Source: Anaeromyxobacter soli
GTDB taxonomy: Bacteria > Myxococcota > Myxococcia > Myxococcales > Anaeromyxobacteraceae
Assembly (NCBI RefSeq): GCF_022808855.1
Contig: NZ_JAKZLF010000008.1
Span: 79,120-143,119 of the forward strand
Direction of reading: 5' to 3'
DNA: 64,000 nt
Shown: piece by piece, positions 1 through 64,000 of the stretch
Layout of the letters: every line of letters begins with the position of its first letter
Position numbering within the stretch: position 1 is the first letter of the stretch
Notes under the pieces: model-generated
The model's database searches: none
What the model saw: only the letters and a program-made list of their open reading frames with translations
What the model was told of the DNA's origin: nothing
Made by a program: the position numbers and the translations under genes

Positions 1-1891
1 CCAGGGGAACCGGCGCCAGCGCCGCGAGCACGCGCGCCACCTCGCCCTCGGCGGGAGCGCCGTTCGAGAACACGAGGTCGATCGGGAACGCGCCCGCGAC
101 GGCGGCGAGGCCGAGGGCGTGGTCGGGGTGCGGGTGCGAGACGAAGACGGCGGCGAGGCGGGTGACCCCCAGATCGCGGAGGAGGGGGACGACGTCGCGC
201 GCGCCGGGATCCGCGCCGCCGTCCGGCGCGCCGCCGGCGTCCACCAGCACGGCGCTGCCGTCCGGGAGCCGCAGGAGCGCCGCGTCCCCCTGGCCCACCG
301 AGAGGAACAGGACCTCGAGCCCGCCGCGCGCCTCGGCCGCGGCGGCGCGCAGGTGGGCCGGGGCGAGGAGCGCGGCGACCGCGGCGAGCGCAGCCGCGAG
401 CCGGCGCGCGCCGCGCGCGCGGGTGGCGACGAGCGCCGCCACGTAGAACGCCACGACGCCGGCGAGCCCCGGCGAGCCGACGCCGACCACCGCGAGCCGG
501 GGCGCCGCGGCTGCGTCCGAGACGGCGAGGAGCGCGGTCGCCAGCGGGCGCGCCGCGACGAGGGCGAGCGCTCCGAGCGCGGGGGCGGCCGCCGCGCCGA
601 CCGCAGCGATCGTGGCCGCGATCGTGAGCGCCGAGCCGATGGGCACGGCGGCGACGTTGGCGAGGAGCCCGAGCACGGGGAGCTGGCGGAAGTGAAAGGC
701 GAGCACCGGCGCGGCGGCGAGCGACGCGGCGACGCTCGCGCAGGCCCCCGCGACGACGGGCTCGAGGAGGCGCGCCCGCCAGGTGCCGGCGCGCGGCCGC
801 TCGAGCGGGAGCGCGCGGCGGAGAGGCCCGGCCCAGGCGACGAGGCCTGCGACCGCCGCGAACGAGAGCTGCAGCGAGACGTCGAGCGCTCCGCCCGGAT
901 CCGCGGCGAGGAGCGCGATCGCGGCGAGCGCGAGGGTGTTCGCGCCGCCGGGCTCGCGGTGGAGCGCGGTGCCGGCGAGGATCACCGTCGCCGCGACCGC
1001 CGCGCGCAGCACGGGCGAGCCGGCACCGGTGGCGATCGCGTAGACGAGCGCGACCGGGAGGGCGATCGCGGCGGCGATCCTGCGCGGGTCGGCCCGCTCG
1101 GCGAGCGCGTCCGCGCGCAGGAGGAGAGCGCGCAGCAGCCGCTCGAGCCCGAACGCGACCACCACGAGGTGCATGCCCGAGACGGCCAGGACGTGGGCGA
1201 GCCCGCTGCGGGCGAACGAGGTGCTCGTCTCCGGATCGAGCCCGCCCCGATCCCCCGCGCCGATGGCGCGCACGACCCCGGCCTCGCGGGCCGGCAGCGC
1301 ACGCGTCGCCTCCTCCGCGAGCCGCTCGCGGCCGCGCTCGAGCCAGCTCGGCGCGCGCGCGGGACGGGTCCGGATCGCCGGGCCGGTCGCGAGCGCCTGG
1401 TGCGCGATGCCGCTCGCCGCGAGCCGCGCGCGCACGTCGCGCCCGCCGGGGTTGCGGGCCTCGGGGGGAACCCGGAGCACCGCCCGCAGCCGCACCTCGT
1501 CGCCCAGGCCGAGCGGCCAGGGCGCCTGCGCGGCGAGCACCTCCAGCGGGCGGCCCTCCGGGGCGCGGAGCCGGAAGCGGACGCGGTCGCCGAGGGACTC
1601 CGGAACCGAGACGATCCGGCCCTCGAGCGGCGCCGGCCGCGGCGGACCCGAGGAGAGGCCCCGATCGCCTCGGGAGTCGCGAGCACGCGCCGTTCCCTCT
1701 CCGGCGGCCGTGAGCGCACGCTCGGCTGCCCACCAGCCGGCCACGGCGAAGGCCGCGGGCGCGAGCGGCGGGGACGCCCCGAGGAGCAGGAGTGGGGCAG
1801 AGGCGGCCGGGAGGCGAGCGCCGTGGAGGCCGAGGGCCACTCCGGCGACGAGGCCGAGCGCCGGCGCGACGAGGGGATCCCGGCGGGTCAA
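1..1891 (-). CDS. comEC: ComEC/Rec2 DNA-uptake channel, 3' part beyond window
   Basis: ComEC forms the inner-membrane channel that takes single-stranded DNA into the cytoplasm in natural transformation. The minus-strand frame starts near 1891 and is still open at position 1, so the C-terminus is missing. Hydrophobic segments begin about 10 residues in. Mid-protein is the competence-domain signature GLAHVLAVSGMHLVVV. The far end enters a metallo-beta-lactamase-like domain with FLSVGQGDAALL, LVDAGG and HPHPDH. The start is uncertain: TTG at 1891 has GAGGGG four bases upstream, a second TTG lies at 1912, and the frame closes upstream at 1949-1951. It is divergent from cdnL across about 160 bases. 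The identification rests on the two signature motifs in one frame. Confidence 0.9.
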   Translation of the reverse strand, partial: MTRRDPLVAPALGLVAGVALGLHGARLPAASAPLLLLGASPPLAPAAFAVAGWWAAERALTAAGEGTARARDSRGDRGLSSGPPRPAPLEGRIVSVPESLGDRVRFRLRAPEGRPLEVLAAQAPWPLGLGDEVRLRAVLRVPPEARNPGGRDVRARLAASGIAHQALATGPAIRTRPARAPSWLERGRERLAEEATRALPAREAGVVRAIGAGDRGGLDPETSTSFARSGLAHVLAVSGMHLVVVAFGLERLLRALLLRADALAERADPRRIAAAIALPVALVYAIATGAGSPVLRAAVAATVILAGTALHREPGGANTLALAAIALLAADPGGALDVSLQLSFAAVAGLVAWAGPLRRALPLERPRAGTWRARLLEPVVAGACASVAASLAAAPVLAFHFRQLPVLGLLANVAAVPIGSALTIAATIAAVGAAAAPALGALALVAARPLATALLAVSDAAAAPRLAVVGVGSPGLAGVVAFYVAALVATRARGARRLAAALAAVAALLAPAHLRAAAAEARGGLEVLFLSVGQGDAALLRLPDGSAVLVDAGGAPDGGADPGARDVVPLLRDLGVTRLAAVFVSHPHPDHALGLAAVAGAFPIDLVFSNGAPAEGEVARVLAALAPVPL

Positions 1892-1951
1892 CGGACCCCT
1901 CGGGACCCCCAAACGGGAGGCACGCGAAGAAATCCGATTTCCGTAGTGTTA

Positions 1952-1980
1952 TTGAGCGGAACGGGAGCTTGTGATAGCCT
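1952..1980 (+). promoter_or_regulatory. Candidate promoter of cdnL
   Basis: TTGAGC (1952-1957) is followed after 17 bases by TAGCCT (1975-1980), in the most AT-rich stretch between comEC and cdnL. This would give a leader of about 70 bases before the cdnL ATG, which has its own Shine-Dalgarno GGAGGAAGGA. The match is partial: the -10 agrees only at its first, second and last positions. Confidence 0.35.
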
Positions 1981-2055
1981 CCCGCGATCAAGCTCCCGCC
2001 CTGGCCTCGACCGTTCCGGTCGGCTCCCGGGAAGACTCAGGGAGCGGAGGAAGGA

Positions 2056-2571
2056 ATGCCCGCAACGCAGGCTACTCAGATGGCCCCGAATTTCAAGGTC
2101 GGGGACAAGGCGGTTTATCCCGGCCAGGGGGTCGGCGAGGTCATGGGAATCGAGCACAAGGAGGTCGCCGGCCAGCGCCAGTCCTTCTACGTGCTCCGGA
2201 TCCTCGAGAACGGGATGAAGATCATGATCCCCATGAACAAGGTCGGCTCCGTCGGCCTGCGCGAGATCATCGGGGAGAAGGACGTCCGACGCGTCTACAC
2301 CATCCTCCGGGAGAAGGAGGTCTCGGTCGACTCGACGACCTGGAACCGCCGCTACCGGGAGTACATGGACAAGATCAAGACGGGCAGCGTCTTCGAGATC
2401 GCCGAGGTCCTGCGCGACCTGTACCTCCTCCGCTCCGACAAGGACCTCTCGTTCGGCGAGCGGAAGATGCTCGACACGGCGCGCTCGCTGCTCATCAAGG
2501 AGCTCGCGATCGCGAAGGAGTGCGGCGAGGACGACGTCGAGCAGGACCTGAAGAAGATCTTCAACTGTTGA
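2056..2571 (+). CDS. cdnL: CarD/CdnL-family RNA polymerase-binding regulator
   Basis: A 171-residue CarD_CdnL_TRCF-family protein. Family members bind the RNA polymerase beta subunit through an N-terminal Tudor-like domain and stabilise open complexes, notably at rRNA promoters; in Myxococcus xanthus CdnL is essential. The N-terminal domain is visible as FKVGDKAVYPGQGVGEVMGI and MIPMNKVGSVGLREI. The C-terminal helical domain contains TTWNRRYREY and a run of charged helices. There is no HMGA-like tail, so this is CdnL rather than CarD. The start has a strong Shine-Dalgarno GGAGGAAGGA six bases or less upstream. It stands alone, with a candidate promoter at 1952-1980 and a hairpin at 2578-2601. 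Confidence 0.95.
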   Translation: MPATQATQMAPNFKVGDKAVYPGQGVGEVMGIEHKEVAGQRQSFYVLRILENGMKIMIPMNKVGSVGLREIIGEKDVRRVYTILREKEVSVDSTTWNRRYREYMDKIKTGSVFEIAEVLRDLYLLRSDKDLSFGERKMLDTARSLLIKELAIAKECGEDDVEQDLKKIFNC

Positions 2572-2577
2572 CCGGCT

Positions 2578-2601
2578 GCCCGGGCGCGAAGGCGCCCGGG
2601 C
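2578..2601 (+). terminator. GC hairpin terminator after cdnL
   Basis: A perfect 10-bp stem, GCCCGGGCGC with GCGCCCGGGC, around the loop GAAG, begins 7 bases after the cdnL stop. No T-run follows, as for most hairpins in this window, so it may be a Rho-dependent or stability element rather than a classical intrinsic terminator. Confidence 0.6.
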
Positions 2602-2749
2602 GCATCCCACCCGACCGCCGCACGGACGCTCGTCCGCGCGGCGGTTGCGTATCGGCGCGCTCGTGCGCGCGGGTGGGTGAGCGGCGGTCACGGTGGTCAC
2701 GGCTGTAGCAGGTGCGGTGCCAGCCCGCGTCGCGGGCGAGGAGATCCGG

Positions 2750-3919
2750 ATGATCCGCGGCGAGCGGGTGGCGGCGATCCTGGCGGCAGGCGGCTCCGGC
2801 GTGCGCGCCGGGGTCCGAAAGCAGTGGCTCGAGGTCGGGGGCGAGACGGTCCTGCGGCGCGCGGCGCGCGTGCTCGCCGGCTGCGACTCCGTCGACGAGC
2901 TCGTGGCGGTGGTGCCCGCCGGCGAGGAGGAGCGCGGGCTCGCCGAGCTGGCAGGGCTCGGGAAGCCGGCGCGGGCTGTCGTGGGCGGCGCCGCGCGCGC
3001 CGACTCGGTGCGGAACGGCGTGCGCGCGGCGGACGGCTGCGGGATCGTGCTCGTGCACGACGCCGCCCGGCCGTTCGCGACCGCGGAGCTCGCGACGCGC
3101 GTGGCGGAGGCGGCGGCGCGCGACGGGGCGGCCCTGGCGGCCCTCCCGGTCACGGACACGGTGAAGCGGGCCGCGGCCCGCGCCGACGCCGCCGCGCCCG
3201 CGCGGGTCGAGGCGACGCTCGACCGGCGTGCGCTCTGGCTCGCGCAGACACCCCAGGGGTTCCGGCGGGCCCTGCTCCTCGAGGCGTTCGAGCGGGCGGG
3301 GGCCGCGGCGGCCGAGGCCACGGACGAGTGCGCGCTCGTCGAGGCCATGGGGGCGACCGTGACGCTCGTGCCCGGGGAGCCGGGGAACTTCAAGATCACC
3401 GGGCCCGAGGACGTCGCCCGGGCCCGGACCTTCCTCGAGGCCCCCGTGGCGATGGGGGTCGGCTACGACACCCACCGGTTCGCGGAGGGGCGCAGGCTCG
3501 TGCTCGGCGGCGTCGAGTTCGACGGGGACGGCCTCCTCGGCCACTCCGACGCGGACGTGTGCGCCCACGCCATCGGCGACGCGATCCTGGGCGCGGCCGG
3601 GCTCGGCGATCTCGGCCGCCACTTCCCCGACACCGACCCGCGCTGGAAGGGGGTCTCCTCGCTCGCGCTGCTCCGCGAGATCGCCGCGAAGGCGGCCGCC
3701 CGGGGCCTCCGGGTCGGGAACTGCGACGTGACGCTCGCGGCCCGGCGGCCCAAGATCGCGCCGCGCGCCGAGGAGATGCGCGCGCGGCTCGCCGAGGCGC
3801 TCGGCGTCGCGCCCGCGCAGGTGAACGTGAAGGCCACCACGGGCGAGGGGATGGGCTTCGTCGGGCGCGGCGAGGGGATCGCCGCGCACGCCGTCGCGCT
3901 CCTCGTCAGAGTGCGGTAG
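2750..3919 (+). CDS. ispDF: Bifunctional IspD-IspF of the MEP isoprenoid pathway
   Basis: A fusion of two enzymes of the non-mevalonate pathway. The N-terminal half is IspD (MEP cytidylyltransferase): AAILAAGGSGVRAGVRKQW nucleotide loop, VHDAARPF, LAQTPQGF and DECALVEAMG. From about residue 232 the IspF half (MECDP synthase) begins with MGVGYDTHRF and HSDADVCAHAIGDAILG, carrying the metal-binding Asp and His residues, and ends with VNVKATTGEGMGFVGRGEGI. The ATG at 2750 is preferred because GAGGAG lies just upstream and the conserved fold starts at once; a GTG at 2693 in the same frame would add 19 unconserved residues. Cys-tRNA synthetase follows after 11 bases. IspE is not in the window. Confidence 0.93.
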   Translation: MIRGERVAAILAAGGSGVRAGVRKQWLEVGGETVLRRAARVLAGCDSVDELVAVVPAGEEERGLAELAGLGKPARAVVGGAARADSVRNGVRAADGCGIVLVHDAARPFATAELATRVAEAAARDGAALAALPVTDTVKRAAARADAAAPARVEATLDRRALWLAQTPQGFRRALLLEAFERAGAAAAEATDECALVEAMGATVTLVPGEPGNFKITGPEDVARARTFLEAPVAMGVGYDTHRFAEGRRLVLGGVEFDGDGLLGHSDADVCAHAIGDAILGAAGLGDLGRHFPDTDPRWKGVSSLALLREIAAKAAARGLRVGNCDVTLAARRPKIAPRAEEMRARLAEALGVAPAQVNVKATTGEGMGFVGRGEGIAAHAVALLVRVR

Positions 3920-3930
3920 GAGAAGCGCCG

Positions 3931-5379
<1,449 letters not shown>

Positions 5380-5398
5380 CCGCGGTCGGGCGCGGCCG

Positions 5399-5427
5399 GC
5401 GGACGCGCCGGGAGACCGGGCGTCCGC
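5399..5427. terminator. Bidirectional hairpin between converging genes
   Basis: GCGGACGC (5399-5406) pairs with GCGTCCGC (5420-5427). Inside it CCGG pairs with CCGG around the tetraloop GAGA, giving a 12-bp stem with one bulged G. It lies between the stops of cysS (plus) and the small minus-strand gene and can act on both strands. There is no T-run on either side. Confidence 0.6.
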
Positions 5428-5438
5428 GGCGCGGGAGG

Positions 5439-5624
5439 TCACTCCTCGAGCGGCGGCTGCGGACCGGGGACGATCCCGGCGATGTCGGGGTCCTCGCCCG
5501 GCGCGACGGGACCGCGGTCCACCTTCTCGCGCTTGCGCTGCTCCTTCTTCTCGTCCTTGCGGCGCTGCTTGTCGCGGCGCGCCGCCTCCTTCTGCCGCTT
5601 GGTCGCTCCAGGGTTGAAGGCCAT
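5439..5624 (-). CDS. Small, highly charged conserved-type protein, unknown function
   Basis: A 61-residue protein starting [20 protein letters not shown], then a lysine/arginine-rich helix and an acidic, proline-rich tail ending PPLEE. The ATG at 5624 is chosen because GGAGGAGAG lies directly upstream; the frame stays open further upstream but without a ribosome site. Third positions are G/C-rich throughout, supporting a real gene. The basic helix suggests nucleic-acid or ribosome contact, which is inference only. It has its own candidate promoter at 5768-5796 and converges on cysS. Confidence 0.6.
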
Positions 5625-5767
5625 CTCTCCTCCGGGGCTCGAGATCGCGAAATCGTGGGGGCCCGGCCACTGCGGCCGAGCCCCCGGGAAGCGGCTCACG
5701 CCGCGCGCTGCGCCGGGCGGACGTACGCCGCCTGGGCCCGTGCCGTTTCGACAGGCGGGACGCGCGC

Positions 5768-5796
5768 AACGTAACCGGAACGGGTGCGCTTGTCGA
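5768..5796 (-). promoter_or_regulatory. Candidate promoter of the small minus-strand gene
   Basis: Read on the minus strand: TCGACA (5796-5791, five of six to the -35 consensus), a 17-base spacer, then TACGTT (5773-5768). Transcription would start near 5761, giving a long untranslated leader before the ATG at 5624. Confidence 0.45.
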
Positions 5797-5928
5797 GCGT
5801 CCGCGCCGCCACTCTCCGCCCGGGCGCGCAGTCCCGGACGGTGCGCCGCCAGGCGGGGAGCGGAGGCCTCGCCGCCCGCCGCGGGAGGGAGACGGCGAAC
5901 GGTTCCTGATCGCGGGGCCGCGCGCCGT

Positions 5929-5934
5929 TACACT
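5929..5934 (+). promoter_or_regulatory. -10-like element touching the uvrB start
   Basis: TACACT ends 8 bases before the uvrB GTG. A start site about 7 bases downstream would fall on the start codon, giving a leaderless message. No Shine-Dalgarno sequence is visible between the element and the GTG. The -35 is weak. Confidence 0.4.
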
Positions 5935-5941
5935 CCGCTGC

Positions 5942-8038
<2,097 letters not shown>

Positions 8039-8166
8039 CCACCGGCGGGCGGGCGAGCGAGCGCGTGCCGTCGCCGCCTGGAGGAGCGCCGCCCCGCGTG
8101 GGAAGACGTGCGGCGCCTCGCGATGGGTAGGGATGGATCTCCATCTTCACGGAGGGAGATCGGACC

Positions 8167-8814
8167 ATGGAGCGGATCGCGGCGGCGGTCGTGCTGGTGG
8201 GGGTGCTGGGGGCGTGCGGTGGCGGCGGCGACGGCAAGAAGTCCGAGCCCGAGCCCGCCCGGGTGAAGGGGACGGTGCTGGGCCAGGCGTTCGACCCGGT
8301 GGACGGCACCGCCCTCGTGCTGAGCCCGGAGACCTGCGTCTTCCAGGACGTGCTGCAGGCGAGCGCGACCGCGATCCTCGTGGGCTTCGGGACGTTCGAG
8401 AACATGTGCCAGGTCGCCCAGCAGACGAAGGCGTGCGGCGGGAAGGCGAACGGGACCACCGTGAACCTGCTCGTGCTGAACGCGAGCGCGGTCGGCGCCG
8501 CGACCGCGGTCCAGCCGGGGACCTACCCCGTCACCACGGCCCAGCCCGACGTGACGAAGCCGTTCACCGTCGCGACCGCGTTCGTCGCGAAGACCGACGG
8601 GGCGTGCGCGGACTCCGCGAGCGCGGTCGAGGCGACCGGCGGCACCGTCACGCTCGACAGGACGGGGCCGGACCGGGTGACCGGGAGCGCGAGCGTCACC
8701 TTCTCGGACGGGAGCAGCGTGAGCGGCGCGTTCGACGTCCCGGTGTGCGGGTTCTCGATCGACGTCTGCAGCGGCCTCGGCGCGGGCTGCGACAGCCCCA
8801 CCTGCGTCCCCTGA
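8167..8814 (+). CDS. Small lipoprotein, unknown function
   Basis: 215 residues with a lipoprotein signal: hydrophobic AAAVVLVGVLGAC with the lipidated Cys at residue 17, then a Gly-rich linker. No Asp follows the Cys, so outer-membrane sorting is likely by the usual rule. The mature part is Thr/Val/Ala-rich and beta-strand-like, with about ten cysteines, clustered at the C-terminus (VPVCGFSIDVCSGLGAGCDSPTC), which suggests disulfides outside the cytoplasm. The ATG has GGAGGGAG upstream. It lies between uvrB and uvrC but shows no link to repair. No family recognised. Confidence 0.7.
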   Translation: MERIAAAVVLVGVLGACGGGGDGKKSEPEPARVKGTVLGQAFDPVDGTALVLSPETCVFQDVLQASATAILVGFGTFENMCQVAQQTKACGGKANGTTVNLLVLNASAVGAATAVQPGTYPVTTAQPDVTKPFTVATAFVAKTDGACADSASAVEATGGTVTLDRTGPDRVTGSASVTFSDGSSVSGAFDVPVCGFSIDVCSGLGAGCDSPTCVP

Positions 8815-8966
8815 GCGAGCGGCGGGGAGGCGTCCGGGCGCCCGGGAGGGCCCGCGCCGACCGCGAGGGAGCGGGGCGTCCCGGCCGACGCCGGGGCGCG
8901 GCCGCCCGCCCGCGCGAACCCACAGGTGATCCGCGCCCCATTTCCGGGTAATTCCTCTACTCCGGG

Positions 8967-11135
8967 ATGGACGCGAACCTCCGAAAGAAGCTCGACGAGC
9001 TGCCCGCCGAGCCGGGCTGCTACCTCATGAAGGACCGCCGCGGCGAGGTGGTCTACGTGGGGAAGGCGTCGAGCCTCCGCTCGCGCGTCCGCTCCTACTT
9101 CGACGCCTCGCGCGGCGACCGCCGCGCCTTCGTCGCGCTGCTCGACGACCTCCTCGGCGATCTCGAGGTCATCGTCACGCGCTCGGAGAAGGAGGCCGTC
9201 CTCCTCGAGAACGAGCTCATCAAGCGGCACAAGCCGCGGTTCAACATCCGGCTGCGCGACGACAAGGACTTCATCGTCCTGCGGCTCGACGACCGTCACC
9301 CGTTCCCGCGCCTCGAGGTCCGGCGCGCGCGAGAGCCGCGCCGCCCGGGCGCGCGCTACTTCGGCCCGTACTCGTCGGCGAGCTCGATCCGGGAGACGCT
9401 CCGGGTCGTGAACCGGCACTTCCAGCTCAGGACGTGCACCGACCACGTGTTCGACCACCGGAAGCGGCCCTGCATCCTCTACCAGATCAAGCGCTGCCCG
9501 GCGCCGTGCGTGTACGACGTGCCCGAGGCCGAGTACCGGCGGTCGGTCGAGGACGCCATCGAGTTCCTCGAGGGGCGCGAGTCCGAGCTCGTCGAGCGGC
9601 TCCGCGGGCGGATGGAGGAGGCGGCGGGCGCGCTCCGCTTCGAGGACGCGGCGCGGCTCCGCGATCAGCTCCAGGCGGTGGAGCGCAGCCTCGAGAAGCA
9701 GCGCGTGCTCATGGCCGACCGGGCCGATCGCGACGTGGTCGGGCTCTACCGGGAGGGCCCGGACCTCGTGGTGCAGGTCCTCGCCATGCGCGGCGGGAAG
9801 CTCCAGGACTCGCGCAGCTACCCGTTCCGCGAGCAGGAGTTCCCGGACGAGGAGACGCTCTCGTCCTTCCTCTCCCTCTACTACGAGCAGAACCCGGCGC
9901 CGGAGGAGATCCTCGTCCCGGTCGAGCCGGTCGAGGCCGACGCGCTCGCCGAGGTGCTCGCCGAGCGGCGCGGCCGCCGCGTGCGGGTCCTCACCCCGCA
10001 GCGCGGCGCGAAGGCGGATCTCCTCGAGGTGGCGGCGCGCAACGCGGAGCAGGGGTTCAAGAGCTGGCACGAGAAGGACGAGCGGCGCGAGCAGGCGCTC
10101 GCGGCGCTCACGCGCGCGCTCCACCTCGCGAAGCCGCCGCGCTGGATGGAGTGCTACGACATCTCCACCTTCCAGGGCGCGCTCGCGGTCGGCTCGGGCG
10201 TCTCGTTCCGGGACGGGGAGCCCGACAAGGCCAACTACCGCCGCTACAAGGTGAAGGGGGTCGCGGGGCAGGACGACTTCGCGATGCTCTACGAGGTCGT
10301 CTCGCGGCGGCTCAAGCGCGCGATCGGCGAGGGCGTGTTCCCGGACCTGCTCGTCATCGACGGCGGCAAGGGCCAGCTCAACGCGGCGCTCGCCGCCGCG
10401 AAGGACCTGGGCGTTCCGACGAAGCCGTCACCCGGCAACGTGGGCGCGCCCTTCGTCGAGCTCGTCGGCCTCGCGAAGAGCCGGCTCGTGGACGCGCCGG
10501 CCCTCGGGACGTCGCGGGTCATCGGGCGCCGGGGACGGGGCGCGCGCGGCGCCGCGGCGCTCGCGGACGCGGCGGAGGCGCAGGAGCGCGGGTTCGTGTC
10601 CGAGCTGGCGCGGAGCCCCGAGCGCGTGTTCCTCCCGGCGCGAAAGGATCCGGTCGTGCTGCGGCAGAACTCGGCGGAGCTCTTCCTGCTCGCCCGCCTG
10701 CGCGACGAGGCGCACCGCTTCGCGATCACCTTCCATCGCAAGCTCCGGCGCGAGCGGAACTTCCAGAGCGTGCTCGAGGAGATCCCCGGCGTCGGGGAGG
10801 GGCGGAAGCGGACGCTGCTCCGCCACTTCGGGTCGCTCCGGCGCGTGAAGGAGGCGACGCTCGCGGAGATCGGCGAGGTGGACGGGTTCGGGCCGAAGCA
10901 GGCGCGGGCCGTGCACGAGTTCTTCCACGCCGCCGTCGGATCGGATGCCGCCGCGCCGGAGGGCCCCGAGGTCGCCGGGCCCCTCGCCGGCGCGCCCCCG
11001 GCCGCCGTCCCCGCGGGCCCGCCCGCCGAGGGCGTGACCGAGGCGGACATCGACGCGGCGCTCGCGGCGGAGGCCGAGGCCGGGGAGGGCGTGGAGCCGA
11101 TCGAGGACGCGCACGCCCCGTCGCTGACGGAGTGA
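8967..11135 (+). CDS. uvrC: Excinuclease ABC subunit C
   Basis: The dual-incision nuclease of excision repair, 722 residues against about 610 in E. coli. The N-terminal GIY-YIG domain reads [31 protein letters not shown] motif ([19 protein letters not shown]) binds UvrB. The RNase H-like domain has [11 protein letters not shown] and [15 protein letters not shown], and a helix-hairpin-helix pair follows ([35 protein letters not shown]). Two expansions explain the length: about 50 residues of Arg/Ala-rich sequence inserted after the GGKGQL motif (roughly residues 495-545), and a 65-residue Ala/Pro/Glu-rich C-terminal tail. TAATTC or TACTCC precede the ATG with no clear ribosome site. Confidence 0.96.
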
Positions 11136-11216
11136 CGCGCGGCCGCCGGTCGAGCGTTGCCGGGCGGGCGCCGGCCTCTTATGCAGGACGGAACCGGTCC
11201 CCTTTACGGAGGTCAC

Positions 11217-12146
11217 ATGCGCATCGCCGAAGACATCACGAAGCTCATCGGCAACACGCCGCTCGTGCGGCTCAACCGCGTGCTCGACGGCGCGAAGGCG
11301 ACCGTCGCGGCGAAGCTCGAGATGTGGAATCCGGCGGGCAGCGTGAAGGATCGGATCGGCGTCTCGATGATCGAGGCCGCGGAGCGGGAGAGGAAGATCA
11401 AGCCCGACACGATCCTGCTCGAGCCGACGAGCGGCAACACCGGCATCGGCCTCGCGTTCGCCGCCGCCGCGAAGGGCTACCCCCTCACGCTGACCATGCC
11501 GGACACCATGAGCGTGGAGCGCCGCAAGCTGCTCGTCGCCTTCGGGGCGGAGCTCGTGCTCACGCCGGGCGCGGAGGGGATGAAGGGCGCCATCAAGCGC
11601 GCCGAGGAGATGGCCGCGAAGGACCCGCGCTACCTCATCCTGCAGCAGTTCGAGAACCCCGCCAACCCGGACATCCACCGCCGGACCACGGCGGAGGAGA
11701 TCTGGCGCGACACGGACGGCAAGGTGGACATCCTCGTCTGCGCGACCGGCACGGGCGGCACGGTCACGGGCTGCGCCCAGGTGCTGAAGCCGCGCAAGCC
11801 GTCCCTGCGGATCGTCGCGGCCGAGCCGGCGGACTCGCCGGTGCTCTCCGGCGGCAAGCCGGGGCCGCACAAGATCCAGGGGTGGGGCCCGGGGTTCGTG
11901 CCCAAGGTGCTGGACCCGAAGCTCCTCGACGAGATCGTGACGGTGCGTCACGAGGACGCGGGGGACATGGCGCGCCGCCTCTGCAAGGAGGAGGGGATCC
12001 TCTCGAGCATCTCCGACGGCGGCGTCGCCTGGGCGGCGCGGGAGATCGCCCGGCGGCCCGAGAACGAGGGTAAGCTCGTGGTCGCGGTGCTCCCCGACAC
12101 CGGGGAGCGGTACCTGTCCACATGGCTCTTCGAGGAGGCGAAGTGA
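11217..12146 (+). CDS. cysK: Cysteine synthase (O-acetylserine sulfhydrylase A)
   Basis: 309 residues. It makes cysteine from O-acetylserine and sulfide using pyridoxal phosphate. Visible: [21 protein letters not shown] with the PLP lysine at residue 44, the substrate loop [13 protein letters not shown], the phosphate-binding loop [10 protein letters not shown] and [13 protein letters not shown]. The ATG at 11217 has GGAGG four bases upstream. It overlaps the serine acetyltransferase start by 4 bases, so substrate maker and user are co-translated. Confidence 0.95.
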
Positions 12147-13084
12147 GCGATTCCAAGCAGGCGAGGGCGCCGGCCGTCGACACGGTGGCGCTCGCGCCGG
12201 TGGTCGACCGGCTCTGCCGCGAGGCGACGCTCGCGACGGCGTTCCCGCCCGGCGGGAAGGTGACCCTCCCGTCGCGCGAGGCCGTGATCGGCTTCGTCGA
12301 GGATCTGCGCGGGGTCCTGTTCCCCGGCTACTTCGGGACGAACGACGTCCACGGCGAGAGCCTGCACTACTTCGTCGGCGCGACGCTGGCCCGCGCGCTC
12401 CGCTCGCTCGAGGAGCAGGTCCGGCGCGGGCTGTCGTTCACGGAGCGTCACGACCTGGACACGTGCGATCACTGCGCGGACACCGCGCGCCACGTGACGC
12501 GAGCGTTCCTCGGGCGCGTCCCGGAGCTCCGGCGACTCGTGGCCTCCGACGTCGAGGCCGCCTACGAGGGCGATCCCGCGCTGAAGACGCGCGACGAGGC
12601 GATCTTCGCCTACCCGGGCATCTTCGCCATCACGAACCAGCGCATCGCCCACGAGCTGCACGTCCTCGGGGTGCCGCTCATCCCCCGCATCATCACGGAG
12701 CACGCCCACACGCTGACGGGGATCGACATCCACCCGGGCGCGGCGATCGGCGAGCGCTTCTTCATCGACCACGGCACGGGCGTCGTGGTGGGGGAGACGT
12801 CCCGGATCGGGGATCGCGTCCGCCTGTACCAGGGCGTGACCCTCGGGGCGAAGAGCTTCCCGCTCGACGAGAAGGGGACCCCGATCAAGGGCATCGATCG
12901 GCACCCGATCGTCGAGGACGACGTCGTGGTATACGCCGGCGCCACCATCCTCGGCCGGATCGTGATCGGCAAGGGCTCGTCGATCGGCGGCAACGTCTGG
13001 CTCACCAACGGCGTTCCGCCCGGGAGCCGCATCACGCAGGCCGAGGTCCGGGAGCAGCGCTACTCGCACGGCGGCGGGATCTGA
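12143..13084 (+). CDS. cysE: Serine O-acetyltransferase
   Basis: 313 residues, giving O-acetylserine for cysK. The N-terminal helical domain (about 170 residues) is followed by a left-handed beta-helix of hexapeptide repeats: [39 protein letters not shown] and [18 protein letters not shown]. The N-terminal part resembles the longer SAT form found beside cysK in many anaerobes and deltaproteobacteria. The GTG start at 12143 overlaps the cysK stop (GTGA). The C-terminus YSHGGGI lacks the long tail that in E. coli CysE docks into CysK, but ends in Ile, the residue CysK recognises; complex formation is therefore possible. Confidence 0.93.
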
Positions 13085-13122
13085 GCCTCGCGCGGGGCGC
13101 CGAACCGAAAGGAAACGCCTCC

Positions 13123-13761
13123 TTGGCCTACCACCCCTGGCACGACGTCGAGCTGCCCCGCTTCATCGAGGAGCCGGTCCCGGCCATCATCGAGATCGCC
13201 ACCGGCTCGAAGGTGAAGTACGAGCTGGACAAGAAGTCCGGGCTGCTCCTCGTCGACCGGATCCTCTTCTCCTCGGTTCACTATCCGGCGAACTACGGCT
13301 TCGTCCCGCGCACGTACTGCGACGACGGCGATCCGCTCGACGTCCTCGTGCTGTGCCAGGAGGCGATCGTACCGCTCGCCATCATGCGCGCCAAGGTCAT
13401 CGGCGTCATGAAGATGCGCGACGACAAGGGCGAGGACGACAAGCTCATCGCGGTGCACGCCGACGATCCGACCTACTCGGACTACTCGGACATCTCCCAG
13501 ATCCCCTCCCACAAGCTGCGCGAGCTGAAGCGCTTCTTCGAGGACTACAAGGCCCTCGAGAACAAGAAGGTGCTCGTCTCCGAGCCGCAGGGCCGCTCCG
13601 AGGGCCTGCAGGTGCTACGCGACGCCATCCGCCTCTACGAGCAGGAGAAGGTACGGCTCAAGGAGGCGCCGCTCGCCCCGCCGGCGCTGCCGCCCAGGGC
13701 GCGGCAGGCGAGCCGGGCGAAGCCCTCCGCGCGGAAGGCCACCGCCAAGGCCCGCCGCTAG
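13123..13761 (+). CDS. ppa: Inorganic pyrophosphatase with basic tail
   Basis: 212 residues. Family I soluble pyrophosphatase hydrolysing pyrophosphate to phosphate. Visible: [41 protein letters not shown] with the metal-binding aspartates, and a further acidic site [19 protein letters not shown]. The conserved core ends near residue 175; the last 35 residues (Pro/Ala then Arg/Lys/Ala) are an extra basic tail. The start is inferred as TTG at 13123 with AAAGGAAA upstream, since homology begins at [10 protein letters not shown] and no ATG or GTG is suitably placed. It follows cysE by 38 bases. Confidence 0.92.
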
Positions 13762-13785
13762 CGGGCTCGCGGGGAGGGGCCCGCT
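13760..13785 (+). terminator. Hairpin after ppa
   Basis: AGCGGGC (13760-13766) pairs with GCCCGCT (13779-13785) around a 12-base loop. The stem begins inside the ppa stop codon. No T-run follows. Confidence 0.4.
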
Positions 13786-13828
13786 CGTCCGGGGCGCGCG
13801 GACGGGCGGGTGGTTATGTTCGTCGCCG

Positions 13829-14311
13829 ATGGAACACGCGCTCGAACACATCGCGGCGGCGGTGACGCCGGCGGTCATGGTCTCCGCGTGCGGCCTCATC
13901 GCGCTCGGCCTCGACAACCAGGTCGCCCGGATGTCCGGGCGCCTGCGCGATCTCGCCCGCGAGTTCCGCGACGAGGACGCGCCGGCGCGGCGGGCCGTCG
14001 TGGCGCGGCAGGTGCGCGTGATGGAGCTCCGGCACCGGCTCTACTCGCGCGCCATCCTCCTCGACTACGCCGCGCTGTTCGCGTTCGTGGTCACCTCGCT
14101 CCTGTGGCTCGCGCAGGCGTTCGTGTCGCTCTCCGCGGCGGTCCCCGTCATGACGTTCGGCGTCGGGGTGCTCCTCCTCGCCGGCATGGCGATCTACGTC
14201 ATGGCCTCGATCACGCTCGCGCGGCGGACGGTGCGGGCCGAGGCGGCGGACATCATCGGGCGCACCCCCGAGGCCCCGTTGCGAGAGCCGGCCGGAGTGC
14301 GTGCGCACTGA
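13829..14311 (+). CDS. DUF2721-family membrane protein
   Basis: 160 residues matching the DUF2721 pattern: TPAVMVSACGLIALGLDNQVARMSGRLRDL at the N-terminus, then a charged helix, then two hydrophobic segments (YAALFAFVVTSLLWLAQAFVSL and VMTFGVGVLLLAGMAIYVMASITLA). Three membrane spans are likely, the first being in the conserved motif. Function is unknown for the family. TATGTT (13815-13820) lies 9 bases before the ATG and no ribosome site is seen, so the message may be leaderless. Confidence 0.8.
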   Translation: MEHALEHIAAAVTPAVMVSACGLIALGLDNQVARMSGRLRDLAREFRDEDAPARRAVVARQVRVMELRHRLYSRAILLDYAALFAFVVTSLLWLAQAFVSLSAAVPVMTFGVGVLLLAGMAIYVMASITLARRTVRAEAADIIGRTPEAPLREPAGVRAH

Positions 14312-14445
14312 GCCGACGGGCGGCCGGGCGGGACGCGCCGCCGCGTCGCAGGCCGCCGCCGTGCCCGCCCGGTCCACGAATCCTTCCCGCGGCGGTGGGC
14401 TCTCATGCGAAGAACGGGCCCTGAGGCCCGAGGTCCCTCCCGACG

Positions 14446-14643
14446 ATGCCGATCTACGAGTACGCCTGCGCCAGCTGCGAGAAGAAGTTCGAGGAGCTCA
14501 TCGTCCGCAAGACGGACGAGGCCGAGGTGAAGTGCCCGGCCTGCGGAGGGACCGAGGTCGCGCGGCAGATGTCGCGCCCCGCGGCCGCCCGCGTGGGCGG
14601 CTCCGGCGGTGGGGCGCCGCCCGCGTGCGGCCCCGTCGGTTGA
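14446..14643 (+). CDS. FmdB-family small zinc-ribbon protein
   Basis: 65 residues. The start MPIYEYACASCEKKFEELI and the second knuckle VKCPACGG are the FmdB/CxxC-CxxC putative regulatory family (named after a methanogen/methylotroph gene; role in most bacteria unknown). The tail is Gly/Ala-rich with one extra Cys. A 6-bp hairpin, CGGGCC-ctga-GGCCCG (14415-14430), sits immediately before the ribosome site and could affect translation. Confidence 0.85.
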   Translation: MPIYEYACASCEKKFEELIVRKTDEAEVKCPACGGTEVARQMSRPAAARVGGSGGGAPPACGPVG

Positions 14644-14768
14644 AGCATCTAGCCGCCGCCCGGTCGGGCGGCACACCACGACGGTAGCGGCGCGGGCGGC
14701 GCCCGCGCTGCGTCGAACACCTACAAGGGCGGAGCTCCCGGGAACTTCTGGCGCGGGGGACCCCGCGG

Positions 14769-14774
14769 TACACT
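14769..14774 (+). promoter_or_regulatory. -10-like element before the GspE-like gene
   Basis: TACACT, identical to the hexamer before uvrB, with TTCTGG 17 bases upstream as a weak -35. The ATG is 12 bases downstream, so any leader would be about 5 bases. No Shine-Dalgarno sequence is present. Confidence 0.35.
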
Positions 14775-14785
14775 CGCGCGCGCCG

Positions 14786-16621
14786 ATGGCCAGGACCTAC
14801 CGCGCGACCGACTACACCCTCGAGTTCGTGGCCGATCTCCTCGCCCGCGAGGGGATCCTCACCGACGACGCCAAGCGCACCGCCTTCGCGCGCGAGAACG
14901 TGCAGCGCGCCCGCCTGCTCCGCGATCACGCCTCGCGCGCGGGTGGCCGCGGGCTGCGCCGGGCGGAGCTCTCGCCCGTGGAGGTGCTGGCCTCGTTCGA
15001 GTTCCCCGACGCCCGGCGCGACTCGGAGCTCGTCGACGAGGACAAGGCCACCCAGGCCATCGCGCAGGCGGTGGGGATCCCTTACCGCAAGATCGACCCG
15101 CTGAAGCTGGACGCCCAGCTCATCACCCGCACCCTGTCGCGCCCGTTCGCGCGCAGGCACGCGGTGCTGCCGATCGAGCGCCGCAACGGGGCGCTCGTCG
15201 TGGCGGCGGCGAACCCGTTCGACCGCGAGCTGTTCGAGAACCTGCGCGGCCTGACCGGGGCCGAGATCGACCCGGTGCTCTCGTCGCCCTCCGACATCCA
15301 CCGCGCCATCGCCGAGGTCTACGGCTTCCGCCAGCAGATCTCGGAGGCGCACACCCAGCTCGAGCAGGGGCCGTCGGGGCCGGACGTCGCGAACCTCGAG
15401 CAGTTCGTGAACCTCTCGGGGATCGAGGCGCTCGAGGCGTCCTCGGAGCCGGTGATCGCGGCCGTCGAGTACCTGCTCCACTACGCGTTCGAGCAGCGGG
15501 CGAGCGACATCCACCTCGAGCCGCGGCGCGAGGAGTCCGTCATCCGGATGCGCATCGACGGGATCCTGCACCCGATCCACCGCATCCCGAAGGCGGTCCA
15601 CGGGGCCATCGCGAACCGGTTCAAGATCATGAGCCGGCTCGACATCTCGCTGAAGCGGCCGCAGGACGGGCGCATCCGCACGGCGCGCGGCGACGCCGAG
15701 ATGGAGCTGCGCGTCTCCACCATCCCGACGACCTTCGGCGACAAGGTCGTGATCCGCGTGCTCGACCCCAACGTGCTCGTGCGCGATCTCTCCGAGCTCG
15801 GGTTCCTGCCCGGCGAGCGCGACCAGCTCGAGCGGTGGCTCGTGCGGCCTCACGGGCTCGTGGTGGTGACCGGGCCGACCGGCAGCGGGAAGACGACCAC
15901 CCTGTACTCCGCGCTCCAGGCGCTCGCCTCGCCCGAGGTGAACGTCGTCACCATCGAGGATCCCATCGAGATGGTGCACGAGGAGTTCAACCAGATCGCG
16001 GCGAACGCGAAGACCGGCACCGGCTTCGCCGAGGCGCTGCGCCACGTGCTGCGCCAGGACCCCGACGTCATCATGGTGGGTGAGATCCGCGACGGCGAGA
16101 CCGCCACGCAGGCCGTCCAGGCCGCGCTCACGGGGCACATGGTCCTCACGACGCTCCACACGAACGACAGCGTGAGCGCCATCGCGCGCCTGCGCGACCT
16201 CGGCGTGCCGAGCTTCCTCGTCGCCGCGACGCTCACGGGCATCGTGGCGCAGCGGCTCGTCCGGCAGGTCTGCCCCTCCTGCGCGAGCGACGTGCCGCTC
16301 ACCGCGGACGAGATCCACGCGCTCGGCGTGCCTCACCCGGAGGACCACGCGGGCCAGCTCCTCGCGCGCCGCGGGCAGGGCTGCCCGAAGTGCCGGCACA
16401 CCGGGTACTACGGCCGGACCGGCATCTTCGAGGTGCTGCCGGTGAACGCGCGGCTGCGCCACCTCATCGCGGAGGGCGCGACGCCCGAGGTGCTGGCGCG
16501 GACCGCGCGGCAGGACGGGCTCGAGTCCCTGCGCGGGCACGCGGTCCGGAAGATCGCGGCGGGGGCGACCTCGTTCGAGGAGGCGTTCCGCGCCACCGCC
16601 GACGTGGAGGCCAGCGCGTGA
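14786..16621 (+). CDS. GspE/PilB-family assembly ATPase
   Basis: 611 residues, a secretion-type hexameric ATPase that powers pilus or type II pseudopilus polymerisation. An MshEN/T2SSE N-terminal domain (ATQAIAQAVGIPYRKIDP, LPIERRNGALVVAAANPFD) is followed by the catalytic domain: LLHYAFEQRASDIHLEP, Walker A GPTGSGKTTTLYSAL near residue 362, Walker B region RQDPDVIMVGEIRDGETA and the His box TTLHTNDS. A tetracysteine zinc module (CPSC and CPKCRHTGY) is present. No pil or gsp partner genes are in the window. Its stop overlaps the start of the next ATPase gene (GTGA), so the two are translationally coupled. Whether it serves pili or secretion cannot be told from this sequence. Confidence 0.9.
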   Translation: MARTYRATDYTLEFVADLLAREGILTDDAKRTAFARENVQRARLLRDHASRAGGRGLRRAELSPVEVLASFEFPDARRDSELVDEDKATQAIAQAVGIPYRKIDPLKLDAQLITRTLSRPFARRHAVLPIERRNGALVVAAANPFDRELFENLRGLTGAEIDPVLSSPSDIHRAIAEVYGFRQQISEAHTQLEQGPSGPDVANLEQFVNLSGIEALEASSEPVIAAVEYLLHYAFEQRASDIHLEPRREESVIRMRIDGILHPIHRIPKAVHGAIANRFKIMSRLDISLKRPQDGRIRTARGDAEMELRVSTIPTTFGDKVVIRVLDPNVLVRDLSELGFLPGERDQLERWLVRPHGLVVVTGPTGSGKTTTLYSALQALASPEVNVVTIEDPIEMVHEEFNQIAANAKTGTGFAEALRHVLRQDPDVIMVGEIRDGETATQAVQAALTGHMVLTTLHTNDSVSAIARLRDLGVPSFLVAATLTGIVAQRLVRQVCPSCASDVPLTADEIHALGVPHPEDHAGQLLARRGQGCPKCRHTGYYGRTGIFEVLPVNARLRHLIAEGATPEVLARTARQDGLESLRGHAVRKIAAGATSFEEAFRATADVEASA

Positions 16622-18117
16622 GCGCCATCGCCCAGGAGATCGCGGAGCTCTGGTCGGCGGGGACGCCGCTCCTCTACATCGTGACGGCCGAGGAGGAGCG
16701 GGCCGTGGCGGTGTGCGAGGCCGCCGCGGCGGGGTTCGGCGCGCGGGCCGCCGTCTGGTCTGCCCCGCGCGGCCTCGAGGGGCTCGCGCCCGCCGCCAAG
16801 GAGCCCGCCGCGCTGCTCGAGGCCCTCGCCCGGGCGCCGGCGCCGCTCATCGTGGTCGCGCTCGACTTCCACGAGGCCCTGCGCGATCCGCTGACGGTTC
16901 GCCGGGTCCGCGATCTCCTCCCGCGGCTCGCCGCGGAGGGGCGCTGCCTCGCCATCGTCGCGCCGCGGCTCGCCGTCCCGGACGGTCTCGCCGCCGACGT
17001 CGCGGTGCTCCGGCTGCCGCTCCCGGACGACGGCGAGCTCGCCGCCCTGCTCGAGGCCGTGCAGGTGGGCCTCGCGCACCCGGCCCCGGCGGCGGCGCTC
17101 GCGCCGGAGGTCCGCCACCGCGCGCTCGTCGCGGCCCGCGGGCTGTCCGAGGGGCAGGCGCGCCGCGCCTTCACCCGCGCGCTCCGGCGCGACCCGACCC
17201 TCGGCGCCGCCGGGCAGGCGATCATCGCCGCGGAGAAGAAGCGGCTCCTCGCGCGCGACCTGGGCCTCGAGCTCGTCGAGAGCGCGGAGGGTCCGTCGGA
17301 CCTGGGCGGGCTCGCCGGGTTCAAGGCCTGGATGGAGGAGCGCGCGCTCGCGTTCGACCCGGACGCGTCCCGCTTCGGCCTGCCGCCCCCGCGCGGCGTG
17401 CTGCTCGTGGGCGTGCAGGGCTGCGGGAAGTCGCTCGCCGCGAAGGCGGCCGCGGCGCGGCTGGGCGTGCCGATCCTCCGGCTCGACCTGCCGCGCGTCC
17501 TCGGGGCGAGCGCCGCCGAGGAGCGGCTCTCCGCCGCCCTGGAGGCCGCCGAGGCGCTGGCGCCCGTGGCCCTGTGGGTCGACGAGATCGAGAAGGGCTT
17601 CGCGGGCAGCGCCCCGGGGGACGGCGGCGAGCCCCGCGCCGCGCGGCTCCTCGGCGCGTTCTCCACCTGGCTCCAGGAGCGCCGCGGGCCCGTGTTCGTG
17701 GTGGCGACCGCGAACGACGTGTCGCGGCTTCCGCCCGAGCTCCTCCGGCGAGGCCGGTTCGACGAGCTGTTCTTCGTGGATCTCCCCGACCCCGAGGCGC
17801 GCCGGGAGATCCTCGGCCTGCACCTCCGCCGCCGGGGCCGCGACGCCGAGCAGATCGACGTCGGCGCCGTCGCCGAGCTCTGCGTGGAGTACTCGGGCGC
17901 CGAGCTCGAGCAGGTCGTCGTGGGGGCGCTCCACCGCGCCTACGCGCTGGGCCGCGACGTGGAGACGGGCGACCTGCGGCGCGTCGCGCAGGACCTGGTG
18001 CCGCTCTTCCGCACGTACGAGGACCAGATCAAGAGCCTGCGCGAGTGGGCCCGCGGGCGGGCGCGCGTGGCGGGTCGCGCGGGCGCGGTCGTGGATCTGT
18101 TCCGCCGCGCCCAGTAG
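16618..18117 (+). CDS. Ycf46-like AAA+ ATPase
   Basis: 499 residues. The N-terminal 230 residues form the domain that precedes AAA in Ycf46-type proteins (PLLYIVTAEEERAV, LDFHEALRDPLTVRRVRDL). The AAA+ domain has Walker A GVQGCGKSLAAKAAA, Walker B ALWVDEIEKGF, sensor-like FVVATANDVSRLPPELLRRGRFDELF with the arginine finger region, and a C-terminal helical lid (EYSGAELEQVVVGAL). Cyanobacterial Ycf46 has been linked to carbon-dioxide use, but the role elsewhere is unknown. The GTG start overlaps the GspE-like stop by 4 bases. Coupling to an assembly ATPase is unusual and suggests a shared machine, which is inference. Confidence 0.85.
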   Translation: MSAIAQEIAELWSAGTPLLYIVTAEEERAVAVCEAAAAGFGARAAVWSAPRGLEGLAPAAKEPAALLEALARAPAPLIVVALDFHEALRDPLTVRRVRDLLPRLAAEGRCLAIVAPRLAVPDGLAADVAVLRLPLPDDGELAALLEAVQVGLAHPAPAAALAPEVRHRALVAARGLSEGQARRAFTRALRRDPTLGAAGQAIIAAEKKRLLARDLGLELVESAEGPSDLGGLAGFKAWMEERALAFDPDASRFGLPPPRGVLLVGVQGCGKSLAAKAAAARLGVPILRLDLPRVLGASAAEERLSAALEAAEALAPVALWVDEIEKGFAGSAPGDGGEPRAARLLGAFSTWLQERRGPVFVVATANDVSRLPPELLRRGRFDELFFVDLPDPEARREILGLHLRRRGRDAEQIDVGAVAELCVEYSGAELEQVVVGALHRAYALGRDVETGDLRRVAQDLVPLFRTYEDQIKSLREWARGRARVAGRAGAVVDLFRRAQ

Positions 18118-18150
18118 CCCTCCGGCGTCACCCGCGGTCGCTCACGGATC

Positions 18151-18170
18151 CCGGGCGCGCGAGCGCCCGG
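18151..18170 (+). terminator. GC hairpin after the AAA+ gene
   Basis: A perfect 8-bp stem CCGGGCGC / GCGCCCGG with the GNRA-type loop GCGA, 33 bases after the stop and 17 bases before the next start. The stem core resembles the cdnL hairpin at 2578-2601. No T-run. Confidence 0.5.
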
Positions 18171-18187
18171 CTCGCTAGGGAGCCGGG

Positions 18188-18874
18188 ATGCCCCCCGCTC
18201 GCGCCCCGAGGCCCCCCGCCGCGAAGCTCGAGATCCATCCGGCCACGCCGGCGCGCTTCGCGGACCTCGAGCGGCTCTTCGGGCCGCGCGGTGCGTGCGC
18301 CGGCTGCTGGTGCATGTGGTGGCGCGTGCCGCGCGCAGAGTTCGAGGCCGGGAAGGGGGAGGGGAACCGGCGCGCGCTCGCGGCGTACGTCGCGGCCGGG
18401 CACGTCGCCGGGCTGCTCGCCTACGACGGCGCCGTCCCCGTCGGGTGGGTCGCAGTGGAGCCTCGCGCGGCCTACCCGCGGCTGGCGCGCTCGCGGAACC
18501 TCGCGCCGGTGGACGCGCGGCCGGTCTGGTCGATCACCTGCTTCTTCGTGGCGCGCTCTCACCGGCGCCGCGGCGTGACCCGCGCGCTCGTCGAGGCGGC
18601 GGCGGCCCATGCCCGCGCGCACGGCGCGCCGGCGATCGAGGCGTACCCGGTGGACTCGAGCGCGCGGCTCGGCGACGCGTTCCTCTACACCGGGGCGGCC
18701 TCCACGTTCGAGGCGCTCGGGTTCGAGGAGGTCGCGCGCCGCAGCCCGACGCGCCCGGTCGTGCGGCTCGAGCTCAGCGCCCGCCGAGCGCCCGCAGCAC
18801 GTGATCGTGCACGAGCCCGTTCGACAGGACGCAGCTCCCCGACGCGACCGTCGGGTGCCCGTCGAGGTCGGTGA
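18188..18874 (+). CDS. GNAT-family N-acetyltransferase
   Basis: 228 residues. The acetyl-CoA site is visible as ITCFFVARSHRRRGVTRALVEAAAAHARAHGA, with the R/Q-x-x-G-x-G/A type loop. A Cys/Trp-rich motif CAGCWCMWWRVPRAEFE near residue 37 is typical of a subgroup of uncharacterised GNAT proteins. The conserved fold ends about residue 197 (PVVRLEL); the last 30 residues are Arg/Ser-rich and overlap the minus-strand hisN-like gene by 101 bases. The tail is probably non-functional read-through to the next stop. GGGAG precedes the ATG. Substrate unknown. Confidence 0.8.
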   Translation: MPPARAPRPPAAKLEIHPATPARFADLERLFGPRGACAGCWCMWWRVPRAEFEAGKGEGNRRALAAYVAAGHVAGLLAYDGAVPVGWVAVEPRAAYPRLARSRNLAPVDARPVWSITCFFVARSHRRRGVTRALVEAAAAHARAHGAPAIEAYPVDSSARLGDAFLYTGAASTFEALGFEEVARRSPTRPVVRLELSARRAPAARDRARARSTGRSSPTRPSGARRGR

Positions 18875-19565
18875 ACCTGCCGCCTGCCTCCTCGGCGAGC
18901 ACCGGCAACGGCCCGAGATCCCAGATCTGCACGCCCGCCTCGATCCAGGCCTCGGCCTTCCCCTGCAGCACCAGGGCGGCGCCGGCCAGATCGCCGTAGC
19001 AGCGGGCGCACTGCGCGCTCGTCGCGAGCGCGGCGACCCGCTCCAGCATCGGCGGGCGGAACAGCACGTGCGGCTCGCCGAGCGAGAGCGTGGAGTCCTC
19101 CCACGCCCCGATCTTCGACACCTGGAGGCGCAGCGGCGCGCCGTCGCCGGCCCGCAGCCAGGCGCCCTTCCCGCGGGCGGCCCAGTAGGTCTCCCCGAGC
19201 GCGGGCAGGGCCATGGCGCCGGCCACGACCGCGCCCTCGTGCTCGAGCGCCACGAGCGGGCCCCAGAAGCCCCGCCCGCGGGTGAAGCCCTTGGTCCCGT
19301 CGATCGGATCCACGATCCAGCGGGTGCCCGCGGCGCCCGCGTGCGCTCCGGTCTCCTCGCCGAGGAAGGCGTGGTCCGGGAACGCCGCGCGGACGACGGC
19401 GAGGATCGCGGCCTCGGACTCGCGATCGGCGGCGGTGACGGGGGTGCGATCGGGCTTCACCTCCACGCGCACGCCGCGCCGGAAGTGGGCGAGGCTCGCC
19501 TCCGTGGCCGCCTCCACCGCGCGCCGCGCGGTCGTCATCGCAAGGTCGAGATCGAGCTCGGGCAT
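18774..19565 (-). CDS. hisN: Inositol-monophosphatase-fold histidinol-phosphatase-like enzyme
   Basis: 263 residues. Metal-dependent sugar/alcohol phosphatase fold with FLGEETGAH (metal Glu), IVDPIDGTKGFTRG (DPxDGT metal site) and WDLGPLPVLAEEAGGRFTDLDG. The DGTKGFTRG variant and compact size match the HisN-type histidinol-phosphatases better than SuhB. It could equally act on inositol phosphate or another phosphomonoester; no histidine genes are nearby. Its 3' end overlaps the plus-strand GNAT gene, and the terminator of the next upstream gene (19603-19636) lies just before its start, so it has its own promoter or depends on read-through. Confidence 0.85.
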   Translation of the reverse strand: MPELDLDLAMTTARRAVEAATEASLAHFRRGVRVEVKPDRTPVTAADRESEAAILAVVRAAFPDHAFLGEETGAHAGAAGTRWIVDPIDGTKGFTRGRGFWGPLVALEHEGAVVAGAMALPALGETYWAARGKGAWLRAGDGAPLRLQVSKIGAWEDSTLSLGEPHVLFRPPMLERVAALATSAQCARCYGDLAGAALVLQGKAEAWIEAGVQIWDLGPLPVLAEEAGGRFTDLDGHPTVASGSCVLSNGLVHDHVLRALGGR

Positions 19566-19602
19566 GGCGGGAGATTAGGCGGGGGCGGGGGCGCGGACCG
19601 AT

Positions 19603-19636
19603 AAAAAAGAGCGGCGGTCCCGGGGGACCGCCGCTC
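19603..19636 (-). terminator. Rho-independent terminator of the CoA-transferase gene
   Basis: Read on the minus strand: a stem of about 12-13 bp (GAGCGGCGGTCCC with GGGACCGCCGCTC, small loop) is followed directly by six T residues (A-run at 19603-19608 on the plus strand). This is the only classical hairpin-plus-T-run I see in the window, and it marks the end of a probably highly expressed gene. Confidence 0.85.
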
Positions 19637-19664
19637 GTCGGCACGACGGGGGTGGGGCGCGCGA

Positions 19665-21197
19665 CTACTTCTTCGGGCGCATGTCCCCGGTCTTGAGGTA
19701 CCGGGTGTGGAACGAGAACGCCTCGTCCAGCATGTGCGGCGAGTGCAGGCCGGCGCTCGGGTTCTTCATCGACCGGTTGTAGTAGTCCCACAGGATCGGG
19801 CGGAACTCCGGGTGGGCGCACTTCTCGATGATCTCCTTCGCCTTCTGCTTCGGGCTCTTCCCGCGCAGGTCGGCGAAGCCGTACTCGGTCACGATGCCGC
19901 TCACGTCGTGCTCGGTGTGATCGATGTGCGACGCGAAGGGCACGATGGCGGAGATCTTCCCGCCCTTGGCCACCGACGGAGACATGAAGATGGTGTACGC
20001 CGAGTTGCGGGCGAAGTCGGCCGAGCCGCCGATGCCGTTCTCGATGCCCTTGCCCACGATGTGCGTCGAGTTCACGTGGCCGTAGATGTCGGCCTCGACG
20101 AACCCGTTCATCGCGATGCAGCCGAGGCGGCGGATGACCTCGGGGTGGTTGGACACGTCCTGCGGGCGCAGGATGATCTGCTTGCGGTAGCGCTCGATGT
20201 TCTTGTTGAAGCGCTCCTGGCCGGCCGGGGAGACCGAGAACGCCGTCGCCGAGGCGATGCGGAGCTTGCCGGAGTCGAGCAGGTCGAGCATGCCGTCCTG
20301 GATGACCTCGGTGTAGCTCGTCATGTTCTCGAAGTGGCCCTCGTTGAGGCCGACGAGAACGGCGTTCGCGATGTTGCCGACGCCCGACTGCAGCGGCGTG
20401 AGGCTCTTCGGGAGCCGGCCGCCCTTCACCTCGCCGTCGAGGAAGTCGAGGATGTGCTGGGCGATGCGCTTGTGGTCGGCCTCGGGCGCCTTGAACGGCG
20501 CGTTGCGGTCCGGGTAGCTCGACATCACCACCGCGACGACCTTCGAGACGTCGAGGTTGTAGTGCGGGGTGCCGACGCGGTCGTCCGCCTTGAGGACAGG
20601 GATCGGAATGCGATCACCGTGCTTGCCGGGGACGGAGAGGACGTCGTGCATCCCCTCGAGCCGCTCGTCCTGCCACTCGCTCACCTCGAGGATGATCTTC
20701 TCCGCCGTCTCGAGGTACGCGGTGTTCGCGCCGACCGACGACGAGAAGATGACCGAGCCGTCCTCGCGGATCTTGGTGACCTCGACGAGGGCGAAGTCGA
20801 TCTTGTTGTCCGGACGACCGTAGTAGCCGTACCGGACGAGCGACCCGGCGTGGCTGAGGTGCATGTCCTGGTACTCGATGACGCCCGCGTTGAACTTCTC
20901 GCGCATGACGGCGTCGCCGTTGTACGGGAAGCGGAAGCTGACCGCCTCCGTCAGGCCCATCACCTGGTCGAGCTCGGGGCCCGTGGAGGCACCCGTGAGC
21001 AGGCTCACCTTGAACGGCTTGCCCTTGAGGCGCTCGTCGACGGCGCGCTTCGCGAGCGCGATCGGGACGGCCTTCGGGTAGCCGGCGCCGGTGAAGCCGC
21101 TGGCGCCTAGGACTGCGCCGCTGGGGATCAACGCGGCGGCGGCCTCGGCGGACATCACCTTCGCCTTCAGGCCCTTGTGCTGGATGCGGTCCGACAT
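19665..21197 (-). CDS. Acetyl-CoA hydrolase/succinyl-CoA:acetate CoA-transferase family
   Basis: 510 residues, class I CoA-transferase of the Cat1/AarC type, probably exchanging CoA between acetyl- or succinyl-CoA and acetate/succinate. Visible: GAVLGASGFTGAGYPKAVP, the YTEVIQDGMLDLLDSGKL region containing the likely catalytic Glu, GVGNIANAVLVGL, and VTEYGFADLRGKSPKQKAKEII. The ATG at 21197 is chosen for its AGGAGG ribosome site; an upstream start at 21227 in frame is less likely. Codon choice is unusually strict and the terminator strong, consistent with high expression and with acetate metabolism in an anaerobe. A tandem 10-base direct repeat lies about 70 bases upstream. Confidence 0.9.
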   Translation of the reverse strand: MSDRIQHKGLKAKVMSAEAAAALIPSGAVLGASGFTGAGYPKAVPIALAKRAVDERLKGKPFKVSLLTGASTGPELDQVMGLTEAVSFRFPYNGDAVMREKFNAGVIEYQDMHLSHAGSLVRYGYYGRPDNKIDFALVEVTKIREDGSVIFSSSVGANTAYLETAEKIILEVSEWQDERLEGMHDVLSVPGKHGDRIPIPVLKADDRVGTPHYNLDVSKVVAVVMSSYPDRNAPFKAPEADHKRIAQHILDFLDGEVKGGRLPKSLTPLQSGVGNIANAVLVGLNEGHFENMTSYTEVIQDGMLDLLDSGKLRIASATAFSVSPAGQERFNKNIERYRKQIILRPQDVSNHPEVIRRLGCIAMNGFVEADIYGHVNSTHIVGKGIENGIGGSADFARNSAYTIFMSPSVAKGGKISAIVPFASHIDHTEHDVSGIVTEYGFADLRGKSPKQKAKEIIEKCAHPEFRPILWDYYNRSMKNPSAGLHSPHMLDEAFSFHTRYLKTGDMRPKK

Positions 21198-21266
21198 TCG
21201 ATCAGCCTCCTGGGTATCGTCCGTCACGCAGGACGAGGCTCGGTACGACTCCGGGTGCTGCGGCAG

Positions 21267-21290
21267 AGCTGCGCGGATTTAGCTGCGCGG
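21267..21290. repeat. Tandem direct repeat upstream of the CoA-transferase
   Basis: AGCTGCGCGG occurs twice (21267-21276 and 21281-21290), separated by ATTT, a 14-base period. It lies between the plsB stop and the CoA-transferase start, in the only intergenic space for a promoter. It could be a paired regulator site; this is inference. Confidence 0.4.
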
Positions 21291-21345
21291 GTGGAGGCGA
21301 AGGTTACCGCGCTCGATGTAGGCTGGGAAGAGACCCCGGCCCAAA

Positions 21346-23925
21346 TCACGCGGCAGTATGCCGAGTTATCCCGTCCACGATCGCCCGCAGCGACGCGCCG
21401 TCCGCGTCGGCGAGGCGAAGCTTTCCCGCCTCCTCGGCGATGACGCCCTGCGTCGCGAGCCACTCGATCGCGTTCTCGAGCGTGGCCTTCGACAGGGATT
21501 CGCGGAGCTGGATCTCCCCGGAAAGAAAGGCCGCGCGACCCCGCTCGAGCGCCTCGCGCACCAGCGCGCGCCGGTCCGGCGCGGCGGCTGGCGCGCCGGC
21601 TGCCGGGGAGAGGACGGAGAGCGCCGTCGCCGCCGCCAGGCGATAGGCCTCCAGGTAGGCCCGCAGGAGCTCCGCGAGGAACGCGAGGAGCTCCGGCTCG
21701 GATCCCGGCCGCACCCGGTCGCCGTCCCGCGTCACGGCCCCGACGCGGGCGAGGAAGGCGAGGTTCTGCTGGAGGATCTCCTCCGGCGCCGAGCCGACCT
21801 GGTACATGAACTCGAGCTTGAAGAGGCGCGACAGCCACAGGGCGCGCTGGCGCAGGACGAGGAGCGGGGCCTCCCCGCCCTCGGCCCGGAGGGCGGCGGC
21901 GACCACCGCGGGCGCCACGAAGCGGTGGATGACCGCGTTGCGGTGGTAGTCGAGCACCGGACGCTTCTCGTCGGGGACGAGGTAGATGGTGTCGCCGGCC
22001 GCCACCTCGATGCGCACCGTCCCGCCGAGCGCGAGCCGCCGCACCGCGTCGGCGATCGCGCCCGGCTGGCGCGGATCCGACGGCGCCCCCGCCAGGTCGC
22101 GCCCGAAGCGCGCGCCCCCCTCGGCCGCCATGTAGCGGAGGAGCTCGATGCGGCGCGCGAACTCCGCCGCGGTCATGCCGCGCCGCCCGTGCGACAGGAG
22201 CGTCGCGGCCACGAGGCCCACCGGCGTGATCGTGACCGCCCGGCTGATCCCGTAGGCGACGCGGTTCGTGAGCGCCTGGACGAGGGCGCGCTTCCCCTCG
22301 CCGGGGGCGCCGCGCGCGACCCGCTCCCCCTCGCCGCCCCAGGCGTCGTCCACCGCGAGCGTGGCGGCGCTTTGGCCGAGCCGCTCCGACGCGACCTCGC
22401 GCAGCGAGATCGGCTCCTCGAACTGCACGTACAGCCGCTCGTACCGGCGGAAGAGCACGGTCGCCGCGCCCAGGAGCCCGCGGAGGCTCTCCTTCTGCTT
22501 CTCCGCCCCGGAGAGCTCGCGCACGTAGCTCGAGGCCTCGATGAGCTTCTCGTAGTCGATCGCGATCGGGACGAAGAGGATGTCGTCGGCCGCGCCGTCG
22601 AGCCAGGCGTCGACCTCCATCGAGACCAGGCCGCTCTTCGGGGGGAGGAGCTTCCCGGTCCGGCTCCGGCCGCCCTCGACGTAGAACTCCTGCGGGAACC
22701 GGTCGCGCAGGAGGTGCTTCACGTAGGCGCGCAGGACCGCGGTGTAGATGCGATCGCCCTTCACCTTGCGGCGGATGAAGAACGCGCCGCCGCGCCGCGC
22801 GATCGGGCCGAACGGCCAGAAGGAGAGGTTGATGCCGGCCGCGACGTGCGGCGGCGTCATGCCGTGCTCGTACAGGAGCCAGGAGACGACGAGGTAGTCC
22901 ACGTGGCTCTTGTGGCTCGGGCACAGCACCACGGGCGCCTCGGCCGCGGCGCGCTTCAGGCGCGCGAGCCCCGCCTCGTCCACCTCGACGCTGCGGTAGA
23001 GCCGGCCGAACATCCAGGCGAGGAGCCCGCGCAGGAAGCCGACGAACGTCGGGTCGTAGCGGCTCGCGATCTCCTTCAGGTCCTTCTCCGCCTCCGCCAC
23101 GAGCGCGGTCGACGGACGGCCGGTCTCGGCCGCCACCGCCTCGATGGTGGCGCGCAGCGTGCGATCCCGCAGCACCTTCTCGCGCACGCGGGAGGGCGCC
23201 TTGAGCGGCGGCCCCACCACGGTGCGGAACACGCGCGCGAGGTGCTGGTGGAGGGCGCCGCGGATCTTGCGGGCCACGATCGCGTCCGGCTCGTCGGGGC
23301 GCTCGCGCAGGTGGGCCTGCAGGTCGAGCGGCCGGCCCACGTCGAAGAGCGCGCGCCGGAAGTTCCGCAGGAAGCCGACCGCGTTCGCGAACGCGCTCGG
23401 TGCCTCCGGCGAGCCGTACAGGAGGTCCCAGAATGACGGCTTCAGCTTCTGCGCCCGGCGGCTCCAGACGAGCAGGACGGGGACGAGGAACACCGGCTGG
23501 AAGAGGTCGCGCTGGATGCGCACCAGCGCGGCGAAGGGATCCTTCTCGGTGGGCCGGCCGAGGAACAGCAGGCTCGCGTCGCCCGTCGCGAGCGCGTCCT
23601 CGAACGCGCGCCGGCTGCGGCGCACGCGCGCGATCCAGCCGAAGAAGCCCGGGAAGCCCTGCGCCGCGCGGAGCGTCGGCAGCCCGAGCCGCCGCAGGAA
23701 CCAGCGCAGGTAGAGGAAGTTGAGCAGCCCCGGCGACCGCATCACGAAGACGAGGCTGCCCCGGGCCGCGAGGGCCTGCAGCTCGGCCCCGGCGTCGCGC
23801 GAGACGCGCACCGGCTCGAACCAGCGCGAGAGGAACGTGCGGGGGGGCTCGGGAGCGGGCGGCGCAGGACTGGCGGGCGCGGCGCCGGAGGGCCGCCCGT
23901 TCGGAGGTGACTCCTGTACGTCCAC
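21346..23925 (-). CDS. plsB: Glycerol-3-phosphate acyltransferase PlsB
   Basis: 859 residues, the membrane-bound enzyme starting phospholipid synthesis by acylating glycerol-3-phosphate. The acyltransferase block I is VVLCPSHKSHVDYLVVSWLLYEHG with catalytic HKSHVD near residue 337. Block II GAFFIRRKVKGDRIYTAVLRAYV, block III FYVEGGRSRTGKLLPPK and block IV ILFVPIAIDYEKLIE follow. The N-terminal region (PGLLNFLYLRWFLRRLG) and long C-terminal region are as in proteobacterial PlsB. The N-terminal 25 residues are Pro/Ala-rich and unconserved. It is the last gene of a minus-strand set with the HEAT protein (28 bases upstream) and the DnaJ-like gene. Confidence 0.93.
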   Translation of the reverse strand: MDVQESPPNGRPSGAAPASPAPPAPEPPRTFLSRWFEPVRVSRDAGAELQALAARGSLVFVMRSPGLLNFLYLRWFLRRLGLPTLRAAQGFPGFFGWIARVRRSRRAFEDALATGDASLLFLGRPTEKDPFAALVRIQRDLFQPVFLVPVLLVWSRRAQKLKPSFWDLLYGSPEAPSAFANAVGFLRNFRRALFDVGRPLDLQAHLRERPDEPDAIVARKIRGALHQHLARVFRTVVGPPLKAPSRVREKVLRDRTLRATIEAVAAETGRPSTALVAEAEKDLKEIASRYDPTFVGFLRGLLAWMFGRLYRSVEVDEAGLARLKRAAAEAPVVLCPSHKSHVDYLVVSWLLYEHGMTPPHVAAGINLSFWPFGPIARRGGAFFIRRKVKGDRIYTAVLRAYVKHLLRDRFPQEFYVEGGRSRTGKLLPPKSGLVSMEVDAWLDGAADDILFVPIAIDYEKLIEASSYVRELSGAEKQKESLRGLLGAATVLFRRYERLYVQFEEPISLREVASERLGQSAATLAVDDAWGGEGERVARGAPGEGKRALVQALTNRVAYGISRAVTITPVGLVAATLLSHGRRGMTAAEFARRIELLRYMAAEGGARFGRDLAGAPSDPRQPGAIADAVRRLALGGTVRIEVAAGDTIYLVPDEKRPVLDYHRNAVIHRFVAPAVVAAALRAEGGEAPLLVLRQRALWLSRLFKLEFMYQVGSAPEEILQQNLAFLARVGAVTRDGDRVRPGSEPELLAFLAELLRAYLEAYRLAAATALSVLSPAAGAPAAAPDRRALVREALERGRAAFLSGEIQLRESLSKATLENAIEWLATQGVIAEEAGKLRLADADGASLRAIVDGITRHTAA

Positions 23926-23953
23926 GGAGCGAGTGTAACCCGGGCGGGGCGGC

Positions 23954-24703
23954 TCAGCCGCGCTTCTTCACGCGTCCTTCGCGGTCGAGGAAGAACGGCT
24001 CGACGAGCAGGGCCTCCACGCTCGGTCGGTGCCCCTTCACGTCCGCGCCGAGGTGCGCGAGCGCCTCGAGCACCTCTCCGCGCACGCGGGCGTTGTCGCG
24101 ATCCCGGAGGAGGAGCTGGATGAGCGCGTCGCGGCTCGCCTCGCCCGGCGCGAGGCGGGCGATGGCGCGCGCCGCGCCGATGCGCACGTCGTCCGAGAAG
24201 TCCTCGAGCAGCGGCAGGAGCGCGCCCTCGATCTCCGCGCCCGTCGCGCCGGGGTGGTGCTCGACGAGCCAGGTGAGGAGGACGAGCTTCTTCTCCGGGT
24301 CGCGGGTGTACTCGCGCCCGAGCCGGGCGAGCTCGCGCACCACGACCTCGACGAGCCGGTCCGGAGGCACGATGTCCGCGAGCGCCCGCAGGCCCCAGGC
24401 GATGCCGCTCTCCTGCTCGCGCACGAACGCCTCGAGCGGACCGACCGCGGCCTCCTTCGCGTCGGCGAGGATCCGGTGCGCGGTCTCCTTCTCCTCGTCG
24501 TCGGTGATGCCCGGCTCGGCCCTCACCGTGAAGCGCAGGCACAGCGTCGAGAGCGCGCCGGGCGTGCCCATGTCGCCGAGCTGCTGGATCGCCTTCTGCC
24601 GGTTCTCGGGCGGCCCGTAGCGCTCCGTCACGCGCTTCGCGAGCTTCTTCAGCGCGCCGCGCTCCCGTTCCTCCTTCGAGCCGAACAGATCGAAGAGTCC
24701 CAT
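23954..24703 (-). CDS. HEAT-repeat-like protein, unknown function
   Basis: 249 residues, all alpha-helical in appearance, with short repeated helical pairs such as VRIGAARAIARLAPGEASRDALIQLLL and ARVRGEVLEALAHLG, typical of HEAT/PBS-lyase-like repeats. The start MGLFDLFGSKEERERGALKKLAKRV is well supported by GGAGG upstream. Such scaffolds bind proteins; no catalytic motif is visible. It sits 22 bases after the DnaJ-like gene and 28 bases before plsB, suggesting one transcript. Confidence 0.75.
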   Translation of the reverse strand: MGLFDLFGSKEERERGALKKLAKRVTERYGPPENRQKAIQQLGDMGTPGALSTLCLRFTVRAEPGITDDEEKETAHRILADAKEAAVGPLEAFVREQESGIAWGLRALADIVPPDRLVEVVVRELARLGREYTRDPEKKLVLLTWLVEHHPGATGAEIEGALLPLLEDFSDDVRIGAARAIARLAPGEASRDALIQLLLRDRDNARVRGEVLEALAHLGADVKGHRPSVEALLVEPFFLDREGRVKKRG

Positions 24704-24725
24704 CCATCCTCCGTGGGGCGAGGTT

Positions 24726-25694
24726 CTACAACGAGATCCCCGCCCGCGGATCCTCCTCGTACAGGGCTTCGAGCGGCTCGACCGCCTTCCGGAGCGCGTC
24801 CGAGGCCCGGGGGAGGACCACCTGGACCACCGCGTACAGGTCGCCGCGCGAGCCGTGGCGCAGGTCGGGGAGCCCCTTGCCGCGCAGCCGCAGCCGCGTC
24901 CCCGTCTGCGCGCCGGGAGGGACGCGGAGGCGGACCGGGCCCTCGAAGGTCGGGAGCGTCACCTCTGCGCCGCGCACCGCCTCGGGGACCGTGACGGGGA
25001 GGTCGATGGAGAGGTCCTTCCCCTCGCGCCGGACGTGCGGGTGGTCCTGGAGCTTCACCTTGAGGTAGAGGTCCCCGGCCGGGCCTCCGTGGGCGCCGGG
25101 GCCGCCCTGGCCCGCGAGCCGGATCTGCGACCCGTCGGTCACGCCGGCCGGGATCTTCACCCGGAGCGTCCGCCCGTCGAGGCGCAGGTCCCGCTCCGCG
25201 CCGAGCACCGCGTCTCGCAGCGGGATCTCGATCTCGGCCTCGGCGCTCGCGCCGGAGGAGGGGATCGGGCCGCGGCGGACCCGGCCGTGCGCGCGGGGCC
25301 CGCCCGCGCCGCCGAAGAGGTCTCCGAAGATGGAGCCGAAGTCGAACGCCCCGTAGTCGCCGACGTTCACGGTGCTGAAGTCGCCGAAGTCGAACGGCAT
25401 CCCACCGGGCGGCGCCCCCTCGCGCTTCCAGCGCCGGTACTCCGCGGCCCGCTTCTCATCGAAGCCGGTGCGCAGCGCGTCGGCGCCGAACTCGTCGTAG
25501 AGCTTGCGCCGCTTGGGATCGGAGAGCACCTCGGAGGCCGCGGTCACCTCCTTGAACTTCTCCTCCGCATCCTTGTTCCCGGGGTTCACGTCGGGGTGGT
25601 ACTTCTTCGCGAGCTTCCGGTACGCCTTCTTGATCTCCTCGGCGCTCGCGCCCCTCGGGACGCCCAGGATCTCGTAGAGGTCGCGCTGTGGCAC
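24726..25694 (-). CDS. J-domain co-chaperone of CbpA/DnaJ type II
   Basis: 322 residues. The J-domain is complete: [36 protein letters not shown], with the HPD that stimulates DnaK ATPase. A Gly/Phe-rich linker follows ([29 protein letters not shown]). The two substrate-binding beta domains are present ([43 protein letters not shown]). The CxxCxGxG zinc fingers of DnaJ are absent, so it is CbpA-like. The start is GTG at 25694. It is divergent from the SurA-like gene across about 100 bases. Confidence 0.9.
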
Positions 25695-25780
25695 GCCGGG
25701 AACGTAACGCGTCCGGAGGGGGCGTCAATGCACGGCCGCTCCGGAGCGCCGCGGCGTCGCGCCGCCCCGGCCCCTCGCAC

Positions 25781-25786
25781 TACAAT
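25781..25786 (+). promoter_or_regulatory. -10 element of the SurA-like gene
   Basis: TACAAT matches the -10 consensus at five of six positions and ends 8 bases before the ATG at 25794, so transcription would begin at or next to the start codon. An in-frame ATG at 25785 overlaps the element and is therefore less likely as the start. No -35 is recognisable. Confidence 0.5.
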
Positions 25787-25793
25787 GGGGCAC

Positions 25794-26447
25794 ATGCTCT
25801 CGCTCGTCGCCGCGACGCTCCTCGCCGCCGCCCCTCCGGCGGCCGCCCCCCGCGTCGTGGAGGAGATCGTCGCCGTCGTGCGGAACCCGGCCGGTGCCCC
25901 GCCGCGGGTCGTGACGCTGACGAAGCTCGCCGAGGAGGCGCGCCTCGCGCTCGTCTCGCGCGGCGCCGCGGCGGCCGCCACCCGTCCCCTCGACGCGGAG
26001 GCCCTCCGGGCGGCGCTCGACTGGCTCCTCGATCAGATGCTCCTCGCGGACGAGGCGGCGCGGCTCGGGCTCGACGGGGTGGAGCGCGAGGCGGTGGCGG
26101 CCGCGCTCTCCCGGTTCCGCGCGCAGGTGGGCCCGGCCGAGGCGTACGCGCGGTTCCTGGCGGAGTCGGAGCTGACGGAGGAGGAGCTCTCCGTCACGCT
26201 GGCGCGCATGGTGAGGGTCGAGCGCTACGTCCAGAGCCGGGTGGGCCGCGCAGCGCGGGTGGGCGACGAGGAGGTGGACCGCTGGCTCGCGGAGCACGGC
26301 GCGGCCGGCGCGGCGGGGCCGGCGCGCGACGCGGCGCGCGCGCAGCTCGAGGAGGAGCGGGCGCGGGGGCAGGTGCGCGAGCTCGTGGCGGAGCTCCGCG
26401 CGCGGGCGGACGTGAGGATCCTCCACGTCGAGCGGAAGGACGGGTAG
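25794..26447 (+). CDS. Exported SurA-N-like chaperone domain protein
   Basis: About 217 residues. A hydrophobic N-terminus, LSLVAATLLAAAPPAAAP, resembles a signal peptide although it lacks positive charges. The mature part VVEEIVAVVRNPAGAPPRVVTLTKLAEEARL, LDWLLDQMLLADEAARLGL and FLAESELTEEELSVTLARMVRVERYVQSRV follows the SurA/PpiC N-terminal chaperone pattern. No parvulin isomerase domain follows, so it would be a chaperone-only or cofactor form. The start ATG at 25794 (25785 is possible) is discussed with its promoter. rimI starts 1 base after its stop codon. Confidence 0.65.
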   Translation: MLSLVAATLLAAAPPAAAPRVVEEIVAVVRNPAGAPPRVVTLTKLAEEARLALVSRGAAAAATRPLDAEALRAALDWLLDQMLLADEAARLGLDGVEREAVAAALSRFRAQVGPAEAYARFLAESELTEEELSVTLARMVRVERYVQSRVGRAARVGDEEVDRWLAEHGAAGAAGPARDAARAQLEEERARGQVRELVAELRARADVRILHVERKDG

Positions 26448-26448
26448 C

Positions 26449-26925
26449 GTGCGGCGTCCCGTCGATTCGCAGGGGTGGCTCGAGTTCCGGCGGATGCAGC
26501 CGGAGGATCTCGATCGCGTGGTCGACATCGAGCGGGCCGGGTTCCGCAACCCGTGGTCGCGCGAGCTGCTCGCGCGCGAGCTCGACCATGCGTGGTCGCA
26601 CATCGTGCTCGCGGTGGACCGCGACGCGGGCGCGGAGCGGGTGCTCGGCTACATCGTGTTCTGGCTCGTCCACGACGAGATCCACGTCCTGAACATCGCG
26701 ACGGCGCTCGAGGCGCGGCGGCGCGGCGTCGGCCGGGCCCTCATGCTCGAGGCGCACGGCGCGGGGAAGGCGCGGGGCGCCACCGTCGCGACGCTGGAGG
26801 TTCGCCGCTCGAACGCGGCGGCGCTGGAGCTCTACCGTTCCCTCGGCTATCGGCAGGTGGGGGTGCGGCCGAACTACTACCAGGAGGAGGGCGAGGACGC
26901 GATCGTGATGATCCTCGACCTCTGA
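26449..26925 (+). CDS. rimI: Ribosomal-protein-alanine acetyltransferase RimI-like
   Basis: 158 residues, GNAT fold. MQPEDLDRVVDIERAGFRNPWSRELLARELDH is the typical RimI N-terminus; the acetyl-CoA loop is ATALEARRRGVGRALMLEA; the C-terminus has EVRRSNAAALELYRSLGYRQVGVRPNYYQEEGEDAIVM. RimI acetylates the N-terminal Ala of ribosomal protein S18 in E. coli and may have wider targets elsewhere. The start is GTG at 26449, placed one base after the preceding stop. An alternative GTG or ATG inside is possible but would lose little. Confidence 0.9.
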   Translation: MRRPVDSQGWLEFRRMQPEDLDRVVDIERAGFRNPWSRELLARELDHAWSHIVLAVDRDAGAERVLGYIVFWLVHDEIHVLNIATALEARRRGVGRALMLEAHGAGKARGATVATLEVRRSNAAALELYRSLGYRQVGVRPNYYQEEGEDAIVMILDL

Positions 26926-26988
26926 CGCGCCACGGCGTGGGAAGGCGCTCGCATCCTCTCCCGCCATCGAGTATCTCTCGCCCCCCGG

Positions 26989-28080
26989 ATGATCTGGCCC
27001 GCCCTGCGCTGGACCCTGTTCCACCTCGATCCTGAGCAAGCCCACCGGCTCGCGCACGCCGCGCTTCACCGGGTGACGCCCGGGCTCGCGCGCCTCCGCC
27101 GGCCGAAGGTTCCCCCCGAGCTGCACGTCTCCTGCCTCGGCCTCGAGTTCGACGGCCCGATCGGCCTCGCCGCCGGCTTCGACAAGGGCGACGCGTCGAT
27201 CGCGGGGCTCTTCGCGCTCGGCTTCTCGCACGTCGAGATCGGCACCATCACCCCGCGCCCGCAGCCGGGGAACGAGCCGCCGCGCCTGTTCCGCCTCGTC
27301 GAGCACCGCGCCCTCATCAACCGCATGGGGTTCAACAACGCCGGCGCCGAGGAGTGTGCGCGGCGGCTCGCCCGCGTGCCCCCCGTCGCGCGGATGGGGC
27401 CGGTCGGCGTGAACGTCGGCAAGAACAAGACGACGCCGAACGAGGACGCCGCGGCGGACTACCTCGCCTGCATCGAGCGGCTCCACGCCCACGCCGACTA
27501 CCTCGTCGTCAACATCTCGTCTCCGAACACGCCCGGCCTCCGCCAGCTCCAGGAGCGCGAGCAGCTCGACGCGCTGCTGCGCGCGTGCGTGGGGCGCCTG
27601 CGCGAGCTCGCGCCCGGGAAGCCGCTCCTCGTGAAGCTCGCGCCGGACCTCTCGCCCACCGCGCTCGACGAGGCGGTGGACGTGGCCATCGAGGCGGGCG
27701 TGTCCGGGATCGTGGCGACGAACACGACCCTCTCCCGCGCGGGCGTCGAGCGCCACCCGCGCGCCACCGAGGCGGGCGGGCTCTCGGGGGCGCCGCTCGG
27801 GCCGCTCGCGACGACCGTCGTCCGGCGCTGCTATGCGCGCGCGGCGGGGCGGGTCCCCATCGTGGGCGCGGGCGGCGTGATGAGCGCCGAGGACGCGTAC
27901 GCGAAGATCCGGGCGGGGGCGGCGCTCGTGCAGGTCTACACGGGCCTCGTTTACGGCGGGCCCGGCTTCGTGCGCCGGCTGAACGACGGGCTCGCGAAGC
28001 TCCTCGCGCGAGACGGCTTCCGCTCCGTCGCGGAGGCCGTCGGCGCCGACCACGGGCCGGGCGAGCGGGCGAGCGTCTGA
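26989..28080 (+). CDS. pyrD: Dihydroorotate dehydrogenase (quinone), class 2
   Basis: 363 residues. The flavoenzyme that oxidises dihydroorotate in pyrimidine synthesis, donating electrons to quinone at the membrane. The N-terminal helix (PEQAHRLAHAALH) marks class 2. Other signatures: IGLAAGFDKG, GTITPRPQPGNEPPRLFR, INRMGFNNAG, GVNVGKNKTTPNEDAAADYL, VNISSPNTPGLRQLQ with the catalytic Ser region, VKLAPDL, ATNTTLSR and GVMSAEDAYAKIRAGAALVQVYTGLVYGGPGF. The ATG follows TATCTC by 12 bases and no ribosome site is seen. Confidence 0.95.
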   Translation: MIWPALRWTLFHLDPEQAHRLAHAALHRVTPGLARLRRPKVPPELHVSCLGLEFDGPIGLAAGFDKGDASIAGLFALGFSHVEIGTITPRPQPGNEPPRLFRLVEHRALINRMGFNNAGAEECARRLARVPPVARMGPVGVNVGKNKTTPNEDAAADYLACIERLHAHADYLVVNISSPNTPGLRQLQEREQLDALLRACVGRLRELAPGKPLLVKLAPDLSPTALDEAVDVAIEAGVSGIVATNTTLSRAGVERHPRATEAGGLSGAPLGPLATTVVRRCYARAAGRVPIVGAGGVMSAEDAYAKIRAGAALVQVYTGLVYGGPGFVRRLNDGLAKLLARDGFRSVAEAVGADHGPGERASV

Positions 28081-28091
28081 CCTATCCCTAG

Positions 28092-28155
28092 GTGTGGTGC
28101 CGACCCTCCAGGGGCAATTTCCCCTGGCAGGAGAGGGGCCACACATGTAGGGTCG
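28092..28155 (+). other. Nested inverted repeats downstream of pyrD
   Basis: A central hairpin CCAGGGG-caattt-CCCCTGG (28108-28127) is enclosed by CGACCCT (28101-28107) pairing with AGGGTCG (28149-28155). A further pair, GTGTGG (28092-28097) with CCACAC (28139-28144), crosses the second pair, so they are either alternatives or form a pseudoknot. It may be the pyrD terminator or a structured RNA before the phasin-like gene. All pairings were found by eye. Confidence 0.45.
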
Positions 28156-28182
28156 ATCGGTCCGGAGCACCGACTGGGTCGT

Positions 28183-28211
28183 TTGACGTGTGCTGACGCG
28201 ACGCGTTACCT
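28183..28211 (+). promoter_or_regulatory. Candidate promoter of the phasin-like genes
   Basis: TTGACG (28183-28188, five of six) and, 17 bases on, TTACCT (28206-28211, weak). The ATG at 28274 with AGGAGG would have a leader of about 55 bases. It separates the phasin pair from pyrD. Confidence 0.4.
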
Positions 28212-28273
28212 GGATGCTGTCGCGGGGGTTTGCCTGCTCCCTGGAACCCACCGACCGCCCAGGAGGACGACCA

Positions 28274-28738
28274 ATGACCGAAGCTCAGAAGACGGACAAC
28301 GGGAAGCTGAAGGTGCCGGAGTTCCTGCGAGAGCCGCTCGTCGCGGCGCAGGCGCGCATCGGGCTCATCGAGGAGGAGGCGCAGCGGGTTCTCAAGGACC
28401 TGGTGGTCCGGGGCCGCGCCGGAAGGAAGGACATCGAGGAGATCGTTCACCGCCTGTCGCGGCAGGACTTCTCGCTGCCCGAGGTGAGGCAGCGGCTCGA
28501 GAAGCTGCGCGACCAGGGCGCCGAGCGCGCCGCCGAGTGGCGCGACCGGGCCGAGTCGTTCCGGTCGGAGGCGCTGGAGCGGATGCTCGACCTGCAGTCG
28601 CGCGCGGTGCAGTTCCTCGGCGTCGCGACGCGCGACGAGGTCCAGGAGCTCTCGCGCGAGCTCGAGAAGCTCGCGAAGCGCTTCGAGAAGAAGGGCGCGC
28701 GCCGCGCCAGGCGGGCGAAGTCGCCCGAGGGGACTTAG
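28274..28738 (+). CDS. Phasin/PhaF-like helical protein
   Basis: 154 residues: an N-terminal segment LKVPEFLREPLVAAQARIGLIEEEAQRVLKDLV, then long amphipathic helices (ERAAEWRDRAESFRSEALERML), a coiled-coil candidate (RDEVQELSRELEKLAKRFEKKG) and a basic tail RRARRAK. This matches the polyhydroxyalkanoate granule-associated (PhaI/PhaF-type) or general phasin-like pattern. The start ATG has AGGAGG upstream. No PHA synthase is in the window, so a storage-granule role is not shown; such proteins can also be general stress or membrane-associated helices. The next gene, also phasin-like, starts 2 bases after the stop. Confidence 0.7.
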   Translation: MTEAQKTDNGKLKVPEFLREPLVAAQARIGLIEEEAQRVLKDLVVRGRAGRKDIEEIVHRLSRQDFSLPEVRQRLEKLRDQGAERAAEWRDRAESFRSEALERMLDLQSRAVQFLGVATRDEVQELSRELEKLAKRFEKKGARRARRAKSPEGT

Positions 28739-28740
28739 GG

Positions 28741-29076
28741 ATGCCGGACCTGCAGGAGATCTTCAAGGACGCCTGGTCCCACGCGCTCGCCGGCGTCAAC
28801 GCCGCCGAGCAGGAGGCCGAGAAGGTGTTCGCGCGCGTCGCCGACGTGGCGGGCTTCTCGCCCGAGGACGTCCGGCGCCACGCGCGCGAGTTCGGCGAGC
28901 GGCTCGTCGCCCAGCGACGGGAGGTCGAGCGGACCCTCGACGACGCGATTCGCCGCGCCACGAGCCGGTTCCGCGTCCCCTCGCGCGAGGATCTCGACCA
29001 GCTCGAGAAGCGGCTCGAGGCCATCGCCGCGCGGGTGGAGGCGCTCGCCCAGGAGAAGGAGAAGAGCGCGCCGTGA
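28741..29076 (+). CDS. Second phasin-like coiled-coil protein
   Basis: 111 residues, almost wholly helical: LQEIFKDAWSHALAGVNAAEQEAEKVFARVADVAGFSPEDVRRHAREFGERL, then a C-terminal leucine-heptad region DLDQLEKRLEAIAARVEALAQEKEK. It resembles the upstream gene in plan and likely forms a heteromer or a related granule coat. The ATG directly follows the upstream stop; its own stop overlaps the next start by 4 bases (GTGA), so three genes form a tight operon. Confidence 0.65.
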   Translation: MPDLQEIFKDAWSHALAGVNAAEQEAEKVFARVADVAGFSPEDVRRHAREFGERLVAQRREVERTLDDAIRRATSRFRVPSREDLDQLEKRLEAIAARVEALAQEKEKSAP

Positions 29077-29771
29077 CCCCGCCGCGCCTCCACGGGCTCG
29101 TCGGAGCCGCGATCGCGGTCGGCCTCGCGGCCGCCGCGGTCGCGTTCCCGGGCGAGCTCGCGGAGGGGCCGCGGCAGCTCCTGCCCGCCGAGCCGGGGCC
29201 GGCGGCGTGCCTTTTGGGCTGCGACGCCGTCGGGTCCGCGGTCGGGCGGATCGAGCGGCAGCTCGGGGCCGAGATGCCGTCCCTCGGCGCGGACCGCCGC
29301 GGCGCGCTCGCCCGGACCATCGTGGCGGAGGCGCAGGCAGCCCGCATCGACCCGCTGCTGGTCCTCGCGCTCATCGAGGTCGAGTCGTCGTTCGACCCGC
29401 GCGCGCTCTCCGGCGCGGGCGCCCGGGGGCTCATGCAGCTCCGCGAGCCCACGATGCGCCGCGAGCTCCAGCGCGCCGGGCTCCTCCACCTCGACCTGCA
29501 CGACCCGGCCGCCAACGTGGTCGCGGGCGTGCGCTACCTCCGCCGGCTGCTCGACGCGTTCGGCCGCGAGGAGGTCGCGCTCATGGCTTACAACGCCGGG
29601 CCGAACCGGATCCTCGGCTACCTGCGCGAGGGGGAGATCCCCGCGCGGTTCCACGCCTACCCGCGCCGCGTGCAGGCCCTGCACCGGAAGCTGCGGCGCA
29701 GCGCCGGGGGGACCGCCGTCGTCGCCGCCGCACCGCTCGCCGTGGCGCGCGTCCCGGTGGCCGCGGAGTAG
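29073..29771 (+). CDS. Lytic transglycosylase (SLT domain)
   Basis: 232 residues. An N-terminal hydrophobic segment (GLVGAAIAVGLAAAAVAFP) acts as a signal peptide or anchor. The SLT goose-lysozyme-like domain carries the catalytic Glu in VLALIEVESSFDPRALSGAGARGLMQL, then DPAANVVAGVRYLRRLLDAFG and ALMAYNAGPNRI. It cleaves peptidoglycan between MurNAc and GlcNAc to give 1,6-anhydro products in the periplasm. The GTG start overlaps the preceding phasin-like stop. It could insert machinery through the wall or recycle it; no partner is evident. Confidence 0.88.
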   Translation: MTPPRLHGLVGAAIAVGLAAAAVAFPGELAEGPRQLLPAEPGPAACLLGCDAVGSAVGRIERQLGAEMPSLGADRRGALARTIVAEAQAARIDPLLVLALIEVESSFDPRALSGAGARGLMQLREPTMRRELQRAGLLHLDLHDPAANVVAGVRYLRRLLDAFGREEVALMAYNAGPNRILGYLREGEIPARFHAYPRRVQALHRKLRRSAGGTAVVAAAPLAVARVPVAAE

Positions 29772-29821
29772 CCGCTCGCGGGCGTGACCTCCCGCCCCGG
29801 AACGGTTAAGGATGGCCCGCC

Positions 29822-30454
29822 ATGCGGGTCGACGAGATCTTCTTCAGCCTCCAGGGGGAGGGGACGCGAGCGGGGCGGCCCTGCGCGTTCGTCCGCTTCA
29901 CCGGCTGCGATCTGCGCTGCGGCTACTGCGACACCACCTACGCGTTCCAGGGCGGGCGCGACATGACGCGCCAGGAGATCCTCGCCGCGCTCGGTCGTTA
30001 CCCGACGCGCTTCGTGTGCCTGACCGGCGGCGAGCCGATGCTCCAGCGCGAGCTGCCCGAGCTCGCGCGCGCGCTCCTCGAGGGCGGGTACGAGGTCGCC
30101 GTGGAGACGCACGGGCAGCGGCCGCTCGAGGCGCTCCCGGCCGAGGCGATCCGCATCGTGGACGTGAAGACGCCCGGCTCGGGCGAGGAGGCGCGGGACC
30201 TCGCCTACCTCGACCGGCTGCGCGCGCACGACGAGGTGAAGTTCGTCGTCTGCTCGGAGGCGGACTACCGCTGGTCGGTCGAGGTCGTGCGCCGGCACCG
30301 GCTCGAGGGGCGGGCCGCGCTGCTGTTCTCGCCGGCGTGGGGCCAGGTCGCGCCGCGGGACCTCGCGCGCTGGATCCTCGAGGACGGGCTCGACGCCCGG
30401 CTCTCCCTCCAGATCCACAAGGTGATCTGGGGTCCCGACGCGCGCGGCGTGTAG
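29822..30454 (+). CDS. queE: 7-carboxy-7-deazaguanine synthase
   Basis: 210 residues. A radical SAM enzyme converting carboxytetrahydropterin to 7-carboxy-7-deazaguanine on the way to queuosine. Visible: EIFFSLQGEGTRAGRPCAFVRFTGCDLRCGYCDTTYAF with the C-x3-C-x2-C iron-sulfur motif, LTGGEPMLQ, VETHGQ, VDVKTPGSGE and VKFVVCSEADY. Length and plan are standard. The ATG at 29822 is chosen as homology begins there. Other queuosine genes are not in the window. Confidence 0.93.
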   Translation: MRVDEIFFSLQGEGTRAGRPCAFVRFTGCDLRCGYCDTTYAFQGGRDMTRQEILAALGRYPTRFVCLTGGEPMLQRELPELARALLEGGYEVAVETHGQRPLEALPAEAIRIVDVKTPGSGEEARDLAYLDRLRAHDEVKFVVCSEADYRWSVEVVRRHRLEGRAALLFSPAWGQVAPRDLARWILEDGLDARLSLQIHKVIWGPDARGV

Positions 30455-30466
30455 GCGCGCGCTTTC

Positions 30467-30496
30467 TTGACCTGGGCGGCGGGCCGGGGCTAACAA
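30467..30496 (+). promoter_or_regulatory. Promoter abutting the 30505 gene
   Basis: TTGACC (five of six, 30467-30472), an 18-base GC spacer and TAACAA (30491-30496). Transcription would start within about 2 bases of the ATG at 30505, with no room for a Shine-Dalgarno sequence. The same TTGACC-N18-TAnnnn layout precedes the lipoprotein gene at 37852. Confidence 0.5.
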
Positions 30497-30504
30497 GTCT
30501 GCGG

Positions 30505-31134
30505 ATGCGTCCCTTCGCCCTCGCGCTCGCCGCGGCCGCGCTCGCGACGGCGCCGCCTGCCGCCGCCGAGCCGTCCCTCACCCTGAACGGCGTCGCGATC
30601 GACGGCGTCACGAGCCAGCGCTTCGAGAACGCGACGGTCGTCATCGACGCGCAGGGGAACGTCCACATCGAGGCGAAGGGCTACACGGTGCGCGTCGCCG
30701 GCGAGGCCACGACCCCGGCCGCCGCGGCCGTGCCTCCCCCCGCCCCCGAGGCCGGCGCCGCCGGCGCGCCCGCGCGGGTGACCCGGCGCTACTTCCTCGC
30801 GGCGGAGCACCCGGCCCCCTCCGGCCCGCAGTACGACCTCGCGATCTTCATCAACGCTCAGTGGATCCGGGAGGTGAAGGCGAACGAGCCGCAGGTGGTC
30901 ATGGAGGTCACGCGCTACCTGCGCCCCGGAGCGAACCGCGTCGTGCTCGCGCCCACGCGGCGGAGCCCGGGCGACCAGCCCGCCGGCTCGCGCGAGGTGG
31001 CGCTCAGGGTGGTCATCGGCGAGGGGAACGTCGGCGGCGACCACGTGATGATCGACAACCCGCTCCTCGAGATGACGCGCAGCGCGGCGGACCTCGAGGA
31101 CCGACCCGAGGAGCACGTCCTCGTGGCGCGCTGA
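30505..31134 (+). CDS. Exported protein of unknown function
   Basis: 209 residues. A signal peptide, RPFALALAAAALATAPPAAAEP, is followed by a beta-rich part LNGVAIDGVTSQRFENATVVIDAQGNVHIEAKGYTVRV, a Pro/Ala linker, and a second domain RRYFLAAEHPAPSGPQYDLAIFINAQWIREVKANEPQVVMEVTRYLRPGANRVVL. The last region resembles an extracellular beta-sandwich, but no family is recognised. It stands between queE and a set of genes ending in the Tgl-like pilotin, and has its own promoter candidate. A role in the envelope is an inference from the signal peptide. Confidence 0.7.
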   Translation: MRPFALALAAAALATAPPAAAEPSLTLNGVAIDGVTSQRFENATVVIDAQGNVHIEAKGYTVRVAGEATTPAAAAVPPPAPEAGAAGAPARVTRRYFLAAEHPAPSGPQYDLAIFINAQWIREVKANEPQVVMEVTRYLRPGANRVVLAPTRRSPGDQPAGSREVALRVVIGEGNVGGDHVMIDNPLLEMTRSAADLEDRPEEHVLVAR

Positions 31135-31145
31135 CAGGGGGCCAC

Positions 31146-31634
31146 GTGTTCACTGCGGAGCCGAGCCTCAGCTGGGTCCAGACGACGCGCGAGCAGATCG
31201 TCGCGGTGGTGGAGAGCATCAACCAGGCGCAGGTGTCGATCCCTGGCAAGGCGGCGCAGGCCGTCTCCGCCCACCTGTGCGGGCTGCGCAACCCGAACGG
31301 CTCGTTCTCGATCTACGTCGCGCTCCACCTCCAGAAGTCCGGCGAGAACGTCGTCTACCTCCCCTCGCGGCGGCAGCTCACGACCGCGGACGAGTACCGC
31401 GAGATCGAGCTCGAGGGGCTGCAGTTCCTCGAGTCGATGGGCTTCATGCTCGACAACCTGAACTTCCGTAACCTCGCCGCGGACGTGCAGGAGCAGGTGC
31501 TCCGCCGCGTCCCGCTGTTCTCGCCGCCGCGCGCTCCCGCGGCCTCCGCGCCCTCCGCTTCGCCCGGGGCGCCCGGCGCGACCTCCGCCGCGCCCGACGC
31601 CGCCCGCGTGGCCCGCCTGCTCGCGTCCTTCTGA
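31146..31634 (+). CDS. Conserved-type cytoplasmic protein, unknown function
   Basis: 162 residues. The core VQTTREQIVAVVESINQAQVSIPGKAAQAVSAHLCGLRNPNGSFSIYVALHLQKSGENVVYLPSRRQLTTADEYREIELEGLQFLESMGFMLDNLNF looks like a compact alpha/beta domain; the C-terminal 45 residues are Pro/Ala/Ser-rich with a final helix VARLLASF. No signal peptide. The start is GTG at 31146. Its stop shares one base with the start of the Tgl-like gene (TGATG), so they are coupled. A motility or envelope link by neighbourhood is weak inference. Confidence 0.65.
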   Translation: MFTAEPSLSWVQTTREQIVAVVESINQAQVSIPGKAAQAVSAHLCGLRNPNGSFSIYVALHLQKSGENVVYLPSRRQLTTADEYREIELEGLQFLESMGFMLDNLNFRNLAADVQEQVLRRVPLFSPPRAPAASAPSASPGAPGATSAAPDAARVARLLASF

Positions 31635-32386
31635 TGACCCGATCTCTCGCCCTCGTCCTCCTCGCCGCGGCCGCGCTCGGCTGCGCTCACCGTCCGAGCG
31701 GCAAGCAGCGCCGCACCGCCGAGATCCACCACGACCTGGCGGTGGAGGCGTTCCGCGGCGGGCGGGCGCCCGACGCGCTCCGCGAGTACGACGCGGCGCT
31801 CGCGGTCGACCCCGGCTTTGCGGAGGCCCACCGCGGCCGCGGGCTGGTCCTCGACTTCGGGTTCGGCCGGCTCGACGAGGCCGAGCGCGCCTACCGCCGC
31901 GCGCTCGAGCTCCGGCCCGAGTACCCGGAGACGCACAACGATCTCGGCCAGCTCCTCGCGCGCACCGGCCGCTACGACGAGGCGCTGCGGGAGTTCGACC
32001 TCGCGCTCGGCGACATGACCTACCGCGAGCCGTACGTGGCGCGCTGCAACAAGGGCCAGGCGCTCTGGCGGATGGGGCGCCGGGAGGAGGGGCACGCCGA
32101 GCTCCGCGCGTGCCTCTCGCTCGCGCCGTCCTACTGCAAGGGGCGCCGGGACCTCGGGCGCATCTTCCTCGAGGAGGGCAAGATGACCGAGGCCGTCGAG
32201 GAGCTCGGCGCGTACGCGCGGAGCTGCGAGAAGACCCCCGACGCGCACCTCCAGCTCGGCCTCGCCCGCATGCGCGCGGGCGACCTCCCCGGCGCGCGCA
32301 CCGCGTTCGAGCGCTGCGCCGAGCTCGCCCCCTCGAGCGCCGACGGCGAGGAGTGCCGCCGCAGCCTCACCCTGCTCGGCGAGTAG
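31634..32386 (+). CDS. TPR lipoprotein, Tgl/PilF/PilW-like pilotin candidate
   Basis: 250 residues. A lipoprotein signal LALVLLAAAALGCAH places the lipidated Cys at residue 17. Tetratricopeptide repeats follow: HHDLAVEAFRGGRAPDALREYDAALAVDPGFAEAH, AYRRALELRPEYPETHNDLGQLLARTGRYDEALREFD, and three more. This is the plan of Myxococcus Tgl and of PilF/PilW, outer-membrane lipoproteins needed for PilQ secretin assembly in type IV pili. Six TPRs in about 250 residues fits. No pil gene is adjacent, so the assignment is by architecture. It is coupled to the genes either side. Confidence 0.75.
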   Translation: MTRSLALVLLAAAALGCAHRPSGKQRRTAEIHHDLAVEAFRGGRAPDALREYDAALAVDPGFAEAHRGRGLVLDFGFGRLDEAERAYRRALELRPEYPETHNDLGQLLARTGRYDEALREFDLALGDMTYREPYVARCNKGQALWRMGRREEGHAELRACLSLAPSYCKGRRDLGRIFLEEGKMTEAVEELGAYARSCEKTPDAHLQLGLARMRAGDLPGARTAFERCAELAPSSADGEECRRSLTLLGE

Positions 32387-32389
32387 CCC

Positions 32390-32818
32390 GTGACCGATCC
32401 CGTCGACCCCACCGGAGCCGCCCCTCCCGACGTCCCCACCGACGACCCCGGCGCGTCCGCCGAGGAGCGGCTCGCCGCGTTCGGCCGCTGGCTCGCGCGG
32501 GAGCGCGAGCTGCGGGGCCTGTCCCGCGACGAGGTCACGCGCGCCACGAAGCTCGCGCCCGGCGTGGTCGAGGCGCTCGAGTCGGGCGAGGAGGCGCGCA
32601 TGCCGCCGCGGGCGTACGTGGTCGGCTACCTCCGCAGCTACGCGATCGCGGCCGGCCTCGACGCGACCGAGGTGGTCCTCCGGTACGAGGAGGCGGCGGC
32701 CGCTTCCGCCGAGGCGGGCCCGCGCGGCGACGCGCGGGGAGTTCCCGCGGGCGCCTGGGTGGCGGCCGCCGTCGCGCTCGCCGCGGCGATCGCGGCGGCC
32801 ATCGCCCTGCTGCGGTAG
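32390..32818 (+). CDS. RodZ-like helix-turn-helix membrane protein
   Basis: 142 residues. An N-terminal helix-turn-helix of the RodZ type (LAAFGRWLARERELRGLSRDEVTRATKLAPGVVEALESGEEARMPPRAYVVGYLRSYAIAAGLDATEVVLRYEEA) is followed by a short linker and a single C-terminal transmembrane segment VAAAVALAAAIAAAIALL. RodZ links MreB to the membrane, but this protein lacks the long periplasmic domain, so it is a short relative. The start is GTG at 32390, 3 bases after the Tgl-like stop. Association with a pilotin gene is unusual and suggests a polar or shape-linked role, which is inference. Confidence 0.75.
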   Translation: MTDPVDPTGAAPPDVPTDDPGASAEERLAAFGRWLARERELRGLSRDEVTRATKLAPGVVEALESGEEARMPPRAYVVGYLRSYAIAAGLDATEVVLRYEEAAAASAEAGPRGDARGVPAGAWVAAAVALAAAIAAAIALLR

Positions 32819-32875
32819 CGGCCGCGGCGCCCGGCGGGCCTGGCGCCCAGCCCGGTGAGGGGCTACGGTCCCTCC

Positions 32876-33646
32876 GTGCCGGATCGGCTGAAGCTCACCG
32901 CGCTCGTCCTGCGCGCCGTCGACTACGGCGAGTCGGACCGGATCGTGACGCTCCTCACGCACGAGCGGGGGAAGGTGTCCGCGTTCGCGCGCGCGGCCCG
33001 CGCGTCGCGCCGGAGGTTCGGCGGTGCGCTCGAGCCGTTCACGCTCGTCGCCGCGGAGGCGCGGGAGCGGGCCGGCTCGGACATGCTCGGGCTCGACTCC
33101 GTCGCGGTCCTGCGCGCGCACGGCGCGATCCGCGGCGACCTCGCCCGCATCGCCTGCGCCGGCTACGCCTCCGAGCTCGCGCGCGAGCTCGTGCGGGACC
33201 ACGAGCCGCACGCCGAGCTCCTCGCCCTCCTCCTGGAGTACCTCGGCGCCCTCGACGCCGCGCCGGCGCGGCCGGCGGCCCTGCGCGCCTTCGAGCTCGG
33301 CGCGCTCCGGGCCGCCGGGCTCATGCCGCGCCTCGACGCGTGCGCGAGCTGCGGCGGGCCGGTCCCGGCGCAGGGCCGGGTCCGCTTCGATCCGGCGCAG
33401 GGCGGGACGCTCTGTCCGGCGTGCGCGCCGCAGGCCGCGCCCGGCGCCCCCTGGCTGTCCGCCGGCGCCGCCGCCGCGCTCGCGCGGCTCCAGGCGGCCG
33501 GGCTCGGCGGGGCGGAGGCGGCGCTCTCGCCGGCGATCGGGCGGGAGGCGCGCGACGCCCTCGCGGCCTTCATCGAGCACCACCTCGGCCGGCGCCTCGC
33601 GGCGCGCCGGTTCCTCGACGAGATCGGGCCGCTGCTCGGGGACTGA
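32876..33646 (+). CDS. recO: DNA repair protein RecO
   Basis: 256 residues. RecO anneals single strands and loads RecA with RecF/RecR. Visible: LTALVLRAVDYGESDRIVTLLTHERGKVSAFARAARASRRRFGGALEPF (OB-fold), ARELVRDHEPHAELLALLLEYL and a four-cysteine zinc site CASCGGPVP ... LCPACAP. The GTG at 32876 is used because homology starts at PDRLKLTALVL; TACGGT 7 bases upstream suggests a leaderless message. The PfkB kinase gene follows by 3 bases. Confidence 0.92.
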   Translation: MPDRLKLTALVLRAVDYGESDRIVTLLTHERGKVSAFARAARASRRRFGGALEPFTLVAAEARERAGSDMLGLDSVAVLRAHGAIRGDLARIACAGYASELARELVRDHEPHAELLALLLEYLGALDAAPARPAALRAFELGALRAAGLMPRLDACASCGGPVPAQGRVRFDPAQGGTLCPACAPQAAPGAPWLSAGAAAALARLQAAGLGGAEAALSPAIGREARDALAAFIEHHLGRRLAARRFLDEIGPLLGD

Positions 33647-33649
33647 CGC

Positions 33650-34600
33650 ATGCAGCGCGACCTCGACGTGGTCTGCCTGGGCGAGGCGCTCGTCGATTTC
33701 CTCCCGGAGCGGCGCGGGCGGCTCGAGGACTGCGATCGCTTCGAGGCCTGCCCCGGCGGCGCCCCCGCGAACGTCGCGACGGGGCTCGCGCGCCTCGGGG
33801 CGAGGGTCGCCTTCCGGGGAGTGCTCGGCGACGATCCCTTCGGCAGGCTCCTCGTCCGCAAGCTCGAGGAGGAGGGGGTGCGCTGCGCCTTCCGGCTCAC
33901 CCGCGAGCGGCCGACCGGCATCTGGTTCGTGGCCCTCGACGCCCGCGGCGAGCGGAGCTTCTTCTCGCCGAACGCGCGCTTCTCGGCGGACAAGCTCGTC
34001 GCCCCCGGCGACGTCGATCGCGGCCTCCTCTCGCGCGCCGCGTGGCTGCACGTGGGCTCCTCCGCGCACGTCCTGCCCGAGGGACAGGAGGCGCTGCGCG
34101 CGGCGGTCGCCGCGGCGCGCTCGCTCGGCCTGTCCGTCTCGTTCGACCCGAACGTGCGCGCGCACCTGTGGGACGATCTCGGCGCGCTCCGCCGCCTCTG
34201 CGCGGACGTGGTGCCCGCATGCACGCTCGTGAAGGTGTCGGAGGAGGAGGCGGAGCTCGTGACGGGGGAGGGGGACCCCGCCCGCGCGGCGGCGCGGCTC
34301 GCCTCGCTGGGGGTCCCGCTCGCGTGCGTGACCCTCGCCGAGCGCGGCGCGCTCGTCCGGCGCGGGGACGACCTCTTCCACGTCCCGGCGGAGCCGGTGG
34401 AGGTGGTCGACACCACCGGCGCCGGCGACGGCTTCGTGGCCGGCCTCCTCGCGGCGATCGCCGGACGTGGCCCGATCGAGGCGCTGGCGCGCGCGGATCT
34501 GGAGCGGGCGGTCGCGTTCGCGAACCGCGTCGCCGGCCGCGTCTGCACCCGCGTCGGCGCGGTCGCCGGGCTCCCCCGCGCCGGCGATGTTTCGGTTTGA
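33650..34600 (+). CDS. PfkB-family sugar kinase, fructokinase-like
   Basis: 316 residues, ribokinase fold. Signature 1: GGAPANVATGLARLGARVAFRGVLGDDPFG; signature 2: VVDTTGAGDGFVAGLLAAI with the catalytic Asp and anion hole. VCLGEALVDFLPE at the N-terminus is fructokinase/2-keto-3-deoxygluconate kinase-like. The substrate cannot be fixed from sequence; fructose is the usual call for this variant. The start ATG follows the recO stop by 3 bases. Confidence 0.88.
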   Translation: MQRDLDVVCLGEALVDFLPERRGRLEDCDRFEACPGGAPANVATGLARLGARVAFRGVLGDDPFGRLLVRKLEEEGVRCAFRLTRERPTGIWFVALDARGERSFFSPNARFSADKLVAPGDVDRGLLSRAAWLHVGSSAHVLPEGQEALRAAVAAARSLGLSVSFDPNVRAHLWDDLGALRRLCADVVPACTLVKVSEEEAELVTGEGDPARAAARLASLGVPLACVTLAERGALVRRGDDLFHVPAEPVEVVDTTGAGDGFVAGLLAAIAGRGPIEALARADLERAVAFANRVAGRVCTRVGAVAGLPRAGDVSV

Positions 34601-34682
34601 CACCGCACCCTTACGGCCCTACCGTCGCCGGCTCCGGTGACGGGGCCGCCGCGCGACGCGCGCCGGTCGAGGAGGCGCGCGC

Positions 34683-35666
34683 GTGTACTTCCAGGACCTC
34701 ATCTTGAAGCTCCAGACCTACTGGGCGGGCCGCAACTGCATCCTCGCCCAGGGGTACGATCAGGAGGTCGGGGCGGGGACGATGAACCCCGCGACCTTCC
34801 TGCGCGTGCTCGGGCCCGAGCCCTGGAACGTGGCGTACGTCGAGCCCTCCCGCCGCCCGGCCGACGGCCGCTTCGGCGAGAACCCGAACCGCCTGTACCA
34901 GCACCATCAGTTCCAGGTCATCCTGAAGCCCAACCCGCCCGACGTGCAGGAGCTCTACCTCGGCTCGCTGAAGGCGATCGGGATCGACCCCCTCGAGCAC
35001 GACATCCGCTTCGTCGAGGACGACTGGGAGAGCCCGACGCTCGGCGCCTGGGGCCTCGGCTGGGAGGTCTGGTGCGACGGGATGGAGATCACCCAGTACA
35101 CCTACTTCCAGCAGGCGGGCGGGTTCGAGGTGAGGCCGGTGGCGGCGGAGCTCACCTACGGCCTCGAGCGCATCGCCATGTACCTGCAGGACGTCGAGAA
35201 CGTCTTCGACGTCGAGTGGGTGAAGGGCGTCCGCTACCGCGAGGTCTTCCACCGGAACGAGGTGGAGATGAGCGAGTACTCGTTCCGCGTCGCGGATCCG
35301 AAGATGCTCTTCGGGCTCTTCGACATCTACGAGGCCGAGTGCAAGCGGCTCCTCGCGGCGAAGCTCCCGCTGCCCGCGTACGACTACTGCCTCAAGTGCT
35401 CGCACACGTTCAACAACCTCGACGCCCGCGGCGCGATCAGCGTGACGGAGCGGGCGGCGTACATCGGGCGCGTCCGCGCGCTCGCCCACGAGTGCGCGCG
35501 GGGCTACCTCGACTCGCGCGAGGCGCTCGGGTTCCCGCTCCTGCCGCCCGCGGAGCGGAAGAAGGCGGTCGAGGCAGCGCGCCTCGCGCGAGAGGCGCGA
35601 GAGGCCCTCCGCCAGGCACAGGGCGAGCGGTCGCAGGCGCGAGACGAGCGGCCGCGGCAGGCCTGA
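34683..35666 (+). CDS. glyQ: Glycyl-tRNA synthetase alpha subunit
   Basis: 327 residues. The catalytic subunit of the tetrameric class II enzyme. Visible: [82 protein letters not shown], and [16 protein letters not shown]. The core ends near residue 295; the last 30 residues ([22 protein letters not shown]) are an added charged tail. The start is GTG at 34683 with GAGGAGG upstream. glyS begins 35 bases after the stop. Confidence 0.96.
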
Positions 35667-35701
35667 CGGTCCGATACCTCCTACCCCACGAGAGACACCA
35701 G

Positions 35702-37798
35702 ATGGCGGACCTTCTGTTCGAGATCGGCGCGGAGGAGATCCCGGCGGGCTTCGTGCCGCCGGCGCTCAAGCAGCTCGAGGAGGATCTCGCGAAGGCGCTC
35801 GACGCCGCGCGGCTCTCCCACGGCGAGGTGAAGGCCGTCGGCACCCCGCGGCGGCTCGCCGTGTGGGCGCGCGACGTCGCGAAGCGCCAGACCGACGCCA
35901 AGACGGAGGCGTTCGGGCCGCCCGTGGCCCAGGCGTTCGACGCGGGCGGCAACCCCACGCCGGCCGCGCTCGGGTTCGCGAAGAGCCAGGGCGTGGAGGT
36001 GTCGAAGCTCGAGCGGGCCCAGACGCCGAAGGGCGAGCGGGTCGCGGTGACGAAGGTGGAGAAGGGGCGCAGGGCGGAGCAGGTCCTGCCCGAGCTCCTC
36101 GAGCGGCTCCTCGCGGGCCTCCGCTTCAGGAAGGCGATGCGCTCGCGCTTCGACGACGCGACCTTCGCGCGCCCGATCCGCTGGATGGTCGCGCTCTACG
36201 GCGGCCGGCCGCTGAAGGTCCGCCACGGCGAGATCGTCTCCGGGAAGGTGACGTTCGGGCACCGCTTCGCCGCGCCCAAGGCGATCGCGCTCGCGGGGAC
36301 CCCGGAGGACTACGTCGCGAAGCTCCGCCGGGCGAAGGTCCTCGCCGATCCGGTCGAGCGGCGCGCGGTCCTCGAGCTCGAGCTCGCGAAGGCCGCCAAG
36401 GCGGCCGGGGGCAAGATCCGGCCGGACGAGCCGCTCGTCGAGCAGGTGCTGTACCTCGTCGAGCACCCGACCGGCGTCGCGGGCGAGTTCGAGCGGTCGA
36501 ACCTCGACCTGCCGCCCGAGGTGGTCGTCTCCGAGATGCGGAACCACCAGCGCTACTTCGCGGTGGTGGACGGGAAGGGCCGGCTCAAGAACCGGTTCGT
36601 CGCGATCTCCGGCACGCCGGTGAGGGACCCGAAGGTCGCCCGCCACGGCTACGAGCGCGTGCTGCGCGCGCGGCTCGCGGACGCCCGGTTCTTCTTCGAG
36701 GAGGACAAGCGCCGGCCCCTGCGCGATCGCATCGAGGACCTCGGGCGGCGCACGTTCCAGGCGCGGCTCGGGAGCGAGCTCGCGCGCACCGACCGCATCG
36801 TGGCGATCGCGAGCGCGCTCGCCAAGGCCGTCGACCGGGAGGACCTCGTGCCCGACGTGGTCGAGGCCGCGCGGCTCGCCAAGACCGACCTCACCACCGG
36901 CATGGTCGGCGAGTTCCCCGAGCTGCAGGGGGTCATGGGCGGCCACTACGCCCGGCTCGAGGGCCTGAAGCCGGAGATCGCGGACGCGATCGAGGATCAC
37001 TACCGGCCGGTGGGGGCCTCGGGAGAGATGCCCCGGGGCGACGTCGGCGCGCTCGTCGCGATCGCGGACCGGCTCCACTCGCTCGTCGGGATCGTCGGCG
37101 TGGGCGAGAAGGCCACCGGCGCCGCCGACCCGTTCGGCCTGCGCCGCGCCACCATCGGCATCCTCCGCATCCTGCTCGCCCGCGGGTATCACCTGTCGCT
37201 CTCCGCGGCGGTCGAGCAGACGCTCGACGCGCTCGCGGGGGTGAGCCTCGCGGCCGATCGTGCCGTGATCGCGGAGCAGGTGCTCGACTTCGTCCGCGGG
37301 CGGCTGCGCGCGCTGTGGAGCGACGAGCTCGACGGCGACCTCGTGGACGCGGTGCTCGCCGCGGGCTTCGACGACGTGGTGGACGCGCGCCGGCGCCTCG
37401 AGGCGCTCGCGCAGGTGAAGGCGCGGCCCGACTTCGTGCCGCTCGCGCTGGCGTTCAAGCGCGTCGCGAACATCCAGGAGAAGGCCGGGGGCGGGACGGG
37501 GGCGGCGGTGGATCCCCACCTCCTGCGCGAGGAGGCCGAGCGCCACCTGCTGGCGGAGCTCGAGCGCGTCGAGGCGGAGGCTGCGACTCTCCGTACGACC
37601 CGCGACTACCCGGGCGTGCTGCGGAACGTCGCCGAGCTCGAGCCCGCGGTCGCGCGGTTCTTCGACGACGTGCTCGTCATGGCGGAGGATCCGCAGGTCC
37701 GCGCGAACCGGCTCGGGCTCATGCGGCGGGTCGCGGCGCTCTTCTCCGGCGTCGCAGACTTCCGGAAGATCCAGGCCGAGGCGCCGGCCCAGGCGTGA
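35702..37798 (+). CDS. glyS: Glycyl-tRNA synthetase beta subunit
   Basis: 698 residues, the tRNA-binding beta subunit paired with glyQ. Visible: MADLLFEIGAEEIPAGFVPPALKQL, FGPPVAQAFD, the HHxxxH-like region VVVSEMRNHQRYFAV, LARTDRIVAIAS, LAKTDLTTGMVGEFPELQGVMGGHYA (GEFPELQG signature), DRLHSLVGIVGVGEKATGAADPFGLRR and a C-terminal anticodon-binding-like part ending FFDDVLVMAEDPQVRANRLGLMRRVA. Length is standard. A promoter for the next gene begins 12 bases after the stop. Confidence 0.96.
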   Translation: MADLLFEIGAEEIPAGFVPPALKQLEEDLAKALDAARLSHGEVKAVGTPRRLAVWARDVAKRQTDAKTEAFGPPVAQAFDAGGNPTPAALGFAKSQGVEVSKLERAQTPKGERVAVTKVEKGRRAEQVLPELLERLLAGLRFRKAMRSRFDDATFARPIRWMVALYGGRPLKVRHGEIVSGKVTFGHRFAAPKAIALAGTPEDYVAKLRRAKVLADPVERRAVLELELAKAAKAAGGKIRPDEPLVEQVLYLVEHPTGVAGEFERSNLDLPPEVVVSEMRNHQRYFAVVDGKGRLKNRFVAISGTPVRDPKVARHGYERVLRARLADARFFFEEDKRRPLRDRIEDLGRRTFQARLGSELARTDRIVAIASALAKAVDREDLVPDVVEAARLAKTDLTTGMVGEFPELQGVMGGHYARLEGLKPEIADAIEDHYRPVGASGEMPRGDVGALVAIADRLHSLVGIVGVGEKATGAADPFGLRRATIGILRILLARGYHLSLSAAVEQTLDALAGVSLAADRAVIAEQVLDFVRGRLRALWSDELDGDLVDAVLAAGFDDVVDARRRLEALAQVKARPDFVPLALAFKRVANIQEKAGGGTGAAVDPHLLREEAERHLLAELERVEAEAATLRTTRDYPGVLRNVAELEPAVARFFDDVLVMAEDPQVRANRLGLMRRVAALFSGVADFRKIQAEAPAQA

Positions 37799-37809
37799 GC
37801 ATCCCGACC

Positions 37810-37839
37810 TTGACCGGCTCCCGACCCCGCGGCTACGGT
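37810..37839 (+). promoter_or_regulatory. Promoter of the lipoprotein pair
   Basis: TTGACC (37810-37815, five of six), an 18-base spacer and TACGGT (37834-37839). Transcription would start near 37846, leaving about 6 bases before the GTG at 37852. This is one of the better -35/-10 pairs in the window. Confidence 0.55.
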
Positions 37840-37851
37840 TCGCGCTCACCC

Positions 37852-39156
37852 GTGCCCGCCCACGTCAGAAACGCGCTCCTCGCCGCCGCCGCCGCAGCGC
37901 TGGCAGCCTGCGGCACCCCGCCGTCCGCCGACCCGGCTCCGCTCGACCGGTTCAGCGCGCCCATCGCCCTCGGGATGTCGGGGAGCGACCTGCTCGTCGT
38001 CTCCTCCAACTTCGAGCTCGCCTACGGGCTCGACGACGGCGGGAGCGTCATCCCGGTCGACGTGCAGGCGTCCCCGAGCACCTTCGGGAAGGGCGTCCGC
38101 ATCGCCAGCTTCGCGGGGGAGCTCTCCGTCGCCGACGCAGCGGCCTGCGGGCTACCCGAGTCGCTCGCGCTCGTCCCCGCGCGCGAGGGGAACGCGCTCT
38201 ATCGCATCGGCGTCGGCGCCGGCGGCGAGCTGTCCTGCGGCGCCGGGTGCCGCCTGCCGCTGCGCAGCGACGTGGCGGACGCGTACGGCGTCCTCGCCGT
38301 GTGCCGCCCGCCCGCCGTCGCCGGCGGCGAGCCGCGGGCGCGCGCGTACGTCGGCTTCCTGCGCACGCCGGGGAGCCGCGGCCAGATCTCCGAGGTAGAC
38401 CTCCGGACCGGCGCCACCCGCAACCGGGACGTCGGGCTCGGGCCGGTGCGCAGCTTCGCCTACGACGCGCAGACCGACCGGCTCTTCTTCACCGCCATCG
38501 AGAGCGGCACGACCGCGCCGTTCCGCTGGCTCGACCTGGCGGGCGACTGCGCGATCGACGCGGCCGTCTCGGAGGGCGGCTGCCCGGTGTTCGGCATGGA
38601 CCTCGCGGTGTTCCTCCGCGGAGTCGAGGCGCGCGGCATGGCGCTGTCGAACCCGCAGGACGGCCGGACGCGCCGCGCGTACGTCGCGGCGCGCGTCTAC
38701 AACGCCGATCTCGCCGGCGCGATCGGGGGGCGTCCGGGGTTCGACGTGGGAGGCGTGCTCCTCGTCATCGACCTCGTCGAGGAGCGGTCCGGCCTCCAGC
38801 CACGCGTCGTCGGGATCTACGACGTGGGGCTCGGCGCGAACGAGGTGAAGGTGCTGCCGCCGAGGCCGGGGATGGGCGATCTCGTCGCGGTCACCGCCTC
38901 CGACGACGGGCTCCTCTGGATCTACGACGACGAGCAGGGCGCGCTCGTGCGCGTGATCGGGCGCGATCCCCACACCGGGATCCCGCTGTTCGGGCGGCAG
39001 CCGTTCGGCCTCGCCGTCCGCGACGACGGGGCCAAGGCGCGCCTGTTCGTCTCCTCCTTCAAGGACGGGTTCGTGACGCCCATCGACATCCCGCTCGACG
39101 CGCCGTGGACCGCGGCGGACCCGCGCGTCGAGGACCGGATCGGGGTGACGCCGTGA
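37852..39156 (+). CDS. Large lipoprotein A, beta-propeller-like, unknown function
   Basis: 434 residues. The signal ALLAAAAAALAACGT has the lipidated Cys at residue 20 and no Asp after it, fitting outer-membrane sorting. The mature part is a run of beta-strand blocks: IALGMSGSDLLVVSSNFELAYGLDDGGSVIPVDV, ISEVDLRTGATRNRDVGLGPVRSFAYDAQTDRLFFTAIES, GVLLVIDLVEERS and LVAVTASDDGLLWIYDDEQGALVRVIGRDPHTGIPLFGRQPFGLAV. These look like propeller blades. Several Cys suggest disulfides. No family recognised. The GTG start is inferred from the signal peptide. The stop overlaps the next gene's GTG (GTGA). Confidence 0.75.
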   Translation: MPAHVRNALLAAAAAALAACGTPPSADPAPLDRFSAPIALGMSGSDLLVVSSNFELAYGLDDGGSVIPVDVQASPSTFGKGVRIASFAGELSVADAAACGLPESLALVPAREGNALYRIGVGAGGELSCGAGCRLPLRSDVADAYGVLAVCRPPAVAGGEPRARAYVGFLRTPGSRGQISEVDLRTGATRNRDVGLGPVRSFAYDAQTDRLFFTAIESGTTAPFRWLDLAGDCAIDAAVSEGGCPVFGMDLAVFLRGVEARGMALSNPQDGRTRRAYVAARVYNADLAGAIGGRPGFDVGGVLLVIDLVEERSGLQPRVVGIYDVGLGANEVKVLPPRPGMGDLVAVTASDDGLLWIYDDEQGALVRVIGRDPHTGIPLFGRQPFGLAVRDDGAKARLFVSSFKDGFVTPIDIPLDAPWTAADPRVEDRIGVTP

Positions 39157-41720
39157 AGAGACGGCTGGCCTTCCTCGCGCTCGCGGCCCTGGCCGCGTGC
39201 GGAAAGAGCAGCACCTCCATCGGCGTCGGGCTCTCGGGGCCGTCGTCGGTGGTGGCGTACAACGGCTTCACGCCCAAGAACGCCGGGCTGCACCCGTACT
39301 TCGCCATCGCGAACGCCGCGCGCTCGGACCTGACCCTCGTCGACGCGGTGGACGACGCGCCGGTCCTCGCGCCCGTCATCGTCCGCTCGCTCGCCGTGCC
39401 GGTTCCGGATCCGCGCCCCACGCTGCTCGCCGCGTCGTCGCTCTGGGACGGCACCGGGGACGCCGCGAAGGCGGACCTCCTCGTCGTCGCGTCGGCCGCG
39501 GTGCCGGCGCTGCAGCTCGTCGAGACCTGGAACGCGTCGGCCCGCATCGTGGACGAGGCCGACCTCGCCGCGCTCGCGCCCGGCGCCGCGATCGTGGCCC
39601 TCGCCGCGATCCCGGTGCCGGACGGCGCCAGCCCTCCCGGCCGGACCCCGGGCCGCGTCCGCGTCGTCGCCGCTCTCACCGGCGCCCGGCTGGCGATCGT
39701 CGAGTACTCGCGGGCAGCGGACGGCCCGGGGATCGTGCGCGGAGAGGCCTCGGTGCGCTCCCTCGACGCCGGCGGCGCTCCGTTCGACGTCGTCTCGCTC
39801 GCGATGAACCCCCACGACCCGCTCCACCTGTACGCCGCGTCCCCCGATCCGATCGGCGCGGTGGAGGGCGTCGCCGAGATCACGGTGGCAGGTGCGCCCG
39901 CCGACTGGACGATCCGCGCGCTCGACGCCCGCGCGCCGACGCGGTTCGTGGCCGCGGCGCGCCTGCAGGAGCGGCTCACGGAGTGGCCCTCGGCCATCTA
40001 CGGCGCCTTCTACGACGACACCAGCGAGTTCCAGGCCACGGCCGTGGATCGCGTCTACGCCGTGGTCGATCCGACGCGCTGCGGGCCGAACCACCGCATC
40101 GGCTGCGGCATCGCGGTCATCGATCCGGCGACCGGCGGCATCGTTCCGGACTACGCCGGCCTCATGCCGTACCTGGCGCCGATCACGCTGCCGGAGTTCC
40201 CGCTCGGGCTGGCCGTCGCGGAGCCTCCCGCCACGCCGCCGCCGGGCGAGGAGGCCCTCTTCCCGAGCGGGTTCATGAAGATCGCGCCCGGCACCGGGCG
40301 CCGCGCCACGACCGCCGTCGCGGCGATCCCGTCCGCGAACGGGCGGATCTACTACGCCGATCTGGGCCGGTACGCCGTCCCGAACGACCTGTCGATCATC
40401 CGCGCGAAGACCAAGACGCGCGTCACGACCGGCCTCGCGCTCGGAACGACGGTGGAGGGCGAGGACCACCCGCGCATCTTCGGCATCTGGTTCCTCGACG
40501 GCGAGACCTGGAAGCTCGGGTACGACACCACCGAGATCCAGAAGGGCGTGCACGTGACGCCCGGGTTCACTGGCAGCGAGACCTGGGTGGTCTCGTTCCA
40601 GGGGCTGCTCCCGGGGCTCGAGGCGCACCGCGGCCAGACCGGCGCCACGGCCGGCGGCGGGACCTGGGTCGCCATGCAGGTCCCGGTGACCGGCTCGGGC
40701 GCCACGCCGTTCACCGAGGTGGTGCGCGTCTACGACCCCACGTTCGCCGTGCGGGTGGGGGACCTCGCCGAGATCTACGCCCCCGCCGTCGCGGGCTGTC
40801 CCAGCGACGCCGCCATCGAGGCCCGGGTGACGGAGCTCCTGCCGCCCGCCGACGCCTACCCGGGCGGCGCGCTCGCGCTCGAGCCGCTCGACGACCCGCG
40901 ACCCAAGGTGAACACGGACGGCTCGGTCGGCCCGTGGCGCGACTGGCCCGCGTGCCTCCAGGCGCTCCGCGCAGGGGCCGTCGGCGTCCAGGCCCGCGTG
41001 CGCGCCTCGGGGCTCATGCTGACCGGGACCGCGAGCGGCTACGCCGGGCGGCCGGAGCTCGTGCCGGCGGCGGACGTCGCCACCACGCCCGACTTCGCGC
41101 TGCAGTACGAGGACGAGGACGCCCTCGCGGCGCAGTGCCCGCTCCTGCCCTGGCCGGCCGACTGGCGGACCCCGCCCGCCGGTTTCAGCACCTGCGACGC
41201 CGCGTGCCGGCTCGTCTGCGAGCGGCTGGTGCTGGCTCGCAAGGCGCGCCGCATCTACCACGTGTCCGACCAGTGTCACGGCACCGAGGCCGCCCCTGGC
41301 GACGACCTGGAGTGCTACCAGGCCTGGCCCGCGGCGCTCTATCCGTTCCCGCGGGCGAACGGGCCCGTCATCTCCTTCAAGGTCGGCTATCACGGCTCGG
41401 TGGCGGAGGGGGAGGTCTTCCCCGCGGACGACCACACGCTCTGGAGCCAGCTGCGGCTCCTGCAGACCTCCGCCGTCACCGTCAGCGGGATCGCCCCGAG
41501 CTCCCGCGGGCCGACCTCCCCGACCTCGACGGCCGCGGTCCTGCCGCTCGCCGTCTCGAGCTTCGATCGCAGCGCCATCGCCGGCGAGGCCGGCCTCTCC
41601 GCGGACACCCGGAAGCGTCTCCTCACCGAGGGCTACCGGTTCCTCGTCCCGTACGCGAACGACTTCGTGCTCGACTTCAGCCCGAGCGAGCCGGTGAACA
41701 CCATCAAGGTGATCCGATGA
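39153..41720 (+). CDS. Large lipoprotein B, unknown function
   Basis: 855 residues. The signal RRLAFLALAALAACGKSS places the lipidated Cys at residue 16. The mature part is rich in beta-strands; early blocks (PHDPLHLYAASPDPIGAVEGVAEITV, FYDDTSEFQATAVDRVYAVVDPTRCGPNHRIGCGIAVIDPATGGIVPDYAG) again resemble propeller blades. The C-terminal third has a Cys cluster, FSTCDAACRLVCERL, and IYHVSDQCHGTE, and ends VLDFSPSEPVNTIKVI. No enzyme motif is visible. Overlapping starts with lipoprotein A imply that the two are made in equal amounts and may form a complex on the cell surface, which is inference. The RHH-FHA gene follows after 49 bases. Confidence 0.75.
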   Translation: MKRRLAFLALAALAACGKSSTSIGVGLSGPSSVVAYNGFTPKNAGLHPYFAIANAARSDLTLVDAVDDAPVLAPVIVRSLAVPVPDPRPTLLAASSLWDGTGDAAKADLLVVASAAVPALQLVETWNASARIVDEADLAALAPGAAIVALAAIPVPDGASPPGRTPGRVRVVAALTGARLAIVEYSRAADGPGIVRGEASVRSLDAGGAPFDVVSLAMNPHDPLHLYAASPDPIGAVEGVAEITVAGAPADWTIRALDARAPTRFVAAARLQERLTEWPSAIYGAFYDDTSEFQATAVDRVYAVVDPTRCGPNHRIGCGIAVIDPATGGIVPDYAGLMPYLAPITLPEFPLGLAVAEPPATPPPGEEALFPSGFMKIAPGTGRRATTAVAAIPSANGRIYYADLGRYAVPNDLSIIRAKTKTRVTTGLALGTTVEGEDHPRIFGIWFLDGETWKLGYDTTEIQKGVHVTPGFTGSETWVVSFQGLLPGLEAHRGQTGATAGGGTWVAMQVPVTGSGATPFTEVVRVYDPTFAVRVGDLAEIYAPAVAGCPSDAAIEARVTELLPPADAYPGGALALEPLDDPRPKVNTDGSVGPWRDWPACLQALRAGAVGVQARVRASGLMLTGTASGYAGRPELVPAADVATTPDFALQYEDEDALAAQCPLLPWPADWRTPPAGFSTCDAACRLVCERLVLARKARRIYHVSDQCHGTEAAPGDDLECYQAWPAALYPFPRANGPVISFKVGYHGSVAEGEVFPADDHTLWSQLRLLQTSAVTVSGIAPSSRGPTSPTSTAAVLPLAVSSFDRSAIAGEAGLSADTRKRLLTEGYRFLVPYANDFVLDFSPSEPVNTIKVIR

Positions 41721-41769
41721 GCTCGGCGGCGCGCGACGGGGGGCCTCGCGGGCGCCCGGGAGCGCTCGC

Positions 41770-42405
41770 ATGAAGACGGTCCGGCAGGTCGCGATCGCCG
41801 ACCACCTGTGGGAGGCGCTCGAGCGGATGGCGGAGGAGATGGGCTCCGACCGCGAGGCGCTCGTGAACCAGGCGGTCCACGTGTTCATGCGGCTCAACGG
41901 CTACGTGGTCCCCGGCAGCGTCGCCGCGACCACGCGCCCGGGGGCCCCGCCTCCGGCGGCCGGGGCGCCCGTGCTGCCGCGGGCCGAGCGCGCCGTCGTG
42001 GCGGAGCAGGTGCTCGACACGGCCGCGCGGCTCGAGCGCGAGATGCGCGCGCCCCCGCCGGTGCCGGCCGCCGTCGCGGCGGCTCCGGCCGCCTCGCCTG
42101 CGCCGTCGGCCGCGGCGGGCGTCGCGTCCGCGCTCGTGCTCGTGCGCGACGACGGCACCGAGGTGCCGGTCGCGAAGGATCGCTTCGTCATCGGCCGGGG
42201 ACGGCACTGCGACCTCGTCGTGGACAGCGCGAAGGTGTCCCGCGAGCACGTCGCCATCGTGCGCGAGGGGCCGGGCTGGCTCATCGAGGACCTCGGCTCG
42301 TCGAACGGCACGTGGTTCCGGCGCGAGCGGATCGCCCGCCGGCGCATCGAGGACGGCGACGAGTACTTCGTGTGCGCCGAGCGGCTGCGCTGCGCGCTGC
42401 GGTGA
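41770..42405 (+). CDS. RHH-FHA fusion protein
   Basis: 211 residues in three parts. Residues 1-50 (VRQVAIADHLWEALERMAEEMGSDREALVNQAVHVFMRLNGY) resemble a ribbon-helix-helix DNA-binding domain. Residues 50-115 are an Ala/Pro linker. The C-terminal part is a forkhead-associated domain: FVIGRGRHCDLVVDSAKVSREHVAIVREGPGWLIEDLGSSNGTWF, with the Arg, Ser-x-x-His and Asn-Gly that bind phosphothreonine. It could be a transcription regulator steered by a Ser/Thr kinase, a type of kinase common in myxobacteria. No kinase gene is in the window. The ATG at 41770 is chosen as the RHH strand starts there; the upstream two lipoprotein genes are likely co-transcribed. Confidence 0.8.
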   Translation: MKTVRQVAIADHLWEALERMAEEMGSDREALVNQAVHVFMRLNGYVVPGSVAATTRPGAPPPAAGAPVLPRAERAVVAEQVLDTAARLEREMRAPPPVPAAVAAAPAASPAPSAAAGVASALVLVRDDGTEVPVAKDRFVIGRGRHCDLVVDSAKVSREHVAIVREGPGWLIEDLGSSNGTWFRRERIARRRIEDGDEYFVCAERLRCALR

Positions 42406-42507
42406 GGCGTCCCTCGCGCGGGCCCTGGGCCGCGACGTTTCCGCCGCACCGCCTCGCGACTCGCGGGCGCGCCGCGTTTTCCCGCTGCCCGCGCCGGCGC
42501 GTGGGAC

Positions 42508-42513
42508 TATCGT
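42508..42513 (+). promoter_or_regulatory. -10-like element before polA
   Basis: TATCGT in otherwise GC-only DNA, ending 11 bases before the polA ATG. No Shine-Dalgarno sequence lies between. The -35 is not recognisable. Confidence 0.35.
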
Positions 42514-42523
42514 TCCGTCCCGC

Positions 42524-45223
42524 ATGCCCACCCTGACGCTCATCGACGGCTCGGGCTTCGTCTTCCGCGCCTATCACGCGATCCCGCACCTCTCGACCAC
42601 CCGCGGGACGCCGACCAACGCGGTCTACGGCTTCACGACGATGCTCCTCAAGGCGCTCCGCGAGCACGCGCCGACGCACGTCGCGCTCGTCATGGACGCG
42701 GGGCGCAAGAGCTTCCGGAACGAGATCGACCCCACCTACAAGGCGAACCGCCCCGAGGCGCCAGACGATCTGCGCGCGCAGTTCCCCCTCGTGCGGGAGG
42801 TGGCGGACGCCCTCGCCGTGCCGCGCATCGAGGAGGGAGGCGTGGAGGCGGACGACGTCATCGCCACGCTGGCGTGCCGCGCGCGCGAGCAGGGCTACGA
42901 GGTCGTGGTGGTCACGGGCGACAAGGACTTCGCGCAGCTCGTGGACGAGAAGCTCTCGCTCTACGACCCGATGGCCGAGGCGAGCGGCCGGGGCGGGTGG
43001 ACCGGGCCCGCCGAGGTCGAGAAGAAGCTGGGGGTCCGGCCGGACCAGGTCGTCGAGTACATGGCGATCCTGGGCGACAAGATCGACAACGTGCCGGGGA
43101 TCGCGGGCATCGGCGAGGTGACCGCCGCCGCGCTGGTGCGCCGCTTCGGCACCGTCGAGGAGATGCTGCGCCGGCCCGACGAGATCCCGGCGGCGGTCGC
43201 GCGCGGCGGCGAGAAGGTGAAGGAGAAGATCGTCGCGAACGCGGCGCGCATCCGGATGAACCGGGAGCTCGTGGCGCTGCGCTGCGACCTCACCCTCCCG
43301 CTCGCGCCCGAGGCGCTCGGGCGGAGACGTCCGGACGACTCGCGCGTGCGCGCGCTCTTCTCCGAGCTCGAGTTCTCCCGGCTCCTGAAGGACCTGCCCG
43401 CGCCCCCGCCGACGCCGCGCACGGAGCGCGCGGAGCTCGTCCTCGACGCGGCGGCGCTCGCGGACGCCGTCGCGGCGCTCACGGCCGCCCCCGCCGTGGG
43501 GCTCCGGCCCGTGCTCGCGGGGCCGGCCCCGCGCACGGATCCGGTGGTGGGCCTCGCGCTGGCGGGAGGCGGCAGGGCGTTCTACGTGCCGCTGCGCCAC
43601 CGCTACCTCGGGGCGCCCGCGCAGCTCGGCGTGGAGGACGTGCGCGCCGCGCTGCGGCCGCTCCTGGAGGGCGACGCGCCGAAGCACACGCACGACCGCA
43701 AGGCGGTGCAGCACGCGCTCGCGGGGCTCGGGCTCACGCTCGCGGGGCCGGGGATGGACACCGAGCTCGCGAGCCGGCTGCTCCTCCCCACCCGGCGCGA
43801 GCACGCCCTCGCCGACGTCGCACGCGAGCGGATCGGCTGCGAGCTGCCGCGCGATCCGAGCGGCGGCGACGCCGCCCGCAAGAGCGAGCGGGTCGCGGTC
43901 GAGGGGATCGAGGTGGAGCGCGCCGGCGCGTGGGCCGCGCAGTGCGCCGCCTCGCTGCTCGACCTGGTCCCGGCGCTCGAGCGCGCGCTCGAGGAGGAGA
44001 AGGTCCTGCCCCTCTACCGGGACGTGGAGCGGCCGCTCGTGCCCGTGCTCTGGGAGATGGAGCGGGCGGGCATCCTCGTCGACCGCGGCGCCATGGAGGG
44101 CATGAGCGCCGAGTTCGGGCGCTCCATGCAGGACCTCGAGACCCGCATCCACGCGTCCGCCGGTCACCCCTTCAACATCGCGTCCACCCGCGAGCTCTCG
44201 CAGGTGCTCTTCACCGAGCTCGGCCTCCCCGTGCTGAAGCGGCTCAAGACCGGCCCGTCCACCGACCAGGACGTCCTCGAGAAGCTGGCCGAGCAGCACG
44301 AGCTGCCGCGGCTCGTGCTCGAGCACCGGGGGCTCTCGAAGCTCAAGGGCACCTACGTCGACGCGCTCCCTCAGCTCGTCGACCCGGCGGACAGCCGCAT
44401 CCACACGACCTTCCACCAGGCAGGCGCGGCGACCGGGCGCCTCTCCTCGTCCGATCCGAATTTGCAGAACATCCCGGTGCGCACCGAGCTGTCGCGCCGC
44501 ATCCGCGCGGCGTTCGTCGCCCCGGAGGGCGCCCGGCTCCTCTCGGCCGACTACTCCCAGATCGAGCTCAGGATCCTCGCGCACTACTCGCACGATCCCG
44601 CGCTCCTCGAGGCGTTCCGCGCCCGCGACGACGTTCACACGCGCACCGCCGCGGAGACGTTCGGCGTCGCGCCCGCCATGGTCACGTCGGACATGCGCCG
44701 CATCGCGAAGGTGCTGAACTTCGGGATCGCCTACGGCCTCTCCGCCTTCGGGCTCTCGCAGCGGCTCGACCTGCCGGGCGCGGAGGCGCAGGCGATCATC
44801 GACCGGTACTTCACGCGCTACGCCGGCGTGCGGCGCTGGGTCGAGAAGGCGGTGGAGGACGCGCGTGCGACGGGGGAGTCGCGCACGCTGTTCGGGCGCG
44901 TCCGCGCCATGCCTGAGATCGCGGCGCGGAACCCCGCGCTCCGCAACGCCGCGGAGCGCACGGCGATCAACACGCCGATCCAGGGCACGGCCGCGGACAT
45001 CGTGAAGATCGCGATGATCCGCGTGCACGACGCGCTCGCGAGCGAGGGGCGCCGGGCCCGGCTGCTCCTCCAGGTCCACGACGAGCTCGTGCTCGAGGTC
45101 CCCGAAGGCGAGCTCGCGCCGGTCGAGGCGCTCGTCCGGCGCGAGATGTCCGGCGCGGCGGCGCTCGAGGTGCCGCTCGAGGTGGAGGTGGGGGTGGGGG
45201 GGAGCTGGGCGGAGGCGCACTGA
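42524..45223 (+). CDS. polA: DNA polymerase I, proofreading domain degenerate
   Basis: 899 residues. The 5'-3' nuclease domain (about 1-290) carries the acidic sites: GSGFVFRAYHA, VMDAGRKSFRNEIDPTYKANR, EADDVIATLA, VTGDKDFAQLVDE and DNVPGIAGIGEVTA. The polymerase domain has motif A DYSQIELRILAHYS, the O-helix RRIAKVLNFGIAYGLSAFGLSQRL, and motif C LLQVHDELVLEV. Between them the 3'-5' exonuclease domain is present in outline (HTHDRKAVQHAL, MDTELASRLLLP) but motif I, normally Asp-x-Glu, reads VGLRPVLAG near residue 325 without acids, so proofreading is probably lost, as in Taq polymerase. The HNH patch follows. Confidence 0.95.
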   Translation: MPTLTLIDGSGFVFRAYHAIPHLSTTRGTPTNAVYGFTTMLLKALREHAPTHVALVMDAGRKSFRNEIDPTYKANRPEAPDDLRAQFPLVREVADALAVPRIEEGGVEADDVIATLACRAREQGYEVVVVTGDKDFAQLVDEKLSLYDPMAEASGRGGWTGPAEVEKKLGVRPDQVVEYMAILGDKIDNVPGIAGIGEVTAAALVRRFGTVEEMLRRPDEIPAAVARGGEKVKEKIVANAARIRMNRELVALRCDLTLPLAPEALGRRRPDDSRVRALFSELEFSRLLKDLPAPPPTPRTERAELVLDAAALADAVAALTAAPAVGLRPVLAGPAPRTDPVVGLALAGGGRAFYVPLRHRYLGAPAQLGVEDVRAALRPLLEGDAPKHTHDRKAVQHALAGLGLTLAGPGMDTELASRLLLPTRREHALADVARERIGCELPRDPSGGDAARKSERVAVEGIEVERAGAWAAQCAASLLDLVPALERALEEEKVLPLYRDVERPLVPVLWEMERAGILVDRGAMEGMSAEFGRSMQDLETRIHASAGHPFNIASTRELSQVLFTELGLPVLKRLKTGPSTDQDVLEKLAEQHELPRLVLEHRGLSKLKGTYVDALPQLVDPADSRIHTTFHQAGAATGRLSSSDPNLQNIPVRTELSRRIRAAFVAPEGARLLSADYSQIELRILAHYSHDPALLEAFRARDDVHTRTAAETFGVAPAMVTSDMRRIAKVLNFGIAYGLSAFGLSQRLDLPGAEAQAIIDRYFTRYAGVRRWVEKAVEDARATGESRTLFGRVRAMPEIAARNPALRNAAERTAINTPIQGTAADIVKIAMIRVHDALASEGRRARLLLQVHDELVLEVPEGELAPVEALVRREMSGAAALEVPLEVEVGVGGSWAEAH

Positions 45224-45224
45224 T

Positions 45225-45276
45225 TACGGCGCACGATCCCTGCCTGCTGGGGCTACGGCGCACGATGCCTGCCTGC
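45225..45276. repeat. Direct repeat at the end of polA
   Basis: Two 23-base copies beginning TACGGCGCACGAT and ending CCTGCCTGC (45225-45247 and 45254-45276), one mismatch, starts 29 bases apart. They begin 2 bases after the polA stop, at the left edge of the HNH patch. Confidence 0.6.
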
Positions 45277-45379
45277 GCCGGGCGGACTCGTCGCTCCGCT
45301 GCTCGGCGTACGGAAGCGGTCTCATTCATCACAACGGCAGGTACTCGCCGGACGAGCGGTGGGTGTTTCGACCGCGGTT

Positions 45380-45607
45380 TCAGTGCGGGTGCCGGATTTG
45401 GGCATCGACGGGGTCGGCGCACGCGCTCGTGCTCGACCCCGATGAACGCGGGGAGGCGGCGGAGCAGGCGAACGTCTCGTCGTGTCGGGCCGGGCGCGGC
45501 GACGGCATGATTTCGCGCGTGGTGCGTGCGGCCTTCTCGAAGGCGCCTCCGCAGCCGCACCGGAGCACGGGCTGGAGCGTCACGGACGGTCGGCCGTCTT
45601 CACCCAT
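45380..45607 (-). CDS. Possible small Cys-containing protein
   Basis: 75 residues starting MGEDGRPSVTLQPVLRCGCGGAFEKAARTTREI. Third positions are strongly G/C-biased from this ATG on, while the in-frame sequence before it is not, which suggests that coding begins here. A near-palindrome GGTGATAACTATCGCC touches the ATG and could be a promoter-operator. The second half (SAASPRSSGSSTSACADP) is low-complexity and may reflect a frameshift. The CGCGG could be half of a zinc knuckle. Not recognised; may be a decayed gene. Confidence 0.3.
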   Translation of the reverse strand: MGEDGRPSVTLQPVLRCGCGGAFEKAARTTREIMPSPRPARHDETFACSAASPRSSGSSTSACADPVDAQIRHPH

Positions 45608-45843
45608 GGTGATAACTATCGCCAGCGGTAGTGCCGCCCGATGTCGCGGCATTCTCGCGAAGAGGCAGGGCGTCCCAGGTGCGGTGGGTGAAACATTTCC
45701 CGTTGACGCCTTCTCGCCTCGAGCGCGCTCCGGCATCGGAGCCGGCGCGGAAGGGCCGCTCTCGCGCACGCGCCTCGCGCGTGTCACGCGCGGAGACCGC
45801 GGAAAGGCATCGACGAGGGCGCAGCGGATAGCGCCGCGGGCAG

Positions 45844-46773
45844 GTGCTCACCCAGGAGAACGTGGACGACATCCTCGCTCGCGCCGCCTTCCGGACGCGG
45901 GCCGAGGTCGAGCACCTCGTCGTCTCCGTCCAGGCCCGCACCGCTCCGCGCGCAGGCGTCCGCAAGCTGGCCGAGCGCGCGCCCGCCGCAGCGAGCGCAG
46001 CGCTACCGCTCCCGGCGTCCGATGCAGGCGCCGAGGCGGCGCCAGTGGCCGGCCCTGCTGAACCGACCCTCGGCCCGGACCCCATCGCCGACTCGCGGCC
46101 TGCGCTCCCGCCCACCGTCGCGCAGCCGAAGCGAAGGGCCGAGACGCTCGCCGTCTCGGAGACGCACTGGTCGCTTCGGGTCACCCTCGACCGCGCCTGC
46201 AAGGAGGACCTCGAGACGCTCCGGTCACTCCTGTCGCACAAGGTTCCGGACGGCGACCTCGCGGCGGTGCTCCACGAGGCGATCCGCTGCGCCATCGAGA
46301 AGCACGGCAAGCGCAAGGGCGCTGCCGCGCCGGAGCGGAAGACGAAGGACGCGAAGGAAGGTTCGAAGGAGTGCGCGAAGGAGGGCTCCGAGGAAGGCTC
46401 GAACAGGGGCGCGAAGCAGGTCGCGGCGAAGCCGCCGGGGGCGAGGCCCACGATCCCGGCGATAGTTCGCCGCGCCGTGTGGAAGCGCGACGGCGGGCGC
46501 TGCGCCTGGGTCGGTCCGGACGGCTGCGGCTGTAACAGCCGTTGGAAGCTCGAGCTCGACCACATCCGACCCGTCGCCCTCGGGGGACTGTCGACGATCG
46601 ACAATCTTCGGCTCGCCTGCCGAGCCCACAATCTTCTCCACGCAGAGAACACCTTCGGGCGCGAGCACATGGATCACTTCCGCCGCGACGCGAGCGCCGG
46701 GCCGACGCCGCTCTCTGGCGCTGGCGTGGCACCTCTGCGTCCCGTCATGCAGCTGGGGATGTGGGCGCCGTGA
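45844..46773 (+). pseudogene. HNH endonuclease, N-terminally truncated
   Basis: 309 residues from GTG 45844. The C-terminal HNH domain is intact: IPAIVRRAVWKRDGGRCAWVGPDGCGCNSRWKLELDHIRPVALGGLSTIDNLRLACRAHNLLHAENTFGREHM, with the Cys pair and the catalytic D-H and H-N. Ahead of it is the helical domain ETHWSLRVTLDRACKEDLETLRSLLSHKVPDGDLAAVLHEAIRCAIEKHGKRK. Family members from memory carry another ~120 N-terminal helical residues reaching a conserved LTPEN motif; here the frame starts exactly at LTQENVDDIL, and a stop lies just upstream. The Lys/Glu/Gly linker (KDAKEGSKECAKEGSEEGS) is unusual. It may still be translated; likely a transferred, decaying element. Confidence 0.65.
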
Positions 46774-47257
46774 CGCTGCGGCCGCCAGCGGAGTTGGCCG
46801 ACCTCCGGCGAACCGGGTTGGGTTCACATGGCCGCGCGGCTAGAGCGACGACTCGCCGCTCGGTGCTACCCGGCTTCCGAACCTTTACGCCCCATCGGGT
46901 GACGCTCACCGCTCTGCGCCCGCAGTGCTCCGCGCGGAGCCTTCCCGGTGCGCGCGTGCCAACCCCGTCGTTGCCCAGCCGGAGCGTGCGATTCCCCGCT
47001 CGTCCGACCGAAGCCGCTCCCCCCCCTCCGGTCAGCAGCCGAAGATGTGACGGATCCTCAAACGCAAGCAGTACGCCTGCGCGGCTGCGCTCCTCGTGCG
47101 CCCGGCTCGGCGACGGGCTCGTGCGCCTGCGAGTGGCCGTGCTCGGTGGTGCTGGCTCTACGGTAAACGACCCCGCCTGCGACGGGCTCGTGCCCCTGCG
47201 TTCTGCTCGACTACGCGAGGATGAGAGCGAGCGGGCCCGGAGCGCTCTGAACGTCCG
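46774..47257. other. 484-bp non-coding stretch with a direct repeat
   Basis: Between the HNH gene and the divIVA-like stop. No frame shows the neighbours' codon bias, no tRNA fold is recognisable, and base use is less G/C-rich than around. A 22-base imperfect direct repeat is at 47110-47131 and 47179-47200. Confidence 0.5.
47110..47200. repeat. Direct repeat in the HNH patch
   Basis: GCGACGGGCTCGTG followed by GCCTGCG (47110-47131) or CCCTGCG (47179-47200): 22 bases with one mismatch, starts 69 bases apart. With the polA-end repeat these are two separate imperfect repeat pairs flanking the HNH gene, not copies of one another. Confidence 0.5.
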
Positions 47258-47761
47258 CTACTCGTCCGCGGCCTTCCGGCGCGAGGGGATGTACTGGACG
47301 GTCTCCTCGCGGGCAGGCTCGCGGAACGCCTCGATGAGCTTCAGGTGGCTCTCGGCGAGGGTCCGCACGTTCGCCTCGAACTGGACGCGCTGGCGCTTCA
47401 GCTCGTTGATGTCGTCGACGATGCGGAGGAAGCGCTGGTGCGCGCCCTGGACGATCTTCTCGGCCTGGAGCTCGGCGTCCGAGATCGTGATCTCCGCCTC
47501 CTTGCGGGCGGACTCGCGGATCTCCTCGGAGGCCCGCTGGGCCGTCACGAGCGTCTCCTGGAGCGCGCGCTCGCGGCTCCTGAACTCCGCGATCTCCTCG
47601 GCCTTGCGGCGGTCCTCCTCGCGCAGCGCGAGGTTCTCCTTCACGAGCGACTCGAACTCGGTCGCCACGAGGGCGAGGAACGCCTCGACCTCCTCGGGGG
47701 AGGAGCCGCGGAACACCTTGGAGAACTGCTTCTGAGTGATGTCGAGGGGCGTGATCTTCAT
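47258..47761 (-). CDS. DivIVA-domain protein
   Basis: 167 residues. The N-terminal lipid-binding DivIVA segment MKITPLDITQKQFSKVFRGSSPEEVEAFLALVATEFESLVKEN is followed by a long coiled coil up to about residue 145 (LVTAQRASEEIRESARKEAEITISDAELQAEKIVQGAHQRFLRIVDDINELKRQRVQFEANVRTLAESHLKLIEAF). DivIVA proteins bind curved membrane at poles or division sites and recruit partners. In delta-proteobacteria such proteins are common but poorly studied. The ATG at 47761 is chosen as the conserved start; the ribosome site is weak. It is divergent from the hybrid kinase gene. Confidence 0.85.
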   Translation of the reverse strand: MKITPLDITQKQFSKVFRGSSPEEVEAFLALVATEFESLVKENLALREEDRRKAEEIAEFRSRERALQETLVTAQRASEEIRESARKEAEITISDAELQAEKIVQGAHQRFLRIVDDINELKRQRVQFEANVRTLAESHLKLIEAFREPAREETVQYIPSRRKAADE

Positions 47762-47897
47762 TGGGGGCGCGCTCCGGTGGGTCATGATACCGACCCATCC
47801 GCGGCTGTCCATTTCGCCCGGCCCACCTCGGCCCACAGGTTGGCCGGCGCGGTTCCCCGTCCGGTCGCTATGATCCCTGCCCGTCGAGGCTCCCACG

Positions 47898-49292
<1,395 letters not shown>

Positions 49293-49365
49293 TCCCCTCT
49301 CGCCGGTGCGCAGCGCGCGCGGCGGCCGCCCGGCGCGCCCCTTATGTTATCTTCCGCGCCGCGTC

Positions 49366-50409
49366 ATGCCGTTCTCCGAGCTCATCGCGCAGGATCGCGC
49401 CGTGTCCTCGCTGCGATCCGCCCTGCGGCGCGGCGCGCTCCACCACGCGTACCTGTTCGGTGGTCCGGAGGGCGTCGGGAAGGCGACGGCGGCCCGGCTC
49501 CTCGCGCAGGCCGCGAACTGCGAGGCCCCGGCGCCAGAGGGCGGGAGCCGCGACGACGCCTGCGGCACGTGCGGGCCGTGCCGGAAGATCGCGCGCGGCG
49601 TCCACCCGGACGTGCTCGTGCTCCACGAGGAGCGCGTGATGGCCAAGGCCGGGAGGTGGGATCCGAAGGGCGGCCGCGCGCCCTCCAAGGACATCGTCGT
49701 GGACCAGGTGCGGGACGTGGTGGACCGCCGCCTCGCCCTGAAGCGCTTCGAGGGGCGCCGCCGGTTCGTCGTCCTCGATCCCGCCGACGCGATGAACCCT
49801 CAGGCCCAGAACGCGCTCCTCAAGACGCTCGAGGAGCCGCCCGACGACACGACGCTCGTGCTCGTGGCGTCGAGCCCCGACGCGCTCCTGCCCACAATCC
49901 GCTCGCGCTGCCTGCGCGTGCCGTTCGCGCCGCTGCCGGCGGCGGCGGTCGCGGCGCGGCTCGAGGCGGAGGGCCGGCCTGCCGGGGAGGCGCGGCTCGC
50001 GGCCGCGCTCGCGGGGGGCTCGCTGGCGCGCGCCCTCGCGCTCGACGCGGAGACGCTCGCCGCCGAGCGGGACGCGGTGCTGGCCGCCGCCGCCCTCGAT
50101 CCCGCCGACGCAGGCGCCTGGCTCGCCTTCGCGCGCGAGCACGGCGACGACCGCGAGAGCGCGGCCGAGCTGTGCGCGCTCCTCGCGGTCTGGCTGCGGG
50201 ACGTCCTGGCGGCGCGCGCCGGAGCCGCCGAGCTCGCCCTCGGGGATCTCGCCGAGGCCACCCGGCGCGCCGCCGCGGCGCTCTCGCCCGCGGAGATCGT
50301 CCGGCGACGCGAGGAGGTCCAGAAGACCGCCGCCGCCCTGCGCCAGAACGCGTCGGCGACCCTCGCACTCGAGCGCATGCTCATCGCGTGGTTCCATGGC
50401 CGGGGGTAG
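49366..50409 (+). CDS. holB: DNA polymerase III delta-prime subunit
   Basis: 347 residues of the clamp loader. AAA+ fold: LIAQDRAVSSLRSALRRGALHHAYLFGGPEGVGKATAARLLAQA, a zinc site CGTCGPCRKIARGVHPDVLVL, then KRFEGRRRFVVLDPADAMNPQAQNALLKTLEEPPDDTTLVLVASSPDALLPTIRSRC with the SRC arginine-finger. The Walker A is GPEGVGKAT, so ATP binding may be partly retained. The start ATG at 49366 has no ribosome site; TTATCT (49347-49352) lies 14 bases before, so the leader would be about 7 bases. It overlaps holA by 14 bases. Confidence 0.92.
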   Translation: MPFSELIAQDRAVSSLRSALRRGALHHAYLFGGPEGVGKATAARLLAQAANCEAPAPEGGSRDDACGTCGPCRKIARGVHPDVLVLHEERVMAKAGRWDPKGGRAPSKDIVVDQVRDVVDRRLALKRFEGRRRFVVLDPADAMNPQAQNALLKTLEEPPDDTTLVLVASSPDALLPTIRSRCLRVPFAPLPAAAVAARLEAEGRPAGEARLAAALAGGSLARALALDAETLAAERDAVLAAAALDPADAGAWLAFAREHGDDRESAAELCALLAVWLRDVLAARAGAAELALGDLAEATRRAAAALSPAEIVRRREEVQKTAAALRQNASATLALERMLIAWFHGRG

Positions 50410-51769
50410 GGGGACGGCGCCGCGCGGCGCGGCGGGCGCCACGCTCGAGACCTGCCTCGCGGACGTCCGCGGCGGGGCGCCGCGTCCCGTCTACCTGCTC
50501 GACGGCGACGCGTTCCTCGCGCTGCGCGCGGCGCGCGAGCTCGCCTCGGCGCTCGTCCCGGAGGCGCAGCGCGCGCTGAACCTCGTCGAGCTCGACCCCG
50601 CCACCTCGCCCGCCGAGGTCGCGGCCGAGCTGTCCACCGGCGGCCTCTTCGGCGGCGGCAAGGTCGTGCTCCTCCACGAGCCGGCGTTCCTCACCTCGAA
50701 GGAGGACGCGGAGGACGCGTTCCGGCGCGCGAAGGACCAGTGGGCGAAGGGCGCCCAGCGCGACGCGGCGCGGCGGCTGCTCGCGCTCGCCGCGAAGGCG
50801 GGCTGGTCCTCGAAGGACCTCGCGCCGGACCGGGGGATCGACCACGCCGCGCTCGCGGCGGATCTCGGCGTGCCGGAAGGCGCTTACGACGCGGCGTTCG
50901 TGGAGGGGGCGGCGCGGTTCGCGGCGGAGCGCGAGCTCAAGGTCTCGAAGGACGACGCGTCCGCGCTCGACGCCGCGCTCGAGCGGGGCTTCGCCCGCGG
51001 CCACGTCCTCGTCGTCGCCGCCGGCAAGGTGGACGGGCGGCTCCCGCTCGTGAAGCGGCTCGCCGCGGCCGGGCGCCGGGTCACGATCCAGCTGGAGAAG
51101 GAGGGCACGTGGGACGCGCAGCGGCTCGTCCTCGGCCCCGTGCTCGAGTCGCTCCTCGCGGGGACCGGCAAGCGCGTCGACCGCGCCGGCGAGGCCCGGC
51201 TCGCGGCGCTCGTCGGCGAGGACGCGCGCACGCTCGCCTCCGAGGTCGCGAAGCTCGCCGCCTACGTCGGCGACCGGAAGGTCATCGGCGCGGAGGACGT
51301 CGACGCGGTGGTGACCCGCGTCGCCTCGGATCCCTTCTTCGCGCTCGGCAACGCCGTCGAGGCCCGCGACCTCCCGCAGGCGCTGGGCGTGCTCGAGCGC
51401 GCGATCGCGGACGGCGGGAGCCCGTTCATGCTGCTCGGCTCGCTCGCGAGCACCGTCCGGCGGATGATCGTCGAGCGGGAGCGCGCGCGCCGCGCGGTGG
51501 GCGACCGGCGCATCGGCTCGGCGCGGGAGTGGGAGGCCGAGGTCTTCCCGCTCGTCCCCGAGGACGAGGCGAAGGGCAAGAAGCCCTACGGGTTCTGGAT
51601 GAAGTACCAGGCGGCGCTGCGCTTCTCGCGGGCCGAGCTGCTCGACGGCCTCGCCGCGCTCGCGGAGGCGGACGTCGCCATGAAGAGCGGGCAGGACGGG
51701 CGGATCCGCCTCGAGCGCGTCCTCCTCGGCCTGCTCGCCAGCGGACACATCGAAAGGAGCCACCCTTGA
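50396..51769 (+). CDS. holA: DNA polymerase III delta subunit
   Basis: 457 residues against about 340 in E. coli. The N-terminal AAA-like domain (LETCLADVRGGAPRPVYLLDGDAFLALRAARELASALVP, LSTGGLFGGGKVVLLHEPAFL) and the C-terminal collar domain (GVLERAIADGGSPFMLLGSLASTVRRMIVERE) fit HolA. The extra length comes from an acidic/Lys-rich insert (TSKEDAEDAFRRAKDQWAKGAQRDAARRLLALAAKAGWSS) around residues 100-170. Delta opens the sliding clamp. It overlaps holB by 14 bases and metG by 4 bases (TTGA). Identity rests on position after holB and the HolA-type fold, so a little less certain than holB. Confidence 0.85.
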   Translation: MAGGRGTAPRGAAGATLETCLADVRGGAPRPVYLLDGDAFLALRAARELASALVPEAQRALNLVELDPATSPAEVAAELSTGGLFGGGKVVLLHEPAFLTSKEDAEDAFRRAKDQWAKGAQRDAARRLLALAAKAGWSSKDLAPDRGIDHAALAADLGVPEGAYDAAFVEGAARFAAERELKVSKDDASALDAALERGFARGHVLVVAAGKVDGRLPLVKRLAAAGRRVTIQLEKEGTWDAQRLVLGPVLESLLAGTGKRVDRAGEARLAALVGEDARTLASEVAKLAAYVGDRKVIGAEDVDAVVTRVASDPFFALGNAVEARDLPQALGVLERAIADGGSPFMLLGSLASTVRRMIVERERARRAVGDRRIGSAREWEAEVFPLVPEDEAKGKKPYGFWMKYQAALRFSRAELLDGLAALAEADVAMKSGQDGRIRLERVLLGLLASGHIERSHP

Positions 51770-53850
51770 GCCAGCGTCTCCTCGTGACGAGCGCGCTCCC
51801 TTACGCGAACGGGTCGATCCACCTCGGCCACCTCGTCGAGTACATCCAGACCGACGTCTACGTGCGGTTCCGGCGGGCGTGCGGCGACCACGTCACCTAC
51901 GTCTGCGCGGCCGACTCCCACGGCACGCCCATCGAGCTGAACGCCGCGAAGGCCGGGATGACGCCGAAGGCGTTCGTCGAGAAGTACCGCGCCGAGCAGC
52001 ACCAGGACTTCGCCCGGTTCGGGGTCGAGTTCTCGACGTATTACACGACGGACTCGCCCGAGAACGCGCGCTGGGCGTACCGCGTCTACGACGCCCTCAA
52101 GGCGAAGGGGCTCATCTACAAGCGCTCGATCGAGCAGCTCTACTGCGAGACCGACCGGCGCTTCCTGCCCGACCGCTTCGTGAAGGGCACCTGCCCGAAG
52201 TGCGGCGCGAAGGACCAGTACGGGGACGTCTGCGAGGTCTGCGGAACGACCTACGACCCCCGCGACCTCATCGACCCGCGCTGCGCGATCTGCGGCAGCA
52301 CGCCCGTCGTGCGCTCGTCGGACCACGCCTACGTGGATCTGAAGAAGGCCCAGGGGATCATCCGCGCGTGGGTGGAGGAGGAGGGGCACCTCGAGCCGGG
52401 GGTGCGGGAGCAGGTGAAGGGCTGGCTCGCCGACCTTCAGGACTGGTGCATCACGCGCGACGCGCCTTACTTCGGGTTCCCGGTGAAGGATCCGGAGTTC
52501 GCCGGCAAGTTCCTGTACGTCTGGGTGGACGCCCCCATCGGCTACCTCTCCTCGGCGGAGCACTACTTCACGGAGGAGGCGCCGGAGGGCGAGCGGCTCA
52601 CCGCGGCCGAGTTCGAGCGCCGCTACCTCGCCGAGGGCGCGGACGCGCGCCTCGAGCACTTCATCGGCAAGGACATCCTGCGCTTCCATGCGGTGTTCTG
52701 GCCGGCGATGCTCTGGGCGGCCGGCCTGAAGCGGCCGGACCGGATGCCGGTGCACGGGCACCTCACCGTGAACGGCGAGAAGATGTCGAAGACCCGCGGG
52801 AGCTTCATCACCGGACGCACCTACCTCGACTCGGGCCTCGACCCCGAGCTGCTCCGCTACTTCTACGCGGCGAACCTCGGGCCGAGCGTGCAGGACCTCG
52901 ACCTCGCGCTCGACGAGTTCCGCAACCGCGTCAACGCCGACCTCGCGAACAACGTCGCGAACCTCGCCTCGCGCGTCGCGGCGCTCGTCCCCCGCGCGGG
53001 GGCGCCGCTCGCGGAGGCCCCGGAGCCGGCGCTCGTCGAGGTGACGCGCACGGCCCTCGCGCAGGCGCGCGCCGCGTACGGCGCGCTGGAGTACCGCGAG
53101 GTGGTCCGCGCGGCGAACCAGGTGGCGGACCGCTGCAACAAGCGGCTCCAGGAGGCGAAGCCCTGGGAGGATCCGGCCTCGGCGGCGAGCCGGGCGCTCC
53201 TGTACTCCTGCGCCAAGGCGCTCCGCGGCATCGCCACGATCCTCTGGCCGGTGATGCCGCGCTTCTGCGACGGCCTCGCCGCGGCGTTCGGGCAGGAGCG
53301 GCCGGCGCGCTGGGACGAGGGCTTCGATGCCTTCGCCGGCGGCCCCGTCGCCGTCGCCGCGAAGCCCCCCCAGATCGCGCGCCTCGACGCGAAGCAGGTG
53401 GAGAAGCTCATCGTGGTGCCGCCCGAGGCGAAGGCGCCGCCTCCCAAGGTGGCCAAGGCGACGAGTCCCGCGGAGACCGCCACCAAGGCGAGCGCGAAGC
53501 CGGCGCCGCCTCCGCCCCCGGGCGTCATCCAGTACGACGACTTCGCCAGGCTCGAGCTCCGCGTGGCCCTCGTGCGCGCTGCCGAGAAGGTCCAGGGGGC
53601 GGACAAGCTCCTGAAGCTCACCGTCGAGGCCGGCGATCCCGAGCCGCGCACCATCGTCGCCGGCATCGCGCAGGCGTACCCGGATCCCGGCGCGCTCGTC
53701 GGCAGGCGGATCGTCGTCGTCGCGAACCTGGCGCCGCGCCCGCTGCGCGGCATCACCTCGCAGGGCATGCTCCTCGCCGCGGGCGAGCCGCCGAACCTGT
53801 CGGTGGTGACGGTCGCCGACTCGATCGCGCCCGGGACGCGCGTGAAGTAG
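51766..53850 (+). CDS. metG: Methionyl-tRNA synthetase with tRNA-binding tail
   Basis: 694 residues, class I. Visible: VTSALPYANGSIHLGHLVEYIQTDVYVRFRR (HIGH type), zinc knuckles CPKCGAKDQYGDVCEVCG and CAICGSTP, WVDAPIGYLSS, and GEKMSKTRGSF (KMSKS type). The C-terminus from about residue 588 is the EMAP/Trbp111 tRNA-binding domain (YDDFARLELRVALVRAAEKVQGADKLLKLTVEAG), joined by a Lys/Ala/Pro linker. The start is TTG at 51766, inferred from AAAGGAG upstream and the conserved start SQRLLVTSALPYANG, overlapping the holA stop. tatD follows. Confidence 0.94.
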   Translation: MSQRLLVTSALPYANGSIHLGHLVEYIQTDVYVRFRRACGDHVTYVCAADSHGTPIELNAAKAGMTPKAFVEKYRAEQHQDFARFGVEFSTYYTTDSPENARWAYRVYDALKAKGLIYKRSIEQLYCETDRRFLPDRFVKGTCPKCGAKDQYGDVCEVCGTTYDPRDLIDPRCAICGSTPVVRSSDHAYVDLKKAQGIIRAWVEEEGHLEPGVREQVKGWLADLQDWCITRDAPYFGFPVKDPEFAGKFLYVWVDAPIGYLSSAEHYFTEEAPEGERLTAAEFERRYLAEGADARLEHFIGKDILRFHAVFWPAMLWAAGLKRPDRMPVHGHLTVNGEKMSKTRGSFITGRTYLDSGLDPELLRYFYAANLGPSVQDLDLALDEFRNRVNADLANNVANLASRVAALVPRAGAPLAEAPEPALVEVTRTALAQARAAYGALEYREVVRAANQVADRCNKRLQEAKPWEDPASAASRALLYSCAKALRGIATILWPVMPRFCDGLAAAFGQERPARWDEGFDAFAGGPVAVAAKPPQIARLDAKQVEKLIVVPPEAKAPPPKVAKATSPAETATKASAKPAPPPPPGVIQYDDFARLELRVALVRAAEKVQGADKLLKLTVEAGDPEPRTIVAGIAQAYPDPGALVGRRIVVVANLAPRPLRGITSQGMLLAAGEPPNLSVVTVADSIAPGTRVK

Positions 53851-53895
53851 GGCGGGGGCGACGCGCGGCCGGGGAGGGCAGGGGAGACGGATCGC

Positions 53896-54672
53896 ATGGG
53901 GCTCATCGACTCTCACGCCCACCTCGACTACGAGGACTACGCCCAGGACCTCGACGGCGTCGTCGCGCGGGCGCGCGCCGCCGGGCTCGAGCGCGTCGTC
54001 TGCGTGGGGCTGTGGCGCAAGCCTGGAGACTTCGGCAACGCGCTCGAGCTCGCGACCCGCGATCCCGGCTTCTTCAGCGCGACGATCGGCGTCCACCCGC
54101 ACGAGGCCGCGCGCGTCCCGGAGGAGGACTGGGCGACCGCGGCCCGGCTCGCGGCGGACGCACGCGTCGTCGCGGTCGGGGAGACCGGCCTCGACTACCA
54201 CTACGACCACTCGCCCCGCGAGGATCAGCGCGCGGGGTTCCGCCGCTCGATCCGCATGGCGCGCGCCGCGGCGAAGCCGCTCGTCGTCCACGTGCGCGAG
54301 GCGGACGCGGACTGCGCGGCGATCCTCCGCGAGGAAGGGGTGCCGGCCGCGGGCGGGGTCATCCACTGCTTCACCGGCGACGTGTCCGCCGCGCGCGCCT
54401 ACCTCGACCTCGGCCTCCTCATCTCGGTCGCCGGGGTCGTGACGTTCAAGACGGCGGACGCGATCCGCGAGGCCGTGAGGATCGTCCCGCGCGACCGGCT
54501 CCTCGTCGAGACCGACAGCCCGTTCCTCGCGCCGGTGCCCTTCCGCGGGAAGCGCAACGAGCCCGCCTACGTGGTGAAGACCGCGGAGAAGGTGGCGGAG
54601 CTGTGGGGCGCGACGCTCGACGAGGTCGCGGCCGCGACGACGGCGAACGTGCGGCGCCTGTTCCGGATCTGA
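53896..54672 (+). CDS. tatD: TatD-family metal-dependent deoxyribonuclease
   Basis: 258 residues, TIM-barrel. Metal and catalytic sites: LIDSHAHLDYEDY, IGVHPHEA, VGETGLDYHYDHSPREDQ, VHVREADADC, GVIHCFTGD and LVETDSPFLAPVPFRGKRNEPAYV. E. coli TatD is a 3'-5' exonuclease for DNA repair; YcfH/TatD genes following metG are a common bacterial pattern, so this is an expected operon. Start ATG 53896 follows metG by 45 bases. A radical SAM of the TatD-associated type is 5.5 kb away (60169). Confidence 0.93.
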   Translation: MGLIDSHAHLDYEDYAQDLDGVVARARAAGLERVVCVGLWRKPGDFGNALELATRDPGFFSATIGVHPHEAARVPEEDWATAARLAADARVVAVGETGLDYHYDHSPREDQRAGFRRSIRMARAAAKPLVVHVREADADCAAILREEGVPAAGGVIHCFTGDVSAARAYLDLGLLISVAGVVTFKTADAIREAVRIVPRDRLLVETDSPFLAPVPFRGKRNEPAYVVKTAEKVAELWGATLDEVAAATTANVRRLFRI

Positions 54673-54674
54673 CC

Positions 54675-54689
54675 GGGGGCTGCGCCCCC
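54675..54689 (+). terminator. Hairpin after tatD
   Basis: GGGGGC (54675-54680) pairs with GCCCCC (54684-54689) around TGC, 2 bases after the stop. A similar phrase, GGGGactgcgCCCCC, occurs after the gene ending at 59571. No T-run. Confidence 0.45.
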
Positions 54690-54771
54690 CGCCCCGCCGA
54701 GCGAAGCTCCGCGCGCACGTGCGCCCCGGCGGACTCGCTTTGCTCGCCTGTTCGCGAATTGATCGTTGAGG

Positions 54772-55497
54772 CTACCCGCCCCAGCTGCCCCACTCGTCCG
54801 CGACGTCGCCCGGCTCCCCGGGCCGGTTCCGCTCGCGCCACTCCTGGAGCTCCCAGCCCCGGCGCTGGGCGAACGCGCGGAACGGCGCCTTGGGGTTCAC
54901 GACCACCGGGTTCCCCACCGCCTCGAACAGCGGCACGTCGGCGATGGAGTCGGAGTAGAGCCAGCTGCGCGACGGGTCGAGGTCCCACTTCTCGAGCACC
55001 GCCTCCACGGCCGCGCGCTTGCCCTCGCGGAACACGACCGGCGGGACGATCTGGTCCGTCACCTTGCCGTCCACCACGCGCGTGCGGGTCCCGATCGCCG
55101 CGTGGACGCGCAGGTGCCGGCCGATCTCGTCCACCACGTACTGCGGCGACCCGGACGCGATGAGGACGAAGTGGCCGGACAGCAGGTGCCGGCGGATGTG
55201 GCGCATCGCGCCGGAGGTGATGCGCCTGCGCAGGTGGCGCTCGAAGCAGGCGTGCGCGTGGGCGCGGAGGTCGTCGGCGTAGAGGCCCTGCTGGCAGCGC
55301 GAGCCGACCTCGACCATGTCCTGCTCGGTCAGCCGGTGGCGGGCGTACTCGTAGATGATGCGCGGGATCCGCGCGCGCATCTCCGGCCGCATCACCTTCT
55401 GGTTGTACAGGTACCAGGTGAAGATCGTGCCGGCGTTCCCGTCGAGGAGCGAGTCGTCGACGTCGAAGATCGCCGCCGTGCGGCCGAACGGAACCAT
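54772..55497 (-). CDS. HAD-superfamily subfamily IB hydrolase
   Basis: 241 residues. Motif I AAIFDVDDSLLDGNAG (two Asp), motif II LIASGSPQYVVDEIG, motif III REGKRAAVEAV with the Lys, and motif IV YSDSIADVPLFEAVGNPVVVNP. This is the SerB-like IB group that acts on phosphoserine, phosphocholine-type or other small phosphomonoesters. The DDSLL form and the cap MRARIPRIIYEYARHRLTEQDMVEVG are common in uncharacterised proteins. Minus strand, next to the HD-domain gene, which is also on the minus strand and upstream. Confidence 0.85.
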   Translation of the reverse strand: MVPFGRTAAIFDVDDSLLDGNAGTIFTWYLYNQKVMRPEMRARIPRIIYEYARHRLTEQDMVEVGSRCQQGLYADDLRAHAHACFERHLRRRITSGAMRHIRRHLLSGHFVLIASGSPQYVVDEIGRHLRVHAAIGTRTRVVDGKVTDQIVPPVVFREGKRAAVEAVLEKWDLDPSRSWLYSDSIADVPLFEAVGNPVVVNPKAPFRAFAQRRGWELQEWRERNRPGEPGDVADEWGSWGG

Positions 55498-55560
55498 CAG
55501 GGAGCCCCCGCGCGCCCGGTCGTCGGGCGCACGGGGGCGATTGTACGCGCGTCAGGGCGC

Positions 55561-57132
55561 TTACGTGCCCTGCTTCGGCTCGGCCGCGGGGGCGTCGGCC
55601 GGGGCGGCAGACGCCTGCTCGGGTGCGGAGTCCACCGGCGCGGTCTCCGGAGCGGCCTCCACGGGAGCGGAGGCCGGCGTGGCCGGCTCCTCGGCGTGAG
55701 GAGGCGCCTCCGCCTTGCCGGTGTCCTCGAGCTTGGCAGCGAGCGCGGCGAACGGGTTGTGCGTCAGGTTCTTCTTCTCGGGCGGGCGATGCGGCCCCTT
55801 GTCGCCGGGGAGCCGCGGCCCCGTGTAGCCCCGCTTCTTGTCGCCGAAGCCGCCGGGCCCGCGGTGCTCGCCGGGGCCGCCGCGGTGCTCGCGCGGGCCG
55901 CGCTCGGGGCGCGCCTCGCGCACGGCGCCCTCGGGCCGCGCCTGTGCCTCCGCCGTACGCGGCGCCGGGGCGCCCTCGGCCGGCCTCGCCTCGCCCTGCG
56001 CGGGCGGCGGCCGCGGCGCGGGCGCGCGCTTCTCGCGCGGCGGCTTGTTCCGCTTCGGTCCGCCGCCGGCGCCGCCGCCCTCGCGCGGCACGTAGATCAC
56101 GGGCGTCATGAGCTCCGCCGGCGGCCCCTTCTTCTCGGCCTGCACGGTGGGGAGCTGGCCCCGCCAGATCTGCTGCTCGTAGACGTTGTCCGACGAGGTC
56201 CAGCGCTTCGAGCCGGACTCCTTGGCCATCAGGTTGAGCCAGGAGTTCACGCGGCTGTCGAGCTCGTCGATGTAGTGGGTGAGCAGCGCCTCGAGCGTCA
56301 TCGGCGGCTTCGGCGAGCCGTACTCGAGCCGGCCGTGGTGCGCGAGGACCATGTGCACGACGTGGTGCTCGAGGTCGCGCGGCACGCCCACGCGCCGGGC
56401 CTTGTCGTGCACCCACTGCGCGGTCATGACGAGGTGGCCCACCAGCCGGCCCTCGTCGGTGTACTCGGCGTTCCGATCGCCCTGGATCTCGCGGATCTTG
56501 CCGAGGTCGTGGAAGAACGCGCCGGCGACGAGCATGTCGCGGTCCACCTGCGGGTAGTGGTCGGCGATCCGGTGCGCGAGCTTGAGCGACGAGACGGTGT
56601 GCTCGAGCAGGCCGCCCGCGTAGGCGTGGTGGACGGACTTCGCGGCGGGGGCGCGGCGCATGCGGCTCGCGACGTCCTCGTCGTCCACGAACGCCTTCAC
56701 GAGGCTCTTCAGGTGCGGATCGACGATGACGTCGACGATGCCGACGAGCTCCTTCCAGAGCGCGTCCTCGCCCTCGCTCGGCCCCGGCTTCTCGGGCTTC
56801 TTGGGCTCCGGCGGCGGCGCCCACACGAACTCCGCCGCGTCGAGCGCCGTGGCGTCGGCGACCTTGGCCGCCGTCTCGATCTTGAGCTGGGGCTTGCCCT
56901 GGAACGCGCCGATGGGGCCCTCGACCTCGACGTAGTCCTTCTCGTCGAAGAGCCCCGAGAGCTCGTCCACGCGCTCGAACGCGCGGGCCTCGAGCTCCCC
57001 CGTCTTGTCCTGGAAGGTGACCGACAGGTACGTCTTGCCGCTCTTCGCGGTGGGCACCGCCTTGCGAGCGACGAGGAAGACGCTCTTCAGCCGCTCGCCC
57101 TCCTTGACGTCCTTGACCCAGATCTTGTCCAT
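55561..57132 (-). CDS. OB-fold/HD-domain nuclease-like protein (YhaM type) with disordered tail
   Basis: 523 residues. Residues 1-100 are an OB fold (IWVKDVKEGERLKSVFLVARKAVPTAKSGKTYLSVTFQDKTGELEARAF). Residues 130-310 are an HD phosphohydrolase domain, KSVHHAYAGGLLEHTVSSLKLAHRIADHYP, AGAFFHDLGKIREI and VLAHHGRLEYGSPKPPMTLEALLTHYIDELDSR, with metal His and HD. This order is that of YhaM, a 3'-5' exoribonuclease. The C-terminal 170 residues are low-complexity Pro/Ala/Arg/Glu, typical of disorder, and absent from YhaM. Ribonuclease activity is thus likely but unproven. ATG 57132; divergent from pncA. Confidence 0.85.
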   Translation of the reverse strand: MDKIWVKDVKEGERLKSVFLVARKAVPTAKSGKTYLSVTFQDKTGELEARAFERVDELSGLFDEKDYVEVEGPIGAFQGKPQLKIETAAKVADATALDAAEFVWAPPPEPKKPEKPGPSEGEDALWKELVGIVDVIVDPHLKSLVKAFVDDEDVASRMRRAPAAKSVHHAYAGGLLEHTVSSLKLAHRIADHYPQVDRDMLVAGAFFHDLGKIREIQGDRNAEYTDEGRLVGHLVMTAQWVHDKARRVGVPRDLEHHVVHMVLAHHGRLEYGSPKPPMTLEALLTHYIDELDSRVNSWLNLMAKESGSKRWTSSDNVYEQQIWRGQLPTVQAEKKGPPAELMTPVIYVPREGGGAGGGPKRNKPPREKRAPAPRPPPAQGEARPAEGAPAPRTAEAQARPEGAVREARPERGPREHRGGPGEHRGPGGFGDKKRGYTGPRLPGDKGPHRPPEKKNLTHNPFAALAAKLEDTGKAEAPPHAEEPATPASAPVEAAPETAPVDSAPEQASAAPADAPAAEPKQGT

Positions 57133-57302
57133 GGTGCGCGCAAGCTAGCTCAGGCCCGCGCCCGAGACAACACGGATTCCGGCCGGTTCCGGGCCTCTTC
57201 GCGCGGCGCGCGCGGTCCTGGACTTCCCCCCGGCCGGGTGGCCGGAGGGCGGCGCGCGCGAGGAGGGGAACGCGGCGCGCGCCCCGGTTAAACTGGAGAC
57301 GC

Positions 57303-57947
57303 ATGCGAATCGATCGCGAGCACGACGCCCTCCTCGCCGTCGACCTGCAGCACGACTTCCTGCCGGGCGGCGCCCTCGCCGTCGAGGACGGCGACGCCAT
57401 CGTCGCGCCGATCGCGCGGCTCGCGCCGCGCTTCGCGACGGTGGTGGCGACGCAGGACTGGCACCCGCCGGGACACGTCTCGTTCGCGTCGGCCCATCCC
57501 GGCGCGAAGCCCTACGAGACGATCGCCCTCGCGCAGGGGCCCCAGGAGCTCTGGCCGGACCACTGCGTGCGCGGCAGCCGCGGCTCGGCCCTCCACCCGG
57601 AGTTCCCGGACGTCGCGGCCACGATGATCCTGCGCAAGGGCATCCACCTCACGGTGGACTCCTACAGCGCGTTCCGGGAGAACGTCGGGCCGGACGGGCA
57701 CCGCCCCACCACCGGCCTCGGCGCGTGGCTCGCCGCGCGCGGCGTGCGGCGCGTGTTCCTGTGCGGCCTCGCGCGAGACTTCTGCGTGCTCTGGTCCGCG
57801 GAGGACGCGGCGGCCGAGGGTTTCGAGACCTTCGTGCTCGACGACCTGACGCGCGCGGTCTTCCCGGAGCGCCGGACCGAGATCGACCGCGCGTTCGCCC
57901 GGGCGGGCGTCCGCCTGGTGCGCTCCTCGGAGCTCGACACCGCCTAG
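57303..57947 (+). CDS. pncA: Nicotinamidase
   Basis: 214 residues, isochorismatase-fold amidase converting nicotinamide to nicotinate in NAD salvage. Visible: ALLAVDLQHDFLPGGALAV (catalytic Asp), TQDWHPPGHVSFAS (metal His), WPDHCVRGSRGSALHPEF, ILRKGIHLTVDSYSAF (catalytic Lys) and VFLCGLARDFCVLWSAEDAAAEGF (catalytic Cys). Length standard. The ATG has GGAG upstream and also TAAACT 9 bases upstream, so either initiation mode is possible. Confidence 0.92.
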   Translation: MRIDREHDALLAVDLQHDFLPGGALAVEDGDAIVAPIARLAPRFATVVATQDWHPPGHVSFASAHPGAKPYETIALAQGPQELWPDHCVRGSRGSALHPEFPDVAATMILRKGIHLTVDSYSAFRENVGPDGHRPTTGLGAWLAARGVRRVFLCGLARDFCVLWSAEDAAAEGFETFVLDDLTRAVFPERRTEIDRAFARAGVRLVRSSELDTA

Positions 57948-58018
57948 CTCGGGCGGCCGCGCGAGCGTCCCGTTTGCGCTCCGCGCGGGCACGTCGAACC
58001 TTTCCCGTGGGGAGGGCG

Positions 58019-59164
58019 ATGCGCGCGCTCGTCTACGAGGGGCCGTACCGGGTGCGGGTGAGGGACAAGCCCGCGCCTCGGATCGAGCACCCGGATGACG
58101 TCATCCTGCGGGTCACCCGCGCCGCGATCTGCGGCTCGGACCTGCACCTCTTCCACGGGATGGTCCCGGACACCCGCGTCGGCACGACGTTCGGGCACGA
58201 GTTCACCGGGGTGGTCGAGGAGATCGGGTCGTCGGTCCGCGGCGTGCGCGCAGGCGACCGGCTCGTCGTGCCCTTCAACATCTCGTGCGGCACCTGCTTC
58301 TACTGCGAGCGCGGGCTGTACGGCGACTGCGAGTCCTCGAACCCGATGAACGACCTCGCCTCGGGCGTGTTCGGCTACTCGCACACGACCGGCGGCTACG
58401 ACGGCGGCCAGGCGCAGTACGTCCGGGTGCCGTTCGCGGACGTGGGCCCGATGAAGATCCCCGACGACCTCGACGACGAGGACGTGCTCCTCCTGTCCGA
58501 CGTGCTGCCCACGGGCTACCAGGCCGCGGAGATGGGCGCGATCCGCCAGGGCGACGTGGTGGCGGTGCTCGGCTGCGGGCCGGTGGGGCTCGTGGCGGCG
58601 CGCTCCGCGTGGCTCCTCGGCGCGTCGCGGGTGGTGGCGGTCGACCGGATCGAGGCGCGGCTCGGGTTCGCCGAGCGCTGGGCCGGCGCCGAGACGATCG
58701 ACCTTCGGCGCGAGCACGATCCCATCGCCGCGCTGAAGGCGCTGAAGGGCGGGCACGGTCCGGACGTGGTCGTCGACGCGGTGGGGATGGAGGCCTCCGG
58801 CTCGGCGTGGCAGACGCTCGTCGGGCGCAAGCTGAAGCTCGCGCCCGGATCGTCGATCGCGCTCCACTGGGCGATCCACTCGGTCCGCAAGGGCGGGACC
58901 GTCTCGATCGTCGGCGTGTACGGCCCGCCCGCGAACCTCGTCCCGATCGGCGTCGCGATGAACAAGGGCCTCACCTTCCGGATGGCCCAGGCGAACGTGA
59001 AGCGCTACATGCCGCACCTGCTCGAGCACGTCCGCGCGGGCCGGCTCGACGGCAAGGGGCTCATCACGCACCGGTTCCCGCTCGAGCGCGCGCCGGAGGC
59101 ATACGACCTCTTCGACGCGAAGGCGGACGGCTGCGTGAAGTGCGTGCTCGTGCCGAGCGCGTAG
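58019..59164 (+). CDS. Zinc-dependent alcohol dehydrogenase, formaldehyde-dehydrogenase-like
   Basis: 381 residues, MDR family. Catalytic zinc: AAICGSDLHLFHG and GHEFTGVV; structural zinc: NISCGTCFYCERGLYGDC; NAD site: GDVVAVLGCGPVGLVAA and VAVDRIEARLGFAERW. GVFGYSHTTGGYDGGQAQYVRVPFADVGPMKIPDDL is the pattern of glutathione-independent formaldehyde/threonine-type dehydrogenases. Substrate not fixed. ATG has GGGGAGGGCG upstream. A small membrane protein follows after 11 bases. Confidence 0.88.
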   Translation: MRALVYEGPYRVRVRDKPAPRIEHPDDVILRVTRAAICGSDLHLFHGMVPDTRVGTTFGHEFTGVVEEIGSSVRGVRAGDRLVVPFNISCGTCFYCERGLYGDCESSNPMNDLASGVFGYSHTTGGYDGGQAQYVRVPFADVGPMKIPDDLDDEDVLLLSDVLPTGYQAAEMGAIRQGDVVAVLGCGPVGLVAARSAWLLGASRVVAVDRIEARLGFAERWAGAETIDLRREHDPIAALKALKGGHGPDVVVDAVGMEASGSAWQTLVGRKLKLAPGSSIALHWAIHSVRKGGTVSIVGVYGPPANLVPIGVAMNKGLTFRMAQANVKRYMPHLLEHVRAGRLDGKGLITHRFPLERAPEAYDLFDAKADGCVKCVLVPSA

Positions 59165-59175
59165 AGGGGGAGGAG

Positions 59176-59571
59176 ATGGACGACGCGGGTCGAGTGAACG
59201 TCTCCGGCGCGGGCATCGACGGCGCCACGGGCGTGCGTCCGGGCGTGCCGCGCGAGCGGCGCGCACCGGACCCCGGCGCGCACTGGGACAGGCCCGAGCA
59301 GCAGCACGACCTGACGCCGCTCGCGCGGTCGGGGCTCCTGCACGCGACGCCGGTGTTCGGCACCGCCGCGCCGCCGCGAGCGCTCTCCGGCGCGGTGCGG
59401 CGCCTCGCGTATCGCGTGCCGGAGCACCGCGCGACGCGCTGGGCGCTCCTGCTCGCGGGCGACAGGCTCGACGTGATCGAGCACCGCCTCGCGGCGGGCC
59501 TCTGGCTCCTGCCCATCGCGGCGGCGCTCGCAGTCGGCTACGTGGGCGTGTCTCGCGCGCTGAGGCGGTGA
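59176..59571 (+). CDS. Small membrane protein, unknown function
   Basis: 131 residues. The N-terminal 65 residues are hydrophilic and Pro/Arg/Asp-rich (probably disordered); the C-terminus has a moderately hydrophobic helix and one transmembrane segment (GLWLLPIAAALAVGYVGVSRAL). Start supported by GGGGGAGGAG. It is probably co-transcribed with the dehydrogenase. No family recognised. Confidence 0.6.
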   Translation: MDDAGRVNVSGAGIDGATGVRPGVPRERRAPDPGAHWDRPEQQHDLTPLARSGLLHATPVFGTAAPPRALSGAVRRLAYRVPEHRATRWALLLAGDRLDVIEHRLAAGLWLLPIAAALAVGYVGVSRALRR

Positions 59572-59744
59572 GGTGTCGAGGCGGGGACTGCGCCCCCGAA
59601 CCCGCGGCGGCTCTGGACGTGGAGCCCCATTCGGCGCTGCGCAAGGCGTGCGTCACCTGCTCGGCCGCACGCAAACTCTGGCGGGTACATCGCGGAATCA
59701 CGCGGGATTCCTGGAGGCACGCCTCGTGAAGAGGGGCGGACCCC

Positions 59745-60053
59745 ATGAGTCGTATCGAGGCGGAGGCGCGCGAGGTCCTGCTGCGTCGCCGCCGCTCACT
59801 CAGCCAGGGAACGTCCCACGCCGCAGCGGATCCCGCCGCGCGCTGGACGGACTACGAGGCCATGCCCGATCCGGTCTCGGAGCTGGCCCGGCGGGAGCTC
59901 GCCGACATCGACGCGGCGCTCGCGCGGATCCAGGAGGGGAGCTACGGCCGCTGCCTCAACTGCGGCGGCCCGCTGGGCCTGCAGCGCCTCCGCGCGATCC
60001 CCGAGGCGCGCTACTGCCTGGCCTGCAGCGGCCACGTGCACCTCCTGGATTGA
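59745..60053 (+). CDS. TraR/DksA-type zinc-finger protein
   Basis: 102 residues. The zinc finger CLNCGGPLGLQRLRAIPEARYCLAC closes a C4 site as in DksA/TraR proteins. [18 protein letters not shown] is the usual pre-finger helix. The N-terminal helix (MSRIEAEAREVLLRRRRSLSQG) is short and the acidic coiled-coil tip of true DksA is not recognisable. It may bind the RNA polymerase secondary channel, but ppGpp synergy cannot be assumed. About 170 bases upstream are non-coding and contain a GGGG-actgcg-CCCC element. Confidence 0.82.
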   Translation: MSRIEAEAREVLLRRRRSLSQGTSHAAADPAARWTDYEAMPDPVSELARRELADIDAALARIQEGSYGRCLNCGGPLGLQRLRAIPEARYCLACSGHVHLLD

Positions 60054-60168
60054 CGCGGCGCTTCAAGCGAAATCGCAGGCCGGTCCGGGCGGTTGTAGAG
60101 GTAGTCACTCCCGCCCGCAGGCGTCGTCGTGTAGCGCTCCAGGCGGGGGCCTGCTATTTCACCCGCCC

Positions 60169-60843
60169 GTGTTGCCCGAGATCGCACAGCGCGAGCCGAC
60201 GCTCGCTTACTCGCTTGGCGACGCGCTCTACCTGAACCTGACGAGCGCCTGCACCCTCGCGTGCGTCTTCTGTCCGAAGATCCGCGACGACGACTGGACG
60301 GTGGGCGGGTTCGACCTCCGCCTCGCCCGCAACCCGAGCGCGGACGAGGTCTGGGAAGCGGCCGTGCACGCCGGGATCGCAGGGCGATCCGAGGTCGTCT
60401 TCACCGGCCTCGGCGAGCCGACGCGACGGCTCGCCGTCCTGCTCGAGGTCGCTCGCAGGCTGCGGGCAGCGGGCGTGGAGCGCGTGCGGGTCGACACCGA
60501 CGGGCTGGCGTCCCTGCGCGAGGGCTACGACGTCGCTCCCGCGCTCGCGGCCGCTGGGATCTCGGCCGTCTCGGTCTCGCTCAACGCGGCGGACCCCGCG
60601 ACCTACGCACGGATCTGCCCGAGCCGGTACGGCGAGGCGGCGTACGAGTCCGTGAAGGCTTTCATCCGCAGCGCGGTGCGCTGCATCCCGGATGTGGCGG
60701 CGAGCGCGGTTGCGCTCCCCGGCCTGTCCGAGGAGGCGTGCCGGAGCGTGGCCGAGTCACTCGGGGCCCGGTTCCGGTGGAGACCCTTCGACCGGCTCGG
60801 TCGGGTCGAGGGGGCCGGCTCGCTCCCCCAGGGAAGCGCGTGA
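60169..60843 (+). CDS. Radical SAM protein, TatD-associated type
   Basis: 224 residues. YSLGDALYLNLTSACTLACVFCPKIRDD holds the C-x3-C-x2-C cluster motif; VVFTGLGEPTRRLAVLLEVARRLRAAG holds the GGE-like SAM motif; SAVSVSLNAADPATYARICPSRYGEAAYESVKAFIRSAV is the barrel C-terminus. It matches the small radical SAM family often encoded with TatD (tatD_link_rSAM), of unknown reaction. Here tatD is 5.5 kb upstream. GTG (60169) or TTG (60172) may start it; TATTTC (60155-60160) is 9 bases upstream and no ribosome site is seen. Confidence 0.8.
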   Translation: MLPEIAQREPTLAYSLGDALYLNLTSACTLACVFCPKIRDDDWTVGGFDLRLARNPSADEVWEAAVHAGIAGRSEVVFTGLGEPTRRLAVLLEVARRLRAAGVERVRVDTDGLASLREGYDVAPALAAAGISAVSVSLNAADPATYARICPSRYGEAAYESVKAFIRSAVRCIPDVAASAVALPGLSEEACRSVAESLGARFRWRPFDRLGRVEGAGSLPQGSA

Positions 60844-60894
60844 GCCAGGCGGGGTTGGTAAGCGGCTTTGTCCCGTAGGATTGGGGACTTGCGT

Positions 60895-60947
60895 CGAGAT
60901 CTGGTGGATCTCGCGCGCAGGATCATGCATAACGTGCGGCATCCTGC
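60895..60947 (+). promoter_or_regulatory. Two dyads in the leader of the NtrC-like gene
   Basis: Dyad 1: CGAGATC-tggtg-GATCTCG (60895-60913), a 7-bp hairpin. Dyad 2: GCAGGAT (60917-60923) with ATCCTGC (60941-60947), 17 bases apart, containing the palindrome ATGCAT (60925-60930). They fill most of the 131-base gap before the gene at 60975. They could be operators of a regulator, including the NtrC-like protein itself, or an RNA leader. Confidence 0.5.
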
Positions 60948-60974
60948 ACGGTTTGCGCTTGGCGTGAGGCAACG

Positions 60975-62414
60975 GTGAACATTCCGAACACGGCCGGCCG
61001 CTCGGGGAAAGAGCGGATCCTCGTCGTCGACGACGAGCAAAACGCGCGCGTCGCGCTCAGGACCATCCTCACCGAGGAGGGTTACGAGATCGCGGAGGCG
61101 GCGGATGGCGAGGAGGCGCTCGCGCTGCTGCCGGGGTTCGCCCCCGCGGCGGTCCTCGCGGACGTGCGGATGCCGCGCATGGACGGCATCACGCTCCTCA
61201 AGCGGGCGCGCGAGCAGGGCTCCGACGCGGTGTTCGTCATGATGACCGCCTTCGCGAGCGTCGAGGCGGCGGTCGAGGCCATGCGGGCCGGGGCGGAGAA
61301 CTACCTCGTCAAGCCGCTCGACGTGAACGCCGTCATCGTCGTGCTCGAGAAGGCGCTCGAGAAGCTCCGGCTCCAGCGAGACACGGCGAACCTGCGCGAG
61401 CGCGTCCGCGAGCGCTACCGGTTCCACAACATCGTCGGCGACGCCCCGGAGCTGCAGGCCGTCTACGAGGTCGTCAAGCGCGCCGCGCCGACCCGCGCGA
61501 CCGTCCTCATCCTCGGCGAGTCCGGCACCGGCAAGGAGCTCATCGCGCAGGCGCTCCACGAGGAGTCGCCGCGCTCCGACAAGCCGTTCATCAAGGTGAA
61601 CTGCGCGGCGCTCTCCGAGACCCTCCTCGAGTCGGAGCTCTTCGGGCACGAGAAGGGCTCCTTCACCGGCGCCATCGGCCGCAAGGAGGGGCGGTTCGAG
61701 CTCGCCGACGGCGGGACGCTGTTCCTCGACGAGATCGGCGACATCTCGCCCGCGCTCCAGATCAAGCTCCTGCGGGTCCTGCAGCAGAAGGAGTTCGAGC
61801 GCGTCGGCGGCACGCAGACCATCAAGGTGGACGTGCGGCTCGTCGCGGCCACGAACCGCGATCTCGCCGCCGAGGTGAAGGCGGGGAAGTTCCGCGAGGA
61901 TCTCTACTACCGGCTGAACGTGGTCGCGGTGACGCTGCCCCCGCTGCGCCAGCGCAAGGGCGACATCCCCGCGCTCGTCTCCCACTTCATCGACAAGTAC
62001 GCGAAGGCCTACGGCAAGGAGATCCGCGGCCTCGCGCCGGGCACGCTGAACGCCCTCCTCTCGCACGACTGGCCCGGCAACGTGCGCGAGCTCGAGAACG
62101 TCGTCGAGCGGGCCGTCGTGCTCTGCAAGGCGACCGAGCTCACCGCGGACGACCTGCCGCCGACCTTGCGCGGGCCGCGGCCGCGCGAGCGGTCCCCGGG
62201 CGCCCTCATCCCCGGCGCGACGCTCTACGAGATCGAGCGCGAGGCCATCCTCCGCACCCTCGAGATGGTCGGGGGCTCGACCTCGCGCGCGGCCGAGATC
62301 CTCGGGATCAGCGTCCGCAAGATCCAGTACCGGCTGAAGGAGTACGCCTCCGGAAACCGCGAGCCCCGCGAGCACGGGGAGCTCGAGGCGGAGAAGGCGG
62401 AAGGGGCGGAGTAG
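60975..62414 (+). CDS. NtrC-family sigma-54-dependent response regulator
   Basis: 479 residues. Receiver: ILVVDDEQNARVALRTILTEEGY with phosphoacceptor Asp63 (VLADVRMPRMDG) and YLVKPLD. AAA+ core: VLILGESGTGKELIAQALHEES (Walker A), ELFGHEKGSFTGA (the GAFTGA loop is GSFTGA here), GGTLFLDEIGDISPALQIKLLRVLQ, and DWPGNVRELENVVERAVVL. C-terminal Fis-type HTH: ILRTLEMVGGSTSRAAEILGISVRKIQYRLKEYA. It activates RNA polymerase with sigma-54. The GTG at 60975 has GAGG upstream. The kinase-like gene at 63023-64000 could be its partner, but lies on the other strand. Confidence 0.94.
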   Translation: MNIPNTAGRSGKERILVVDDEQNARVALRTILTEEGYEIAEAADGEEALALLPGFAPAAVLADVRMPRMDGITLLKRAREQGSDAVFVMMTAFASVEAAVEAMRAGAENYLVKPLDVNAVIVVLEKALEKLRLQRDTANLRERVRERYRFHNIVGDAPELQAVYEVVKRAAPTRATVLILGESGTGKELIAQALHEESPRSDKPFIKVNCAALSETLLESELFGHEKGSFTGAIGRKEGRFELADGGTLFLDEIGDISPALQIKLLRVLQQKEFERVGGTQTIKVDVRLVAATNRDLAAEVKAGKFREDLYYRLNVVAVTLPPLRQRKGDIPALVSHFIDKYAKAYGKEIRGLAPGTLNALLSHDWPGNVRELENVVERAVVLCKATELTADDLPPTLRGPRPRERSPGALIPGATLYEIEREAILRTLEMVGGSTSRAAEILGISVRKIQYRLKEYASGNREPREHGELEAEKAEGAE

Positions 62415-62443
62415 GGCAGGCGGCCCGCCCGCCGGGCGCGACC

Positions 62444-62962
62444 TCAGCGCCCGCGCGGAGCCGCCGCGACTGACGCGGCCATCGTCGCCAGGAACGCCTC
62501 CGGCCGGTCCGGCGAGAGGACGTACTGAGCTCCGCCCGCGCGCACCAGCACGAGCCCGGCGCTGCGCGTCGCGTACATCCGGAAGCGACCGAGGGCGCGC
62601 GAGCGGAACAGCCCGTAGTGTCCGAACAGCCCGCTCGTGCCGAGGAGCCGGAGCGCACCGCGCAGGGCGTCGGGGGCGAGGGGCTCGGCCGTGCGGACCT
62701 CGCGGAGCGGTACGAGTCGCGCCGGCCAGGCGTTCCGCTCGATGCGGAGGAAGCCGCCCCCGATCACGAAGCCGCGGGGCCCGAGCGCCCATGCGCCGAC
62801 GGGGACGGCAGCGACGAGCGCGGCGAGCGCCACCCGGGGGAGGGACCAGCCCGCGTGCGCGGCGGCGGCGAGCGCCGTCGCCGCGGCGGCGACGATCAGG
62901 ACGAGCACGAGCGCGGTCGTGATCCGGAGTGAGCGGTCCCAGGGAGCGCGGAAGCGGTGCAT
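62444..62962 (-). CDS. Bacterial PH-domain membrane protein
   Basis: 172 residues. Two adjacent transmembrane segments (RITTALVLVLIVAAAATALAAA and LPRVALAALVAAVPVGAWALG) are followed by a PH-like domain: GFVIGGGFLRIERNAWPARLVPLREVRTAEP, SGLFGHYGLFRSRALGRFRMYATRSAGLVLVRAGGAQYVLSPDRPEAFL. This is the bPH family layout (FxxRxxG-type motif before the strand). Function unknown, possibly membrane-bound scaffold. ATG 62962 is preferred, where MHRFRAPWDRSLRI begins; an upstream start is possible. Confidence 0.75.
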   Translation of the reverse strand: MHRFRAPWDRSLRITTALVLVLIVAAAATALAAAAHAGWSLPRVALAALVAAVPVGAWALGPRGFVIGGGFLRIERNAWPARLVPLREVRTAEPLAPDALRGALRLLGTSGLFGHYGLFRSRALGRFRMYATRSAGLVLVRAGGAQYVLSPDRPEAFLATMAASVAAAPRGR

Positions 62963-63022
62963 GCCGGAGACAGTAGACGACAGTCCACTTCGCGACACCT
63001 TCGATGACGCGAATCGCGCCGT

Positions 63023-64000
63023 TCAGCGCGCCTGCGGCAGCTCGAGGACGAACCGCGCTCCGCCCTCGGGGGACTCCGCGACGGTGATCGTGCCCCCGTG
63101 CTGCGTGACGATCGCGTGCACGATGGAGAGCCCGAGCCCCGAGCCCTTCGCCTTGGTGGTGAAGAACGGCTCGAAGATCCGGTCGCGCGACTCGGGCGGG
63201 ACGCCGGGGCCGTCGTCGTCGATGACGATCGCGACCTGGCCCGGCGCCTCGCCGGTGCCGCTCGCGGCGGGCACCTCCCGGCAGGAGACTCGCACGAGGC
63301 CGCCGTCCTTCACCGCCTCGAGCGCGTTCAGCCCGAAGTTCACGAGCACCTGGCGGAGCCGCTCCTCGTCGCCCGCGACCGGCGGCACCGGCTCGAGCTC
63401 GCGCTCGAGGCGGATCTCGCGCCGCTCGGCCTGGGCGCCGAGCAGATCCAGGATGCGGTTCAGGAGCGGGGCCACCTCGATCGGCCGCGCCACGAACTCG
63501 CGCGGCCGGGCGAACTGGAGGAAGTCCTCGAGGATGTGATCGAGCCGCCTGATCTCGTCGCGCACGAGCGTGAGCGGCTCGAGGAGCGGCCCCTGGGTGT
63601 CCTTGTGGAGCTTCTGGATGCGGCGCTCCAGGACGGAGAGCTGCAGGGCCGCGGCGTTCAGCGGGTTGCGGATCTCGTGCGAGAGGCCGGCGGTCATGGT
63701 GCCGACCGTGGCGAGCCGCTCGGCCATCTGGGCGCGCCGCGAGAGCTCGCGCTTCTCGCCGTGGAGGCGCACCTGCCGCATCGCCTGCTCGACCGTGACG
63801 AGCAGCTCCTGCGTCGCGCACGGCTTCACGAGGTACGCGCAGGCCCCCGCGCGCACCGCCGCGACCGCCGACTCGAGGGTGGCGAAGCCGGTGAGGAGCA
63901 CCACCTCTCCGTCGGGCGAGAGCTCCTTCAGCTGGGGGGCGAGGGCGGTGCCGTCGCCGTCCGGCAGTCGCAGGTCCACGAGCGCGACGTCGAACCCGTC
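63023..64000 (-). CDS. Receiver-histidine kinase, 5' end beyond window
   Basis: At least 325 residues; the frame is open at 64000. It begins inside a receiver: DGFDVALVDLRLPDGDG (phosphoacceptor Asp), EVVLLTGFATLESAVAAVRAGACAYLVKP. A kinase core follows: ATVGTMTAGLSHEIRNPLNAAALQLSVLERRI with phospho-His, LEDFLQFARPREF, NFGLNALEAVKDGG (N-box), DDDGPGVPPESRDRIFEPFFTTKAKGSGLGLSIVHAIVTQHGG. It is a soluble NtrB-like kinase controlled by a receiver domain, so it likely takes signals from another kinase. Its C-terminus is complete at QAR. No transmembrane segment is visible. Confidence 0.92.
   Translation of the reverse strand, partial: DGFDVALVDLRLPDGDGTALAPQLKELSPDGEVVLLTGFATLESAVAAVRAGACAYLVKPCATQELLVTVEQAMRQVRLHGEKRELSRRAQMAERLATVGTMTAGLSHEIRNPLNAAALQLSVLERRIQKLHKDTQGPLLEPLTLVRDEIRRLDHILEDFLQFARPREFVARPIEVAPLLNRILDLLGAQAERREIRLERELEPVPPVAGDEERLRQVLVNFGLNALEAVKDGGLVRVSCREVPAASGTGEAPGQVAIVIDDDGPGVPPESRDRIFEPFFTTKAKGSGLGLSIVHAIVTQHGGTITVAESPEGGARFVLELPQAR

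Follow-up and report, generated by a model that had tools for sequence, protein, structure and literature searches.

In Anaeromyxobacter soli, an ATPase gene (gene A) whose product is, by sequence, TfpB-like but not a certified TfpB overlaps the start of a gene for a predicted AAA+ ATPase (gene B), and the two genes have been kept side by side in several classes of Myxococcota. We propose, tentatively and at somewhat less than an even chance, that A would be a second pilus extension motor working on the shared PilC platform and that B would act on A.

Results

The A-B locus

Both open reading frames are intact (Table 1). The start of A was placed at ATG 14786, and not at the upstream GTG 14609, from an alignment of 23 orthologs together with the list of in-frame starts. 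Pfam assigns the families T2SSE (8.1e-121) and MshEN (9.2e-22) to A and AAA (8.3e-22) to B. The preliminary description of this DNA had reported that the two ATPase genes share GTGA at their junction; this is correct, and the catalytic motifs are intact in both proteins. In 16 of 31 paired loci the two genes may overlap by 4 bp, and both ATGA and GTGA forms are found.

Table 1. Features of the A-B locus (positions in the window; residues numbered in each protein)
Feature	Position	Strand	Remarks
Gene A, TfpB-like extension ATPase, 611 aa	14786..16621	+	degenerate MshEN region and T2SSE motor domain
A: MshEN match, residues 97-182	15074..15331	+	two RLG...LxxxLxxQ c-di-GMP motifs absent; signature KIDPLKLD...SRPFARRH present
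A: Walker A GPTGSGKT, residues 363-370	15872..15895	+	identical in 22/23 aligned orthologs (S->A in L042)
A: tetracysteine CxxC...CxxC (C496, C499, C533, C536)	16271..16393	+	invariant, 45/45 aligned
GTGA overlap	16618..16621	+	start codon GTG of B and stop codon TGA of A; ORF reading
Gene B, presumed Ycf46-like AAA+ ATPase, 499 aa	16618..18117	+	degenerate P-loop-like module, then AAA module with intact motifs; Pfam AAA, AlphaFold, Foldseek
B: Walker A GVQGCGKS, residues 265-272	17410..17433	+	invariant, 23/23 aligned
B: Walker B WVDEIEK, residues 320-326	17575..17595	+	D322 and E323 invariant in 23/23

The window is the whole stretch of 64,000 nucleotides that was analysed. Besides A and B, 16 of its ORFs were searched against Pfam; a family was assigned to 13 and none to 3. 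The neighbours encode UvrC, a PLP enzyme (cysteine synthase), a hexapeptide acetyltransferase (serine O-acetyltransferase models), GNAT, acetyl-CoA hydrolase/transferase, GPAT, inositol monophosphatase, DUF2721, DNA polymerase I, IspD-IspF, HD, a histidine kinase and a sigma-54 activator, and the earlier statement that no pilus or secretion gene is near holds among these 16. In some families a PilZ-FHA gene lies 3' of the pair or an Hsp70 gene 5' of A.

The same picture was found in relatives. No platform gene (pilC/gspF) lies near the A-type gene in any of 12 genomes, each of which has four T2SSF stretches above 100 bits, that is, two GspF/PilC platforms, all on other contigs than A or more than 200 kb distant from it. 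A place for A at a platform locus is ruled out in all 12; the preliminary description had named a pil/gsp setting of the first ATPase in relatives among the findings that would refute its proposal. The A. soli genome has its own PilB (814.7 bits against the TIGR02538 cut-off of 675.65), which adjoins its platform, and its own GspE, which adjoins GspF. PilB is above the cut-off in 8/8 further A-bearing genomes and also in 13 of the 15 genomes without A at the search threshold used, so the presence of pilus genes does not depend on A.

Gene A

The best NCBIfam model for A is TfpB (NF053534), with 606.6 bits against a curated cut-off of 850, compared with GspE (TIGR02533; 507.9 bits, cut-off 630.25) and PilB (TIGR02538; 503.7 bits, below the cut-off given above). 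When the TfpB model was run against five genomes, the A gene was the top match in each, 95 to 182 bits above the next place, and no place in these five genomes reached 850 bits. In the tree, A groups with its relatives and with two proteins that exceed the TfpB cut-off, in a single clade of 23 rows (support 100/100); the TfpB stand-ins were proteins of A. baumannii (Acinetobacter) and Mitsuaria, with 1065.4 and 854.8 bits, and not the TfpB of A. baylyi. The relatives of A in this clade come from Myxococcota, Nitrospirota, Acidobacteriota and others, and stand apart from myxobacterial PilB and GspE; in a tree without TfpB proteins the A clade, of 39 rows, is likewise separate from both. A plain PilB or GspE is ruled out by the profile scores and the trees: the phylogeny suggested earlier puts A in neither group.

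A resembles TfpB in grouping with it, in being encoded away from pilC, in coexisting with PilB, in lacking the RLG c-di-GMP motif, in carrying the IDPLK signature and in length (611 aa against 585 aa in the A. baumannii protein); it differs in its score below the NCBIfam cut-off, and its motor function is putative. With PilB it shares the MshEN and T2SSE domain plan and the Walker motifs, and with GspE the motor domain. Tetracysteines like that of A are typical of assembly ATPases. The structural model of A has a pLDDT of 84.1. Of 193 Myxococcota genomes, 145 have an A-type gene; M. xanthus has one as well, and others lie on contigs that carry the label Nitrospirota or Acidobacteria; one scan of viral contigs with a short stretch of A gave no relative, and PADLOC gave only weak matches to defence systems.

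The MshEN c-di-GMP receptor motif is described as two copies of RLGxx..xxG..xxxxLxxxLxxQ (PMC5013675). A has the MshEN Pfam match in common with MshE and the other MshEN receptors, but not this two-copy motif. An earlier motif scan was ambiguous, most A proteins having 4 of 7 key residues. We scanned the A proteins over their first 220 residues, together with shuffles, and the PilB/GspE-type proteins over 320 residues, dropping from the comparison set L138, a badly extracted sequence, and L162-L165, which belong to the A group. The 71 distinct A proteins have 2-5 of the 7 key residues, about as in their shuffles, whereas 22 of the 25 PilB/GspE-type proteins score 5-7 and the PilB of A. soli itself keeps 6. 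Since A is without the motifs that PilB keeps, c-di-GMP would not control it directly in this way.

Gene B

B is, by its sequence, an AAA+ ATPase with predicted intact Walker A, Walker B and arginine-finger region, the latter presumably formed around R377 and R380, which are invariant in 23/23 aligned proteins, as are GVQGCGKS and DEIEK. We provisionally call it Ycf46-like, as the preliminary description did; the best 20 of 837 matches, AAA family ATPases of cyanobacterial and other plasmids, have 33-39% identity over 74-80% of the length of B, and the name Ycf46 is absent from these proteins and from the Pfam and NCBIfam matches of B.

The first module, as read from the sequence, has no Walker A. 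The AlphaFold model of B (pLDDT 81.6) gives in Foldseek a two-module match to Cdc48/p97 at about 20% identity, and the best matches have modest whole-chain TM-scores of 0.40-0.51 and an rmsd near 16 A. The predicted structure thus resembles the D1-D2 arrangement of Cdc48/p97 with a degenerate first module.

Conservation of the A-B pair

The B subfamily is present in at least 46 of 193 Myxococcota genomes. Among the matches listed, A is present in all 46, and it lies directly upstream of B in 39, with a contig end between the two in 2 and apart in 5; shared ancestry inflates both the count of adjacency and that of A presence. Four genomes (G114, G175, G186 and G191) were counted on partial matches, and G187 (a partial 48% match) and G164 (unclear) were left out. 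Among the top loci 28 of 29 are paired, the exception (L034) starting at a contig end. The pair is therefore conserved over several classes, whereas the preliminary description had named a lack of conservation as refuting its proposal, and chance neighbourhood is ruled out by the adjacency.

The pairing is not universal. A occurs without a B of this subfamily in up to 99 of the 145 A-bearing genomes, including nearly all of family f2, so the A motor does not require B. The wider B subfamily is a clade of 28 rows (100/100), 22 of them paired, and is distinct from the unlinked myxobacterial paralogs. A single clade of the paired B genes alone is rejected (AU test, p 1.3e-5), because unlinked B genes of family f12 and other copies are nested among the paired ones. 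Moreover, no A lies beside B-like paralogs outside the subfamily in the six loci that were read (L051, L056-L059 and L061), so B-like proteins also occur independently of A.

These data bear on an explanation in which A is a TfpB-like pilus motor and B a mere operon companion, a general Ycf46-type ATPase with another client that is kept beside A for expression or by history. The frequency of A without B, the five genomes that keep the genes apart, the unlinked f12 copies inside the subfamily clade and the paralogs without A all speak for it. The adjacency in 39 genomes, often with overlapping ends, and the finding of no subfamily B, among the matches listed, in a genome without A speak against it, and we regard it as rather unlikely.

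Discussion

According to PMC8213720, TfpB of Acinetobacter is a second T4P extension ATPase that is not syntenic with pilC, is required for efficient extension and is proposed to initiate it; the TfpB phylogeny presented there is confined to Gammaproteobacteria. By phylogeny, A is best read as a c-di-GMP-independent motor that would prime extension on the PilC platform. A would be a hexameric ATPase that serves, next to PilB, as a second T4P motor on the cell's single PilC platform, and may drive pili here by helping to start their extension, as proposed for Acinetobacter TfpB.

B would be a Cdc48-like AAA+ protein with an inactive first and an active second module, translated in step with A. 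We infer that A is its client and that B most likely remodels it, in one direction by detaching the hexamer of A from its platform, or in another by opening or building that hexamer, so that A and PilB could exchange. That B is a remodeller dedicated to the extension motor, a Cdc48-type AAA+ protein assembling, releasing or swapping the hexamer of A at the base of the pilus, is doubtful as a claim of its own. Many Myxococcota A genes carry the coupled AAA+ gene, whereas none is annotated beside the tfpB-type genes of Acinetobacter and Mitsuaria. In the literature consulted we found neither a case of one ATPase controlling T4P by acting on a second nor an account of the A-B pair.

Three other explanations concern A itself. 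A may have ceased to be a filament motor and, partnered by B, may instead serve in signalling or regulation, such as the control of exopolysaccharide. The absence of a platform gene nearby in all 12 genomes and the PilZ-FHA and Hsp70 neighbours of some families agree with this, as does M. xanthus PilB, reported in PMC5544727 as an EPS signalling protein; the conserved motor motifs and tetracysteine, and a clade that includes TfpB, which according to PMC8213720 drives extension, make it improbable. Still less probable is a role of A at GspF, the type II secretion platform, in place of PilC: apart from PilC, no strong platform of this type but GspF is present in the 12 genomes and A scores about equally on the GspE and PilB models, but the relative that has been characterised drives pili and A groups with TfpB, not with GspE.

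A free-standing two-ATPase device unrelated to pili, to which the orphan position and the conserved pair could point, is hardly credible, as A falls in the clade of a known pilus motor and many genomes keep A but not B. The preliminary description had spoken of an unstudied two-ATPase device; the conserved pair and our literature search agree with that wording, but A is not unplaced, and its position in the clade of the published pilus motor TfpB makes a regulated pilus motor likelier than a free-standing machine.

With A read as a TfpB-like motor, the range of such motors is widened to Myxococcota, M. xanthus included, and to Nitrospirota- and Acidobacteria-labelled contigs. As A is without the c-di-GMP motif, a cell could hold on one platform one extension motor controlled by c-di-GMP and one independent of it. 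Genomes of the M. xanthus type have A without B and those of Anaeromyxobacter have A with B, so the contributions of the two proteins are separable. Through the coupled AAA+ gene, A becomes a definite candidate client for a protein family that lacks an assigned role; if B does remodel A, this would be the first client for a Ycf46-like protein and a further layer of T4P control.

Identity of gene A

Two adjacent ATPase genes of the window, gene A of the GspE/PilB type and gene B of the AAA+ type, have the bases GTGA in common at the end of A and the start of B. The closest named relatives among the genomes seen are those of Anaeromyxobacter; identity to the A. terrae (L188) counterparts is 97% for A and 96% for B. 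TfpB was the top NCBIfam model in all three A members tested (606.6 bits for A of the window, 630.3 for the M. xanthus member and 675.5 for a Nitrospirota member), exceeding the PilB and GspE scores by 96 to 139 bits in each. The TfpB cut-off of 850 bits was reached by none of the three, nor by any place in a whole-genome search of five genomes. Two proteins are above it, one of Mitsuaria (854.8) and one encoded on a plasmid record of Acinetobacter baumannii (1065.4), and both nest in the A clade (23 rows, support 100/100) of a 39-row tree. The PilB and GspE proteins from myxobacterial genomes group separately in that tree, E. coli HofB and GspE stand on long branches, and the composition of five rows is odd. 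A 65-row tree without TfpB splits A from PilB/GspE in just the same way. Because A lies inside a clade with above-cut-off TfpBs and is itself below 850, its sequence makes it TfpB-like, not a certified TfpB. One A. baumannii record (L252, NZ_CP104448.1) is a chromosome-like 'plasmid' of 4.09 Mb with three places similar to A.

The MshEN domain is described as binding c-di-GMP via two 24-residue motifs (PMC5013675). Among 71 distinct A proteins, scanned over their first 220 residues, 2, 3, 4 and 5 of the seven key residues were matched in 2, 46, 22 and 1 proteins, respectively, close to shuffled A sequences (5%, 73%, 20% and 1%); PilB/GspE-type proteins, scanned over 320 residues, scored 5 to 7 in 22 of 25 cases and 3 or 4 in the other three. 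By these motif counts the c-di-GMP switch of A appears to be lost, another binding mode being still compatible with them. The A. baumannii TfpB-model protein resembles A in the loss of the motif and in the presence of the IDPLK signature.

Coordinates of the gene pair and of other features observed
Feature	Location	Strand	Remark
Gene A	window 14786-16621	+	MshEN match at residues 97-182; complete T2SSE motor domain
Gene B	window 16618-18117	+	single AAA domain
IspD-IspF fusion gene	window 2693-3919		isoprenoid synthesis
Multiple overlapping ORFs	window 34637-41897	both	700 to 1157 aa; none of the longest picked by the codon-position gene caller
Best other B match, own genome	G000:C21:38248-39156		36%, query 199-495
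Hsp70-type gene 5' of A (f4 or f10)	L047:12199-14076		sub-threshold PilZ match at N-terminus
Hsp70-type gene 5' of A (f4 or f10)	L053:8820-10307
Hsp70-type gene 5' of A (f4 or f10)	L121:2224-4143		outside Pfam check
Hsp70-type gene 5' of A (f4 or f10)	L042:13251-15845
Uracil-DNA glycosylase-like gene	L168:6621-7289		by eye; between A and B, order otherwise kept
GspE-type ATPase gene after A	L170:6579-9023		apparent GAF domain in front

Conservation of the pair

The search with B gave some match in 137 of 193 Myxococcota genomes, and the matches fall into two groups. In a tree of 36 B-like proteins, one subfamily of 28 rows (support 100/100) includes all 22 paired B proteins of the tree; outside it are the paralogs L051 and L056-L059 (families f1, f2, f5 and f17), about 42% identical to B, together with L061 and two plasmid outgroups. 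The subfamily is present in at least 46 of the 193 genomes, as counted from the matches listed, and A was found in all 46: in 39 as the co-oriented gene immediately 5' of B, in G175 and G186 with a contig end falling between the two, and in five (G002, G026, G019, G012 and G007) separated from B. Such counts are not probabilities because related genomes are not independent. In the 31 paired loci read, which include L054 and L127 from the same genome, a 4-bp overlap, either ATGA or GTGA, is possible in 16, the start of B is further downstream (up to about 200 bases) in 14, and no B start was found in L120. No second full-length B-like paralog was found in the own genome by the search with B, unlike several genomes of the same genus, which have one at about 43%.

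A, the more widespread of the two genes, is present in 145 of the 193 genomes when counted at E <= 1e-135, in one copy each. In f2 (Myxococcaceae, judged from named Myxococcus loci) it lies in many loci near hemA-, hemC- or hemD-like genes and without B, L072 being the sole f2 locus with B; in f20, f23, f25 and f28 an rpsA-like gene is near A in six of six loci, also without B (gene names by sequence reading). A collection of 84,980 species was scanned with one peptide pattern from a single family-specific stretch of A, and of 89 confirmed loci the 80 best were considered. Eleven of these are labelled Nitrospirae, Nitrospirota or Nitrospiraceae, and other labels are Acidobacteria, Thermoanaerobaculia, Latescibacterota, Edwardsbacteria and UBP2; B is downstream of A in 25 of the 80 and was found after A in none of the loci with Nitrospirota or these other labels, eight Nitrospirota loci having at least 1.4 kb after A and some others ending too soon. 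In L170 and L206 (Acidobacteria) A is followed by the gene of another GspE-type ATPase. An A gene of Myxococcus type, at 54% identity to A as in Myxococcus loci, is present on L239 (BNCN01000003.1), a contig whose title gives Comamonas sp. and whose record may be mislabelled.

Neighbouring genes and nature of B

In f13 a PilZ-FHA gene is located 3' of the pair in six of eight loci (L044, L046, L076, L078, L079 and L080; Pfam-confirmed in L046 and L076), mostly with a gpsA-like gene in between, and one of the other two loci ends too soon. An Hsp70-type gene is immediately 5' of A in three of three f4 loci, two of them Pfam-confirmed and one showing a sub-threshold match to PilZ, and about 0.8 kb 5' of A in one of two f10 loci. 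Neither kind of gene is found at the pair of the window. M. xanthus is known to have PilZ-DnaK chaperones (PMC10313047), and its Hsp70 StkA is reported to act between pili and EPS (PMC4319316); these neighbours are compatible with a pilus or c-di-GMP setting and are no proof of it.

The catalytic motifs of B are invariant in 23 of 23 aligned proteins. Its AlphaFold model (pLDDT 81.6) retrieved Cdc48 and p97 first with Foldseek; the matches extend across both modules, with a best E of 3.4e-19, TM-scores of 0.40-0.51 and an rmsd of about 16 A, and sequence search agrees with this likeness for the AAA module. As read from the sequence and the predicted model, strands and helices of the first module are ordered like those of a P-loop domain, and Walker A is missing.

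Proposed role of the pair

All 12 genomes searched have four T2SSF stretches above 100 bits, corresponding to two GspF/PilC-type platforms, plus weaker stretches, and in none of the 12 is a T2SSF stretch on the contig of A or within 200 kb of it. The own GspE (721.9 bits) and PilB (814.7 bits), both above curated cut-offs, are on contigs C15 and C17 together with platforms. A must either borrow a platform or use none.

In A. baylyi, TfpB is described as required for efficient extension, and it has been proposed that TfpB starts extension and PilB keeps it going (PMC8213720; PMC11656802). Because of its clade, A should work like TfpB on a shared PilC, where it would start pilus extension; B, produced in step with A, would act on A, and B is best explained with A as its putative client. 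The weak point of this explanation is B, as many genomes keep A without it. The pair is absent from titles and abstract openings of the papers listed for Ycf46 (20 of 32), myxobacterial PilB paralogs, orphan GspE, TfpB and AAA+ proteins acting on PilB, a scope that mostly excludes subscription papers, and the main text of a survey of myxobacterial pili (PMC6060248) contains neither 'orphan' nor 'AAA'.

An above-cut-off PilB is present in all eight further A-bearing genomes and also in 13 of 15 genomes without A at E <= 1e-135; therefore A is an addition to the pilus and not a condition of it.

Follow-up and report, generated by a model that had tools for sequence, protein, structure and literature searches.

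A pair of predicted outer-membrane propeller lipoproteins and an RHH-FHA gene matching Myxococcus kil cluster 1, kept in Anaeromyxobacter without the Kil genes

The window, that is, the whole 64,000-nucleotide stretch of Anaeromyxobacter soli DNA analysed here, carries three consecutive forward-strand genes between glyS and polA. Gene A (37852..39156, GTG start, 434 aa) and gene B (39153..41720, GTG start, 855 aa) each encode a predicted outer-membrane lipoprotein, modelled as a seven-bladed YVTN-type beta-propeller, which in the case of B has a large insert. As the original prediction had stated, the two genes overlap by 4 bases, the stop codon of A and the start codon of B being joined in the sequence GTGA (39153..39156, forward strand), an arrangement that suggests translational coupling. 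After a gap of 49 bp (41721-41769), also described earlier, follows the RHH-FHA gene (41770..42405, 211 aa), with a candidate CopG-like ribbon-helix-helix (RHH) domain at its N-terminus (41770..41904) and an FHA domain (PF00498) at 42187..42363, both on the forward strand. The FHA gene and polA are separated by 118 bp (42406..42523, forward strand), the site at which kilA-kilC-kilF-kilD lie in Myxococcus. An open reading frame downstream of polA in the window (45844-46773) carries an HNH-nuclease-like motif at its C-terminus (CAWVGPDGCGC...LELDHIRPVALGG).

A promoter had been proposed ahead of gene A, and the sigma-70-like element is present on the forward strand at 37810..37839, with TTGACC at 37810-37815, an 18-bp spacer, and TACGGT at 37834-37839. 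When the glyS-A spacers were aligned, the strict pattern was found upstream of A in 11/17 Anaeromyxobacteraceae loci at a near-constant distance from the gene, and the spacer sequences differ among the loci. Because the same strict pattern matches just twice when both strands of the window (64 kb) are scanned, and this site is one of the two matches, the promoter is more than a chance occurrence. A promoter and terminator scan based on the E. coli consensus returned nothing, TTGACC-N18-TACGGT included. The GTG at 37852 lies 12 bp past the -10 box, so the gene A transcript is probably nearly leaderless, judging from this distance. Another GTG in the same frame, at 37795, overlaps the stop codon of glyS; a start there would place the conserved promoter within the gene, which makes it the less likely choice. 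No conserved operator was evident when the B-FHA and FHA-polA spacers were compared by eye.

The lipobox cysteine of the two proteins, which had been described as Cys-bearing lipoproteins, is conserved in 101/103 homologues of A and 104/105 homologues of B. Aspartate at position +2 is rare (five homologues of A and none of B), as expected for outer-membrane lipoproteins, and both proteins are predicted to belong to that class; MXAN_3103 is among the listed outer-membrane proteins of M. xanthus (PMC3222651). Searches of Pfam and NCBIfam at E-values up to 1 returned no family for the window's A or B, in agreement with the earlier failure to recognise one. Their propeller-like appearance is borne out by confident AlphaFold2 models of each protein singly, both of which are YVTN-type propellers (pLDDT 92.9 and pTM 0.91 for A, built on 49 sequences; pLDDT 86.5 and pTM 0.87 for B, built on 48 sequences). 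The model of A aligns with 5c2v_B and YncE at a VIA-align Z of 34, and its profile matches the archaeal S-layer YVTN propeller 1l0q at an E-value of 1.7e-15; A is thus predicted to be a seven-bladed propeller like YncE, the hydrazine synthase beta subunit, and the S-layer YVTN propeller. The model of B aligns with YncE at a Z of 29.5 over 287 residues that span model positions 24-844, and because so few residues of so long a range are aligned, B is modelled as a YncE-like propeller in which the C-terminus closes the ring around a large insert. In other words, the fold of the YVTN/YncE-type beta-propellers (E. coli YncE, 1l0q, and the hydrazine synthase beta subunit) is common to A and to the propeller part of B, whereas sequence identity to these proteins is only 13-17%, and A and B differ from them in being lipid-anchored, in forming a constant tandem pair, and in the large insert of B. 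Seven-bladed propellers serve many functions. For both A and B, Foldseek and VIA-align list many unrelated propellers (WD40 and others), so we have not read a function from these matches.

The third protein had been described as an RHH-FHA fusion. Its FHA domain is a standard one, with a match to PF00498 above the gathering score (E 2e-16) and an alignment in which conserved G, R, S, H, and N residues are present, including an invariant GRGxHC and conserved SREH and SxNGT motifs. The RHH part is weak by Pfam (RHH_1, E 0.022, in 2/23 members); the best PDB match of the N-terminal profile is CopG, in register, at an E-value of 0.0044, and a ribbon-helix-helix fold is therefore likely at this end of the protein. 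Through its FHA domain the protein resembles the FHA phosphopeptide-binding proteins and, through its RHH-like candidate motif, the CopG-type RHH regulators; it differs from them in that a variable Pro/Ala-rich linker joins the two parts into a single chain and in that the gene is linked to a lipoprotein operon.

The locus has a counterpart in Myxococcus. In M. xanthus AM003 the gene order is glyS-A-B-RHHFHA-KilA-KilC-KilF-KilD-polA, and the full order recurs in 27/80 loci of named genomes. kil cluster 1, which belongs to the Tad-like Kil prey-killing apparatus, comprises MXAN_3102-3108, with 3105-3107 being kilACF and 3108 being kilD, and its two predicted outer-membrane lipoproteins and FHA proteins have been listed as of unknown function (PMC8460266, PMC12075869). 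Because the AM003 order fits this scheme, A, B, and the FHA gene are, judged by gene order, the orthologues of MXAN_3102, MXAN_3103, and MXAN_3104, respectively; the tags were assigned by order and count, using the AM003 locus (L152) and the same two papers. The three genes, hereafter the trio, had been proposed as an undescribed module, which is not supported, since they are already listed in the literature as part of kil cluster 1. The literature searched does not name MXAN_3104, discusses MXAN_3102 only as the gene that opens the cluster, and yielded neither an individual study of MXAN_3102-3104 nor any biochemical or mutant results on A, B, or the FHA protein. What is new here is that the trio can be separated from Kil: the window shares the flanking order of the M. 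xanthus cluster, whereas kilA, kilC, kilF, and kilD are missing at the locus, and in the window genome FHA-KilF and KilD are lacking, a plain Tad operon elsewhere being all that was found. A complete Myxococcus-type glyS-A-B-FHA-KilACFD-polA locus also occurs in BNCN01000010.1, titled Comamonas sp. KCTC 72670, an assembly that is probably mislabelled or contaminated.

Among 195 Myxococcota genomes, A is present in 178 and B in 162, and only three have B without A. At all A loci examined whose downstream sequence could be read, B is the adjacent gene; these include 64/64 named loci (in which the A-B spacing, by aligned starts, is mostly -1 to +20 bp) and the outgroup-class loci examined. The co-occurrence anticipated for the three genes is seen in relatives: the A-B pair is constant, and outside the Anaeromyxobacteraceae genera that have lost it (g2, g3, and g6, together with genome G016), most Myxococcales have the RHH-FHA gene after B. 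Of the three, the FHA gene is the least constant, having been lost from several related genera in which A-B stays. Within the order, one family (f3) has A-B-RHHFHA together and apart from kilACFD, two families (f5 and f8) have the RHH-FHA gene with kilA and A-B elsewhere, and one (f6) has the Kil core after A-B with no RHH-FHA gene. In the outgroup-class loci examined, the gene that A-B follows is usually glyS or one resembling pyruvate-phosphate dikinase. Where A-B and KilF were both located in an outgroup-class genome, KilF is on another contig (G071, G080, G081, and G173) or 64 kb away (G171, in which A maps to C5:207 kb and KilF to C5:143 kb). In these distant classes, matches beyond about E 1e-20 could be paralogues of A and B rather than orthologues. 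By these arrangements, taken together, kil cluster 1 is a composite of three separable pieces, A-B, RHH-FHA, and kilACFD. Two further neighbourhoods may be mentioned: an LptD-like outer-membrane protein gene follows A-B-RHHFHA, in place of kil genes, at two f3 loci (L099 and L105), and glyS and A are separated by a pyruvate-phosphate-dikinase-like gene at three loci from other families or classes of the phylum (L236, L237, and L240).

The FHA-fused, CpaF-type ATPase KilF is absent from all Anaeromyxobacteraceae genomes searched. Genus g1 carries only a plain TadA (50%, no FHA), which in the window genome is at C4:26908-28173 (50%, residues 152-578), and g2, g5, and g6 have no Tad/Kil ATPase at E 1e-30, though A-B is kept in all of them. 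Neither the KilC secretin nor the KilA peptidase is found beside the window trio, where FHA and polA are 118 bp apart, and KilC/KilA-like genes of the window genome occur only in a separate plain Tad operon. This operon (C4:18000-37000) is an ordinary Tad pilus operon with TadA, a secretin, a prepilin peptidase, and TadB/C-like genes. In the window genome, in which alone KilD was searched for, the first 313 aa of KilD match only generic FHA proteins at 32-42%. The same state recurs in a Myxococcaceae clade of three genomes (G158, G123, and G157), where the order is glyS-A-B-FHA-polA (glyS being off the contig in G157); no Tad/Kil ATPase, KilF included, was found in G123 and G157 at 1e-100, nor in any of the three at 1e-20. 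A polA tree requires at least two changes of Kil state. Several of the Kil-less genomes are draft or metagenome-assembled, and absence was weighed by completeness (G012, 100%; G013, 99%; G017, 98%; G018, 98%; G157, 100%; and G123, 95%). On gene content, then, two lineages, the Anaeromyxobacteraceae and the Myxococcaceae clade, lost KilF but retained A-B and, in most cases, the FHA gene as well.

Between FHA and polA, at the position of kilC, A. oryzae and two g5 genomes encode a secreted protein of ~165 aa (about 9421-9918 in L121, and correspondingly in L124 and L125), in which two pil_N domains (PF13629) score above the gathering cut-off. Since KilC has this domain at its N-terminus, the protein fits a footprint of in-place Kil loss, by presumed descent from kilC, and favours loss of Kil over its never having been gained; it is probably either a remnant of those lost genes or a small, derived protein of the periplasm. 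The trio itself is under purifying selection in the window lineage. In comparisons of the window with its two nearest relatives, dN/dS is 0.28-0.35 for A, 0.40-0.43 for B, and 0.16-0.25 for the FHA gene, against 0.07-0.16 for housekeeping controls.

How, then, should the retention of the trio be explained? One might see in it no more than kil cluster 1 decaying in the Anaeromyxobacteraceae, for which the loss of the FHA gene in several genera and genomes, the double pil_N protein in three genomes, and the faster evolution of A and B than of housekeeping genes could be cited. We consider this very improbable, because A-B is intact at every readable locus of the family, the dN/dS values lie far under 1, and promoter, lipobox, and close spacing are all conserved. 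Alternatively, A and B could be genuine accessory components of Kil/Tad pili in the outer membrane, serving for instance in secretin or pilus docking, and be kept in Anaeromyxobacter for the ordinary Tad pilus. A-B is contiguous with kilACFD in several order families and in 27 intact named loci, and g1 genomes do carry a plain TadA, accompanied in the window genome by a nearby secretin and peptidase. The complete or near-complete g5 and g6 genomes, however, have A-B with no Tad/Kil ATPase, as do the Myxococcaceae genomes with A-B-FHA at the thresholds given above, and A-B and KilF are unlinked in the outgroup classes. Retention in two KilF-less lineages and the unlinked outgroup pair argue that the trio lies outside the machine proper, and we judge the accessory role unlikely.

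It is also conceivable that A works as a secreted enzyme with a propeller fold, lactonase- or YncE-like, or as an adhesin, with B as its partner and the FHA gene as an unrelated neighbour. The profile match to the S-layer propeller, the separability of the FHA gene from A-B, and the weak similarity of a few members to the Pfam Lactonase and NHL families would be in keeping with this; PF10282 (lactonase), for instance, matches 3/49 members, at best with an E-value of 0.0018, and does not match the window protein. No catalytic motif was recognised in A, and its invariant residues (V49, R111, C129, C133, R338, and D359) do not by themselves indicate an enzyme, which makes this reading rather improbable.

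We prefer, with a probability of roughly 60%, the reading that the locus encodes a co-translated complex of outer-membrane propeller lipoproteins with a Kil-independent envelope role, together with a putative phospho-responsive RHH-FHA regulator. As co-translated, lipid-anchored outer-membrane propellers, A and B would most likely assemble together and may act as a scaffold or receptor in the Myxococcota envelope. The pair would be older than its linkage to the kil genes, and the RHH-FHA protein would have joined it in the order Myxococcales. As an RHH dimer, this protein would probably bind DNA, and its FHA domain may read a Thr-phosphorylated partner, tying expression of the locus to Ser/Thr-kinase signalling. 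Complex formation, the envelope role, the membrane face, and regulation by the FHA protein are what we infer as most likely. In Myxococcus, where kil cluster 1 begins with the trio, its role may be linked to Kil; in the window lineage the killing machine would have been lost and the trio kept, so that its function there could not depend on Kil. A role without need of Kil in this lineage is well supported by gene content, and the trio probably has a separate cell-envelope job.

Seven genes are assigned to kil cluster 1 of the Myxococcus predation machine, and these observations bear on the three among them that have no known role. We put at about even odds the broader proposal that MXAN_3102-3103 and their relatives form a general outer-membrane complex, common to the phylum Myxococcota and with no part in killing, which would be counted in kil cluster 1 only through adjacency of the Kil core in Myxococcales, with the locus under phospho-responsive RHH-FHA regulation. 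The analysis points to an uncharacterised outer-membrane lipoprotein pair across nearly all Myxococcota.
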